From: Opisthorchis felineus
Taxonomy: Eukaryota > Platyhelminthes > Trematoda > Opisthorchiida > Opisthorchiidae
Direction of reading: 5' to 3'
NCBI GenBank assembly: GCA_004794785.1
Contig: SJOL01009693.1
Location: 324,413 to 388,412, forward strand
DNA length: 64,000 nucleotides
Below are positions 1 to 64,000 of the stretch, in pieces. Both the position numbers and the translations under genes were made by a program. Every line of letters starts with the position of its first letter. Position 1 is the first letter of the stretch. A model generated the notes under the pieces. The model did no database searches, was not told the DNA's origin, and saw nothing but the letters and a program-made list of their open reading frames with translations.

Positions 1-1172
1 GCGAGGGAAAAACGAAACTGATTTCGAACGTACCATCCAAGTATTTTGTTTACAGATACTCTCTGTTAACAGGCAACACATTCTTGTTTATACCGTGCGC
101 CAATTTTTTATAATGTTACCAGCACACAGGTTCCCTTACAACCTGTCAGTAGTACGCGCACGGATCCACTGTTTTTCTCCTACCTCGCAGTCCAGTGGCT
201 GTACTTCACCCACAAATGAACTGTCTGCACATAATTCAGGATGGTTGGCTTTGGTAACGTGACTGACCACCGCCCATAAAACGCCAATGTTCCCCTAAAG
301 AGGCGGGTGCACCACTCTGACTGTTTGGAGCACGCCATTTAGGTGACCCATCAGGCTGAGTGGCTCATGCGAGTATATTAGGTGCACGCAGTGTATTATT
401 TTGACCGAAGGAAAATCCTGGAGGGCACCGGTTACTTCCAAAAGACTATGTAAGCACTTCCCCCGTTTTGAGACATCTCGTCCCTCAACTTCCGAGACTA
501 CAATATTAGAACGGACGAGGTGAGGTATGTCCATGTTAACTGACTTGTAGTTTCTGGTAGAAACCCCCAAGCACTCCCAAAGGTTGACGACTGTGCTGGT
601 AAATGCACCCACCAATACCAGGGCACGCCGCCTGTACTCCTTGGTTCACGTTGTTCAGGGGCCTTTCTGTTCAGAGCAGTAAGAAACCTTACAAAACGGA
701 TGTCCTGTTAGATCTCATTCCTATCCATCAGCAGTGGTTGTCGGAATATAATTTACTGGAACAAGAAATACTGCTTACACACGTTTACGGGCTTTGGCAC
801 AACATCTTGATAGCCTGTGGAAAAGGGCTAACCGGATGGCAAACAAACTACAGCCGTTGAAATCCCGGAAAGCCACAATGGTTATTAAGCAATGGATTAT
901 CCGGGGAAAATCTTTCTGGGTCGATACTCAAAGTCCGCGACGAACGACCTGTCGTCGGTGATCGTTCTCAGTCCAGATGGCGGTCCCAGGACGAAGAAGT
1001 TGGTTCTTGTAGGCTTTGAGAACCGTCGATTTACGCTGACCGCTGGTGTACAAGGGATCGCTTATCCTATCACATCGACTGCTGTTATAATGAACAATGC
1101 CCGCCGCATTGTGAGGATCCGTAGGCTAGTCTCTAGGATGGGTACACGCATTGCTCGATGTTGTTGTTGTCT

Positions 1173-1203
1173 ACCCCCACCCCACCTCCCCCGCCCTTCC
1201 AGA
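1173..1203. repeat. C-rich low-complexity run
   Basis: ACCCCCACCCCACCTCCCCC is nearly pure C with few breaks. Confidence 0.8.
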
Positions 1204-2254
1204 AAGCCCTCAAATATGGTTGTCGAAAAGTCTGAAAAGAGGGTCTGCTATGATGTTCACCTTGATCGAAGCACAGAGGCCTGGCACAGTTTCCTGGGAA
1301 TCTATGTGTTCACATTTTTGGTTTTAGGGAGGAGAAAACTGAAATGCGTGTGTTTATAGTACATTACTAACACCAACAATTTACAGCACCATTTGGAGGC
1401 AAAGGACGATGATGATTTTATCTGAAGCATGCAAATGAGAACACTCTCTGACCCTTGTTAGGGCCACATACTCCATTTACGCTGAGATCTTGGCGTGGTA
1501 TTCGGGCTTGTGCGCTGCCATTACTTTGCAGGCTACACTGGTTAGAAAGTCGTCTTTTCAAAGTCAACCTCATCAGAAACGCTAACGGCCAGCCGCCAGA
1601 ACAATCTCATCAAATGCCTTCATTTCAGCTATGCCTTTGTTTTGACGAAGTAAGCGCCAATCTGTAATCTGGATAGGCGGAAATTTTGTTCACTATGCGT
1701 CACTCGCCGTCACGTGATCAATACGAATAACACCATTTTTAGAACCTTTGTGCATTTGTCTGTCTGTTGTTAGTGCACCCTGGGTATTCCGCTACTCGCT
1801 GTGCGGGACACTAAGCTGTGGGCAAGCTTCAATGCGGTGTTTAGCCATGGTGCTCGTAGCCACACAAATATTCAACATTGTCTGTTTTTTCTTTCAGACC
1901 AAGTGGAAAATCAAAACGTACTCTTTAAAAAACTATATGGGAGAATATTTTACAGCATTACTTGCTTCTTTATTCTCAGTGCTTTTAAGGCGGTAGCATC
2001 CGTCAAAATTAACGCGATATTTTGGATAGATAGGTCTGTGTAAATGATCTAATTCCAATCAGAACTACCTAGAGCACTTCGAAAGCCTGTTTAGTAACCT
2101 GTACTGTATGTCATGCTGGCAGAGGCTTGGTAAATGGAAGAAAAATTTGCCGCACCTGACACTAGCTCACCCCTGGTTAAACTTTGGTTACTCAGGCCAA
2201 ACATGTATTTTTCGTGGCCGCCGGGTTTGATCCGGTCTTGGTTGGCACTTCTTC

Positions 2255-2265
2255 GGGGGGGGGGG
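2255..2265. repeat. Poly-G run of 11
   Basis: There are eleven consecutive G after CTTC. Such runs are prone to sequencing length error. Confidence 0.85.
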
Positions 2266-5200
2266 CAAACTTCTGTAAAATATGGGTTAACTAGAGCAAG
2301 CCTCAAACTTTTCTCCCATTGGGTTTGGCTAAGCCACGTTCCGACCGAGATACATCCAAGGGTTAGATATTAAGTGAACGTTAATCTAACCTTACTCTAG
2401 GTCGGTCTAACAACGATAAGATGGCAATAATTGTGCAGTGCACTACAAGAGGTGACACGACCAGAACATCAACCGAACACTGTAACACATGATGGCACAA
2501 TAGTTGCGTGCATAAAAGTCGGCGTTTCAGCGTAACAAGACGCCAAAAATGCATCATGAACATCACCCCAGTAAACACAAAAGGTCGCCACCAATGTTGC
2601 CAAATGTAGGCAAAAGTCGGTTCAGAGAGTCGACAGGTTGTAAAAATGGATTGGCAACATCAAAAGCCGAACAGGATTTGTTTGCCTCGAGTTTCTTTTG
2701 CCTAATTATTATTAGTTTTAGAACAAAGGTGGGTGGATGAGCATGTTCCCTACAAGGTCTCTTCAGGTCACATAGTTACAACGGCCACGGTACCAGTATT
2801 TAGCACATTTTGGTGAGCACAATTGACATCGAAGAAAAAATGCGAGACAACTTTGGCTATTTGTCAGGAAACATCAGGTTGAAGCCATCAATAAGATGGC
2901 TTTAGATTGCTAGTGTAGAAAGTGAGGAGTGGACCCAATCTGCCATTATTAGTTTCTGGAACTACGAGAACGATGAATAACTTAATTGTGCACTATCCAG
3001 CAGATACGACGCACAGCGTGGTACCCAGCCGAAGTTTCCGTATTGTTTACAAGACGCCTGCCAATCGACCTAGATGTGTAGAGCACCGCACAATCGCAGT
3101 GGTTGAGGCTGTTGCCACCAGTAATCGCCATCAAATTCTTGGTCGGAAAAAAACGATTTGTTTGCGCGTTGGACCTGTCATGATTCAGCTCGTCTCTGAC
3201 AAATACATCGGGTGCTGGACACAACCACAACACAGTTAGCGCTGACAACCTCAGATAGTCTTACTGGTGACTTGAACTAGGCGTTTCCCAACAAATAGCG
3301 GATACCGTCGCTCTTTCACCTTTTCTTTGCTGTTCACCGCGCTCGTTGAATTGTGTTAACTGCCACACTTCTAGTCTTTGCCTCTGTATGACTCAAAGAC
3401 ACTCCGCCGAAAGCATGTTCACCAACCTATCTTTCTCCATCATTCAAAATAGAAATTTTCGGAATATTTCATCGTCTGATTTGTATTCCATTAGCATACC
3501 AACACTCTCTGGTGGGTTTTATCCGAAAACTAGATAAAATCGCAGTAGAAACAGTAAATCCATTCTGATTCACATTTTCCGTACATTTTCACGATGGTTT
3601 GTCTTGATGATGGGCACTAGCCTTATTCCCTTCACCGGAAGCTGAATCAGCCATTCCCGCAGATCGGAACCGTGTCAACTGGGAAAATCAACGACAAAGT
3701 CAGCAGCAAAGAGCATGACGACTGAACGACGGGAAACGATTTTACGTTCCACGTAACTGGCGAACAAACCAAATTTGGGCCCGGAGTACGGCGGATTTTC
3801 GCAGCTCAGCGGCGCAGACAAGTGTGATGTTTGGTCAGTACCATTTGGAAAATTTCGGTGACAACCAAGTAACCTCCCATCATGTCGTTGTAATAATTCA
3901 CCCCGTCGCAAAACACGTGTTGGTCTGAAAATTTGAAAAGCATCGAGCATGACTGACACCATATCCTAAATGGATGCTCGAGTTGATTCACTTGCTCAAC
4001 TACTGATATGTCGTAAGTAGCTCATTACTGATCCACTTGATATCGGCGGTAGGCTTCGAGACCGTGCCTCAGGATTCATGGATCTCTCGTTTTTATGGCA
4101 TCCTTTCAGTAAATCTTTACGAAAGGGTCGAATTGCCTGATTGATTTCGCAACCCATAAAATGCGGCACAAGAAATTCTATGCTTTGATGCGCCGGCGTA
4201 AATACATGCAGTTCCCAACAAAATAAAATGTAAGCACCAAAAGTTCAGCGCAAAAATATCAATTTACTTGCCAGGATTTTCACTATGTTCACAGAACACC
4301 CAATCCACAATTCCTATGGAGAATGAGAAAGATTCCATGGGTAGAACCTGAACTTCGAGTTCTTTTCAGGAAAACCTCTCGAGGCGTCACAAATAAAGCA
4401 AAACCCACACAAAGGAGCACCTTCAGGGAACTCCGAGACCCGCTGAGTGATCACCGTGAATGAGCACAAGTGGAACTAGCTTGGACGCCAAAGGAAAGGT
4501 TTGGGCAAACTTCACTACCGTGGTGACAGATTAGAACAACCTTGAGGCCTCTCACACTCATCGATTATGTGCAAAATTTTGCTTCCTGTGTACCATGATT
4601 TCCAAGAAATCTCCAATATACATCTAAGCGTTAGTCCGAGAGGCCGTAATTTGATCTAAGCCCTATTTCAAATGACTGAATAACCATGTGTTTCCTTCAC
4701 GTATCTTTCTTTTTAATATCTCTTTCACTTAAAACACTAAACAGCATTCCGGGGAACCTCGCAATATTAAATACCTTCAACCTTGTCGAAAGTTGAATTC
4801 TGTGAATAGAATCACACATATTGTTGATAGTAGCTGTGCTCTCGGTTTCCTAACTTGTTATTATTAAATAGTTGTATTTAACCTACACTCCTTGATGGCT
4901 TGGCTTGAAATCTTTCATCAACGGATTACCACGTTTGTCGGAAACTACACCGAGTATTGCTAGGCATTGTGTCTGGCTGCTCTCATAGTCAATACGCCTA
5001 GCTGTTCCGAACGACTCTGTTCATAAGATGGACACTTTAATTATGTTGTCTGACATTTACCAGACCCTCTATCACAAAATACGCTGTGGATATATGCCTG
5101 GATCATTGAATTCCAGTTTACTGTTTCTAAGACCTAGCCTGGATGAGTGAAAACCGGATTCAACGGGTATTCGAAATTTTGGAAACCAGTTACTGTAGTT

Positions 5201-5286
5201 GAAGATACTTGTTCTTACCACGGCCGCTGAACAGACACGCAACACTACTCAACGCACAACCACCGACCCATCACTACGCCTCACTA

Positions 5287-5400
5287 CGCTCCCTAACAAT
5301 GCACTGATGATTCACCTTGATTAGTGATGAAACGTTTGCAATCAACTTGCCTAGCTAGGCGAACAAACCAAAGACTATCTACGCCGCCTGAGCTACCGAC
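5287..5400 (+). repeat. Family B repeat copy
   Basis: TGATGAAACGTTTGCAATCA, then ACTTGCCTAGCTAGGCGAAC and GCCTGAGCTACCGA, match the right arm at 49.6 kb. A CTGATGA (from about 5306) precedes GAAACG by 18 bases. Confidence 0.55.
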
Positions 5401-7621
5401 ATTCTCCTTTATATAAGACCGTATCCAGAATAGCTTCTGTACACAAAGAAAACACATTTTCTTGGATATTCTTGCGTGATGCACCCTGTTTAACATCTTT
5501 GGCAGTGGTTATGGGAGTGTGGTTAAGTCGACACATACTGGTGACCGGTTGAAAGTAACTAAATGGGCTTCGGAGAACCAAGAAGGAAATATCCCGAAAC
5601 ACATGTTACAGGGCTGTTATTGGGAAGTCCGCTTAATTTTCTCTGAAAAGCTTAACAAACTCGTCAAAAATATCAACAATTCTCATAACAGTTCTTCATC
5701 GACTGCACAACGTAGTCGAATAGAAGCTGATTTACCAAACACAAACGGCCACTTGTAGACAATTTTTGACGAAGGGCTAGACCGGCCTGTCAGTCCACTA
5801 CCCTCATTCTATGGCGGACAGGATAATTAACAAGGCTGGCAAGAGATCTAGTCTACCATTTTTGTTTTTAGAGACATTTTTTGGCCTAGGATATACGCCG
5901 CTGATGAGGGACATGGGCGCTATCTTTTTCATCCTTTCAGGTCTTTGATGTCAGCTTACGTCAAAACTCTTTTACAGTAATTCAAACCCTGGAGCAAACT
6001 TTTCTTCGGATAACACGTCCCAGTAGATAACTTATGTGGAGTCTAAAATGATACTGAGTTAAATGACTGTTGCAGAAGTACCAGAAAGTGGAAAGCGGAT
6101 GTGATGGGACTTCAGTAGTATCGTTCCATCTGCAGGGTTTTTGATGAGTTACTTCTTTTGTTGCTCCCACAAACCTCCAGATGCAGATTGTTCAGCGGTC
6201 CCATGCTGAAGCCAGACCAAATCACTTTTAGTGTCAAATGCGTTTGCGACTTCGTACGTTCAGTGTCCTGGTATGCCTAATTTACCAGTAAGTAGATCCA
6301 GTTCCAGAGCGTTAGTTGGCTAATATTTCATGTGACGTATCAGAAATCGGGTCTTGATGAAGTGAAAGGTGTGAACTGCTGCGATAACTTGTTGAGTATA
6401 CTTGGACAGGGCCTGGACTGACGTTTAGCTAGCGTTTACTCATTGCCTACGCTTTCGGTGATCTTTGGGTGAAACAAAAGACAATCAAAACGTATTTTGG
6501 GGTAGCCCAAATTCTGACCGACGTCTACCCAAACTCACTGCGAGTCACACCTAACTGGCTCAGAATACAAGACCAGTACTCAACCAAAGATCAACCAGTG
6601 TCCATTCCCCAAACTAAAGCCAACATTTGATCAACGCCTACCCAGTGGCAGAAGGCAAGACCTACAGCACAGGTCATACAACCGTCCATCAGCTTGCTTC
6701 GTAAAATTATAATCGGAATTTCGCATAAACCGATTATCATTAGTTCTGCTTCCGTGGAAGTTGGAAGGAGCAGGAAACAAGCAATGAGCGGAAAAATTAT
6801 AAATATGTCTTTGGGTAAATGAAGAACACGAACTGTTCCGTTTCCCATGAGGTCCAAAACAGAGAAGTACGCTAAATAACCCAGTTGGTACCTCTACATG
6901 GCATGGTGCTTAACCGATCCCGATGGTGTCAATTACTTCAATTGTTTTGAGAGCTTCAGGGGATTCATGCGTTGTTTGCACAACTATTTAGACACAGGTG
7001 AGGTTAACTGCTGCGGTTGCCAGGACATTTTCTGGGTAGTTTGCACATCCCTGAAGTTGGCCATTCAACTTCTGGTCAATCGACAGAATGATACGCAAAC
7101 AGTTACAACACTAACTTAAATATTGTCGCGACCTTATAAAGTCCATTGGATTCCTGTTGGACACCCAAATGAATAAGACCGTTATTGAATCTAACTTGAC
7201 CTCAATGATAATTCTCCTATACATTTGCTTAGTGTTCCCATGTACTTTTGATTTCCACCTGTTTTGCTCATCTGTACCCGCCATTCACCATGACGCCAAG
7301 GCCGTCCCGTCCGACAATGGTGTACTACCGTGTGTGTGTATGTGAATGTGCGCGGCCGACCTACATATCTATGCGTGTTCGTGCCCAGTTTGCTGGCCTG
7401 CCCTAACTTGTCCTGTCATCAGTTCCGTGTAATCTCACCGCCAGTCAGAACCACGAGATTGTCGTCGGAAGGGCTGACCGCAACCCACACTACAGAGCCA
7501 ACATTCCGCTCGTTGTTGTTTCGAGTGCGGGCACTGACACTGCATTGAGCCGGTCAGTGACAGACTTGTGCACATGCTGATGCCAAGATCATGGACAATT
7601 GAGATCTGTTGTATAACCTGG
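5401..7621. other. No supported gene upstream of the Ty3 element
   Basis: A 73-codon frame at 6898-7119 (plus), with a Cys-rich middle (EVNCCGCQDIFW), reads somewhat like protein, but it has no homologue I recognise and no clear splice sites. The rest shows nothing coding. Confidence 0.55.
7331..7350. repeat. TG-rich microsatellite
   Basis: TGTGTGTGTATGTGAATGTG is a short, imperfect TG repeat. Confidence 0.6.
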
Positions 7622-7791
7622 TGTAGTAATTGAGTTCAGCACGTATATCAGTATGAACAAACGAACTAGCAATTCAGAATTCCGCACGGCGTAACAAGTA
7701 GCACGTATGTATTCAAATTGATGAGTGTATAAAGAATGTGGAATACTAAAACAAGAGAATAATGAATAGAGCATCACTCATGTTCATCACA
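7622..7791 (-). repeat. 3' LTR of the Ty3/gypsy element
   Basis: This copy is 170 bp, the partner of 12372-12553, and lacks the 12-bp duplication seen there. The stretch just inside it, read on the minus strand, is GGTGTGGCGGA, a purine-rich run that could be the polypurine tract. The last codons and the final stop (7774-7776) of the pol frame lie inside this LTR. Confidence 0.9.
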
Positions 7792-8805
7792 TCCGCCACA
7801 CCTTGAATGAGCGTGTGGATGTCCATAGTTCAGTGGTGGTCTTGATCGTAATCTTTCGGATCTTCTCGGATTGGAAACTTCAGGTTCTTCGCAGGTAGTA
7901 TGTTCTTCACAGATAACGTTTTAATCGGGTACAATAAGATCATCTACAAAGGATTCATTAGTATTTGAAACAGCAGGAGTGCCGTTAACAGACTGACTTC
8001 TGGTATTGAACTCAACCTGATCAATGTGTCTCCGGTGACAAGGAAGATCATCCAAATCGAGAATTGTGACCATACGTTTGGCAGTTGATGAAAGTATTAT
8101 TCCTGTGGCAGGCCGTTACTCTTGAAAAAACGTGACATCAGTCGTTTTGGGACAGTCAAGACTTGTACGCAACGAGCGGGATTTTAAAAGGATCGCAGGA
8201 CTCTTCCCAGTAACTGAATGAACGGCATTCCTGTATTGCATTAGAAAATTATCAATTCCGCGGTCTAATTCCACAAAGGAAGTAGGAGAGAATGAAGTAA
8301 TGGAAGATTTAAGTGTTCGCACAAAATTCTCAGCAAGCCCATTCGACAGGGGATGCCGCGGAGCAATAAACAGATGTCGACGTCCAAGGCTTTTTAACCA
8401 GTCTTCGGGGGGCTTTGCAGTAAAGTGTGTGCCATCGTCAGTGACCAAAGCAGTTGGTACACCTTCATGGCTGAATACTTTCCTCAATGCTTATTGTGTG
8501 AATTCAGCACTTGAAGAAGTAGTTAGAAAAACTTCAGGCCAACGTGAATATGCGTCAATAACAATTAAAGCGTAGTATTTACCGAGAAAAGGACCGCAGT
8601 AGTCCGCATGAACTCGTTGAAATGTTTCACAAGTAACTGGCCACGGATACCACTGTGAAGATTTGCTGTGAATCTTGTGTATACATTTAACACAATTTTT
8701 AGCAGTATACTTGATGTCAGCATCTAGTTCCGGCCACCAGTATGACAAGCGTGCAAGAGATTTCATTTTATCAACACCCAGATGACCAGAGTGCAAATCT
8801 GCAAG
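7774..8805 (-). pseudogene. Integrase zinc finger, catalytic core and C-terminus, broken
   Basis: This is the larger part of the integrase, which joins element cDNA to host DNA. It opens with an HHCC finger (LHSGHLG, about 29 residues, then CVKC) and the Y-W-W-P signature. The core has its first Asp in VHADYCGPF, the second in VTDDGTHFTA and the Glu in SNGLAENFVRTLK. A TAA at 8491-8493 splits the core. A second TAA at 8113-8115 precedes a C-terminal domain with ILDLDDLPCHRRHIDQV, and a third lies at 7921-7923. The tail RRSERLRSRPP is the basic end usual in this family. All pieces keep one frame, so decay here is by point mutation. The last codons run into the 3' LTR. Confidence 0.88.
8795..8805. 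repeat. Target-site duplication, left copy (AAATCTGCAAG)
   Basis: This is an exact 11-bp match to 9582-9592. On the minus strand both copies encode the same integrase residues, L-A-D. Confidence 0.9.
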
Positions 8806-8806
8806 A

Positions 8807-9397
8807 ATCTCAAAGGCTCGAACCACATTTGCTAATTTGCGTCACTTGTGGCGTCAAAAAGGCATCTCACTAGATCTTAAGGGTCGTGTGTATCAGGCTA
8901 CAGTAAGGGCTGTGTTGTTGTATGGGTGCGAGACATGGCCTCTGCGGACAGATGATGTGAGGCGTCTTCAGGTTTTCGACCACCGATGCCTCAGAAGCGT
9001 GGCTGGTTTTGGATGGCGTCAGCGTGTTAGTAACGAGGTGATTAGAAACCGGGTATTTGGTTGTGCTGCAGGTACTTCAATCGGGGAAAACATCCAGCAC
9101 CACCGACTACGATGGCTCGGTCATGTGCTACGCATGCCGAAACACCGTCTACCGAGACGAGTGTTGTTCTCCGTGCCTCCTTCAGGATGGCGCAAACCGC
9201 GGGGTGGACAACGTATGACTTGGCAGAAGGGCGTGAAAGAGATCACGAAGAGTTTGGGTGTTGTTGGTGTTGTACGCCTTCCAGGATGGGGCCCCCGTGA
9301 CCCCGCCTGTGCATGGCTGGAAACATTGCAAGAAATGGCGGCTAATCGATGTCAGTGGCGTTCGTGCTGTCAGTTTCTTTCCAGACTGTCTGATTGA
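8807..9397 (+). pseudogene. C-terminal fragment of an RTE-type endonuclease-reverse transcriptase
   Basis: About 196 codons are open to a TGA at 9395-9397. The sequence matches the post-RT C-terminal region of RTE LINE proteins common in trematodes: [66 protein letters not shown] and [16 protein letters not shown] near the end. The endonuclease and RT catalytic domains are absent through 5' truncation, so the piece cannot act alone. No start codon belongs to it, because reading begins mid-protein at the insertion edge. The family assignment rests on recognised motifs, and the exact clade is not certain. Confidence 0.88.
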
Positions 9398-9428
9398 GCG
9401 CTTGGAGGTGTAGGCACCTCAGAACGCT
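9397..9428 (+). other. Hairpin just after the LINE stop codon
   Basis: AGCG...GAGGTG-TAGG-CACCTC...CGCT forms a two-step stem (4 bp plus 6 bp) with a TAGG tetraloop and small internal loops. It overlaps the last base of the stop codon. LINE RTs often recognise a 3' UTR stem-loop of their own RNA. This hairpin is a candidate for that role. Confidence 0.5.
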
Positions 9429-9581
9429 TGACATAGGCCAGCACTAGGTCCCCTCCCTCACCCACTCTTTTTCTCTTCTTTTCACTCTAGGGCTTTAAGT
9501 ATAATTAGACGAACCTTATGGTTGTATGGCAGTGGAGCATCAGTGTCAACACTGATGTTGCTGTCTTTGATGATGATGATG

Positions 9582-9592
9582 AAATCTGCAAG
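9582..9592. repeat. Target-site duplication, right copy (AAATCTGCAAG)
   Basis: This copy directly follows the TGATGATGATGATG tail of the LINE and is identical to 8795-8805. Confidence 0.9.
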
Positions 9593-9703
9593 GACAGCCG
9601 CTCGCTGAGTCGGTGGAATGATAACTCTATCCTCAAAGCACAACAAACCATCCGGAGTAATGGACAAACTTCCGCGGCGATAGTAAAATCGACATCGCTC
9701 TTG
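9582..9703 (-). pseudogene. Integrase N-terminal part, upstream of the LINE insertion
   Basis: This short piece continues the RT-RNase H frame after the TAG at 9704-9706 and reads toward the integrase zinc finger (PDGLLCFEDRVIIPP, then RAAVLAD). The frame is cut by the TGATGA tail of the nested LINE at 9581. Removing the insert and one target copy (787 bp) brings the downstream integrase into the same reading frame. This shows the two pieces were once continuous. Confidence 0.85.
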
Positions 9704-11021
9704 CTATGTCCAGCCACGTCGTAGCGCAGAAAAAATGGGGGCAAAACATCTTCTAATATCAGGAACAAGCTTGACTGGTGATGGCTGAGTCAATAAGCAG
9801 TCTGCATTGTTTGAATCGGAGTCGCATGATGGAATTATGGATAAGAAATCGACATGGGGAATCATCTTTGCACCACGATGAAAAATCGTGTAGGTATACG
9901 AACTCAGTGCAATAATCCACCGTTGCACCATAGTAGCAGATGACTTCGCTAGAGATTTTGTAGGATGATGCAAGAACTTTAAGGCCCCGTAATCAGTAGC
10001 AATAGTAAAGTCTGATCCAAAAAGATACTTATTAAGCCGTTTGACAGCCCAATGTACCGCAAGTGATTCTCGTTGAGTTTGAGAATACCCATGTTCGGCT
10101 TTTGAGAGTCGACTGCCAATGCAGATCACCGGTCTACCACACTGTTCAAGGATTGCTCCTATTCCAGTGGCAGAAGCTTCAGTAATGATGGTCGAATGAT
10201 GTTTGGTGGAAAATGGTTTCAAAACAGCTGAAGTTTGAAGATGACCAAGCAATGTACGCAACGTCTTTTCATGGTTAGAGGACCAAGAAAATGGATTGGC
10301 AGATATGACTTCAAACAAGCAACTTGCAGGTTTAGCAAAATTAGGAACAAAACGAGAAAAATATTGAAGTGCTCCTAGAATGGAACGCAGTTCTTGTAGG
10401 TTGGTTGGTGACGGCGCATTTACTAAAGGAGATGGACGGTTTGTATCGGGTTTAAAAAGATTGCCATCCGCAATGTAGCCAAGACATGAGAGTGATGGAA
10501 CTGCAAAAGTGCATTTACCAGGACGAATGGCTACACTGAACTCAGAAAATTGCCTTAGTAAGGACGATAGACGATTATCATGGATAGCTTCATCAGCAGC
10601 ATGCACTATGTCATCATCTTGGTTCGTCTCAACACCCTCCAAATCTTTTGTAATAGTATTCATAAGTTGCTGAAATACAGCTGGTGAAACAATAAGACCA
10701 AAGGAAAGGAGATTGTATCGGAATAACCCAAAAGGTATGTTGATCACCGTAACCTTACTAGAGGCTTCGTCCAGCGGTATCTGAAGATAGGCATCTTTTA
10801 GAACACTTTTTGAAAACCTACTTGAACCTGATAAACGATATGGTACATCTCCGGGCTCTTCTGTAGTGAATGTGCGTTGTAGTAACCGCGTCTTTAACGT
10901 TAGCCTGTAGTCTCCACAAATTCTCATCGGGTTTTAGTGGGGTAACTATCGGAGCTGCTCAATTTGATGATTCAACAGGAGCCAGTATTCCCTTCTCACA
11001 TACTTGCTTGACAAGCAGGTT
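9704..11021 (-). pseudogene. pol: Reverse transcriptase-RNase H of the Ty3 element, broken
   Basis: The RT makes cDNA from element RNA and the RNase H removes the RNA strand. The first about 30 codons lie in the protease frame, with a TGA at 10959-10961. A frame change near 10925 leads into a long open frame from 10927 to the TAG at 9704-9706. In that frame the RT shows ICGDYRLTL (3-11), motif A LKDAYLQIPLD (43-53), motif B NLLSFGLIVSPAVFQ (72-86) and motif C NQDDD (102-106). The residue normally Tyr in the Y-x-D-D motif is Asn. The RNase H shows IITEASATGIGA (247-258), where the first catalytic Asp is replaced by Glu, then the Glu at 287 (TQRESLA) and the Asp at 312 (ATDYGALKF). These changes fit decay, and activity is unlikely. 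Confidence 0.9.
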
Positions 11022-11528
11022 CACTTAAGCCAAATGGAATAATTCGTCTCTTGAGAAATACAGGATCTCCTGTAGCTTCACCTTGGGTGTTTTCATGCAA
11101 CCTGTAGGCTTAGAACACTTAAGAGCCATTTGTTTGAGTTCACTTTCATTTAAAGAAGTCAGAAATGAGATACGAGTTCGCAATGGGCGCAAAACTTTGA
11201 GTCCAATAATCGATGGTCCTGACGTTGAAACTAAAAAATTGCAGTCGATAAGGGTACGTTGGGACAGCCTCACGGGAATTGTACAACTACCAATTAAAGG
11301 TACAGAATGTCCAGTGTCCAGTCTATTAACTTCTGTAGGCACTATCACAACACTGGGGTAAAATGCAGTCAGATCTGACTGTGGAATAACGGGCTCAACA
11401 CTACCAGTGTCAACAATGAAATCATGTTTTTGTCCAGAAGCGGATATCAAAGTTTTAAAAACGTGACGAATTTTGGGGCAAATTAGATAGAGAAGGGTAG
11501 AGATATCTTCAAATAATCCTTTCAGGTC
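11022..11528 (-). pseudogene. Retroviral-type aspartic protease of the Ty3 element, with linker
   Basis: This region continues in the same frame as Gag. The active-site motif is FIVDTGS at about residues 232-238 of the frame starting at 12113, followed by VIPQSDL. The flap and second-half signature SIIGLKVLRPL is at about 301-311. The family cuts Gag-Pol into mature proteins as a homodimer. The frame ends in a TAA at 11022-11024 that lies in the protease-to-RT linker. The same frame continues after it with RT N-terminal sequence, so the stop is probably a mutation rather than the end of a gene. Confidence 0.8.
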
Positions 11529-12330
11529 AGTATTAGGATCAGAAGTTAAGTGACACAACTTTTTGGACTTACAGACGAGTTGAATTTGTCTCGTTTTCCC
11601 GCTGACAAAACACTTCGCCTGTCTGTGAGGGCATGAATATCTGGAATGCTTTCGTCCACAGGATTCACATTTCCCAAATTTTTGAACCGATGAGTTGGAA
11701 TTACGATCTGTGAAGCGATGTATTGATGAACCTGGGGCACGAAAATTTGCTCGAGGTTTGAATTTGTTGTCTATCTGCATCCTTGAATGGTTTCTTTTAG
11801 AGTAATTTAAGAACACTACTTCATCAGTCTTTGTTACATGCTTCACATCTTCACACTGCTCACATATTTTCCGAATAGTTTGAAATTGTCGATCTGGACA
11901 GACCAGCAGCTTCTGTTGTAGCTTTGGCAATCGAATACCAGCAATGAGTCTATCACGCAGTTGGTCTTCTAGTTGGGCACCGTAGTCACATTGGGCTGCC
12001 TGTATCTGTAACTGCAATACAAAATCACGAACCGACTGAGAATGGGAGCGCATCAACATACTGAACCTAGCTCTTTCGGCTGCTACGAAGTTAATCAGCT
12101 TGAAGTATGGCATAACGTTTTTTCTTCAATGCATTTTAAGAAATATCGATTGGAGATTCAAGATATACTAAATTCTTGATCAACGTATGCGCTTGCTTGC
12201 CAACAAAATGTAGAAAATATGCCGTGAGTTTCTTATCATCCATATCGTATTTTGTAAGACACTATACGTCAAAACGTTCCGAATAATCCTCTACGTCTCG
12301 CGCAGTTGAATTAACATTTAATAGTTCCAT
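11529..12330 (-). pseudogene. gag: gag (capsid and nucleocapsid), broken
   Basis: This is the structural Gag polyprotein that packages element RNA in cytoplasmic particles. The frame starts at the ATG at 12330, has stops at 12262-12264 and 12136-12138, then shifts near 12115-12140 into the long frame that runs down from 12113. The capsid core shows phrases such as FVAAERARF, SVRDFVLQLQ and DQLRDRLIAGI, typical of metazoan Ty3 Gag. A basic linker leads to a zinc knuckle around residues 149-161 of the long frame (C-x2-C-x3-H-x4-C). A second knuckle follows directly, but its second Cys is Ser (CFVSGK) and its His is missing, so it is degenerate. Gag and protease share one frame with no gag stop between them. 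Confidence 0.85.
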
Positions 12331-12371
12331 CTCGGTAGGCGTGATGAGTAGTTTCAATAGCGACGCTAAAA
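12331..12371 (-). promoter_or_regulatory. Leader and possible primer-binding site of the Ty3 element
   Basis: Only 41 bp separate the 5' LTR from the gag ATG at 12330. Read on the minus strand the leader starts TTTTAGCGTCGCTATTG. No canonical TGG start lies directly at the LTR edge. TAGCGTCGC, three or four bases in, could be a primer-binding site TGGCGTCGC with one G-to-A change, which would suit a serine-type tRNA 3' end. That is a guess. Confidence 0.3.
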
Positions 12372-12553
12372 TGTAGTAATTGAGTTCAGCGTGTATATCA
12401 GTATGAACAAACGAACTAGAAATTCAGAATTCCGCACGGCGTAACAAGTAGCACGTATGTATTCAAATTGATGTGTGTGTACAGCACTTAGAATACTGAA
12501 ACACGAGAATAATGGATAGAGCAATGAATAGAGCATCAATCATGTTCATCACA
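12372..12553 (-). repeat. 5' LTR of the Ty3/gypsy element
   Basis: This copy is 182 bp and matches 7622-7791 almost throughout. By eye there are about 13 mismatches over 170 aligned bases. It carries an extra 12 bp made by duplication of a short ATGGATAGAGCA-like unit near 12513-12530. On the minus strand it starts TGTGATG and ends TTACTACA, the usual TG...CA form. It precedes gag, so it should hold the element's promoter, although no TATA box was assigned. Confidence 0.9.
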
Positions 12554-15500
12554 GTTGGCTTCTCTTTTTGTGCCAGTAGTACCGTAGACTTTCGAACCCC
12601 ATTCTTCCTTTTGATATTCGGGATCGTCAAACCTACACATCACTCCAATTTCCATATCGGGAACCTCAACAACCGTCTAAGTGACAAGATAGCATTTACA
12701 GGGTACAGATGAAAAAGGGGTCATATGACCAATTCATTTTCACCCCAAAATTGGCCCGATGAAAATGGAGCAAGGCTAACAGTGATGGCCAAAGAGGGAG
12801 CACGAAACGGACCTAAATGTTGCACGAGGAATAAGAGATTAAACTCTGAGTTTCAGTTCGGAAAAATAAAAGGTCTGCTCAATAAGTTTATTTCGGATGA
12901 CGGCAGTTCCGTCGCGTAATGAAATAGCTCTGTATTTCAACGGAATTTAACGGAACGAAAGCGAGAGTCGCTTGATTTGACCAGAACACACTGCGATTTT
13001 AAGTCAGTCTTTCATTAAACTTAGCCTTCTATCATTCGAACTGTTTACCCGATATGTTAGCGTGGCAGGAGTCAGCTGGAGCCATGATGAAAGATTGAGA
13101 GTTGTTTTGCACCTTTTTCGAATCTTAATCACTAACACTGAAAAACCTATATCTGACTGGTAGCCTTATGTGTTTTGGACGCCAGATTTGGTGAGATAAG
13201 ACGAAAAATGGCTACAAGAGTGGAGTGGCTTCGCTTATAGTTTGGCCTACGGTATTCACGGCACGAGATACATGAGCAGCATACAATGGTTCCAATGTAA
13301 GTGAACTAGTCGACAGTTGCGAGCTCATAACCTGTTCTGTAGAGGATCCTGGTATTTCTAACCCGATCTAGTAGCAACATTTTCTTTGTTGAAGGTCCAA
13401 AGCGCATTTAGCAAAATCACTGCTACTTCCAAAACATTGCTTGAAGTTGAAGAAGAGCAATGTGGTCCTGTACCTAATGTCGGCTAGCATGTCATCTGGA
13501 TAGAGCTTAACCCAAGTGACTTCAGTTCCCACACCATCATATCGTCAGTCATCAGGATGAGACCCAAGGTTAGATATGGCATGCACGCTAGTTCCCGGTT
13601 GATGTGAACAACGCTGTAGAATACAACTCTCTACAGACAACTCCTATGCCTCGAACGGAACTCAATGCGCTGAGTGCACGCGGTCTTTAATCGAGGGCGG
13701 ATACTGAACTTATTCAACACAGATGCCATATTTGTGTTGCGACGCTAGATCAACCAGTCTGCAGTGAAAGCGTTATTACCACTATCCGTGTGCCTACGTC
13801 GCATTCATAAGCTATGGTTCTGCTGTTTCTTGATCACAACCGCAATACCGAACACTGCGCTACATGTAGATGGTGCGTGTTTTACTACAAGTACAGTCAG
13901 CCTTAAGGAGTGGGCTTTACAGCCCGACTACCCGGATCCATTAGGCTGTGGGCTTTCCTCCCTCCAAGGCATCCACGACCGTCTACACTAACTGAATCAG
14001 TGACTTGGTCACACCTGACTGCTCCAGTCATGTCCCACCCGTCAGGCCCACACAAATATCCTGAGACTAAAACGTTTGTTTATTCTCACAATCATTCTCA
14101 CGTCGAACGTTCACACGTGTTCTGTACAGAGAACCACCAGACTTTTTCGATAAAAGAACAAATTTCCTGGTCTCTGTGATGGCACAGCTGCAGTTTTGCC
14201 AATTTTCTGGTTGCTAGGCCCCTGGAAACTGTGGATGGCAATATCAGTATTTTGAAAAAGGGCACATATCCGTCTGTTCCATCTGTCATCCCAGGGGAAT
14301 ATAGTTTCACTCATCTGTTTTGTCAGTCAAGTTTACTAGCATTCTGGTAGGGGTAACCCAACTGCTTGCCTAAGAGTTCATATTGCTATAAGCTGACGTA
14401 ATTAAAAGGAAGCCGATTCTCTGTTGTCGTCCGTGCTTCCGGGTTGCAGTTTTGAGTTAACCGAGGTAGAATGAAGAGACTCATCAAGTTCTTGGTTCTT
14501 TTTGTTTAGGTTGGTCGATAAAGTAATTCCGACATTATGCCTATCGGGACTAGTTTTCGATTTCACTTACGAAAGCAGCAACAAGAAATATAGGATTATA
14601 CGCCATAATTTTGGTCATATTTTACGAATGACCTGGCTCTCCGTTATCGACAGCGCGGCCTCCAAGTATGGCGCTGCAAACAGTTTTTAAAAATAATAAA
14701 ACAGTTTATTCAACCACCAACAGAAACGGATAAATGGCCTGTAATTTTACGGATTTTGGGCGGTTCCATGCGACTGTAAACATCGGTACATGCGTCCATT
14801 CCAACTGAATCGCGGAGCACTGATTAAGAATTAGCTTCTCTGACAATGTCTTTTGATCCCTTTTCTGAGTAATTTTCAGAAGATCAGTCTGATTAGAGAT
14901 TCCAAAAACGTCCATTTTACATATCAGTTGACCAACAAGGTCGTCGAAAACCATTACAAACACGCAAGATCGCTTACAACGCCCTGATGAACAATGTTAC
15001 CGCCTTCTGATCCAATCACTTGTGAAAAAACAATGTTTTGAAATTTGGTTGCCCGGTTTATAGACTCGGTACGGTCGCTGCTGAGATTATCCTTAAGGTG
15101 ACTAACGGTTGGCTTCGTTGTAACCGTGCAATGGGGCATACGGAGAAAAGTGGTATATTGGCGCCAGGTGATGCCTACCTTGCAGAAATATGGTCCCACG
15201 GCGCATGACCGGTTACTGCAAAACATGACACTGGTGGAAATATCCCTACCTCCAAGTGGGAAAACTGAAAGTGACTGGGCAAAGTTAAAGTGTAATAATG
15301 CATGTCACAATATTGTCCATCTAACTAGTTTGTCATGATCAAATATGGATCAGTAAAATATCCAAGACAAATAGCAAAAGTCTCGGGTTCTGACAACAAT
15401 ACTGTACGATGCATATCTCCATCTTTTTCTCGGAGAATTTCAAGAAAGATCTTGACAACACTCATATTCATGTGAAGTTTCGTTAAACGGTTGCAAAAGG

Positions 15501-16444
15501 TAGGGACGATGGTTCGCAATCCCATTCATCCGTAATAAGAAACACTTCGGCACTGCTCTGAATTGGTTCCTCAAGGACGAAGTGCTATGCAAGTTTTCGA
15601 CGGTGTAAGTATACAAGACGCACTGAGATACACCAAAATCTTAAACCTCCTTTCCCGTAGACCAAGTTGAATAGAGCTTGAACAACTTGTGACATTCCGA
15701 TGAGAATGAGTACAACAGGAAATATTTTTGGCGGGCGTAGAGTCAAAGGATGGTTTCAGGCATCAAATTCATCGATGAGGGATATGAGCGAACTGCAGTA
15801 GCTGCCACGAGCACACCATATCTCCCTAATATTCTTTCACATCCTACGAAAAAACACCTGAAAGTTGGCTAGTTTATTCCCCAGGAGGGAGCCATACAGT
15901 TGTAGTGAGTTTCGCCATGCGCTTGTGTACCCAAACCCACTTTCACACAAAAGTAGCCGATATATGAGTGCGTATTTTCGTGCATTGATTTGCCTTGCTT
16001 AGGCAGTAACAGTGAGGCCTTCCAGTCTGAATATGGGATGAGATGAGTACACGGCTTTCAATATTGTTAAATGCTTCAGATGAATCAGTAGCAACTGCTC
16101 GTCTTCTAACTAGTCACCATGCACTCACAACTTGTCACATCTATCGGATAAATATCTTACTCGTTCCATTAGATAACCTTGGTTCTCCATTATTTTCCTC
16201 CAAGATCCACTTTGGTTCGTAATTTTTGAAACTCCAGTCTTACTTGAATTCATTACTCATGTCCATTTAAGAGTACTTCCTGAAGTACTGCGCTTTCTAA
16301 AAATGGCACACTAGTTTGAGTGAAGTGAGTGAATTTAAGTAAGAGAGGTAGGTAACGTCTAGCATACTTATGGATATTTTGACCATCAGTTTGTTCGCTG
16401 AGCTGAATAACTCGGTTGGAACACGTGCAGTGCAATTTGTGGGT
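12554..16444. other. No supported gene between the Ty3 element and family B repeats
   Basis: There are only short open frames in conflicting phases. I see no repeat beyond chance and no RNA gene. Confidence 0.55.
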
Positions 16445-16565
16445 TCCACTAACACCACCCTGACGAAGTCCCCTCGACTGGTAACGGAGCGTTCGCAAAA
16501 AAATGGCCCAGCTTAGCGAACAAATCAACAGTCAGTATTACAACCTGAGCTACCAACGTAGTCTT
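16445..16565 (+). repeat. Family B repeat copy
   Basis: TGGCCCAGCTTAGCGAACAA, then ATCAACAGTCAG and CAACCTGAGCTACCAACG, match family B. The upstream hammerhead-like part is too diverged to judge. Confidence 0.5.
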
Positions 16566-16734
16566 GTGATTGCGCTTTTTCAAATTCAATTTACTCTGTT
16601 TCTCAGTCATTTTGGGTCCGGAGACGGTTTGTTTTGCAATTAGAAAACTAGTTTGATAGACTCCGGAAGGCACTTCTATTGTTAAGTCATCACCCACAAC
16701 ACTGTAGAATAGGTCGCCCATCCAAACCCAAATG

Positions 16735-16822
16735 GTGGCGACATGCTTGCAAGCCAGTTACCAAGCTCGGCGAGCAGATCAACAGCCGCTTGGTCAACTA
16801 CCCGAGCTATGAATATTCCATA
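16735..16822 (+). repeat. Family B repeat copy
   Basis: TTGCAAGCCAGTTACCAAGC, then TCGGCGAGCAGATCAACAGC and CAACTACCCGAGCTATGAAT, match the family well. The copy lies in the same orientation as the one about 250 bp upstream. Confidence 0.6.
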
Positions 16823-18067
16823 CCTTGAAGGAAAATGTCTGGTACTCTGGGTATAGGAGACTGTCTGGTGATGAAATCCTCAGTAACGCTAACCGATTTG
16901 CCGTAACCTGCCTATCCGGATGATGAAGTTCCAGGCGTATGACCTGAAAATTTTACAACATAGCAACTGCATTTTCCGCTACACCTAACATTTTCTGACA
17001 ATGAGAGTTCTTACAAGTTGGCATCGTTCTTAGACCCACATCAGCTTTTAATCCTCAGTGTTCTGTCTGCCTGATACGTCCTGACATACGCAAGTTCTGC
17101 AGTAATCAAGCGATTATATATGTTCATCTCACTAGTGAAGGATGTAGGGATGCTTTCTCCCAAGGACCATCCTCTTAAGAGACCTCTCAGGAACCAACGT
17201 GATGGTTCGTTCGGGCCAACATTGAAGCGCGCTACCACCATCATGTCCCTTGCGATTCTTTTTTGCCTTTAACAACACTCATTACCTACTTTACCAAGAA
17301 CCAGCGCCTCTCCTTAAAATGAGTCCGCCACTGAGTACATATGAGTGTACGTAATATCTAATATCTGATGTTAGTCACGATCGGTTTATGTGTCTCAAAT
17401 GATTTACGCCAAGGTGACTTTGTTAAACATATTGTACTGAACGAGTCAAAAGACAAACTGTTCGAGCGAGGTTCATTGTCAGCAAGGACTGCTTCGTGCT
17501 GTTTTAAGCGGTGATCTTTACTATGAGAATCGACTTCAAATGGCCATAGACTCAAGCTTTACGATAGTTTCGATAGGTAGGGCTTTTCCGCTCTGTTCGA
17601 TCTCCTTTTCCAATGTATTCTGCCTGACTTACTGTCCTTTAAAAGAACGAAGCAGCAAAAGCCGAGAAGTTCTCATCCGTCGAGCAACTAAGAGCCAGGT
17701 GACGTGACGTGAACCTACACTGTTCAACAGAGTTTATATAGGCCATTCATTATCAGTACACACATTAAAGTGGATTGCACTGTCTTGTAGGAATTTGAAC
17801 ATACGATCGATCAAGTTCTCCGTTTCACTACTTTACTGAAAATCTTCCCTGACTATGTCACGCCAGGAAACTTGTACCTTTAAACCACGTGACAAACGTC
17901 GAAGCATGTCCGTCCGATGCATCAGCTGACCCTTCCAGCCCGTCATGCCACCTGATTGCAGTCTTTCATTTAGTTTTTATGTAGCGCCTAATGATAGAAT
18001 CTAAAATAAAAAGATACGCGTGTGCCTTGCCGAGCACCGAAAATCTCCTTTCTCTCACGTAGGTGAG
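16823..18067. other. No supported feature
   Basis: I see nothing coding or repeated here. Confidence 0.5.
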
Positions 18068-18135
18068 GTTTCGAGTGACAACTTCTCAGAGCGAAGTTTC
18101 ACACGGCTTGTGAATTAGTTCTCCCTTAAGGCTAC
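18068..18135 (-). repeat. Family C head fragment, inverted
   Basis: ACTTCTCAGAGCGAAG and TTTCACACGGCTTGTGAATT are the reverse complement of the family C head at 18488-18545. The fragment lies just upstream of a plus-strand copy, making a local foldback. Confidence 0.45.
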
Positions 18136-18149
18136 TCAGGCATAGAGAA

Positions 18150-18480
18150 GTGATCGGCGAATTCATCAGCTGAGAGGCAGTCAACATGTGATCCCGTGAT
18201 GTGATTTCCATGACTGAAGGATGAGTGACGATATGTCTTGTCTAAGTTAGAGCTAATCGCACTGCTGATCAGCAGCTCACGGCCGTAAGGCTGTGTTCAA
18301 ACCACTAGTCGGGAGGTCGCAAGTTCAAAATACCCTGGATTTTGGTGAAATGCGCCCCGCTAATGATTACCAATAAAGATGAAACAGCTATAAATTTCCT
18401 CACGGATATTCAGCACAGACTGACTTCACTTGGAGGACGAAATCTCCATTGGGAATCCCAAAATCTTCTCAAGCTACCAA
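18150..18480 (+). repeat. Family C SINE-like repeat, copy 1 of a tandem
   Basis: Blocks shared with other copies are CCCGTGATGTGATTTCC, GAGCTAATCGCACTGCTGAT, AACCACTAGTCGGGAGGTCG with CAAGTTCAAAAT, GATGAAACAGCT, then CAGCACAGACTGACTTCACT and GGACGAAATCTCCATT. GGTCGCAAGTTCAAAA resembles a B box, so a tRNA-related origin is likely. Confidence 0.72.
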
Positions 18481-18487
18481 CCATCTA

Positions 18488-18850
18488 AAAGTAGCTCAGA
18501 GGACGAATAAATTCACACGATGAGTGGAACTTCCATCTGAGAAGTCGTCACTCCAGAAGTCAGGTAAAAGGTAACCACGTGATGTAAATTCCCTCAATGA
18601 AAGGTGAGTGTCTAGATGCGAGCTAAATATGCTACTGATCGGCCGCTGGTGTCCAAAAGGTTTATCGTTCAACTACTGACCGCAAGCTTGCGGTTCGGAA
18701 CCCCCTAAAGTTTCACAATTTGTGCACTGCTGATGATTCCCGATAGGAATGAAACAGCTATGCGGTACTTCTCGGTTTTTCGGCGTATACATCAGCTGCA
18801 GGACCAAATCTCCATTGAAATCTCTTTTATTGATCCCAAGAGCAATGACA
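18488..18850 (+). repeat. Family C SINE-like repeat, copy 2 of a tandem
   Basis: This copy follows copy 1 directly. Its head GTAGCTCAGAGG fits an A box. It holds CTGATGA (18730-18736) and GAAA (18751-18754) around TTCCCGATAGGAAT, whose ATTCC/GGAAT can pair. This resembles a hammerhead core, but stem III and a cleavage triplet are not evident. It ends in GGACCAAATCTCCATTGAAA. Confidence 0.72.
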
Positions 18851-19691
18851 GACTGAAGTCGAGTACCCATTTAGCTTGGTAAGTTTTGCTGCCTAACTGA
18901 ACATTGACATCTTGAGTGTTGATAATCGGATAATCGGACACCGGTCCTAAATATCCGTGATGGATATAAAGCTGTGCACACGATGACCGTTGTCTGACTC
19001 AGCAGCAAATCGAACAGTTGCATGCAATATCAGTCGAGACAGCTTTCAAGCTCGATAATGCACCTGGCCGCAGTTTTGTTTACACTGCACTGATGTGGTA
19101 GCTAGATGCAAGGTGATCTTGAATGACAAAGTGCGTTTAGGTTCAGAAAGGGCACCGTGTTTGCCAGACCGAACGGAGAATACGATGCTATAGTGTGTTT
19201 TAAAAGTACAAACTGTTTGACGCAATAAGGTCGCACAAGACCTTCGATGAATTCAATCATTCAATGAATTGAACTAATCAACCAAGTTGCTCTTCAAGTC
19301 TCTGTAAGGCTACTTTCGTGTGCATACCAGTGATCAGCTGTACAGGCAGCTAATCTTTGCTGGATAGTACATACAGAGAAAAGTTCTACGGTCTTTCATT
19401 CTGTCTAAGTATGATTTAACTGAATTGATGATTTACCTCTCGTTACTTGAATGTGGAGTACACGGCTGCCATCAAGGTGCATACGGATCTGACAGTATCT
19501 ACCCAGAAACTTCCGAGAATATAATTGATAGTGATTCTCTGCGATGTTGGTTCAGTTACAAAGCACAAGCTAACTCAGCTTGCAGAATGAAATCTGAGGT
19601 TTAAAGCAAGCCATCATCTTTATAATATAACTCAAAATGCTTGGGGTCGCACAAGTAATATAGTTGCTTCAGTTAGGACACGGGCAACACC

Positions 19692-19800
19692 AAACCACGT
19701 GACGAGGGCAGTATGATGAAAGGATGAATGGTACTATGTTCGTTCGAGGTAGAAATTAGTCATTTTTTGGTCAGCTGATCACAGCTGAGTTATACACTGT
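19692..19800 (+). repeat. Family C fragment, diverged
   Basis: AACCACGTGACG, GAAAGGATGAATGGTACTAT and CAGCTGATCACAGCT match the central blocks of family C loosely. Confidence 0.4.
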
Positions 19801-21211
19801 GAGTTCGCGCCATCCTGGAGATTGCGGAGTTACGTATTTCTGTTGGATCCCAGGAAGCCTCAGTATAACCATTATATATGGAGAAACTTCCATGAATGTC
19901 CTTTTTTTAAGAAGAGATTCGGTTCGGAAGGTGATTACGTCGAAATCAGAAATCTATGGACTTCATTTATGTGAGTCATGTCCCTCGTAATCCCATTCAA
20001 TACCTCCTAAAATAGCTGTGGAACAGAAACACAATCTTTTCATCGCTATAGCGAGAACCATATGTCATCGAAAATAAAAGCTTAACTTTCAGTTATTCTA
20101 TGACTAAAGTCAATCAGGGGCAGAAATATTTAGGGAAATAACCACAGTGGCGTTCAATATATTGTGATCGACTTTTCTGGACAGAATCTTTAGGAAAATA
20201 TTGTTTCTGATTTGAGCCTTTTGTTCGAAAATCAAGGACAGTTTTTCTTCTGTACAAGTGACCAGTTTTGTCCCTCACATAGGTGAATGCAAAACGCAAA
20301 ATGCAAAATACAAAGGCGTGGCAAAAAATACAGCACTGAACAGCTAAGAATATTCAGTATACAACCAGCAGAGAACTGTGATTGTTTGATCAACACGTGG
20401 ATCCAGAAGACCACCAGGTGACAAAGGGGTGAATGCAAATCAGTGACCATGTCAAGTGACCAAATGAGGTGAAAACCCTAATCAGTGCTGTTCGAATTTA
20501 CTCGTGGCTGTATTAAAAAAGCCAGCGGAGCTCAAGCGTTTGTAAGAATGAGGGAAGCAGCTGAAAACATTGCCCGTTCATGGGTTGATCTTCAAAGTGT
20601 GAGACCATCCATTAGATACTGGTAAGATTGATTATCTGTTATTCAGCACCTAAAAGGGCGAAGTGATTAAAACCCTATGAAGTGCCACCTGCTGATGAAA
20701 AGAACGTTTTCTTACTCAGAATTTTCGTCCACAGTCAGAATAACTGTGCTCTATTGTGCAGATTAACATAACTTTCGGTAAGACGAGTATCCATATTTTC
20801 AGCCTTCAAATGGACCAGCTGAATCACGAAAACGGATGTTGGCATGTCACCCGATAAAGAGGATAGGAGAACTTATCCAGGGTGGAGTTGAAAGCTGAAC
20901 AACTAAGCAGAATAAAATGCCCCCTATTTTTAGTTTCACTTCATGAAATGCACTCTGTAGCACGACCACAAAGCTATGTCTTGCCTTCATGAGCCAAAAG
21001 CTAATCCGTCGTTGTCATGAGTACGGTTTCTCTGAAGCATCATTTGCGCCCTAATCTTGCAGAGAGTGCTCCTAGGAAGTCGCTGCCTCTACCATTTTGG
21101 TTAGAATCGCCAGATGTCACTGAAAGATCGCGGAATCTGCCATGTGGATTGAGCCGTTCTTATTCACACAGCAAAATGCAGGTTATCTAATAGGATTTGT
21201 TCTTAGTAGTT

Positions 21212-21360
21212 TGAAATTTCAATCGAGACTCTGTCCTGTCGGTGAAGCCAGTCTATGCTGAAAAGCTGAGAAGCACTGTGCAGCTGTCGCATCTTTATTG
21301 CGAATCATCAGCGGTCTGCGTCCCACGAACCTTTCTGCTAGTGGCCGAGGATTAAACAAG
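21212..21360 (-). repeat. Family C fragment
   Basis: On the minus strand CGCTGATGATTCGCAATAAA, then GATGCGACAGCTG and CAGCATAGACTGGCTTCACC, match the 3' half of family C. The GAAA block reads GCGA. Confidence 0.6.
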
Positions 21361-23143
21361 AGCTTACAAGTGGTTGGCCAGCAGCTTGACAAACCCCAAC
21401 TCAGACAGCATATAGCGTCGCTCATCCTTGAATCATGGAGGGCCACGTGTTTCCCGACTCCTCCGGGAAACATGAAAACTTCACACACCATACAAATTAT
21501 TCTTCTCTTTGAGCTGCTCATATTTTATTCATACTTAATAAGAAACCGGTTGAAGGTCAAAGGTCAGTGAAATCGGGGGACCCCACTGGGGAAAAGTGAC
21601 AGAAATGAGTCGTTTCGATGTGGTTGCAGTAGGAAACAACGTAGGCGGAAGCAAATCTTCCAATTTTCTCACTGTACTGTCATAGCATTGTATATGCTTG
21701 TGGAAGAAAAAAGCTGCAGAAACATGAATTTTCGGTTGTTTTTTTTCTGCAGTTGATCTCACATTGCGTGGTAGTATAAGTGAAGAAAGTGAAACACACC
21801 GGCAAGTAGTGGGGCTGAAGCCAAGATTGGCCAACGGAAGGGAGAAGTCATTCTTTCAGCATTCCCACCTACTGAACTCCTTTTCCAGCTAAAGCTAGTG
21901 ACTGCATACTGAATTGCATGATAAATGGGGTATTGCATACTAATATTTCGTAGGCAAGAATAACTTCTCCTCAGATTTCCTGATATTGTCAACGAAGAAT
22001 CTCATGTTTCTCTGAAAGTTGAAAGTCCAATACCCTTGCCAGACTAGCTGCTTGCTACTTCCATTTCTTTTATTCAAATTTAGAAAACCCAAATAGTTTG
22101 CTTGGTTCGGGGTGACGTGCAAGTGTTCTGGCCTTTCGAGGGAAGGCATGGCGAAGAAGCCCAAGATAGTAGTCAGATGACCGAGATCGCTTTGTGGGAT
22201 GGCGGGCGTCTACAAACCAAATTGGTAACAACTCTTAGGCCACCTAAACAGAATATATAGGGTAATTGGTTAAGATCTGAACAGATGGTCACTTTTGGTG
22301 AGGGAAGTTCCTGTCCAATGCACATCTGCACAATGAGCCTTGGTAGTCCAGTTGGCTGTCCTGCGAATGTTGGCCCTATTAGGTTGCAAGTGAATCTCAG
22401 CTTGTCCAAGATTATAAGATAGACAGATGTGGTAATAAAATGCCGGCGCTTTTCGTAAGGAAGGAAGTTTTGTGATATACAAGGGACTTCGCTTATCTGA
22501 TTAGCCTCAAGAAGAATGAAGCCGATTGTAGGGTGTTGAAGGGTTTTCAGCAACTTTATGAGTAGTGTTCCTTCAAGAAGGTTGAACCTGTTTGCCCGCA
22601 CATATAACGAGTGAGTTTGAGGTTGCATTTGATGAACATTCAAGTCAACATTCAAAGAAATGTAAGTACTAGAATGCAGGCTTCCAGATACTTACGAAGT
22701 TGTAAAGTTGGCTTATTTGGCACGAGACACTCGGTGACCAGAGTCAAAATTTACCAAAGACGGTGAACCTAATCGGGTGAGACCACATTGTATACATCGC
22801 TGGGTATTCCTCCAAACAAGTTGGCTCCAAATCCATTACCTAGTATTAGCCTGGTATCCAAATTTCGTTGACTCATACGGACCTCCTACAGGTCCCGTAG
22901 CAAGAAGGAAGAAGGACGTAAAAACACGGCAAATGTATGGTACAGTAATTACACACTTGTTACATAAAGCAGTTGTCTCGATATCTGCCACAAAGTACAT
23001 TATCTTTCTCATGTGTGCTGCATCTCTCGATTTTTTTTTACCTATGCGGGATTCTCAGGACATTTTCTTTGAATTTCGGTGAGTGAGACAATGAGGAGGT
23101 ATTTCACACAGCAAGGGGATACTTTGGTCAGAGGGAAGTTTTT

Positions 23144-23240
23144 TCAAAATTTCAGCTCCCATTCAGCCGTGATCATGGTGCCAATAGCCTCGTCATCAAA
23201 CTGGATCCCGGAGGGTTGGTGCAACTCCAACGGCAGGATC
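23144..23240 (-). CDS. Candidate terminal exon of an unidentified gene
   Basis: An acceptor (CCTTCCGTAACACAG) leads into 31 codons ending in a TGA at 23144-23146. The peptide has a protein-like acidic end: GIQFDDEAIGTMITAEWELK, then F. The exon is short and lacks a clear AATAAA downstream, so chance cannot be excluded. Confidence 0.25.
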
Positions 23241-24829
23241 CTGTGTTACGGAAGGTTGCAGCCACCTTGTTGGATAGAAGGAGTATTAAGAATGGAGAGG
23301 GAGACAAGGAATTGGTTCCACAGTCACTTCGAAAGGCTGAGTCTGAGTGATGCATTGCACAGTCGGTCCACTTATCGTATAGCATCGAATTTTCCCTTCA
23401 CTCTTCTGAACTGGTAAGCTGTCCACAAAATTGACGTTGCACATATGCAGGCTTTGGTTAGCATTATCGGGTTTCCTGAGCTAGAATTGGTCAAGAAACC
23501 CATCTGGTTATGATATAATCTTAACCGAATTTTTTGCCTGCCTTTTCTTCAGGACGTGTATCCAGATTTTTCCTCTGTGTTTGCTTTTATACTACTTACA
23601 CGTGATGGCATGAAAGTAGGCGGCCGACTGAGATGTTGACGTTAATTCCGGCCTCACGCACACAGATCTCTTTACCGGCTTCCAGTATCGACGGATTGTG
23701 CTGATGGTTTTATTGTGCGTTATGTCAAATCTGATTTCGTAGTATCAGATTGCTGAAATAAAAGAGAGAGATGAAAGAGCCCAAATCTATTCAGTAGCAA
23801 TGCTGACGTTCAGTAATGTAATACTGGTGGGCAATCAAATGCTCAGCGTGATTTGCTCTGCTCAGGTAGACTTTTATAAACGAACGTGTAAATAAAGGGA
23901 ATATGGAATTGTTTCGGTGCAAGTTAAAACCGCATCTCAATGATGTTCAAGCAAATATTTTGCCCAGCTCCAATTAATTTGGCTGGGAATTTGGCTAGTG
24001 GAATTCAGTCCATCGGCGAAACACGGCAGTACTACCTCAGATAGTATGCTGCCCACTCCCACACCTACAGCAGTCCATGAAGTGTTTGCCGTGTCGGTTA
24101 GCCAGGTTAAACAACAAGTTTAATTTGGATTTTCCAATTCAAGCACGGCTGTCAGGTCTTGACAACTCAAAAATATACCACAGTAGTCTATCTTTGCATG
24201 ATTCAGTTTTCAGTGTAACATTTCTAAGGACTTTTGGACTGCGTAGCCATCTTTCGCACAGGGCCATTTCATTGCAGGCTCACCTAGCTTCTGTAAACAG
24301 CTCATCGCCATTTAATCACTTTACAAAGATCAGATTGACAACCCTACATATACCTTCATTCAGTTGCATACGACAAAAATAATTACCCATACGTTTTCAG
24401 ACGCCAGAACGAAACATCAGTAGCTATAGTGATCAGCGATTCTAACCAGCACTTGCTACAATGACCTCTTCCGATGGCGAGGCTTAGCAATCTTCCGCCT
24501 AGCCAGCTTCGGTACGGTGACCCAGATAGAAGACAGATGTGAATAGTAATCAATACACCGACAGAAAGACACACAAACACCCCTAACCTGCCTTGCCTAT
24601 TTCAGCACCAAAGCCGCTTCGCTCTACTTCCTCATTACATCTAGTAATTTAGCTTTCATGACTGATGGTTTACTTTCAACTACCGTTTTGTCTTTGAATA
24701 TGGCAACTTGATTGAAAGCAAAGTTTAGATATCGTCAGAAGCATTCTGACGAGCATCATTTTAGGCATAAAACCTTAACACTATGCAGACGTTTAAGATG
24801 AACGTTGATTTTGGACGTCTGATTCACGC

Positions 24830-24895
24830 AACCAGGATGGTCTAGAGGATAGAATCGTGGACTACAATCTCGATGGCCCTTGTTTGAATCACACG
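24830..24895 (+). ncRNA. Degenerate tRNA-like sequence
   Basis: TGGTCTAGAGGATAGAAT (from 24838) resembles an A box and D-arm, and TGTTTGAATCA (24880-24890) resembles a B box at tRNA spacing. The anticodon and acceptor stems do not pair well. It is probably a relic or SINE head. Confidence 0.35.
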
Positions 24896-25149
24896 CCTTC
24901 AAACAGGCTGCGACTCTCAGTTCAGAAAAGCCATACACGAGTAGCTCCAGAAATGAAGGCATAAAAATGTGACAAAGTTTGTCCGAAGCTGCAAGAAACT
25001 TTCTATGCCTATATTATGTTTCCGTAACAGGTAGGACACGAGGTTGTAGGCCGCCCGAGTGTGATGATAGCAAATTATAGCAAACCTATTTAGAGTCAAA
25101 CTTTTCTTTTCTTGCCCACTACGGAAAAGAGGTTAGAGAAGCAACATCC

Positions 25150-25180
25150 CATACATACATACATATATATATATATAATA
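25150..25180. repeat. CATA then AT microsatellite
   Basis: Three CATA units pass into about eight AT units. Confidence 0.85.
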
Positions 25181-25431
25181 TGCTAAATAAGCATACCTTT
25201 GACAGAACATCGATATCGATTGTTTTGAACCGACCCAGTTACTACTCTGTCGTTAATATAAAAGTCCTCAGCCTCAAAACTTCCGCGCCAGGATTCAGAA
25301 ACGTCTTATTCATAACGGTTTATCTCTTGGGGCCGGATTAGTACTTAAGTGGATCTAATTCCACCTTCTCCAACAGAGTGTAACAGCATTTGTTTGCAAA
25401 TGGTGATATTTGACTTCAACGCCAACACCAT

Positions 25432-25480
25432 CTAATAATGATAATTATTAATCATTAATTAATCTGATTAATTATTAACC
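25432..25480. repeat. AT-rich imperfect palindrome
   Basis: TAATGATAATTATTAATC and GATTAATTATTAACC face each other across ATTAATTAATCT. Confidence 0.55.
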
Positions 25481-26290
25481 AGACACTCAAGTCAGGCGGT
25501 TTTGGTGAGGTTTTCTTTAAAGATATGTTGAAACGTATTTGCTAAATGATCTAATATGATGTGTAATGCAAAGGTGTCCTTCTCCAACTAGCAATGCTCT
25601 TCGGGGCCTTTTACTGCATGGTTTTATTGCATTTTGAGGATATGCAGGAAACCCTACAACAACAACCCTCAACTTTCCAAAATAATTTTTCGGTAGTCAG
25701 CCAAATACTTGAATAGAGACGCTAAAATTCCAAGATAGTTGTTGTTGAATGGCCATTAACCGACTCCTTAAACTGCAGATTCCAAAACATTGAATTCCGT
25801 ACACCTTGTTTTTCTTCCCTGCCAGCTATTGGCCAAGCACAGGTTGCACACTGGTTGTAACTGTCACAGTTCACTTCACCGTCAATAGTAATGGAGAGGA
25901 ACGGGTTTGGGGGGACAGTTCTTATCTACGCAGTATAGGTGGTCCTCTCAATCGAGCTCAACCAGTGCCGGTCGTACATACAGTAGAAGGCTATCGCGAA
26001 CATGCGTAAACACAGTATCGACAAACGAGGAGTACTTATGTAGTCCTACGAGAACGGGTACCCGTATGTCCATCGAAAACCTGAAATCTTACACGAAGGC
26101 CTCTGCTCCGATTTTGCCATACCTGTGCATTATTGCCCTAGAGCTTGGGAGTGATATCATGGGTTTATTCAAATTAAACTGAGTTAAATAATTCAGGCAC
26201 ACAAAATACTGCGTGAGGGATTTTTGTCCATTGAATGGCTCCCAGTATGTGTGACCTCTGTGTCACCTGCTCAATACACCTGAATGCTTG

Positions 26291-26330
26291 TTATTGTTAT
26301 TATTATTATTATTGTTGTCGTTGTTGTTGG
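26291..26330. repeat. TTA/TTG microsatellite
   Basis: TTATTGTTATTATTATTATT is followed by GTTGTCGTTGTTGTTGG. Confidence 0.85.
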
Positions 26331-27134
26331 ACACTCCCCGCCCAATTCAAAGCCTGATTTGTAATGTTTGAATTGGAGGGCTGTTCACCACTTCATCAAC
26401 GGCAGAAACAGTAGCAGACAGCCTTCAACAGATGTCACACTTTGTTTGTGATCGGTAAAGCCAGAAGCCCTAACCCAAAGAAATTTCAATAGAAACACCT
26501 ACGGATTCAAGCCTGGCATGCCGGTGAATCCTCCGTAAGGATCAAATTACAAAGTAAGAATGCCAACTGATGAGTTGAGAAGTGGTCAGCTATCTTGACT
26601 GCTTCGGATTTGCGAAGTCTAACATATTTGTACAGCTCATCAATTCAGAGAGACGAAAAGGTCATGTTATGTCATATCCTAGCTAGACTGGATGCGTTCA
26701 AGGACAACCACATTTCCGACATGGCAGATTTTAGACGGTAAAGGGGTGCTCTTAACTAACTTTCGAAGTTTTTCCCCTCAAACCAAGGTGTCCTCCAGTA
26801 AGTGCAAAGAGATTTTCCTCAACATCTCAAACCACTCATCAGACTTCATATCGTGGTCCTATACTCTAGCTTTTCAGAAAAGATGTATGATTTGAACTTC
26901 AATTTACGCAATAGGTGAAACTGAGACATCCTACTCGTTCGGTCCTGCAGAGACAACATCTGTACTCAGGCTTTCGGCGTCCACGCACCGTGGTCACACG
27001 CTAAGCTATCGTTGTCCCATTGCAGCCTAGCATTCGTAGGTAACATCTCCCCTCATCTCTACCAGACCCGTCTCCACAAACCGTTTCATAACAGACTCGG
27101 ATGGATTAAAGAAGTTTCAGCTGCATGCTGAGGT

Positions 27135-27300
27135 TAGACAATGTATTTGATTCCTTTGGAAGAAAACAACGATGCAGAGTATGTGGCACAGCCCTCAGCC
27201 AGAGTGGACTTTGGTCCCCGAAAAATCGGCTTGCTCCATATAATCTGCATCTCTGTCGTTTTCCAAAAACTAACCAAATAGTCGTAGCCAATGTCCTATG
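27135..27300. repeat. Imperfect inverted repeat, about 60-bp arms
   Basis: TTTGGAAGAAAACAACGATG with CAGAGTATGTGG on the left pairs with the reverse of CCATATAATCTGCATCTCTG and TCGTTTTCCAAA on the right. The centre is poorly matched. The structure explains why both strands stay open here. Confidence 0.5.
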
Positions 27301-27790
27301 CTTCCCTGGACGACGTCTTTCGAGTTCATTACCAGTCATCCCCAGGGTCACTGAAGATGTGTTAGGCCCACAATTTCCACCTTATTCGCATTTTCGGAAA
27401 TGTTCTTATGAGGAAACACAAACGGCTTAGCACTGCGAGTGACCAATCTCAACAAAATGACAGTCATTCACACCTTGACCTGATCACCGTTTACATACTC
27501 CACCTTCAGGTGTAAGTCGAACGTAAACCGTCAACCGCTAACAATAAAACAATCATTTACGGGTGCATGTCTACCCGTCCACTGGGAGTCCTCTCACTCC
27601 AATGTAACAATCTGATCAGGTCGGTGAGTCACTGGGACGCAGAAGCGTGGGTGCATGCTGCAGATATGCAATTCGGGAAACCCACACCCTGATCTGCATT
27701 CCGCGCAGGAATATCTGGCAACCAACCTGCTGATGACTTATTCCATGACACTTTCACATGAAGTTGTGCTCCCGTTCTTTAAGTTAAATT

Positions 27791-27830
27791 AGTCTATGCT
27801 GCAAAACTGAGTGACAAAGAAGCACTCATA
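27791..27830 (-). repeat. Short family C fragment
   Basis: TAGTCTATGCTGCAAAACTG and AAGAAGCACT correspond to the reversed tail block also seen at 21249-21278. Confidence 0.35.
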
Positions 27831-27999
27831 TCTGCTTGGATAGAAAGGAATAAATCCCAGAAGTTTTGTGGGCCCTCCATCTGCGAAACTGTCAGCGGAG
27901 AAGCCAATCAGCGCAAGGTTGTGTTGTGAATTACATTGCGCAAATGTTGAACGATTGTGGCGTCATAGACTGTCTAATTGAAAAATGAGCGTGTTGTTG

Positions 28000-28145
28000 G
28001 TCAGCCACTCGTGGCCGAATGATGTAGACCAAGATAGGATATAGAACACTTACCCGATGTTCTCAGGTTTGAATCTCTCTAGAGACTTTCAAGGTACACA
28101 CTACTCATGATTCCAAACAAAACTGGCCGCCGTATAGACAGACTT
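28000..28145 (+). repeat. Family C-like SINE fragment with tRNA-like region
   Basis: CACTCGTGGCCGAATGATG (A-box-like) and CAGGTTTGAATCTC (B box, about 28064-28077) lie at tRNA-like spacing. CTACTCATGATTCC downstream corresponds to the CTGCTGATGATTCC block of family C. Confidence 0.5.
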
Positions 28146-28684
28146 AGTTACGTTGCTATTTTATTCCTTACATCAACTTTACCGCATGGCGCGCCACGCA
28201 TTCGGTAGAAATCTGGAGTTTGAGCCCAGAAGATTGTTCTTCTTGCTTCGCACCTTATGGTGGCTGCGCCAAAACATGGATAGCTTGTGACAAAGAAAGG
28301 CCGGCAGTAAGTCGGCAGACCTTGGACTGTGACTAGCGATTGCAATCAAGCTTGTCTTAAGGTCACTGCTGCGACGTAACTGTGGAACAGTGAACCGTGC
28401 TGGCGCGCAAGTTTCAGGCGTTAATCGAAAATACCGAATGTTTACGCATAAACGGACATGAAAGGATCAAGGTTTTGTGCGACATATCATTGGTCTACCG
28501 TGTCAGCAACACCACACTCTTTGTGTCGGTCAGTGTTCAGACGCTCCCTACTCCCAGCAAAGAGAGTTATTCTCTGCACACGAAAGGCTAAGAAAAAAAC
28601 AGGGCTTGCAAACAGCATTGTCGGCCGTAGACTTAAGTGGCTAACAAATTATTAATTTTCAAACGATCACAAAGATGGAAAGTG

Positions 28685-28760
28685 AAAAAACATACACGAA
28701 CTACACTCATTTGCACACTAACTTGGTTTTAAGGGAGGACTCAGTTAAATCGCAGCTGAA
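28685..28760 (+). repeat. Family A partial copy, inverted module only
   Basis: ACTACACTCATTTGCACACT and TTGGTTTTAAGGGAGGACTC are the reverse complement of the right end of the neighbouring copy (29030-29075). The two together form a loose foldback across 28685-29080. Confidence 0.5.
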
Positions 28761-28889
28761 ACCTCCGTTCATGAAATTCTTCAAATGAATATGCTGCACA
28801 AAAGCCTCCTCATGATTCAACTGACATGAAATTCGAGATATCATAGTATATCTTCTTGAACGAAACTACTCCTGAAAACTGTTGCTGAC

Positions 28890-29105
28890 GATTATTAAAT
28901 GGCTTTCGACCAGGTTTTCCCTTTTTGGGGTTCATTAGGTAGGCGTAGTCCCCGAGTTTCCGTCAACACTATGTTCTACTTGAACCCAAATTGTACAAAA
29001 ATCGCGAAACAAGATATTCAGATGGATTTTAATTGGGTCTCCCCCGTTAAAACCAAATCGGTGTGCAAATGAATCCCAGTGGAAATTCCCTAGCACGGAG
29101 AAGCT
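28890..29105 (-). repeat. Family A repeat copy, degraded core
   Basis: GGTAGGCGTAGTCCCCGAGT, then TTCCGTCAACACTATGTTCT and a right end with AAAACCAAATCGGTGTGCAA, match the 53.1-kb copy. Both core blocks of the hammerhead module carry changes. Confidence 0.65.
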
Positions 29106-31770
29106 CAATATAGGAGACTTACTAAAAATGTGCCGCAAATTACTTAAGTGCTTAGCATATCACTAGATTATGAAGCAATTACAGAGGAATAAAGGAGTAA
29201 GACTTGGGGTTGACAACCGTGTTGAAGAAATGAAATGGAGAGTGCCTATCGTCTGCTTCAGATAAGTTTACCGCTGCAGACCAAACATTGCTCGATGGAC
29301 ACATCATTTATCCGGCTTCTGGCCTTAGTTGAAAAGAGTTCCATGCACTGAAGCAACCTCAGAGTGCATTTCCAGAAATGATAATTTGAGATTTTGTTAC
29401 CCTGAGCATTTGCAAAGGAAGCAATCAGTTGTGATCGGGCAATTTTTGCCATTCTATCTGGCTAGACATTCCTTTCGGCAGTTAATATTACTTTTATTTA
29501 GTTCAGTAGATTGAGGATTTCCATTCTATTGAGGATGCGGACACGAAGAATTAGAAGAAACACCGACATCATGTGTTGTATTGAGAGGACGGCTTGCGAA
29601 ATGCGCCCAAGATTTGGAACAGCTTGGAAGGTAGCAAAATTCACAACAGTGTGCATGTCAGTCCCGCGTGTATAGAAAATCATCAGAATATGTACAAAAG
29701 ATTGATGGTCAGTGTAGGCCGTTCATTCTACGATGGGCTCTGTATTGTCCATTACTTTGACATTTGAAATTCCCCACGTTTCTTCTGTCCCTATTTTTAA
29801 CCCCCTCTCCACTCTTGTGTTTGGTGCGTGTGCATGAAGTGGCGTTTGTTTGTCCCTACCACTTCACTCATTTGACCTTGAGGTCATCCAGCCATTTTGT
29901 GGCCGACCTCATACACGTGTAACTGACTTACGTGGGAGCCTGTTTGCTTATTTGGTTCGTACTTTTATAGTCCAAGTGGACCATTTGTTGTGAACGAGTA
30001 TCTACTGTCGAGGTTTGTATATTTTGTGAATTGATGTCTCACATTAATAGCACCGTACAGAAACCCAGCTCCTGCTTTGTTTTGCCTTCCCGGAGGTTCT
30101 GGTATTACGCGTCACACGAAGATACCGTTTGGCTGTTACAGGCTCTATTGTTTTTCATTCAAAAGTTTGTTACTGATGTACTAGGCTGTTGATCATTCAC
30201 TGCCTCGGCGAGTGCCGTGAATTCATGCTTTTCATGTGTGACCACCTACGAGTATCTCGGTCTTCACTTGGTGACAACCCTGACAGTTGGCTTAATTGTC
30301 TTAGGCGCGGCATCGATTCACCTTTGGTTGGGCAGCGGTCCATCAATATCAAAAGGAATAAGTTACCTAAGCAACCGATAGTTTGGCTTGCATCTACTTC
30401 GTCTCCACACGCCACATTTGTGTGCGTATATTGGCCAATTAAGCCAGACAAGAACACAACACAGCTTTTGGGCACCCCCACCTGGGAGATGAACGGTTAC
30501 CTACGGTGAAGCTTCGAACATTTCCATGAATGGAGGTTGATCAACCACTGCCACAAGACATCTTGACACATAAAATGTGAATAAGCCATCAGGTCACAAC
30601 GCGGTTAAAGTGATGTTTTATCTTCGACTTTGAAGTTTTGGAGAGTATCAATGAATGATAAGAAAGGATGAAAAGGCTTCAACACTGCAAGTGGGTAAAA
30701 ATACTGCGGTGTTTAATCATGACGTTGGTTGACTGGCTACCGATGCTTGCATTAAACAGTCTTTTTTCGACGCTGTACGTGTCATCAACTCTATTGGCGG
30801 AACACTCGCCAATGACAAATAGTCAAAGACAGGGGACGTTAATCACTGAATCGGGCACCTCGTTTCACGGAACCACTTTCAAAATTGGGGGTGGTAACTA
30901 AGTATCTTTACATCTTCATTTCTGGAATAAGACGTCGATAGATCATTAGGATGAAGATGGAAAATAATTGGGCCCCATCGGATACGGTGGTCCATCATCT
31001 TATCAACCGGGTGACCACACCTGCTTACACGTCACTAAGAATGTTTTTCATAGAAAAAAGGAGTGAGAAACATGTACGTTGTGAATAAATGCAACCTGTC
31101 CATGATATATTGGGAGCGATTGGGTTTTCTCGAAGAGTTCAAGTCTCCATACAGGGCAAGTTGTATACAATTACCAAGTTAGACCAGCAACATCCAACGA
31201 AGGCGACAGTTCTGTGCTAAAGATATTTCTGAGTGCCTGAGGAAACGCTAGCTTTCAGATGGGTAGCAATGAATCACTAGCTCCAGAGTGGTCTTCATGA
31301 AGCGTTATTTTTCAACGAAGACCTTATTAGCAATGAAGTTTTGGGCATCGAGTGCACCGTACTGAAAACTTTTCCCGCTACCTCACCAGATGGACTATGC
31401 AAGCGTGAACTTTTCACTCTTGCATCGCCTGAAATGTCATCCTGCTGATGATAAAAAGTTGGATGGTGGATCCGTTTTATCCTGTCAGTGCTGAAGTGGA
31501 TATCGCCCGCTATGTAGAGGCTGTTGAAGTAAGGAATGACAGGATCTCTATGGGGCTCTTCAGACCAAGAAGATAAATAAAGCTAAGTAAAGCAATCACA
31601 AACCAATTCGGTAGCTACAAATATGAATTAGAATGCAGCTGATAGTGCATGTCCTCCCCCTGTTTGTCAGGCGGGACTCGCTTCCAACACAAAAATATTC
31701 GCCTGAGTAGACAGATAAATAAATAAATCACCTATTGAACACCACCAAAATCTCCTCACTATTAATCGAC
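29106..31770. other. No supported feature
   Basis: Frames open on both strands around 30190-30510 show no recognisable motif. Only short chance inverted matches were noticed (for example near 30288 and 30437). Confidence 0.5.
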
Positions 31771-32085
31771 AAGTAGCTCAGAGGAAGAATAATTTCACAA
31801 GATGGGTGAAACATTCTCTCTGAGAAGTCAATCGAGGAGCCACTCAATGCGTGACCACGTGATGTGGTTTCCGCAATGAAGGATGAATGGCGCTGTGTCC
31901 TGTCTTATTGAGAGCTAATCACATTGCTGATCAGCTGCTCGTTGCCAAACAGTCAAGTGTTCAACCACTGGTCGGAAGATCGCGGGTACGAAAATCCCTA
32001 AGTTTAGTGAGATGCTGTACAGTAATTCTCTGCTATTCAGCATAGATTGGCTTCTTTGACAGGACGAAATCTCTATCGAACATCC
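31771..32085 (+). repeat. Family C SINE-like repeat
   Basis: The head AAGTAGCTCAGAGGAAGAAT is followed by GTGACCACGTGATGTGGTTT, then GAGAGCTAATCACATTGCTG, CAACCACTGGTCGGAAGATC and GCGGGTACGAAAATCCC, ending ACAGGACGAAATCTCTATCG. The hammerhead-like segment is deleted or too diverged. Just upstream, 31715-31770 looks like the tail of another copy, again a tandem. Confidence 0.7.
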
Positions 32086-32255
32086 CAGTATAGTTAACAG
32101 AGGAGCTAGTCTTTCGGCCTTATCTTATCTTAAGCCCCACATAACCACCATTACAGGCAGACACTAGTCACAATACTCTAACTGTTGACTGTACACAAAA
32201 CAGCGAGATTTATAAGCAATTGCTCAGAAACTGCTACCAAATTGCCCTATATTAG

Positions 32256-32426
32256 GTCTTCAAGTAGCCTATGTGTTCGGAAGTGCTGTAAAGACTTCGA
32301 GCTGAGGGAATCAAAGTCAAGCACCATCGCGGAGTTTCCCACTGCAAAACAAACTCCAGTAGGCCGGGTTGACGGATGTTGGGGAATTGTGGTGGCAGAC
32401 AAAAAATGCCTGGGAGTGTGGCACAG
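32256..32426 (+). CDS. Candidate exon of an unidentified gene (first of a pair)
   Basis: An acceptor (CCCTATATTAG) precedes an open frame with protein-like composition: SSSSLCVRKCCKDFELRES, then AKQTPVGRVDGCWGIVVADK and CLGVWH. It ends at a consensus donor (CACAG, then GTGAAG). It leaves two bases (AG) that join the single base opening the next candidate exon at 32585, so the phases agree. I recognise no family. The segment is basic and rich in Cys, Ser and Lys, with no signal peptide. The alternative is chance open sequence in repeat-rich DNA. Confidence 0.33.
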
Positions 32427-32584
32427 GTGAAGTGTTAACCTAGTTACTCTTACCAGTCTTTTACGGCAGAATGCACTTTAAAAATACCAGACAGACTACT
32501 TTTAGCAGGTCATGTGATATAACAACATGCACTGGACACGTGTTTCTTTCAACTCTCCCTATCCCATCCTGTCACATTTCTCAG

Positions 32585-32756
32585 GTCACACTGTGCTTGT
32601 CTGTTGTTGAAAAACTCTGTCAAATCAACAGACAGCTCTTGGGACACCCTATGTGACTGGAACAAGAAAGGATACCGGTTTGTACTGAACGGAGAGAAAT
32701 CGACAGCTGAAGATAGTATGGAATTCGAAAGCGATCTTGACAAACTGAAGGGGTAA
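32585..32756 (+). CDS. Candidate exon of an unidentified gene (second of a pair)
   Basis: A strong acceptor (CCTGTCACATTTCTCAG) precedes 56 open codons ending at a TAA at 32754-32756. The peptide is polar and charged near its end (DTLCDWNKKGYRFVLNGEK, then EDSMEFESDLDKLKG). The intron from 32427 to 32584 would be 158 bp, a common small size in flatworms. The exon may be terminal, or it may continue, since GGGGTAAAT at 32751-32759 could serve as a donor. No domain is recognised. Confidence 0.35.
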
Positions 32757-33209
32757 ATATGGGGAAGATGACACTCGACAGGACACGACGAATTCGATTA
32801 GCAGCTGAACGGGCCAATAAAGGTTTGTGGCTTTAGGTTTGTTCAGAACCTTAACCGGGGAAACAACACTACCATGAAAACAGTCCACTTTGCACCACAT
32901 GGGTTTTATCGATTTCCAGCTGAAAGGTGCACTTGTTCAAGGCCCCAAGAAAGCGAAACAACACGAATTAAGGTGCTCGATGAGTTTATCTTGGTAAATT
33001 TAAAAGACTGTAACCTTTAAATCATGGCCTCCCATAACAGTCCCATCAGATCTCCAGCTGGCCGGTCAGTTGACATATATGACCAAGTATCATTTCAACT
33101 CACTCTCTGAACATACTAATCCCCTTCACACGCATACCATTCGATTGTATTCAACCTCTTAACGAAATTTAAGAGTTGACGTAGGAAAGACGGGAAATCC
33201 TGTCTATGT

Positions 33210-33384
33210 ACCCAAGCACACACTATGCAAACGAGAAGAGAGAGTCCTTGGACTGGACTTGAACCCCAGACCTCTCGCTTTCCGGACGAGAGTTCTACCA
33301 AATGAGCGCTAGCCCAGTAGACGAGAAGGCATCGATTCAAGTCTCTCCAAGGACTCTCTCCAAAAGCATTGTGTTTGCTTGGGT
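33210..33384. repeat. Inverted repeat flanking a tRNA-like sequence
   Basis: The left arm 33210-33251 (ACCCAAGCACACACTATGC...GAGAGTCCTTGG) and the right arm 33347-33384 (CCAAGGACTCTCTCC...GTGTTTGCTTGGGT) are imperfect complements. The roughly 95 bp between them contain the tRNA-like sequence described in the next entry. Confidence 0.75.
33238..33318 (-). ncRNA. tRNA-like sequence (pseudo-tRNA or SINE head)
   Basis: On the minus strand CTAGCGCTCATTTGGTAGA resembles a D-arm and A box. CTCTCGT-CCGGAAA-GCGAGAG is a 7-bp anticodon-like hairpin, and TCTGGGGTTCAAGTCCAG resembles a T-arm with a B box. C occurs where U33 is expected, the T-arm has an extra G, and acceptor pairing is poor, so a functional tRNA is unlikely. 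Confidence 0.45.
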
Positions 33385-36300
33385 GCGTATTCGGAATATG
33401 AGGATACCCACACTGTATCAGTACGAATAAAGTCAAATGTCCTGCAGGCTATATCGTTGGGGGACTTGTTAATGGGAAAACGCGACGTCAAGAGTACGGT
33501 TTTATAACTCGGCGTTTCAGTCTCCGCCGCTCATCTTTATTAGGAGCGAACTCATGGGAATCACAAAAGACAAAATGGCCAGGGTTCGAGTGACACCTGC
33601 CAGTGTTTGGCCAACCCTGAAGATTCTGTTTGGTCAATGTGAGATAGTAAGTGAGTCTGAACTGAAGTTCTCTAGACGCTCTGTCATTCGATGTTCGTAA
33701 GCTCTGACTACACGGCAGATACAGACTGACAGACGTCGGAGTGACACAAGCGGATTGTGTCAAAGCTTACGCAAACTACCGTTCTGTGTGCACTTTCAAG
33801 TCTTTGGGACATGCCCGGTAGAAAAAAACACCGTGGTTCTCTATGATGGTGTGCAGAACAATGACTGAAAATTTCTATAGATTTTGGAATTGCAGGGGAT
33901 TAGAAGGTAAAAAGCGTGCATGTTGTTCGTCTCCTAAAGCACACAATTTCCATGGCCTGCTCGTCCTTCCTATGTGGGCGGCACCGCAATCCCCAAAACA
34001 GACTTTGTACACGTTGTTAGTTTGACCACCCCGAGAGTCCTTCAGGTGGTCAAAATGACTGCACTAGTTGCACAGCTGCGGTAGACACTCAGTGTCTGTG
34101 ATAATCTGTGGTCATTCGTAACCTTGTCAATTTGACCAATGTCCCACATAGGTTCTTGTGCAATCTGATTAGATCTGAAACTCACATCGAAGTTCTCATT
34201 TCCTCCCTCCAGATCGACAATGTAGTCGAATGATCAGATTCTGAGGAGAAAAAGCCCCCCTGTATCCAGGTAATTTTCAGGTTATATTGTCGCGACGCCC
34301 GGTTAGGACACAAGTGTTCCCAGTAAGAGGCTACTTATTACGGTATCTCAACATGTGAACCAAAAATGTCCTAAGATTCCTACCGATATACTTTCATATC
34401 CCTACCATGAAATCCAATTTGGAGAATGCTAATCAACTCGCGATGAACCTGCACGGCCATCAGAATTTTCTACCTAAATGTCAGCCTCTCGTCAGTCAAC
34501 CTCTCTAGGCTGACCGAAAACAACATTCATTCGTACGAAATCACAAATAACATCCAGGTGTGCACCTCTACATCGACGTTGGGGCGTTTCTTATATTTTT
34601 TAGGGATACTGGAGAACCCTCAGTTACACAAACCTCGGCAACACCATTTGGTTGACCATCGTCAAGGTACGTCATGCTTAGTTCTTTTCCCCTTGAGATC
34701 TTGCAAATCTTACTGAATATATCCATCGGGTTCTTAAGATAAGCAAACAGGAATTCTTGTCTCACAAATAATTTAAGAACAAATCCATATGAGACACTGT
34801 TGCCGCTTCTGGGCAATCCCAGGAATTCGGTTGAGTCAGGTAATGATGCCCTAACGTCCATGATCGATGTTATCATAATCGTTAGTGGCATACTGGGGGT
34901 GAATACTAGCGGTCAGATGCCGTAGAACCGTGAAAGTACAATAAACTAGTAACGAATGAAAAGAAAGGGAGGAGCGAGCAATTATTGCAGGAAATTCTTA
35001 GTACCTATGGTAAGCAGCAAGGAATGATTAAACTGACCACGCCTCCGAATAACATTGACATGAATGTGTAGTCCTTTGATTAAGTCCTCATTAAAAGGAT
35101 TGGTTTAGCACGGTTACAAACTGCGTCCGAAATAATCCACACTGACAGACAAACTTTAGATAGGCAAACACGCTTAGAAGTGCCAGCATGCGTGTAACTG
35201 GAATCGATTGCATGCCATATCTTGTGGGATTTCCAAACAACCGTCCAGTTTGTGTTTCCCACCATTGGGTGTTCCCTACTTGGTGCAGTCATCAATGACC
35301 ACTTTTTGGTCCTGTGTGAATACTCCTCACACCGTCCTCTCGCAACCAACTTGATGCGCGCGCGATCAGGGAACAGGCGAGTTTGTCTAATTTTACAGTA
35401 CTCTTTCTGCAGACCATCCAGTCAAAAGTACTAGGATAAAAGGAACCTCGGTCCACTGTTCCAAACTGGTTTTTACTTTCTGATACAGTCTTCCTTGTTC
35501 AGGCATGTAACCGGCCTATTGGTGGCCAAAGTAACTTCTTTGGTATCTGGGCCTTAAAGATGGATCAACATTAGTAGAAAATCTCGAGTGTGATACATCG
35601 GCATACAGGTGATAAGTTCGTAAAAGTAGAGACAGTGGTATGGGAAATTGCAGACCGTTGAAAACGAACAAAATAGTAATGGACTCTACTGTATGATTTT
35701 CGTGTTACGTCTCTAATGCGATGTTTTAACACTAGCATGACCATATGGCATTGATGAAGATACAACTTCGTTTAGAACTGAGAAAATGCTTACGGTTTGA
35801 TAAAAATCTCCAGACCTTTCCTGATTTTTGTTTTTATGTCCCCTCAAAAATTCTCCTCCTCTAGTTTTCCAATCTGATTGGAGATGCTGAAGACACTTAA
35901 GCTATTATATTCGAAAACGACCAGTGGTCCGTTAGGACGATTATAGGTGCAACAACTTCACAGAGCACATACCACCTGAGTACTGAGTGAAGGTATTTTC
36001 AGAGAACTCCACTCAGCTTGGGCAGTCAGGACGTTTGTGGTTCGAAGTGATTGGGTAGAATATCACAGCCTGACATTTTCTGAACTGCGGCATTTTCAGA
36101 TGGCCACGGTGTTTGAATATAGATGACATCACCCTCAGGTGTGAGCTGCACACCACCCAAAAGGGTTCAAGGTGACAGGCGGTTCGCAAATAACTGAGGG
36201 GACTAAGTTGGTAGCTATGGTTACTGTCAGATAAATGCAATGACAATGGCAAGCTGATTGCCAGCACGTGTTTGAAGTATGTTTGTCCCATTACTTTGGT

Positions 36301-39300
36301 ATGGGGAGTCGATGCCAGCATACCGATCAACACTGACACAGTGTAATTACATCCTAAGAAAACAAAGCTAACATGAAAGTGAAATCCGCTTTGCCGCAGA
36401 TGTGACTGACAGAAGTACATATTGATCGGTGTGTTTGAAAACGCTTATTGTTTGTGTGAACCGACAACGTTTTGTTGATTTGGAATACCGGACAACAAGA
36501 GGCCTAGCCTATCCGATCTCGTATTCCAGTTTGATTGGTAAAACATTTAGTGGAATTAATTTTTCGAACTATGTAGATCACATTTCTGAGTTGTTGGGTA
36601 AACTGACGGGTGTCCAGCTAAAGTACAGGGTGTTGTGAAATGTCCTGTGTTTGAAAATGTCAGGGTTATCTTTTTTTCATGAAGAGTACTATGGTGTAGA
36701 AGCTGCTGTTCGAGGGGTCCACCAGAAGAGAGTGTATATTTGTTCGAAGGCTTATTCGAAGTTGTGCAAATTGCCCGGTACTAAAAATAGCTTTCTGCGT
36801 ACATTTTTGTCCGTAGTCTCATCGTTTTATAAACTCGATGCAAAAAATGCGCGTTACTTTTTTTTGCTGAGTACACGCACATTTAGTAGTCAGAAGCACC
36901 ACTTATTCTGAGCAAAAGTAATCGCAGTCTAGTGATGGCGATGATGAGTAGATACTCGTCTCTTCCTGCTGTGTATACAGCCCCGAGTCAGGCTCAAAGG
37001 GTTTTTGGGGATTGCCTGACTACCACACTGCTGGAATTAGCGCCCTCAGTTCATCCAATATTCTCAGGTGTGGGCACCAAAGTCAGGCATCCATAATGTA
37101 ATGAAGGAACGTGTCCTTTAGTTGGCTTCCCGACGAAGTTGAACGTTCTAACCTGCCTTGTCCAGAAACCATTGCCGAAATAGTCATTTTTTCATCCTAT
37201 GAGTTAGATATTACTTCTTTTGTGGTACTAAACAGGCTGCTTAATTTAATCGTTTCAGAAAGACGACAATTAGGAGCTGAATTCAGGAGCAAAAGTAGCA
37301 TGGGTCTCAAAGCAGAAAACGGGCGGTAAGGGAGAAGAGATCTTGCACTGTCAATTAATTACCTGGATCTATTCCTAGAAGGCGCTGATTCATGTTCAGG
37401 TGTAGGCCCAACGGGTTTGTCTTTGAATCAATTTGATCACATGTTAGGTTAGTGCGCTCTATATGTTGTACGATAACGTGCTTTTAATTCTCCTGGGCAT
37501 GGAAATGAAATCGGTTCAAATGACCGAAAATGAGTTTCACTGGGTCTAAGGAAAATCGACAACCAGGCGTTCAAGTGATTAGTAGCTCTTAGCAACTGCA
37601 TGATCAAATCATACCGTAAATTTAAAGAGCGATGTTGGACTGATCGGAGTTCATGTTGTAACCCGATTGTGTGAGGTAAGGACTGATTTGTTAATATGCG
37701 TCTGACCTTCATTGCGGTGGATGGTGAACAATCCTCATTCATCTAGAAATCGATGCAGCGTATGGATCAATGACGCGGTGAGAATACAAAACAAATCAAC
37801 ACTCATGCGGGAAACTAACAGTCTGACTTAAAATGAATGGCAAGATCATGTTAACCTCTCTGTTTTTACTGAAGCTTAAGGAATTTAGATCCATTTATCT
37901 GATGACCAGGATGGTACTCCACATCATACGCCGATTTTGTGGTCGTCACTGTGTTGCGCACAGGTTGCATCAGGTGGCCAATAGGTTGAGGTCAACAAAA
38001 GCATGTGATCTAGAAGCCATGTACAGTTTTTCTGCCCACCCACATACTGAACATTTTTGAACAACTTGGATCAAGTAAAGATTCGTAGTTTCAGGTTGTC
38101 ACGCGACCACATGCAGAGTTCCTTTTCCTGGATGGTTATAAGGTACCCCTTGAGGTGTGCACAATCAAACATGCTGTCAGCGCTCGATGACGTCTACTGC
38201 GCTCCTAGTTCTCATACTGACCTCTGGCTCTGCAAACTGTCTTCGACGAAGGTTCTATTTATTCTCCGCAGATCTTCCTTAAAGTACCATTTCACATCCT
38301 CCCGGATTTCCCTCTAATGCTGTACAAATTTGTGTGTTGTTCGTTCCATCGTTGTTTAAATTCTAGACATGTGGATTCTGCCGGCTGTGGTGCAGTTGTC
38401 CTTACCCGAATGTAGAGTGGAGACGAGACACGCTGATGAATGTCTGGCTTCTAATGCATAACAGTTAGAAGTGATTACACGAAAAAGCCCTCTGGCTAGT
38501 TAACACTCACCAGTTAACCGAAAGTTGAATAGACTTATTGTTTCGATAATAAAACAGTCAGTCGATAGGAGGTATACGATGGCTATGTTGACGATCACCG
38601 CGAAACTTATGAACATTGAGCCACATCTAGAAAGTATGCTCAGTTATCAACTGTCTTTGATGCTACTTAAAATAGCTATAAGCGACTACCCGTTTTAACT
38701 ATCCTTCCGAGCTAGTTACGAGAACCTCTCTAATAAGGTCGGATTTGCACGTATGTTTCATGCGTATATGGTTTGGATTCGACACTAATATGTGGTAAAA
38801 TCGGGCATAATTTGAAATGAATGAGCATCTTACCAAAACAGTGTCTAACAGAGCTACATTTGTCCGATTAAAAAAAATGTATGTCGATCCACTAAGGATT
38901 TGGTTAGGCACGAATTGGATCCTTAGTTTTAGCAGGCTTTACATTATTGTCGCAGGCCATATAGACACTGCCCCATATGAATGAAGGCCAAGCTTTCTAT
39001 TTTCTGCTTCGGCGGACATGAATCAGCCTCACGTTACCTTATTTCATCGACAAAATTGACGTAACTTCCAATCGTCGATTGGTAACACCTCAAGCCACTC
39101 CCAAGGCTCCAGTATTCGAAGAGAAACAACAAAAGCCGTTCACTTTTGGCATGCACATGAAGTCAGGGTTGCAACTCCCCGCGAGGACTTCAATATAGGC
39201 CTACTGGTTTAACTCCATTAATTACTCCACTGAAATTGTCTTGCTCAAAGTCTGGTAGTTTTCGAAAATACAGCTTGTGTCCATCCTACGTTTCGATAGA

Positions 39301-41095
39301 TCTTTCGAACCTAGGTTATTATGCACTTTCCTACCACGTCTCCTAGTTGAGCTACTTCACCTCACTTCGTCACGAAGTAGCATGACATCTAGCAAGCACA
39401 ATATAGGTTAAAATGTATCCGTGTGAGTTATTAAGTTTGAAGACCATATTTATTGTTCCTTAAGCAATGGTGCAGACGGACTTTGGAAGTCTAGTTATCT
39501 TAACTAGTTCGGTTGCTGAATTGATCCGCTGAAGCTTAAATGCCCTAAGCCAGGCTTTATCCTCTTGAACTTCGAGTTCCCAAGGCAATATGCTGCCGGA
39601 CTGTTTTACATGAATAGTCTTTCACTGTAACTGTTATAGGCTTACCGTTTGCGACGGGTACACATGCACTCAATCCTCACTGGCTCACTTCAGCAGCAGT
39701 TCAAATGAGAACAAGCAAGGTAACATCGTGCAAGACGATCGATCGAAGCATACGACGTTCAATGTATTTTATAAGCCTTAATTTACAAGTACTGAATGCC
39801 CGTCAGACAGGTCTCAGTGAAGCACTTAAAAGGAACTAACGAATGGAGATACATCCACTTCCTCGCAGGATTGTAAAACACTCTGTCATGCATTCAATTC
39901 CTGAATGACCTATGGTCAGGTTTTGAAGAAGTTTTCATTACTGGGCAAAAAATGTATACTGACCTCTCAAACAATGATATGCACAGAGGTGTTTTCAAAG
40001 CAGAAACAATAATTGAAACACTTTGTTGCCTTGCTTGACCCTCCCCCTTCTCGCAGCGTATCCTCCAGCCTCGACCATGTCGCACCAACCAATGTGTACT
40101 TTCAAATGAGACCACGACAAATTGGGTCTTATTAATGCTTCAGTGGTTTCTCTCACTGCGAACCTGGCCTTTGGATCAGAGAAATGCAGTATATTTTTTC
40201 TTTCACTGGCCCTCAAAAATGTGACCAAGCGGATCAACACCCAAATTAGGTCGAACTGCCTTCTGAAATCATGTGCATTTTGGTGGTCTGAACATCGTAA
40301 CGTAAACTATATAAACTTTGTTTAATCAAGCACCTTATTCCACAGCAAAGTGTGCTTTGCACTATGTCACATCCACCTGTTCATTCCACTCGAGTAAACC
40401 GTGCGGCTAACTATAATTGCGCTTTGCGGAAGCTACAAGTTAGTAGTGCCAACGGGGTTGTAAAGCTCGTTTGCATGAAAGAAGGTAATCCGATAGTGGA
40501 CGTTATCTAATAGGACAGTGTTACGACAGCTCCTGACCACATATTCTTTCTAATCATAATATGAGAAGCATATGTAAGCTTCATTTGAATATCAGTCTGC
40601 AGTGGCCTACATGTACCACGTCGGACAACCAAACTAGACCACCTCGAAATCAAATTATTGTAGCAGTAACGCTCTGAACTGCGGTAGACATATTTATTCA
40701 ACTCCTTACATTGTTTTTCCAGGTTGGTTGGTTGTTTAAACACTCAGGCTTCCCTCATGGTCTGTTACGAACCACACACCACGTCGAGTGGCTTTTGCGG
40801 AGGTTTTCATATTTATTAGTGCTTAAGTCTGGTAGATGTCAAATGACATTCATGACCAGTATTACTGATGCAGCACTGACCAGGAGTCGAGCGGGCAAAA
40901 ACGGATCGGCTGCACTGCAACCCGTGTGACAAGTAAGCAATGAGTCGTAAGCTGCTGCTCAGTTTTTTAAGAGACATGGTTGGGTCCAGAAAGCCCAGCT
41001 ACACAAAGACTTTTGCTTTTATTGGCATTCATCGGGTTAACCGAGGCACAAAGTATTCTGACAATTAATCAGTAGTCGGGTGAGTAGATGGGACA
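33385..41095. other. Long stretch without supported gene or repeat
   Basis: This is the longest quiet part of the window, about 7.7 kb. The frame at 36013-36420 minus (135 codons) is not protein-like by motif. It may be intron or intergenic DNA. Confidence 0.5.
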
Positions 41096-41300
41096 CACTA
41101 CTCATGCGGTTGCTGAAAACTCTTCGACGGCCCACAACCAGTTTCTCTCTTCTTGGTGGCGCTGGTCAGATAGTTGCACTTCCCGAGTTTTCGTCAGCCC
41201 TGTGTTGTTCTTGAACCCATGTTGACTGCAGTTAGCGAAGTGCATCCACTTGCGCACTAATTTGGTTTAGGCAGGAGACTCAGATGGATCCGACTGAATC
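41096..41300 (-). repeat. Family A repeat copy, degraded
   Basis: CACTACTCATGCGGTTGCTG and the TCTTCGACGG segment match the family, but the hammerhead core is mutated beyond use. Its far part (CACTAATTTGGTTTAGGCAG) is the inverted orientation of the right module of the 53.1-kb copy, as expected for a family with internal inverted repeats. Confidence 0.6.
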
Positions 41301-44300
41301 AGCTGTTTCGATTCGGCTCAAACCATTTACCTGCGTGGTACTCAGTTCCTGTCGGATCCCGGTAACGCGCTTCTTGAGCGGAATGTTATGAGGTCATCAT
41401 AAGTTAAATTAACTTTATATACCACATCGAAATTCAACAGTGAGATATGGAAAATGTAGATGGTCTTGGTCAAGTCATTTTCTTTCCTTGACCAGTGACT
41501 GCCGGTGACTGCGCGGCATTTGAAAAAAAAACTGAAAACCAGTGAGGAAAAAAAAACAAATCAGTTCCAGAACAGTCCTTGATATTTCAAGCAGAGACAA
41601 AGCTCAAGCAAATCGCGGCTAGCCTGCAGTAGCCAAAACGAGTGTTATCGCAGATTCACCTCTAACTAACTTCAGGCCTTGCGAACCGCCTGTGAATGCT
41701 CGAACGGTGGGCTGGAATGGTCTCAGGTAGGTTTCCTACTGATTTACACGTCTCCCCAACTCGTAATTGGAAATAATTTGAAGCTTGTCACATGTGATCT
41801 CTCTTTCCTTTTTGAAAAACAGAAGTAAAAGCAAAGCTTGAAACGCCTGGTAGTTGCCAGTTTGAAAAATATGTTTTGCCCTGGTAAGGCCAATGTGTTA
41901 GACACCTGTTTGTCTCCCTCCAGCCCTGACTTTAAGTACGTTACCGATTTCGCTTAGTTTGATAGGGACTGTCACCAATAACATTAGTGGCTCATCACTA
42001 TCCTTATCTGAAAGACTGCTTTCGCTTACAATTTGTTGTTATCTTTTAATCTGATCCCTACCTCGAAACAGCCTTGCAACACACCTGCCTGCACTGCAAA
42101 TGCCAACTTGCTCAACTAGCACGGGCCTCATCGAATGAACGGTGGTCAGCTTGGCACGAAGTCGAGTTCTGATTGGCCAACAATGTGTGACCAACAGCTA
42201 ATCACATTTTAGTGTCCGCCTGTTGCCACTCTAATGATGCACCCAGAAAGTAAATGTCTGTTTCTGTTGCCGCTACGCTTGTACAGTTTTTGAGTTGTTT
42301 GGGTACTGAATAGAGTTGGTGTCTTTGGTGGGTGTTTCGTTGAAATCGACAGCTAAAGTGATAAAACCGACCACTGAGCTGAGGCATTGACATATTTTCA
42401 ACACGAAATACTGTAACTTACAGAAATGAGGCCTTTTCAGACTCAGCACACAAACATCATTCGTGAAGCCTCCTCCAGACTTGTCTTGTTGACAATCTTG
42501 AAATGAAAAGCCAATGAAAGCTAAATGAAAGCCAAAAGCACATTGCTCAATTAAACGTTGCCAAGAGCATATGCAAATCTAACCAACTAATCTACACGGA
42601 AATCTTCAAAATGTGCTACAAAGTACATCCTGGGACATGATGTCGGTCAGTCTACATTCTCATTCATAGAAGTTCAAATTATAGACATTTAAACAAAGCT
42701 TCAAACCTCTAGAAAAATTTCCCTGGAGTAGCAGAAATCACTCACACTTGATACTAACGCACGGATCACATTAATCATTTGACGATTCATCTCTAGAGCA
42801 ACCGCGTAGTCGAAAATGGTCGCAAGTACATGATGAAAAACCACAATTTTTACTATTTTGCCGGTGCTATACTATCATCCGAATGGCCTAGTAACCAAGA
42901 TTGTTTTTACCCTTGCGACGAAAACTGATACCTATCGGGCGTTCAATTCAGGCATGGTACCGTCCTCTAAATAAGAGGGAATGGACAACCATGCGGGCGA
43001 TTCCGACCATAAGACTGTCTGTAAGGCCTTCCATGCTGAAGTCTGTTGCTGATTTCCCGTGGTTGGAATGTATTCATTTTGAAATTTATGCTTTGAGTTA
43101 CGCGGTTTCCGTGTGCTTTGAGCGCAAACTCACTCATGGGGTTGACCTTACAAGCTCAGGTAGTTGCAGGTACTACCGTTTACAGCAAATAGTCTGATCT
43201 CTCTTTCTTTGCCCGAGACTACTAAGAACCGATGCCTTGCAAAGAGGCCTAAAGTTGTGTCGGTTACTAATCCGACAACGTTAGTGGCTCACGGGATACG
43301 ATCAGAAAGAACCGGCTGCGACGCCATATATGACAACCATTTAGCAGGTAACGGTTGTAGAACACACATTTCATCGATGAAGTCTTCGTTTTCCCGTAAA
43401 TTGTTGATAGTGATTAGTTCCTGAAGAAAAAAGTATGGCCTTTGGAAGAACGTTTGCGCGCAGTTGAACCGGAGGACATAAGCTGATAACTGAGAGAAGT
43501 ACACTTTATATGGAGTATCCTGTTACTATTTCTGTATGGGACGTACTTGGCGTTGTAGCACGCTTCTTGAAGTTCAGTTTTGTCTGAAAGAAATTACGAC
43601 ATTCATTGGTCTACAATACGCAAATGAATTTTATGGTAAGCTTCACTTTGTGGAAGATGCGTTGGAGACGAGCCTGCTTCAGGGACAAAACGACAAAAGG
43701 TCGATGTGAGCCTTCAGAAGACACCCAGGTTTTTATTACCCGGTAAGTGAACATGACGGGAAAATAACGGGCTTTGTAGCATGGAAGGCCTCCACAAGTG
43801 AAGTCCACGGTAAGTTATGCAGAACTACAAGCCGGATCATTCTGTTACGGTTGACAGATGGTCAGAAAGCCTAACAAACACGCAAGGATTTTTAAATGCC
43901 AGCTGACAATGAAACGCTTTACGAATTCTCTCTTAACTTGGACCCATTGAAATAGAATAAAATGACTGGAGGATATTGGTCGAAGATGTGATTTGTCAGA
44001 TGGTACAGTCCTCGCTAGCTGAGAAAAGCTTAACCAGGCTGTTTTCTAAAGTTAGTTCGCAGCAAAGTTCAGATGCAGGTGAGCACTTGAGCCCAACATC
44101 TCTGGGGACAGAAAAGGGTAGTTGAAGCTACCCTCAGTAGAACGTTCATAGCACCAGCACGAGAAAGGTCCGGTAGTGGTTGAATTCATTGTAGGGTTGC
44201 TGGCATGCATATCTGGTTTCTGATAGGGCCCAGCGCAATATCGTGCTCACTTACTTGGCACAAAAAACTAATGATTCGACACTACCCATAAGGTAGATGA

Positions 44301-45836
44301 AAACCTCTTGATGGCTTATCGGTTTACCTCCTCTGGAGACTCATCATGTGAGCAAATGCCCTGATTTTGCGTCAGTCTCCTCGCTCAATTGATCGGGACA
44401 TGTGTGAAGTTAAACATCCAACTTTGTGCAGCGAGCTGCGATATCCAAAATAACGCTGTAACTGAAAAATGGTGCGCTTTTTTCGGAACACTCGGCCGAA
44501 CAATACCATTCATCCTGTTTTCACATTCCCACATAGCAAATAAGTGAGTTACTCCACTCGTGTTGCCTAGCTGTGGTTGCAGAGAGGTAACACTGTACCC
44601 TTGCGAAGTAGATTTTCTACTTTAATGAATTTGAAAATAGCTCTGAATTTTCCCAAGAATCTAGTTCGTCATTTAGGAGAAGTTTTCTTTCCATTAAGGG
44701 AAACTACTCACAAGGTCGCTTAAAACTCTTCGACAGCCAACGACCGGTTTCGCCCTTGTTGGGGCCCATCAGGTAGGTACGGTCCCCTAGCTTTCGTCAA
44801 ACTTGTGTTCTACTTGAACCAAAATATCATAAACGAGAGATTCACTTGAGTCTTCCATGAAAACCAAATTGGAAGTTTTCTTTGTTTACAGTCGCAGAGA
44901 CGCGTTGTCAAAACCGACCGCACAGTATTCGAGTCACAGTGGATTTGTTGGTCGTTCTGATGTTAACCTTACTATCAGGATCTCATTCGATCACCACTTC
45001 ACCCTCGTTTAATTCGCTCTAGTCATGTCAAGTCCCCCTTTATAATGAAAACAGCGGATTGCTGCGTTTGTTGACGTTCCTTGACGGTCCTTGTTGACGT
45101 TCCTCGCTCATGAACGACTCCGTGTTTTAAAAGAGATCTGGCTGTAACGCTGTCGAATATAGAAGGTAAGGTTTAAGAATATCCTGCCTCCCCCCTCTCA
45201 TTGTTGAACTTTGGACTTCCAATAGCTTGCTGTACGTCCAGTCACCAGTCACAACTTTGCGGTCGATTACAGTGTATGAAGTGGCATCATCCCGCAGAAC
45301 TTGTCTTCTGACATCGTTAATCGCCGAGTTTGTTGAAGCGCCACCTCGTTGAAGATATACTTCCAAAATTTGTTTCGAAGGAAGGCAAACTTGACTTCAT
45401 CATTAAACTCAAGTACGATTGCAGGTGATCCATTTCTGACGTGTTGGCATGATTTTTATGAAAAGATAAAACCACCGCTTAACTGGAAAAAATTGAAATG
45501 ATCTGAATATACTTGAAACTCTATCCAGGAACACTGTATTTTTAGAACATAATAGCCCATGTCACTATCCCCGGACGGGTTCTTACGAGGCAGTATACCG
45601 AGACAAGGTTTCGCTGCAACAGACTTTTCCGAAATACTTCTTCGAGGTTTTTCATTTTTCGTTTATTATCCAAGTCCCAGAGAATCAGCATGATGTACGC
45701 TTGCAATATTATCATTCGCTTTTGAGGAATGAATTTACATGCCGGACAAGAAGTAACCGCCCTTAGAAGATCATGTGAAAACCCTGAGAAATGGTTTCCA
45801 TCTAAGGCAGTCATTCGATCGTTTCATATTTCGTAC
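41301..45836. other. Noncoding DNA around a family A copy
   Basis: Two A-runs lie near 41523-41560. TTGTTGACGTTCCT occurs twice within about 45 bp near 45068-45105. Nothing coding was supported. Confidence 0.5.
44703..44880 (-). repeat. Family A repeat copy
   Basis: This copy starts CTACTCACAAGGTCGC, with CGCCCTTGTTGGGGC as stem II on the plus strand. The core reads CTGATGG instead of CTGATGA, while the GTC triplet is kept. The inverted module is shortened. Confidence 0.68.
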
Positions 45837-45961
45837 CTCAGGTTTTGTCGCGGCACATTCTCGTAGACTTTGTTTCGCGCCAGCTTGATGCTGTCATCCG
45901 TGTGCTTCCAATTCAACACGTCAGTCAACCCCCAGCTTTTTCGACGTTGAGATTCTGACAT
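45837..45961 (-). CDS. Candidate first coding exon of an unidentified gene
   Basis: From an ATG at 45959-45961 on the minus strand there are 41 open codons and two extra bases before a donor (CCTGAG, then GTACGA). The peptide is strikingly protein-like: MSESQRRKSWGLTDVLNWKH, then TDDSIKLARNKVYENVPRQN. It is hydrophilic, with no membrane segment. In genomic reading the frame stops five codons after the donor, so splicing is needed for it to be part of a gene. I could not find the next exon or name the protein. The composition is the only strong support. Confidence 0.33.
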
Positions 45962-48900
45962 TACATCAGCCCTCGATAAGGTTGTTCATCCTAGTTAATT
46001 CAATACGCAGCTACCATAAAATAAAATGGTGACGGACTATCATTTTCCGTTAGATTAACTGATAAGTAAGTTACAAGATCAACTTGCTTATGACGTCCTT
46101 GATGCAATCTGTGTGTTATCAAAATACTGCAGGCAGGGTTTAAATTCCTGGGGAAATTGTATGTTCCTATACACGGTTTTTCAAAACCTTTCATGACATC
46201 GGGCAGATGCCCAAAAGCAAATGCTATATGCTTTCGCCGCTAAGGCATCGTCGGCCTCATTAGAAGTACAAATTTGAATATTTGGACCTCTTCCAAAGGC
46301 ACTGTGTAGGACGCAAGTAACAGTCGATCGTACGCTCGCACGGGAATCGGTGACATAACGCATGAGTGGATGGTAGCCCAAAGTCTGCCGTAATGTTTTG
46401 TGGATCCATTTGGGGCTTAGCGCCTTTCCAACGCTAACTAGATATACTCTGTGTTGCCTGTCATTTGTTAACCATGATCACGTATGTCACAGAAGGACGT
46501 TTGGCTGCAGGCATATGGAATAAGGACAGCTGGTGTACCACAGCGTTCTCAGGAAAGCTGAGCCAATGATATGGAACATCTTGTGTGCTCATACTAAGCA
46601 GGCTACCCTCTGCTTGTCAGCTGTCAAAGAATGAAAATTTTGTACCACATCGATGGATCGGGTTATAACAACTGGAAACACTAACTCAACCACACTAGCT
46701 GAGTTACGTAGTGCAGCAGTTTTTCACTTAACTTGGTGGTATACTAATCGATGGAGGTTCTCTTACTTCTGCCTAAGACATTCTGATATACATTTTGTAA
46801 CACCGTTAGAAACCAGTTCTACAGACTCCACAAAACTGTGACAAACGGCAGGGTACAACATGAAACAAGTGTGCTAAAGGATACTTTGCTTGAAAATGGT
46901 TACCCAATGGGGTTAATTGCATGGTCCTCGAAATCGAAAGAAGCACGTGATTTTGCTTTGACCGACTGTCAGTTCAGCATTGCCTATAATTTTAGGTTAA
47001 GTTAATCCATCCCTCACCAAAGGTTGGTTATGTGTACCACAGAAAAGACCATTTACCGATGTACAGCAGAGGTCTGTTAACAGAACCGCTCGCTTCCGAA
47101 CATAACACAACAAACATTTCGTGCCTCTAGTCAGTAAGCCAAATGCTGCTACAAAGCAAGAAGTATACGAAAGCGACTCAGTTTCCTCGGGTTTTTGCTT
47201 AATTTGAGGCTCAAGGTGAAACCACAATCCGACAGGAGCATGGAAACTCTGTTTTCTAACCAAAATCACATGATTATACACAAATTTTTGCAAACACTGA
47301 AGACCATTAAATGACACATTGTTCATCATCTTGGAAAATGCTGGACTACACAAGATTGTCTAAGTTTGCTAGTTTTAGTGGACCTTTGTTTCAGCTTCTT
47401 CTCCAAATTGGTGAGGAAGCTTTTCTCTGGAATAACCAGTTCCTTTGCGAGAAAGTTACATTCTCCCTTGTCAACTATGCACCATACCTGATAGTAGCTA
47501 CTAACTTACTTATCCACTTTGCTACGATGACAAACAGTTCCTCAGAGGTGCCATCAGTCATCAATGAATTAATCGATGACATCAGCTGTGTTCGGCCACG
47601 TGTCGAGTGTCACTTTTCCTGCGCTCTTCTGTTTTGCACTGGTGGAAGTAGGTTTACGTGGCTGCATCTGGCAAGCGAACTGAGGTCATAGTCACAGACG
47701 TAACTGAACACCACTCGTTCGGTGATTGTGTTGTTTAGGTTTGTGTTATGCTTTATGTGTAAACTGTTTCCTGTTAGAGTTGTGGGCGGTTTTTGATAGC
47801 GATTCTCGGGGAGCACGTAAGCAAAAACGAAGTCGCAAAACGATTCTTAGCTTCTTATTAGATGAAGGTTCCCTATAAATGGAGAATGCAGTATTCACAT
47901 ATTAAAAAACTGAAATTGTCGAAACAGATTCTTTTTTCTTCAGGATACTGTCTCGAGACAGTTTATCAGTTTGGTTATATCTGTGATTTCATTTAGACCG
48001 GTAGGACGACAAACCATCCTGGAACACTAACACCTGGCTTAGGGACCAGTGTTTTCGAATTTAGATACTAGTAACGATGTTTCCATAACTCACTGATAAT
48101 CGGCCGATGCGTCGGTATTGGCTGCTTCAATTCGATCGAATAGCCGATACGCTGATCCCAGGAAAGAAATGAGTAGGTGCACCGACAATTCAAAATACAG
48201 CGACAGACCCGGCAACCAGAAGGATGGAGGTGATAGCGTGAGAGAATTTGGAATACGTCTATCTCTCGTCTGTACGCGATGTAATCAGTGTGCCTCATAA
48301 CATTTGTGCTCTACATCAGAAGCAGTCATCTACTCAGTGCATTCAGTCATCTCTGCACTTGACCGACATGCCACTCCCGTTTACCAATCCTTGATTGTAC
48401 CGAGGACTTCGGTGTTGTTGTTAGAGGGCTTCTGCTCCAGAGAGTTGCATGAGAAGGTGTTGACCTTTTCCTGGCCCCTTCTAGTCAATAATATTTTACC
48501 GGCCATGGTCAGTTCACTTACCTTATTGGTTATTGTTTTCTCTGCTCCCGACTCACTCAGGGCCTCCCTGGATGTATTGTTATTTTTTGCGTTCTCAAAT
48601 GTATAGGTGGAATACGAATATGTGCATGAAGTTGTGATTGGCTGCGATTATTTTACCTCTAAAGTGCCGTAGATTTATTGGGTGGACTTGAGGAACGGGA
48701 GTCCTCCAGTTTGATGAAGTCCACTTTTTATTCACACCAGGTAACGATGCGTGTCATCTACCACGGTCAATAGAGATTCACTCACTCAAACACAGCGTAG
48801 GATATCCACGCACTACTCTCTCCGGTATTCTCAGCTAGTCTGTACACAACCTATCTATTTTCATGGAACTCAAGTGTTTGTTTTGCTGTGCCCTTAGTTT

Positions 48901-49128
48901 TATCCTTATTCGTCTCTCTCTCTTCCTACATGTGTTCTACTCCACTGGACCTTCTGTTTGCCAATTTTCTATGGTGGCTGTATGGTGGTCACGTGTTTAA
49001 AACTTCTGCAAAAGCAATGGAATGGGATGACTAGAGTGGCCTTAATTATGTTACTAGTAAACATTCTGGAGCCCGACCATACTCCACAGCAGAAATCTTG
49101 AAGAACTCTAGACGTCTTTTTCATGAAG
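45962..49128. other. No supported gene
   Basis: A 126-codon frame at 47311-47691 and a hydrophobic frame at 48304-48606 (plus) lack recognisable motifs and clear splice sites. They are left uncalled. Confidence 0.45.
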
Positions 49129-49345
49129 AACACTACTTACAAGGTCACTGAAAACTCTTCCACAGAGCACGATAGGTTTCGCCCTTCTTGGGGCTCATCA
49201 GATAGGCGAATATCATCCAACTGAAACATGTGCAGCACACTCAGTTGAGAAATATCATAAACAAGGGATTCAGCTGACATTCGGGTGGGCTTCCCGTGAA
49301 AACGAAACTGATATGCAAATGAGCGTATTTGTCGAATCCCATACT
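49129..49345 (-). repeat. Family A repeat copy
   Basis: This copy has the same order as the one at 53.1 kb: CACTACTTACAAGGTC, the hammerhead-like module, then an ATATCATAAACAAGGGATTC segment and a TGCAAATGAGCGTATTT end. It is clearly homologous but diverged. Confidence 0.72.
49150..49208 (-). ncRNA. Hammerhead-like motif, cleavage site mutated
   Basis: CTGATGA (49195-49201), a perfect stem II (GCCC, loop CAAGAA, GGGC) and GAAA (49177-49180) are intact on the minus strand. The base expected as C of the cleavage triplet reads G (TGTGG in place of TGTCG), and stem III is damaged. The copy is probably inactive. Confidence 0.5.
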
Positions 49346-49515
49346 TCCTTCGTACCCGGCATCATCCAAAGCTCCACCAACGTGTCGTACAACTCTCCAG
49401 GTGAAGTATTAATTGACTAGAGCTATCAATTACCACAAGTATCCGACATCTGGCTTGTGGAACAGTCTCAAAAAAAGCCCACCTTATCTGAACACCCTCC
49501 ATGGATTCTATTATC

Positions 49516-49700
49516 TGGTTGTTGATCAGGTAGCTATTTATCTCTTCGCCGAGCTTGGTAATTGACTTGCAAACGTTTCGTCACCATACGAGGAGACCCA
49601 CCCAACTGCACTGATGATGTCTCCTCGTATGGTGGTGAACTGTTTGCAAGTCAGTTGCCAATCTAGGCGAACAGACAAACAGCAACCTGATCAACAACCA
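49516..49700. repeat. Palindrome made of two head-to-head family B repeats
   Basis: Arms 49516-49597 and 49619-49700 are 82 bp each, with a 21-bp loop (CCACCCAACTGCACTGATGAT). The left arm opens TGGTTGTTGATCAGG and the right arm closes CCTGATCAACAACCA. The inner ends ACCATACGAGGAGAC and GTCTCCTCGTATGGT are exact complements. The arms pair over most of their length with scattered mismatches. Family B units recur at 5.3, 16.5, 16.7 and 55 kb. Confidence 0.85.
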
Positions 49701-50639
49701 ATAAACTCCCTCGAGCTGCCAAAATTTCGATTCTATTATCTGTTGTTATCTTGTTTAAAATTTATTTATTTACAAATTCCACTGTAAGGGTGTAAACTGT
49801 GGACTAAAAATAACCCCTGTCAGGGTGCATAAACCTCTCTTGGCTCGACGGAAACGTGTATGTGGATAACTGCTGTCCGGATAAGGTCACTACAAAAGTT
49901 GCCTCACAGTCACGTGCTCAACATATCACCTGATCACCTATCCTAATACGCCGTCGTTGAATCGATTTTTATGTGGAGTAAATTTGCCCAAAGCAGCGTC
50001 ATCAATTCTACCGGTAGCGTGATGGACATAAACACGGCAATTCAAGTAAAAAGCTGCCTCAAACGACATTATTTAGCAAAGTTTCAGTGAGGCGGTTTAA
50101 AATCGGGGGTGAATTATTACAAAATGGTATAGAAAAAGATTTGTCTCCGTGTAGTTCTAAGTCAAATTTAATTATACTGAGATAAACGAGTCACCACTCC
50201 ATACACGTCATTCTCGAGGTCCGTGTTAGTCTGCGTGGAAATGGCTTCAGTTTCAGAGGAAATGGCCCTATAACGCAGTAGGTAAATGGTCCGTAGGACA
50301 AAACATGCTCGGTACTATGCAACCTTCATTACCACTGCATTAAAAGTAGTGCTTCCATGATGACCTCAGCTCGTCTTCCTGTCCGCTGCACAGGCACAGC
50401 ATCAGTGATCCTGTTGTGTGCGATATTGGAGCAAAAAATCAATACAAAGCAGTGTTTTACTTAATCCTGGAAGAACTGCACTGTTACCCTCGTACATTAT
50501 GTTGACTCTCAGGAAGGCAGATTCTCAACGTTTTCAGTATTTCTTTAACTAAAGAACTAGTTGAACTACACTGAAACGTGTCAACACGAGTCGGGTCATC
50601 TGAGATAATTCCTAGTAGGTGCTGAGGGGGGTTCAGGTT

Positions 50640-50760
50640 TTAATTGGACTTTTGCCTCAGAAGCAACTTAGCTTTATGCTGACATTCGAGAGGTGTTACA
50701 CAGCTCTGTCATCCCTGTTGCGAATCATCAGCGGTGCATCAAGCATCATGGCGCCTCAAA
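50640..50760 (-). repeat. Family C fragment
   Basis: On the minus strand CGCTGATGATTCGCAACAGG, then GATGACAGAGCTGTG and GTCAGCATAAAGC, match the 3' half of family C. Confidence 0.55.
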
Positions 50761-51125
50761 CCCACCACATTTCGGTTAGCACTTGAAAACTATACAAACA
50801 GGCGATGAGTGACTAATTAGCAGGGTGATTAGTTTTCATTTAGAGGGAACAAAGCGCCACTACCCTTCATGCACGTAGTTCAGATGGCATGATCTGATGT
50901 TGAAGAAGAAGTCAACACTTGAATGGCCGATCACCACCAGGCCACGTGAACCGCATGACTGAAGAAAGGTAGCGCTAAGTCACGTGACGGGGCTAAACTA
51001 ATAACGGCCAGATTGCGGATTCGAGACTCTATATAGATTTATGAGCTGCAAGCGCCGCTGATTTTCACAAGGAATTAAGCAAGTACACGTTTGTCCTAGA
51101 CTTTTCAGCCTTACTTTAATCTTAG

Positions 51126-51283
51126 GATCAAAACCTTTTTTTGGCTCTCTATTCATGAACCGTAATCTGTCACCGGAAGCCCGGCCGCATGTGGGCGAGA
51201 TTAATGTGCTCAACGAGAATTCAGTAACGGTCTACCTGGACAGTCTGTGCATGCCAGCTCAAGTTAGCGTGTTGATTAGCGGA
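51126..51283 (+). CDS. Candidate internal exon of an unidentified gene
   Basis: An acceptor (ACTTTAATCTTAG) and a consensus donor (GCGGA, then GTAAGC) bound 52 open codons plus two leading bases. The peptide includes PFFGSLFMNRNLSPEARPHV, then GEINVLNENSVTVYLDSLCM and PAQVSVLISG. It could instead begin at the ATG at 51155 as a first exon. No family is recognised. Confidence 0.3.
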
Positions 51284-53114
51284 GTAAGCATGCAGTACTA
51301 CGACAAAGGATAAGGTTCTTGAGCTTCAGTCAAGACAGCCCATCCGGTGAAACAGTCTCTAGGTATGTGAAGAAATTTTGATCTTCTCAACGATTAGAGA
51401 AAACCTTCCCACAGAATATTGGTAATTAGAGCGACGACATCGTAAAAACTGTTTCAAAACACGGGCAGTTCAAGAGGGAATGGGCAGTTGAAAGAACAGA
51501 AAGACTGAAAAAGCGTGCGGGTTTGTTTATCGGGAACCGACTACCACTTCGTCAGCATGCTTACAGGTTATTTGGAGCAGATACTACCAAAACACAAGTC
51601 ATCGAATGTACCAATAACAGGGAATGCACAAGTGGTTTTTGAAAATATTCAGGTTTATTAGTGTCAGATTCGTTCCAAAAGCGGTTCACTATAGGGTGAT
51701 GTTCGACAGGAATAGAGTCGAATATTCTCATCAAAGTTTCCCATCCAGTCTACGAAAAATGTTGGTTCAGTATAGTAACAGTCACTTTACCATCTATGGA
51801 CTAGAATCCCTCTGGCTAGCTACTACCTATGAAGACTGCAGGCATCATTGCAATCACTGCAAGCAGAAGCAGCCTGGCAGTAAGCAGTCGGCGAACTGAG
51901 CCCCGATACATATTTGCTTAGAAATGGGTTGAACTTGGATCATAATGTTTTCGTCAGTCAGAGAGACGATGAATGCACGCTATTTGCACACGAATGAAAA
52001 AAGTATTTGACACACAAGAAACAAATAGATCTTTTATTCATTCATTCACTATATTCGTGGTACTTAAGCACATTAATGTGTTACCTGTCTCCTGCCAAAA
52101 GGTACACACCTATCCCCAGGGACCATACGAAATCTTATAGTCCCGGAGTGTTTGCTACTAGGGGGATAACGACAGGATGACTTGCATAGAACGAGAAAAT
52201 TATCTATTTCTTTCAACTTCCAAGCAAATACGAGAGGAAAATTAGGGCTAAGAGCACTCCTGCCGGAGGACGCGAGCCTACAATGGTAATATGCCAATAT
52301 AGCCTGACACCAGCATCCGGATGGAGGTAAAATTGCGAAAGACTGGTAGGCCTGTTCTGTCTGACCGGAACCGCCCTGTTTCTATGGCAAACTTTGTACC
52401 GTTTTCCCTCGGGTCAGCTCTAACGTACACAGTTTAGACACCAGACGAGAAGTGGACCCTCCACCAACTAACGCGAAGATTGCACTTACCTAATCCGTTT
52501 ATCTGAGAGGTCCCGATAGATAAGACTTTCCCCAGACCATATAAGTTAGGGAAACTAAGCAACGAAATCATCCTACATCCCTCCAAATAATGGTAGAAAG
52601 TCCCACGCAACCCATAGGTTCATTCAACGGACGACAACCTCTGTGATTTTTAATGGTCTAAATCAGCAGACTTATTTTGCCGATGTGATACTGGTCAAAC
52701 CAATAACCAGGATCAAAACACATGTTGTTGGCTTGCTCAGTTAATTCTGTTTCTCAGACCAATAAGTGAACTCTTCTCAAAGTAGCAGCTTGTTTTATCC
52801 TTACTCTGCTGGTTCACTGTAGTTTAATTTGGTTGGATTCAGATTGAAATAAGAAAGTGTGAGAATTAAGGTGAATGGAGCATTTTTGTTGATTCTGAGA
52901 TGCTCTTCCCTTACTGTGAGTATCCCATAGTGGAAATTTTGTTTTCGGAAAACATCTCCCGCATGATGCGTGTTACATTTTGGAAAGGAAGTTATTTGGC
53001 GAACATTTGTGCTTCGGAATTTCTATGACAGACATCAGTACCCTTGCAGCCGAGATATTGGTGCGAGTATATTGAAGAAACTTGCACTGAGAAGTAAGTT
53101 ACTTTAGATGTAAT
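51284..53114. other. No supported feature
   Basis: If the exon at 51126-51283 is real, this could be its intron. I see no further coding segment or repeat. Confidence 0.45.
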
Positions 53115-53375
53115 ACACTACTCATAAGGTTGCTGAAAATTCTTCGACCGCACACGACCGGTTTCGCCCTAGTCGGGGCTCATCAGGTAGGCGCAGTCCC
53201 TGAGTTTCCGTCAACCTTATGTTCTGCTTGAACCCAAATTGCACGAAATTAGTGAAATACACTCATTTGTTTATAAACATCATAAACGAGAGATTCAGAT
53301 GTGTTCCAGGTGGGTCTCCCGTCAAAACCAAATTGGTATGCAAATGAGTGTATTTCGCTAAGTTACTACACTTTC
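53115..53375 (-). repeat. Family A repeat, best copy
   Basis: This is the most complete of at least six related copies. From high to low coordinates on the minus strand it holds an inverted-repeat module and then a hammerhead-like module ending in TTATGAGTAGTGT. The inverted module has a perfect 15-bp pair, AAATACACTCATTTG at 53255-53269 and its complement at 53341-53355, extended imperfectly to about 22-24 bp. No protein is encoded. Confidence 0.8.
53136..53192 (-). ncRNA. Hammerhead-ribozyme-like motif in family A copy at 53.1 kb
   Basis: On the minus strand the core CTGATGA (53180-53186) is followed by stem II, GCCC-CGACTA-GGGC, then GAAA (53162-53165). Stem III is ACCG...CGGT, followed by the cleavage triplet GTC (53146-53148). 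All invariant core bases of the hammerhead are present, and stems II and III are perfect. Stem I is weak: after the GTC the GAAG pairs with CTAC only partly. Hammerheads are known in trematode repeats and Penelope-like elements. Activity here is untested. Confidence 0.62.
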
Positions 53376-54165
53376 GTATGGATCTAAATTTCCGTTCGGA
53401 TGGTTCAGGTTTTTTGCGACTGATTATAATTTTCGACGAAAATACTTGTGACAGAAACCAATCACGACGACCCAGACGAAAGCTTCACGTTCCTCGAGAA
53501 AACCTCGGGCCCATGGGTTGAAAACCACCGCACTGTTTGTTCATATGGTCATCGCAGTGATGCCTGCCAAGAACATGAGGAAGCATCTATTAAACTCATC
53601 CTCAAATCAGCGACAGATACATTGAGATGAACGTCCCTCCTTACAAGCCTTGTCGGTTCGACCTTGCTCTTCCCGATGACCCATCACACCCGTACAAATC
53701 AGTTGGGCTATCATGACACGCCCAGAGACTGTTCTGAATCGAAATTCAATTCTAACAGATAAAGGACCATAAGTAACTGGTACAAAGCGGAGTAATTAGT
53801 ACTCGGTGGTTTCATTTCAAATGGCAAATAAGCACTTGTAGTTATCGCTTGTTTGCTGTACATTGGTATACATTGGTGTCCAATATCGGATATCTATTAC
53901 GGGAAAAACAATCAACAAGAGACCATGTATTAAGAGACATCCGGAATATCTTTGGATACCCTGGATAGCTATGGATCCCCTATTGATTTATCATTACGTC
54001 TGAATAGGCGGACGTGTTCACATTTGGGTGGTGTGATTGGCTTGCCCGACGCCTCCAACGATGACCTGATTGTGTCGTTCGCTTGACCCGCTTGTCAGGA
54101 CTTCCCAGTCAGGTAGCGCCACGGACGCTTGAAACCAGTTGGACAACTTTTCGCCTAGCTGTTGG
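53376..54165. other. No supported feature between repeat blocks
   Basis: TACATTGGTATACATTGGTG near 53860 is a small tandem duplication. Nothing else was noticed. Confidence 0.5.
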
Positions 54166-54655
54166 TGGTTGCGGGATCTGTAGAATTCACGTTCACCTCA
54201 ATTTCGATTGAACAATCGTCCTCCTGTCATGGCACAGTAATTCTGGTGAGTCCACACCAATGTGGGAAAGTACGGGGTTGGAATTCCGCTCTTATTAGAA
54301 CTCACCCGTGGTGCATATCCTTTGCTGTGACAGGGATGGAACTCTGGATATCTGACATGAAAGGCGAGCGTGTTATCACTACATCGATCAAGCGTGGACA
54401 CGTTCACTTGTTCAGACTTGATAATACAGGTGCGTCCAACTTGCTCTGGCAAAGTAGTCATGACACACTCGTCTAACATGTCAAATGTCCGGAGTTCAAA
54501 CCGCTGCACGGCCAAGGATATGCACTGTGGATGAGTTCTGGTAAAAGCGAAACTTTATTCCAATGCTTTCTGCTCTGGTGTGGACTCACCATAATAATTG
54601 TGACAGGACTGTTCAAACGAGGGTGATGTGAAATCTACGCATCCCGCAACCTACA
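54166..54655. repeat. Large imperfect palindrome of a SINE-like repeat
   Basis: The arms are about 220-250 bp and meet near 54420. Matching landmarks, left then right reversed, are GTTGCGGGATCTGTAGA with GTTGCGGGATGCGTAGA, GGTGAGTCCACACCA in both, AGAACTCACCCG with AGAACTCATCCA, GTGCATATCCTT in both, and GAACTCTGGATATCTGACAT with GAACTCCGGACATTTGACAT. On the minus strand GGTTTGAACTCC (about 54490-54502) resembles an RNA polymerase III B box, so a tRNA-derived SINE duplicated head to head is likely. Confidence 0.78.
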
Positions 54656-55029
54656 ACTAATCGTCATTTGTGTCATTGAAATCAGAGGCATCGCACCTAA
54701 CCGGAAAAAAGGCATCAAACACAGTTCGACGAGGCCAGGAGACCCCTTTCAGAGATTATGGCCCTAAGTGATGGGCTATCTTCCAGCCATTGTTCCTGAG
54801 TCATTCATTCTCACTCGTAACCTTATACATTAAGTTTGCTAACACGCTACTACAATGTGGTACTTTGATAGAAATTGTGAAGACGTTCAGTCACCACGGA
54901 CGCGGAGTCCACAATATGCTCTTGGGAGGGTGTAATCAAGAATGTTCGAAAAGATGGAGCCCCGCAGGATAAAACCGATTGCAATCTATTAAATGAATGC
55001 AGAAACTTAAGTAAGGAGACAAACAACTA
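54656..55029. other. Spacer between two large palindromes
   Basis: About 370 bp separate the palindrome ending at 54655 from the one starting at 55030. No gene or repeat was seen. Confidence 0.5.
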
Positions 55030-55566
55030 ATTGGTTGTGGATCAGGTGGCTGTTGATCTGTTCACCGAGCTTGGAAATTTGCTCGTTGACGTTTCGTGGT
55101 GACATCATAAGTGAATGGTTGAGTGGGTACTTCCTTCCAACCTGATTGTGTTTATATGGATTGCAAAAGACTAGTTCTCTGATGTGACTGGCTGATTGAG
55201 GGACAGTTTTGTCGTAGGTTAGTTGGTCCCTTTACGATTTATGGTGCGATGTGGCCCGGATAAGAGTGCAGTTGATTGACTTGTCAAGCAGGCTTCATCT
55301 GTAGATTTCATCACAAACTGTGAAAGGGTCAATAAAATTACGATAAAGATGTCCCTCAATCATCCAGTTACATCAGAAGATATCAACTAGTCTTTTGGAA
55401 ACTACACGAACGCAAGCAGGTAGGGAGGAAGTGCCCACCCAGCCGCGCACTTATGATGTCCTCACGATTGGCGATGAAATTTCTGCAGGCACATTGCCAA
55501 GTTTGACGAACAGATAAGCAGCCACCTAGCCTGCAATCAATTAACGCACCCGAGTTACCAATCATT
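55030..55566. repeat. Large imperfect palindrome of family B repeats
   Basis: The left arm runs from about 55030 to 55250 and the right arm from about 55320 to 55566, in inverse orientation. Matching landmarks, left then right reversed, are GGTGGCTGTTGATCTGTTC with GGTGGCTGCTTATCTGTTC, GACATCATAAGTG in both, AAAAGACTAGTT in both, and TGATTGAGGGACA in both. The arms extend well beyond the 82-bp unit seen at 49.5 kb and contain other, unnamed repeat sequence. No open frame of note is present. Confidence 0.8.
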
Positions 55567-58500
55567 CGAAATATCAGCAGATATAAAAGTAGGCCCTCCA
55601 TTCTCATATCAGACCCATTGCGACTTTTGGTAAAATTCTAAGCTATGCGGCGGAGTAAGGAGTTAAATCTGAATACATCAGTTTCACCATCATCAATGGC
55701 TAGCTTGTGAAAACCAAATCGCTGTATACCATCTACGGTCCACTTCTATACGGTTATGCCAATAAAGTACCCGCGGACGCAGTATGTTAGCAGAACGGCT
55801 GTGATTCATTTAGCCAGACCTGTCGCTCGGTGATAAGTACAATATGGAAAACACCAAACCATTTTCTAAACGGTCTTAAGCAAAAGTCGAGTTTGGAAGA
55901 GCGGAATTCTTTGAGATGGCGCCTGAGCTGTTTAATCAAGCTTCCGAAGTTTTGAAAGGAATATGAACTAGACTTGTCGCGGGAACCAATACAAGCACAA
56001 TGCGCTCTGCATTTCAACAGGCCAAAGGTGCTTAAAAGCAAACGTCTGCTTCCGAATGCTTGGGAAATAAACTCGTTTCTATTAGGGATTGTATTTCACC
56101 ACGTCAGGACAAATGTATTTACTGCTATTGACTATTTGGACATATCACGAAACCCGCCGAAGAAAGGATACATCATACTCAGGGCCACGTTGGTCCTACC
56201 GAAAGGCATTCATCCTTGATAGTGCCAAACCCTCTAGTTTTCATCTATTCTACAATGACCAAATACAATATGGTGAGAAACGATATAATGCAGTATAATA
56301 AGCCATAGTTTGATGTAACATGACATGACATGATATAAAGACCTTCCCACACAGTGACATATAAAAACGTGACGATCACATGCAGCAGCTAGAGCCTACT
56401 TAGCATTACTGTCAGGGAGGGAATGCCCAACGACTAAAGTTTCGTGCGTTCGCGCAGTACCAACTGCGCAAAACTGCAGTCGAATTGGACCCAAGCTGGT
56501 TGAAGCAGTGTACTTTTCGTAAAATATTGCCATACATGAATATGTTGCCCACGCCAACATATACTGACATTCGCAGTCAACCAAGGAGTAAAGCCATGAA
56601 ATTCCATGTTGCTGTATACAACAGTTATTTTAGCCACCTTTATTCGAAAGTTGATATAGCCAAAATACGACCTCTTGATTGTTTCGATATTATGGTCAGA
56701 GGATAGCGCGCGCACAGTGACATTGTCGCCTTCTGGATAAATAACCATGTTTACAGTGAGCAGGTCTAGAAAATAAACCGATCATTTCGGACCACCTTTA
56801 ACCATCGCGCATTGCTCTACCCGGTCCTTATGTCGTTCGCTCTTCTGTTATAAGGATTAGGTTTTTTCAGCGGATAATTGCTTTGGATGTTTACTAGGTT
56901 GCGTGGTCACAGAATAACAGGTGGCCCAGCAAGCACGTTCGATAGAAACTAAACCAAGCGGAGCTAAGTTACTTAAGTCAGGTGACATGAGTCGCTGCCG
57001 TATCTATTCGACCAGACTAAATTCAGCGAATGCAGTAGCCATTTTACTGTTTAGAGGGCCAGAGTCCATCTAACCCAGATGCCCTCCAACGCATACGAAT
57101 ATTTCGGACGGTACACTCATTGATCAGCCCTCAAAATTGTCGCCCCAACAAATAGCGTGTGGGTTGGTCTGTTTCACATTGCAGCTACGCTATTTTTCAT
57201 CCTATTGCAAACACTAACGAACGTTGTTATGACTGTAGCCTGGACTAACTTACTGTCCGAAACAAACCAAGCCCGCTGACAGTGTATCTTCAAGGCTTAT
57301 TGTGAGATAATTGGCAAGTAGACTTGAATCAATGGATTAAGCATATTATGTGGTTTCCTCTTAGGGAATCGACTGTTCCAGGAAACACCAAATGTCTTTC
57401 CTTTTTTTGGAAAATCTCAACGGATGTTTACGAAACTGTTTCCTGGACGTGTGGCGCTCCATGGAAAAAGAAATATTGCACTGTTCAAACACAACCCGTA
57501 AACAAATTTTACCGCATTACCGAAGCAAAAGCTAGACTACCCCTCAATAGACTGCCGATATATTTCTGACGAAATTGTTTGCCGGATGAATTTTCCCTTC
57601 GTTATAGAAACAACAGGCAACTAGTCAGGTTGTCAGTCTCGTGGACTTTTAAAAGCGGCACGTTCCGCCAACCCAGTTACGCACGTGACCCTAAATGCAT
57701 GTGATTACTCCGCAACCCCCTTCATGCATATGGACACACCTTGGCTTTCATGGTTCCGGAAAAAAGCAGGCATTTTGAACAATTCGCACGTGTTCTACCC
57801 TGGTGAATGCAGATATATCATTATGTTCACGCAAGTGCATACGTGTGTAGCATGGCTGTGTGCGCGTATGAATATGTATGATCGTATAACTGTGAATGCT
57901 GCTCGAAATCTAGTAATATAGTTAATAACTGCAATGCGTGGTAAAAATGACATTGTAGAAAAATAGTAATAAAAATCTCACGCAGTTCGAGACAAGTGGG
58001 TAGAGTCTTAATCAGGAATCGGTGAGATTTCATTAAAAGTGTGCAAAAATATGAGGAAATGTCTTCGGTGGTGTTGGCGATGTACTCAATAAGTGGACGT
58101 GAGCAGGGAGAAAACAGTTACGGAAAGAAAAACCAGTGAAAACAAACGAACTAGGAGAAGAGAAGGAATGTGAGATGATAAAAAAAAGTCTTGCGATCAG
58201 TGTTTGAGAAACAATTCGATCCGTTTTGTGGGACCGAATTCATAAGCAAACAGACAAGGCAACTGCTGCTGACATCACAAGAACACAACGGAGTGAGGCA
58301 AGGCCAGTAATAACTGCGAGAATCAATCCAATCAATAAAAAGGAAAATGATCATAAATCATCTGCTGAAAACAGTATCAAGAGCTAAGGCAGACTGAGAG
58401 GGTAAATGAGCATTACATCAGGTCACGAAGACCGCAGAAGGTGGAATGCAACCACGATATCCGCTAAATCGGCGACTATCTACATGAATGGACTAAGCTT

Positions 58501-58732
58501 AAGTGAATCAATCAAACTCGGCTATGAAACAGAGAAAACTGGATGCACATAGTGAGTGCAAGTCAGGAAGGATCAGATACGAAGGTGCGTGGTGGAATGA
58601 ATTGCACTTAGTTCTGGAAAAGTGCAAAAACTAATGATGTGAATTGCAGCTGGCTAATTAACGACGTATAGCTACTGGGTAACAACCGGGAAAACAGTGT
58701 GCAACAAGAAAGACGATGAGAGTATCCACGAT
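55567..58732. other. Noncoding DNA downstream of the transporter exon
   Basis: This lies 3' of the minus-strand transporter gene, so its high-coordinate part should hold the 3' UTR. No minus-strand AATAAA was found close to the stop. No other gene is supported. Confidence 0.45.
56313..56335. repeat. Short ACATG tandem repeat
   Basis: AACATGACATGACATGAT contains three near-perfect ACATG units. Confidence 0.7.
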
Positions 58733-58953
58733 TTACACGTTCACTAATTCATTGTCCTCTTGAGAAAACGTCTGTGGTTGACATTGGATCTGTCTCAGTT
58801 GTTCTTGCTGTTGGTGACGCCGCAAACGCCTTGCACGTCTCCGGCGAAACCGGTCCACGATTATCGGGACAACGACCAATCCTGATAAGATCAAACCCAC
58901 ACCGGAAATGAAGAAAGCCAGATTCTGCGACCCTGTTGAGTCAATTATGAAAC
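58733..58953 (-). CDS. Last coding exon of a monocarboxylate-transporter-like (SLC16/MFS) protein
   Basis: The segment reads 72 codons to a TAA at 58733-58735. A good acceptor precedes it on the minus strand (pyrimidine-rich TTTCTTTCGTACAG, then GTTTC). Two bases complete a codon from the previous exon, most likely Gly. The peptide starts FIIDSTGSQNLAFF and continues as one hydrophobic helix, FISGVGLILSGLVVVPIIV, followed by a very basic tail (RFRRRRARRLRR) and a Gln-rich acidic C-terminus. G-x-I-D-x-T-G-S followed by the twelfth membrane helix is characteristic of monocarboxylate transporters, which carry lactate or pyruvate with protons across the plasma membrane. The basic cytosolic tail fits the positive-inside rule. 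Earlier exons are not seen downstream on the plus axis to 64000, so they probably lie beyond the window or behind large introns. Confidence 0.72.
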
Positions 58954-60704
58954 CTGTACGAAAGAAATCCGAAGAAAAGATGGCGTTGGCAATGGAATCG
59001 GAGAAAAGAAAATCAAAGTCACAGTGAAAAACAAAAGAATGCTAAGGCGAAGAATGTGAAATGACAACTGGCTTTCGATAGATGACAACCAATTGGATTC
59101 GTTTTATCTAGACTCAAAGGCGCTCGCTGGTAACTGGTGAAAATATGACAACTTATCCGATTGGTCAGCCGGCAATGATTCGCCACGCATGACTGGGTAT
59201 ACCTATAAGACAAATCGGGAAATCCGAGAAAACTGAACACAAGAGAAATATACTTTTCGAGGTCATGTGCCTCACGGTGTCCCAAAAGGTTTCCGGAGGC
59301 GGAAACAACGGTCACAAATGAGTTATTTACACCTAGTATAAGGTGAATGATGGGAACTTCTCTTACCTTCTATCGTGACTTGGCTCCCACCCATGTATAT
59401 ATGCTTTCATCATTCTGTCAAATTGGCGGTGAATAGCAAGACAAACTAAGGGTCGTTAGATAAACTATACTAAGAAGGGATGGTCACTCATGAGGATGGG
59501 CTTATCTGAGGTCCTCAATGTCCCCAAATATGAAGGGAACTGGAAAGTGGTTAAACCATACTAGATCAAACAAGGTACGGACGGTCGGCGGCTAGCCCAC
59601 ATCGTTAGATATGCATACAGATGGCGTATAGAAAAAACAGACCGTTTTCGGTTAAGCGAACCAGTGTCATGGGCTACCGACAGCTTACTGAGTCTTGAAG
59701 GAGAAGCTTGAAGCGTACACACCTAAAAGCAAATGCCAAGATCCGGAATCCAACACGGGAGTTCTCGCCTACCAGCGCGGTGTCCTGGCGGCTGGATTCC
59801 ACACTGATTACTTACCACCTACCTGGTATAGTCCCTAGTTAACCCCTCCTATAACTTTAGCAATGCACTGCCATAAAGTTTAATATAATTCATTTATGCA
59901 AGTCAGGTGATTATACCAAAACGAGATCGGAGTAACTCTTCAACAAACACTCTCACTGTTCACCAAAAAACTTCTATTATGTAAACGAGAATTCATAGAC
60001 ACAAGTGGGGTACACGTGGACATCCCTTGACATATCTTCAGACACAACAGCACATTGGTTCTGTTAGCCTGGGAGAGAAACGGTACGTGATGAGACCAAT
60101 ATGTCGGAGTGTTTTGCTAATCCAAAACCAAATTGTATATTCGCGTACCAAAAACGCGACATCGAGACATGGTTCACCCATTAAGAAGCGGAATAAATCT
60201 GCATTCAAATCGAGCTGAATAGAAAAAAATAACCAAACAACGCGCCCCACAGCCGTACCGTAGAAACGATTTATCTGCACCAGTAACCTTCTGACTATGT
60301 ACTAATGTTTCAGATCATTTCGGTAGTTTGACGCAAGTGTGTGTATGCATCAGATCACGGACTCCATTGAAAAATAATATAAACAAGGAACCATAAATCG
60401 GAGCAAACAACAACGGAACTGCAAGACGCCATTAAGTGCGGGTGGCCCGAAAGAACAACCTAGGTCTTGCTACTTCAGGATGGAACTAATGTGCGCTTTC
60501 GTTGTGTTCTCGGTATAAACCGAAACATTTCTTACTCAGTTACAGCAACAGGACTGGCCACGCCTGAAATTCAACGATAGGCATCGACGACTGAATTTCG
60601 CGTCTGAACTCTATTCATCTGGGTTCTTCCGTACCGAATATTTGTAAAGCAGCTGAATACAGCTTTCAGGTCAAAATGCGGACAGTTTTCATGAAATAAT
60701 GTAC
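58954..60704 (-). other. Probable intron of the transporter gene
   Basis: The region upstream of the acceptor at 58954-58955 would be intron. I found no earlier transporter exon here. Confidence 0.4.
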
Positions 60705-60795
60705 TATTTATGAGGATATTATAAAAGAGAGATTCAGTTGAGTCTACCATTGACAATAAATTAATTTGAGAATGAGCGTATTTCCCCAGTGCCGA
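60705..60795 (-). repeat. Family A fragment
   Basis: GAGAGATTCAGTTGAGTCTA and GAGAATGAGCGTATTT match the right module of family A. The hammerhead module is missing. Confidence 0.45.
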
Positions 60796-63700
60796 TGGCC
60801 CTCTCTATGCGCAAACAAACCCGAACAGAAAACATCGGTTAACACATGATAGCGACATGACCAGGCCATGTGTACTAGATTGCTATGTTCAGGACGACAT
60901 CCATAGTCAGACGGATTACTCCATTGTCAACCTTTATTAAACTAACTGGGTGAAAAATACTAAGATCATTTCGTTCGGCACTCGGTTGCATTTAGGTGGC
61001 TAATAGGTAAGCAGAACTAAGCTAAGTTCGTCCCTCTGCGGAGAAAACATCAGAAGGAAAAGACCAAAACCAGGTCTCTTCTGAGAGGAAACGGTAGCAA
61101 GGTTCGAATTAAGATGGTCCCTCCACAGAGGGTAACTTAGTTGTCATTCAGTTTATTTGCAACAGCATTTTCATAATTAGTATATAAATGGGGAACCACT
61201 GTATCCGAATTCTCTGTGACAGTATTATTGAAATTCGCACTACGAAAAGCGAATCCTTCAGTTGCGGCCTTCATCTAGCATACAGACACCATACCATTAG
61301 CAGGAAGTATGAGAACCAAGACTTTCAATTAATAACAGAATAAAATGAAATTGGCTGGATCATGCGTGCCTAAGACAACTTCTATTCTATCGTTTTGAAG
61401 TTCAATAGTCGGTCCTAATTCCATTAGAAGCTTCACGCGAGGAAAGGAGATCAACTACAGGCCTCTGTAATAGAGGCGTCTGCCCTAATTGTGTGTTGTA
61501 ATATTGGTTCGAGTATATGTTCGTCAAGGAGACTCTTGTTCTGGTTCTGACGAGGGCTTTCTTAACCGGTTTCTACTGCACAACCATGAGATCACTGTCT
61601 GATTTGTGCTTATTATCGCCCTCAATGCTCAGCTCTTCATCCAAAGTCCTAATCCTATCGATCGATAAAACTATGATAGGTGGAATTACTGCACAAGCCG
61701 TAGACCGAATACAGCTAAAGACAATTATGTTCTACGCGGTTTAGTAACCATGATGTCAAATAACCTCTGAGTACGAGGTTTACAAGAGGAACTTTTCTGT
61801 AAAATGGCTAGAAATTACTCCGCGGATGCGTGTAATCTTATTTCTGATGTTTGTTATGCCACCGAAGATGTCGGAGAAAAAAAAACAAGAAATGTGCACC
61901 AATGTGGCTCCAACGTTGTTCTCATTGTACATAAGTGTGACGGATAGACATATTGCAACAAAAAAACAGACATGTCGATCGGTGTTTCATTAATCATTCA
62001 GGCTCTTCAGTGATGTTGAAATGATGACCACGTTTACAGACCCAACGGGTTTGCACAGTCTATCCCACGCATGCATGCCTCTGGTGACACGCGTCAGTTA
62101 TGATCCTTGAGAGTCTTGATTTTTCATGCTGGGAGGTGGCGAGATATGTACTTACAGCAATCCGTCAATACGCACTGCTCTTCGAGACCCCCGGATGCAT
62201 TGCTTGCAGAGTGGGAAGGGGACGTTGAATGTTTGGGTGAACTTTATGATATCTCATCTGCTTTGCATTCTCGAAATAACTTTCCACAGATCGGTCAGGA
62301 AAGTGGACACAGCGCCACCCTCCAAAACAGCACGCTTCTAAGAGGAGCGCAAAATGATCGTATTTACTCACAGGAGAATAGACTGCCTCACTTTCCCCAA
62401 GGGAGGAGCATGTTCACTCAGGTTGAAAGTTATCATTTGAGCGTGCACCATTCCACACTCGAAACGAAGAGACTGATTACCCAGTCCCCAAACCCCCCCA
62501 ATTAGACGTCGGAAATGGGCCACCAAATCGCTATGCAGGCGCATTTCATTACCAAGGTTCCGTTGTCCATCACTTGGTGATGAAAATCATTCAGCCCATA
62601 GGAATGACAATGTAGGCAGCCTACCAATTAGCAGAAGTACATCAAGGTACGATCGACGTAATTTTGTTTGCTTTGACGCCGCGCACGACGTAAATGCTTC
62701 GCGGATGAAAACCCAGAATGGACTGCATTTAGACGTACGGTCGTTTTCAGGCGGCCCTAGTACTTCGTCCCAATCAACACTACGTACGGTTGCTTTGAAA
62801 TGCATAACTTTCTTCAAGTCTCCCAACGAGCTTGTACTCCTGTGTCGGGTTTCAGACACATTGCGAAAAATCTAATAATCTCCCTATAAGGTGAAAAGTA
62901 CATCACTATCTCAAACACTGGCTGAAATGAACCCAGAAAGAGTTTTCAAAGTGCATATGCGACTAGAGAACACCACGAACGAGAGATTCATCGACAAATG
63001 GATAGCCTGTTCGACTTCAGTGACTGAACTATTCACGAGCTCGACGCAGGAACTGGGCAGGGAATGTACTTTTCATCGACTGAAGAACTTTCAAAGCCGT
63101 TGCAGCTCATACACCCGACTAGCTGGTGCTACGATTGCTTTTATATTACTCTCGTGGCGGATTACAGGGGAACAGGAAACCTTATTGGAATGCTGAGCAT
63201 TCATCAAAAGCATAGAGAAAACGCTTAGAAGACATGAAAGCCGGCTGGGAAAAGCGGAAAAACGTACGACACAGGGCCAGTACGGATTGGGCAGCGCTAG
63301 GCGAAGTCTAAGTAAAGACCGTTAGAAGCTGCGAAAACAAAAAGTGACGCAGTGTTCCAGAGCCGTGCGGTTTCAGGGAAAAATGAAGGCAGAAGTTCTA
63401 TGCTGCAACGGGAGAACTTCAACTGATACATGAGTGAATTGGATGAGTTTTAGCAGCGGATTACTTTTGACATGACACAAAGGATGCGAATTTTCGCGGA
63501 TCGCTTACCGTGATAGTGGCAACACAATAAGGGAAAGGAGACCAAGCCCTGAATATGGGAAAGGGATCATTGGTCAGAGTAGGAAACAGTGAAGCGCAAC
63601 TTGTCCTCGAACTTGCTCGAGAAAGGGAAGATGGGTGAAAAGGAAGCCACTCCGAACATGAAAATAGTATTCCATGGTGGGGTTACTGTCAGGAGGCCAG

Positions 63701-64000
63701 CCGTCCCTAATAACCGAACATCACATCATTTGGACGGATGTGTCACGTGCAGGCTACGGACCAAACGAAGGCATGCCCTAATTGGTCAGGTCAGCCAATC
63801 TGGATCGAGCATTTTTAGCTCGACGCTTTTCGCCCCCTCACGGAGATTCCAACACGACCTTGAGGAACATTCTGTGATCACCCGATAAATACAGTTGCAG
63901 TAATCTTCCTTTGTCTCCATAACGGGCTGTCTGAAGCTAACGTGCCTCTTGATATACCATAGTGGGCGGAGCAGGAAGCCAAGGGACCGATACAGAGTTG
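60796..64000. other. No supported gene to the window end
   Basis: Plus-strand frames at 62107-62505, 62891-63196 and 63589-63888 are 99-132 codons long without recognised motifs. On the minus strand this may be further intron of the transporter gene. Confidence 0.4.

Follow-up and report, generated by a model that had tools for sequence, protein, structure and literature searches.

A dispersed, hammerhead-bearing repeat with fixed ends in Opisthorchis felineus, a probable retrozyme

Copies in the window and their hammerhead motif

The window, a stretch of 64,000 nucleotides of the O. felineus genome (324413-388412 of its contig), carries on its minus strand a retrozyme-like element built of a direct arm, which holds a hammerhead motif and ends at a site called T1, and an inverted arm, which ends at a second site, T2 (Table 1). 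The first-pass annotation had described an added inverted-repeat module in this place. The inverted repeat is real, but mapping on the repeat unit showed that it is the element's own 5' part in inverted orientation, and a separate module was rejected. The 9-bp duplication TAAGTTACT that flanks the element was seen by eye; the automatic test gave 5 bp, and it is not among the 37 scored duplications discussed below. Position 56965 of the window has a third occurrence of the same nine letters. The seven or so copies in 32 kb that had been counted earlier were recovered by blast and nhmmer, with matches at 22.5, 28.9, 41.1, 44.7, and 49.1 kb, to which a weak match at 44.3 kb is to be added. The window also contains a minus-strand frame with reverse transcriptase (RT) and RNase H domains that is Gypsy-like by eye (9704-10927) and, on the plus strand, two related occurrences of a further hammerhead-like stretch at 18360 and 18730 (CTGATGATTCCCGATAGGAATGAAACAGCTAT at 18730). 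The repeat gave no match in a phage collection.

Table 1. Positions of the retrozyme-like element, its parts, and its sister copies in the window
Feature	Position	Strand	Remarks
Retrozyme-like element	53104..53358	-	255 nt between target duplications; T2 inverted arm at high, T1 direct arm and hammerhead at low coordinates
Target site duplication beside T1 end	53095..53103	+	TAAGTTACT, by eye
Target site duplication beside T2 end	53359..53367	+	TAAGTTACT, by eye
Direct (T1) arm	53110..53269	-	Unit positions 231 to 83, end at site T1
Inverted (T2) arm	53259..53358	+	Unit ~150 to T2 (~251); blast extends to 53377, beyond the duplication
Type I hammerhead core	53150..53192	-	RF00163, 31.2 bits, E 5.6e-6 in 401 bases (Infernal); 86-copy alignment
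CUGAUGA of the hammerhead	53186-53180	-	
Hammerhead stem I			GCCUAC/GUGUGC, one mismatch; family form GUGGGC
Remaining hammerhead elements			Stem II GCCC/GGGC perfect, GAAA, CCGG; predicted cut after 53156
Long outer stem I, 5' side	53193..53221	-	CATAAGGTTG... arm; inverted repeat, fold
Long outer stem I, 3' side	53123..53151	-	...CAACCTTATG arm; inverted repeat, fold
Decayed copy	22483..22567	+	Unit 300 to 77
Decayed copy	28697..29072	-	T2-type end 28697; inverted arm 28997-29072
Decayed copy	41096..41300	-	Unit 183 to 77
Weak, old copy of hammerhead region	44278..44378	-	nhmmer E 5.1e-7
Copy with hammerhead and inverted remainder	44703..44871	-	Hammerhead 44703-44825; remainder by eye
12-bp duplication flanking the preceding copy	44679-44690 and 44872-44883		GAAGTTTTCTTT
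Copy with hammerhead and inverted arm	49131..49330	-	Hammerhead 49131-49208 (-), inverted arm 49230-49330 (+)

The presence of CTGATGA, a GCCC/GGGC stem II, and GAAA in hammerhead order on the minus strand was borne out by the letters and by the alignment that Infernal made with the Rfam model Hammerhead_1 (RF00163). In the core test with this model, CUGANGA, GAAA, and the cleavage triplet were found in order and stem I was open, so that the features of type I are present. The check that had been proposed gave a divided result, the score being far above background and compensatory change being thin (see below). The 31.2 bits are less than the gathering threshold of 34, which is reached by no match in the whole 64,000-nt window. 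In the Infernal alignment, cleavage falls at the first GTC (GAAAC-CG-GUC), and stem I has 6 bp, GCCUAC/GUGGGC. Stem III in this register consists of one A-U pair closing CCGG, and a closed stem III of the usual size is absent. The 4-bp stem III (ACCG/CGGT) with the second GTC, as drawn in the first-pass annotation, was in the wrong register, its third pair being non-standard in 83 of 86 aligned copies. Hammerheads with a small stem III have been published (PMC7229834 and PMC7761336, both in part).

For the window copy, the predicted folding energy of the 106-nt hammerhead region is -44 kcal/mol (z -4.4). In the minimum-energy structure of the family's majority unit, stems I and II are kept and the CUG of the core is paired with the CGG of the ACCGGU palindrome, and the catalytic fold is therefore not the predicted optimum. 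As ACCGGU is palindromic, two ribozymes could pair with each other, as newt hammerheads do. The dimer-active hammerheads of newt and axolotl likewise have a very short stem III and a palindromic loop (PMC7229834, in part); they differ from the fluke motif, with its single A-U pair closing CCGG, in that dimer activity is described there and is a predicted possibility here. Conservation of the palindrome was considered as support for a dimer and rejected, as there was no excess in either of two sets of 36 copies: 11 % of its cells differ against 8.1 % in the rest in the first set (L023-L051), and 5.6 % against 6.0 % in the second (L053-L081). It can be stated with high confidence that the hammerhead motif in this retrozyme-like element is real.

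A dispersed family of 307-nt units

The family is dispersed through the 630-Mb genome as units of 307 nt, either single or in tandem. Its majority sequence, drawn from 42 full units whose rows include 15 identical duplicates, has a GC content of 46.6 %, the median divergence being 1.8 %. As judged from sequence searches, the family is large; the DNA searches for copies scored 40 of 3,974, 40 of 7,207, and 40 of 3,630 candidates. A genome search with RF00163, in which 74 of 115,518 candidates were scored, gave at least 21 matches, 16 of them above gathering, and the family makes up 16 of the 21 and 13 of the 16, respectively. The earlier description of a hammerhead core in a dispersed repeat, which can be compared with Sm-alpha and with the hammerheads linked to Penelope-like elements (PLEs), was right. 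Five RF00163 matches lie outside the family (L002, L009, L010, L019, and L021); L002 has a GGTTCGAACTCC stretch upstream that resembles a Pol III B box by eye. Three of the five, L002, L010, and L021, are presumably nearer to the Sm-alpha type, to judge by eye. Loci that were chosen by DNA search rarely pass the Rfam gathering threshold (one of 20 and none of 20 in two sets, each comprising 20 of 30 loci), and with Hammerhead_HH9, for which gathering is 52, a score of 36 bits is reached by most of the units in the young arrays.

Arrays of five full units each, running off the locus, are present at L059, L063, and L076. Tandem units that are identical over 307 nt, with 0 mismatches, were seen across unlinked contigs (L059, L062, L063, L070, L076, and L081), and in five of these six loci, there are 5-15 base differences in one adjoining full unit. 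The identity may reflect gene conversion, an assembly artefact, or a rolling-circle burst that recently went into older copies. The unit further contains an AUG, inside CUGAUGAG, that opens a frame of 21 codons, MSPKKGETGRGLSKNFQQPYE (unit positions 10-75), and the predicted cut lies 27-28 nt after the A of this AUG. The spacing between cut and AUG is near that published for PLEs, whereas in the PLE PAc, the start codon comes after G8.

Structural support for the hammerhead was examined in an alignment for which 86 of 93 distinct copies were given to the aligner. In stems I and II and the long outer stem I, 92.4 % of the cells are paired, as compared to 36 to 47 % in slid controls. Only 1 of 500 shuffles reached the observed number of both-sided cells over the whole structure, and 3 of 500 reached the observed covariation score; the 16 both-sided cells observed are, however, equaled or exceeded by the slid controls, which have 16 to 24. 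Covariation support for the hammerhead stems is weak, and it is the percentage of paired cells that stands out. Compensatory changes, which had been named as a touchstone for stems II and III, were found in stem II, albeit thinly: both sides have changed in 7 of the 86 sequences, 6 of which come from loci picked with the hammerhead model. Stem III as originally drawn is without support.

The core had also been held to be the best conserved part of several copies. A trend in this direction is seen in both 36-copy sets. The 12 core positions differ in 5.6 % of the cells in the first set (L023-L051) and the non-hammerhead rest in 8.1 %, with a Fisher p of 0.07. The corresponding figures for the second set (L053-L081) are 4.4 and 6.0 %, but stems I and II are more variable there than the rest, at 8.5 and 8.3 %. 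Stronger conservation of the ribozyme core is to be regarded as a trend only.

Metazoan non-LTR retrozymes with type I hammerheads were defined in PMC7229834, which in the part considered here also names platyhelminths as carriers of similar repeats. The fluke family resembles the elements described there (PMC7229834, in part) in having a noncoding unit of about 300 nt, which occurs from single to multimeric and carries a type I hammerhead, in sharing its genome with PLEs, in its GC content below 50 %, and in target duplications of more than 4 bp. The 307-nt unit falls within the range of about 170-400 nt; its GC content is slightly above the 45 % in the legend to Figure 1 of that paper, as far as that source was available. 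Unlike the metazoan retrozymes of PMC7229834, a paper in which the word "inverted" has 0 occurrences, the fluke element has mostly fixed outer ends, and its copies are commonly head to head. No fold-back or head-to-head retrozymes and no liver-fluke retrozymes were encountered in the titles and abstract openings surveyed, a scope that takes in few subscription papers. The SINE-like Sm-alpha of schistosomes (335 bp), as described in part of PMC8490949, is likewise dispersed in a fluke genome and carries a type I hammerhead; the likeness is one of description.

Fixed ends, head-to-head copies, and target sites

In the first mapping of copies onto the unit, 51 of 78 clusters consisted of two segments. 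Fifty were arranged head to head (-/+), one was -/-, and none was tail to tail (+/-). T1 (limits 40-110) is joined with T2 (225-270) in 44 of the 50 head-to-head clusters, by 41 distinct inner junctions; these counts and those of the clusters include L052, which is the L008 locus, and L012, a near copy of L011. Because there are 41 distinct inner junctions among 44, nearly all of the head-to-head copies represent separate events. Three further pairs lie outside the mapped loci, one of them tail to tail (C1242) and two head to head (C1016 and C1296).

A cleaned mapping of 81 copies excluded L052, L012, copies 45 bases or less from the end of a locus, and clusters with a summed blast score below 110; seven spurious clusters were dropped, six of 12 nt that arose from self-overlapping flank windows and one of 23 nt. 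Of 137 outer 3'-type ends, 120 lie at T1 (69) or T2 (51), and the joining of T1 to T2, found in 43 of the 81 copies, is the commonest arrangement. The T1 end is located at about unit position 84-87, where it is often overrun by the alignment, and T2 at about 251. One set of loci had been picked with a fold-back query, and the sets obtained with RF00163 and with the unit as query were therefore checked apart. The former (15 copies) has five copies with T1 and T2 and 20 of 23 outer 3'-type ends at either site; the latter (28 copies) has 13 such copies and 38 of 48 outer ends at T1 or T2. The presence of fixed 3'-type ends on both sides of the insertions is a conclusion of high confidence, and two-ended priming is the best reading of it. 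The local folds of T1 and T2 revealed no common hairpin; by eye, T1 (AGTGYATTACG) resembles T2 (AGTGTATTTCG).

The inner end of the T2 arm is at 162-169 in 22 of 44 cases, and plain 5' ends are at 163-183 in 12 of 25. These positions suggest that the template RNA starts near unit 163-180, the alternative being that the enzyme stops there.

A target duplication, called at a score of 8 or more, was detected in 37 of the 81 copies, as compared to 2.3 % of 1,595 mismatched pairs. Its length ranges from 8 to 16 bp and is 12-14 bp in 26 of the 37. The left flank has A at -4, -3, and -2 in 19, 26, and 23 of the 37 copies, and the right flank has T at +2, +3, and +4 in 25, 30, and 21. The target pattern is thus symmetric, AAAN[TSD]NTTT, with both nicks just 5' of NTTT when each strand is read, although the exact borders of the nicks are blurred by 1-2 shared bases.

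Penelope-like elements and the proposed route of insertion

A genome search with PF01541 gave at least six matches (150 of 553 candidates scored). By eye, five of the six GIY-YIG matches look to be in Penelope-type frames, the sixth (L082) looking cellular. By eye, L084 and L085 have RT-like frames and L083 has a scrap of one; none was seen in L087 and L088. Pfam found RVT_1 in L085 at 26.5 bits (cut-off 29.6, E 6.2e-6), upstream of GIY-YIG at 28.6 bits. In all three copies of one PLE family (L084, L085, and L088), the 3' end lies 76 nt from the initial base of a CUGAUGA that is followed by a hammerhead-like stem II; the T1 end of the retrozyme lies 78-81 nt from the start of its own CUGAUGA. 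These PLE ends are blast ends, and L085 and L088 align with each other for 15 nt more. Both stop matching L084 at the 76-nt end, and the inverted arm of L085 starts at the same point. In two of the five PLE loci, an inverted stretch of the element's 3' end is present on its 5' side (59 nt in L085 and 102 nt in L083), whereas no inverted arm was found in L084, L087, and L088 within the stretches examined. L085 has a candidate 12-bp duplication at 473 and 2231, with 29 bases between its first copy and the inverted arm. Blast of the unit against the PLE ends of L083-L085 revealed no shared sequence.

Two scraps of the retrozyme, of 34 and 51 nt, lie on the other side of the PLE in L084. At about 1000-1470 of L011 and L012, which are 97 % identical neighbours on one contig, a retrozyme copy adjoins a decayed RT with Penelope-like motifs, as seen by eye. 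Downstream of the PLE frames, L084 and L085 have a hammerhead-like motif of which candidate decayed copies were also noticed in the window (16458, 49609, and 55448 on the plus and 49607 on the minus strand), at 6 to 12 substitutions in 41 letters.

The protein of the PLE PAc cuts both target strands and extends each of them; it initiates at internal sites, which do not differ between the strands, and its template is unprocessed (uncut) RNA (PMC11167929). Rotifer PLEs have head-to-head pseudo-LTRs (pLTRs), tails, and duplications of 8-10 bp (PMC3846280, in part). Features that the fluke repeat has in common with PLEs (PMC11167929; PMC3846280, in part) are inverted ends arranged head to head, an insertion end formed by a tail beyond the hammerhead, partial tandem units, duplicated target sites, an internal start of reverse transcription, and the cutting and extension of both strands, the last two being read, for the fluke, from the structure of the insertions. 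The fluke sites T1 and T2, unlike the PAc start sites, are 140 nt apart and serve different strands. They also depart from those of PLEs in not being AC-rich (by eye), and the PLEs of this genome have hammerheads of another sequence. The unit as a PLE proper was rejected: 307 nt is too small for an RT plus GIY-YIG ORF, and the frame of the core AUG has 21 codons. It is perhaps a PLE passenger.

The repeat is probably a non-autonomous, noncoding retrozyme of the metazoan type, and target-primed reverse transcription from two ends is its probable mode of insertion. The enzyme is most likely a Penelope-like RT/GIY-YIG protein encoded elsewhere in the genome. A PLE-type enzyme may be proposed as the helper with moderate confidence; it is the shape of the insertions that points to it, because the blast of the unit at the PLE ends of L083-L085 found no sequence in common. 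An array of units would be transcribed, and the hammerhead, perhaps as a dimer formed via the ACCGGU palindrome, may cut the transcript so that RNA circles are freed. The helper would make a staggered break with 3' overhangs of 12-14 nt by nicking 5' of NTTT on each strand, which is the pattern observed at the target sites. Synthesis of cDNA would be primed by one 3'-OH at T1, which is 78-81 nt away from where CUGAUGA begins, and by the other at T2, which lies on the RNA about 140 nt upstream of T1; both sites are observed as fixed ends. Joining of the two cDNAs head to head would then produce the inverted arm and the target duplication that the copies display.

A more specific reading, which is offered tentatively as a possibility, is that two start sites for reverse transcription are built into the element. 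A helper acting as a symmetric dimer would hold the two 3' overhangs of a single break and prime one of them at T1 and the other at T2 of one uncut linear RNA, starting at about 163-180, and the cDNAs would be joined. The template would in that case not be a circle opened by the hammerhead, and insertion would be concerted rather than an accidental inversion.

It is somewhat unlikely, but compatible with the preferred retrozyme explanation, that the unit, instead of being an unrelated retrozyme, is the pLTR of a PLE family that survives as tandem pLTRs without the coding part. The distance from CUGAUGA to the 3' end, 78-81 nt here and 76 nt in one of the genome's PLEs, agrees with such an origin, as does the AUG in CUGAUGAG with its 21 codons and the cut 27-28 nt after its A; this frame is short, however, and possibly due to chance. 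The codons do not correspond either, since G8 precedes the start codon in PAc and is the G of the AUG here. Moreover, a PLE with a matching pLTR was not found, the blast of the unit at the PLE ends of L083-L085 being negative. The mismatches with the start codon of PAc and with its strand-independent start sites lower the confidence in the preferred explanation, in the pLTR origin, and in the reading with two start sites.

That the repeat is a hammerhead-bearing SINE moved by an ordinary fluke LINE, the inverted arms being 5' inversions caused by twin priming, is distinctly unlikely. A LINE can also leave inverted 5' ends, and duplications of 12-14 bp together with 5' inversions are compatible with target-primed reverse transcription of the LINE type. 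There is a LINE-like RT fragment in the window that has fluke relatives; over 54 % of the query it is 97 % identical to a protein of Clonorchis sinensis, for example, and over 49 % it is 89 % identical to one of Opisthorchis viverrini. Against the involvement of a LINE speaks the second site, which is fixed at T2 (51 of 137 outer ends; T1 and T2 together in 43 of 81 copies), where scattered internal priming would be expected, and also the target preference, which is found outside the duplication and has the same form on either strand. Spread of a satellite DNA by recombination and inversion, without reverse transcription, is highly improbable: it would agree with the tandem arrays of identical units in several contigs but was rejected on the fixed ends of the dispersed copies and on their target duplications (37 of 81). 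A miniature inverted-repeat DNA transposon with hammerhead-like letters by chance is almost certainly the wrong reading, as the inverted arms and flanking duplications that recall one come with T1 and T2 ends that differ from each other, and so without identical terminal inverted repeats, with arms of varying length, 41 distinct inner junctions among 44, duplications of no fixed length (8 to 16 bp), and tandem units, and it was rejected in the main on its ends and duplications.

What mobilises retrozymes in animals was left open by two papers of 2020, as far as the parts considered here go (PMC7229834 and PMC7761336). PLEs are put forward as a strong candidate in PMC7229834 and similarly in PMC7761336, both in part, on the grounds of their type I hammerheads, their tandem occurrence, and the genomes that they share with retrozymes. 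The fluke family has enough copies with clean ends and target duplications for its start sites, target preference, and end structure to be set against those of the PLEs that share its genome, and it bears on the question of whether circles or uncut linear RNA serve as the template for insertion.
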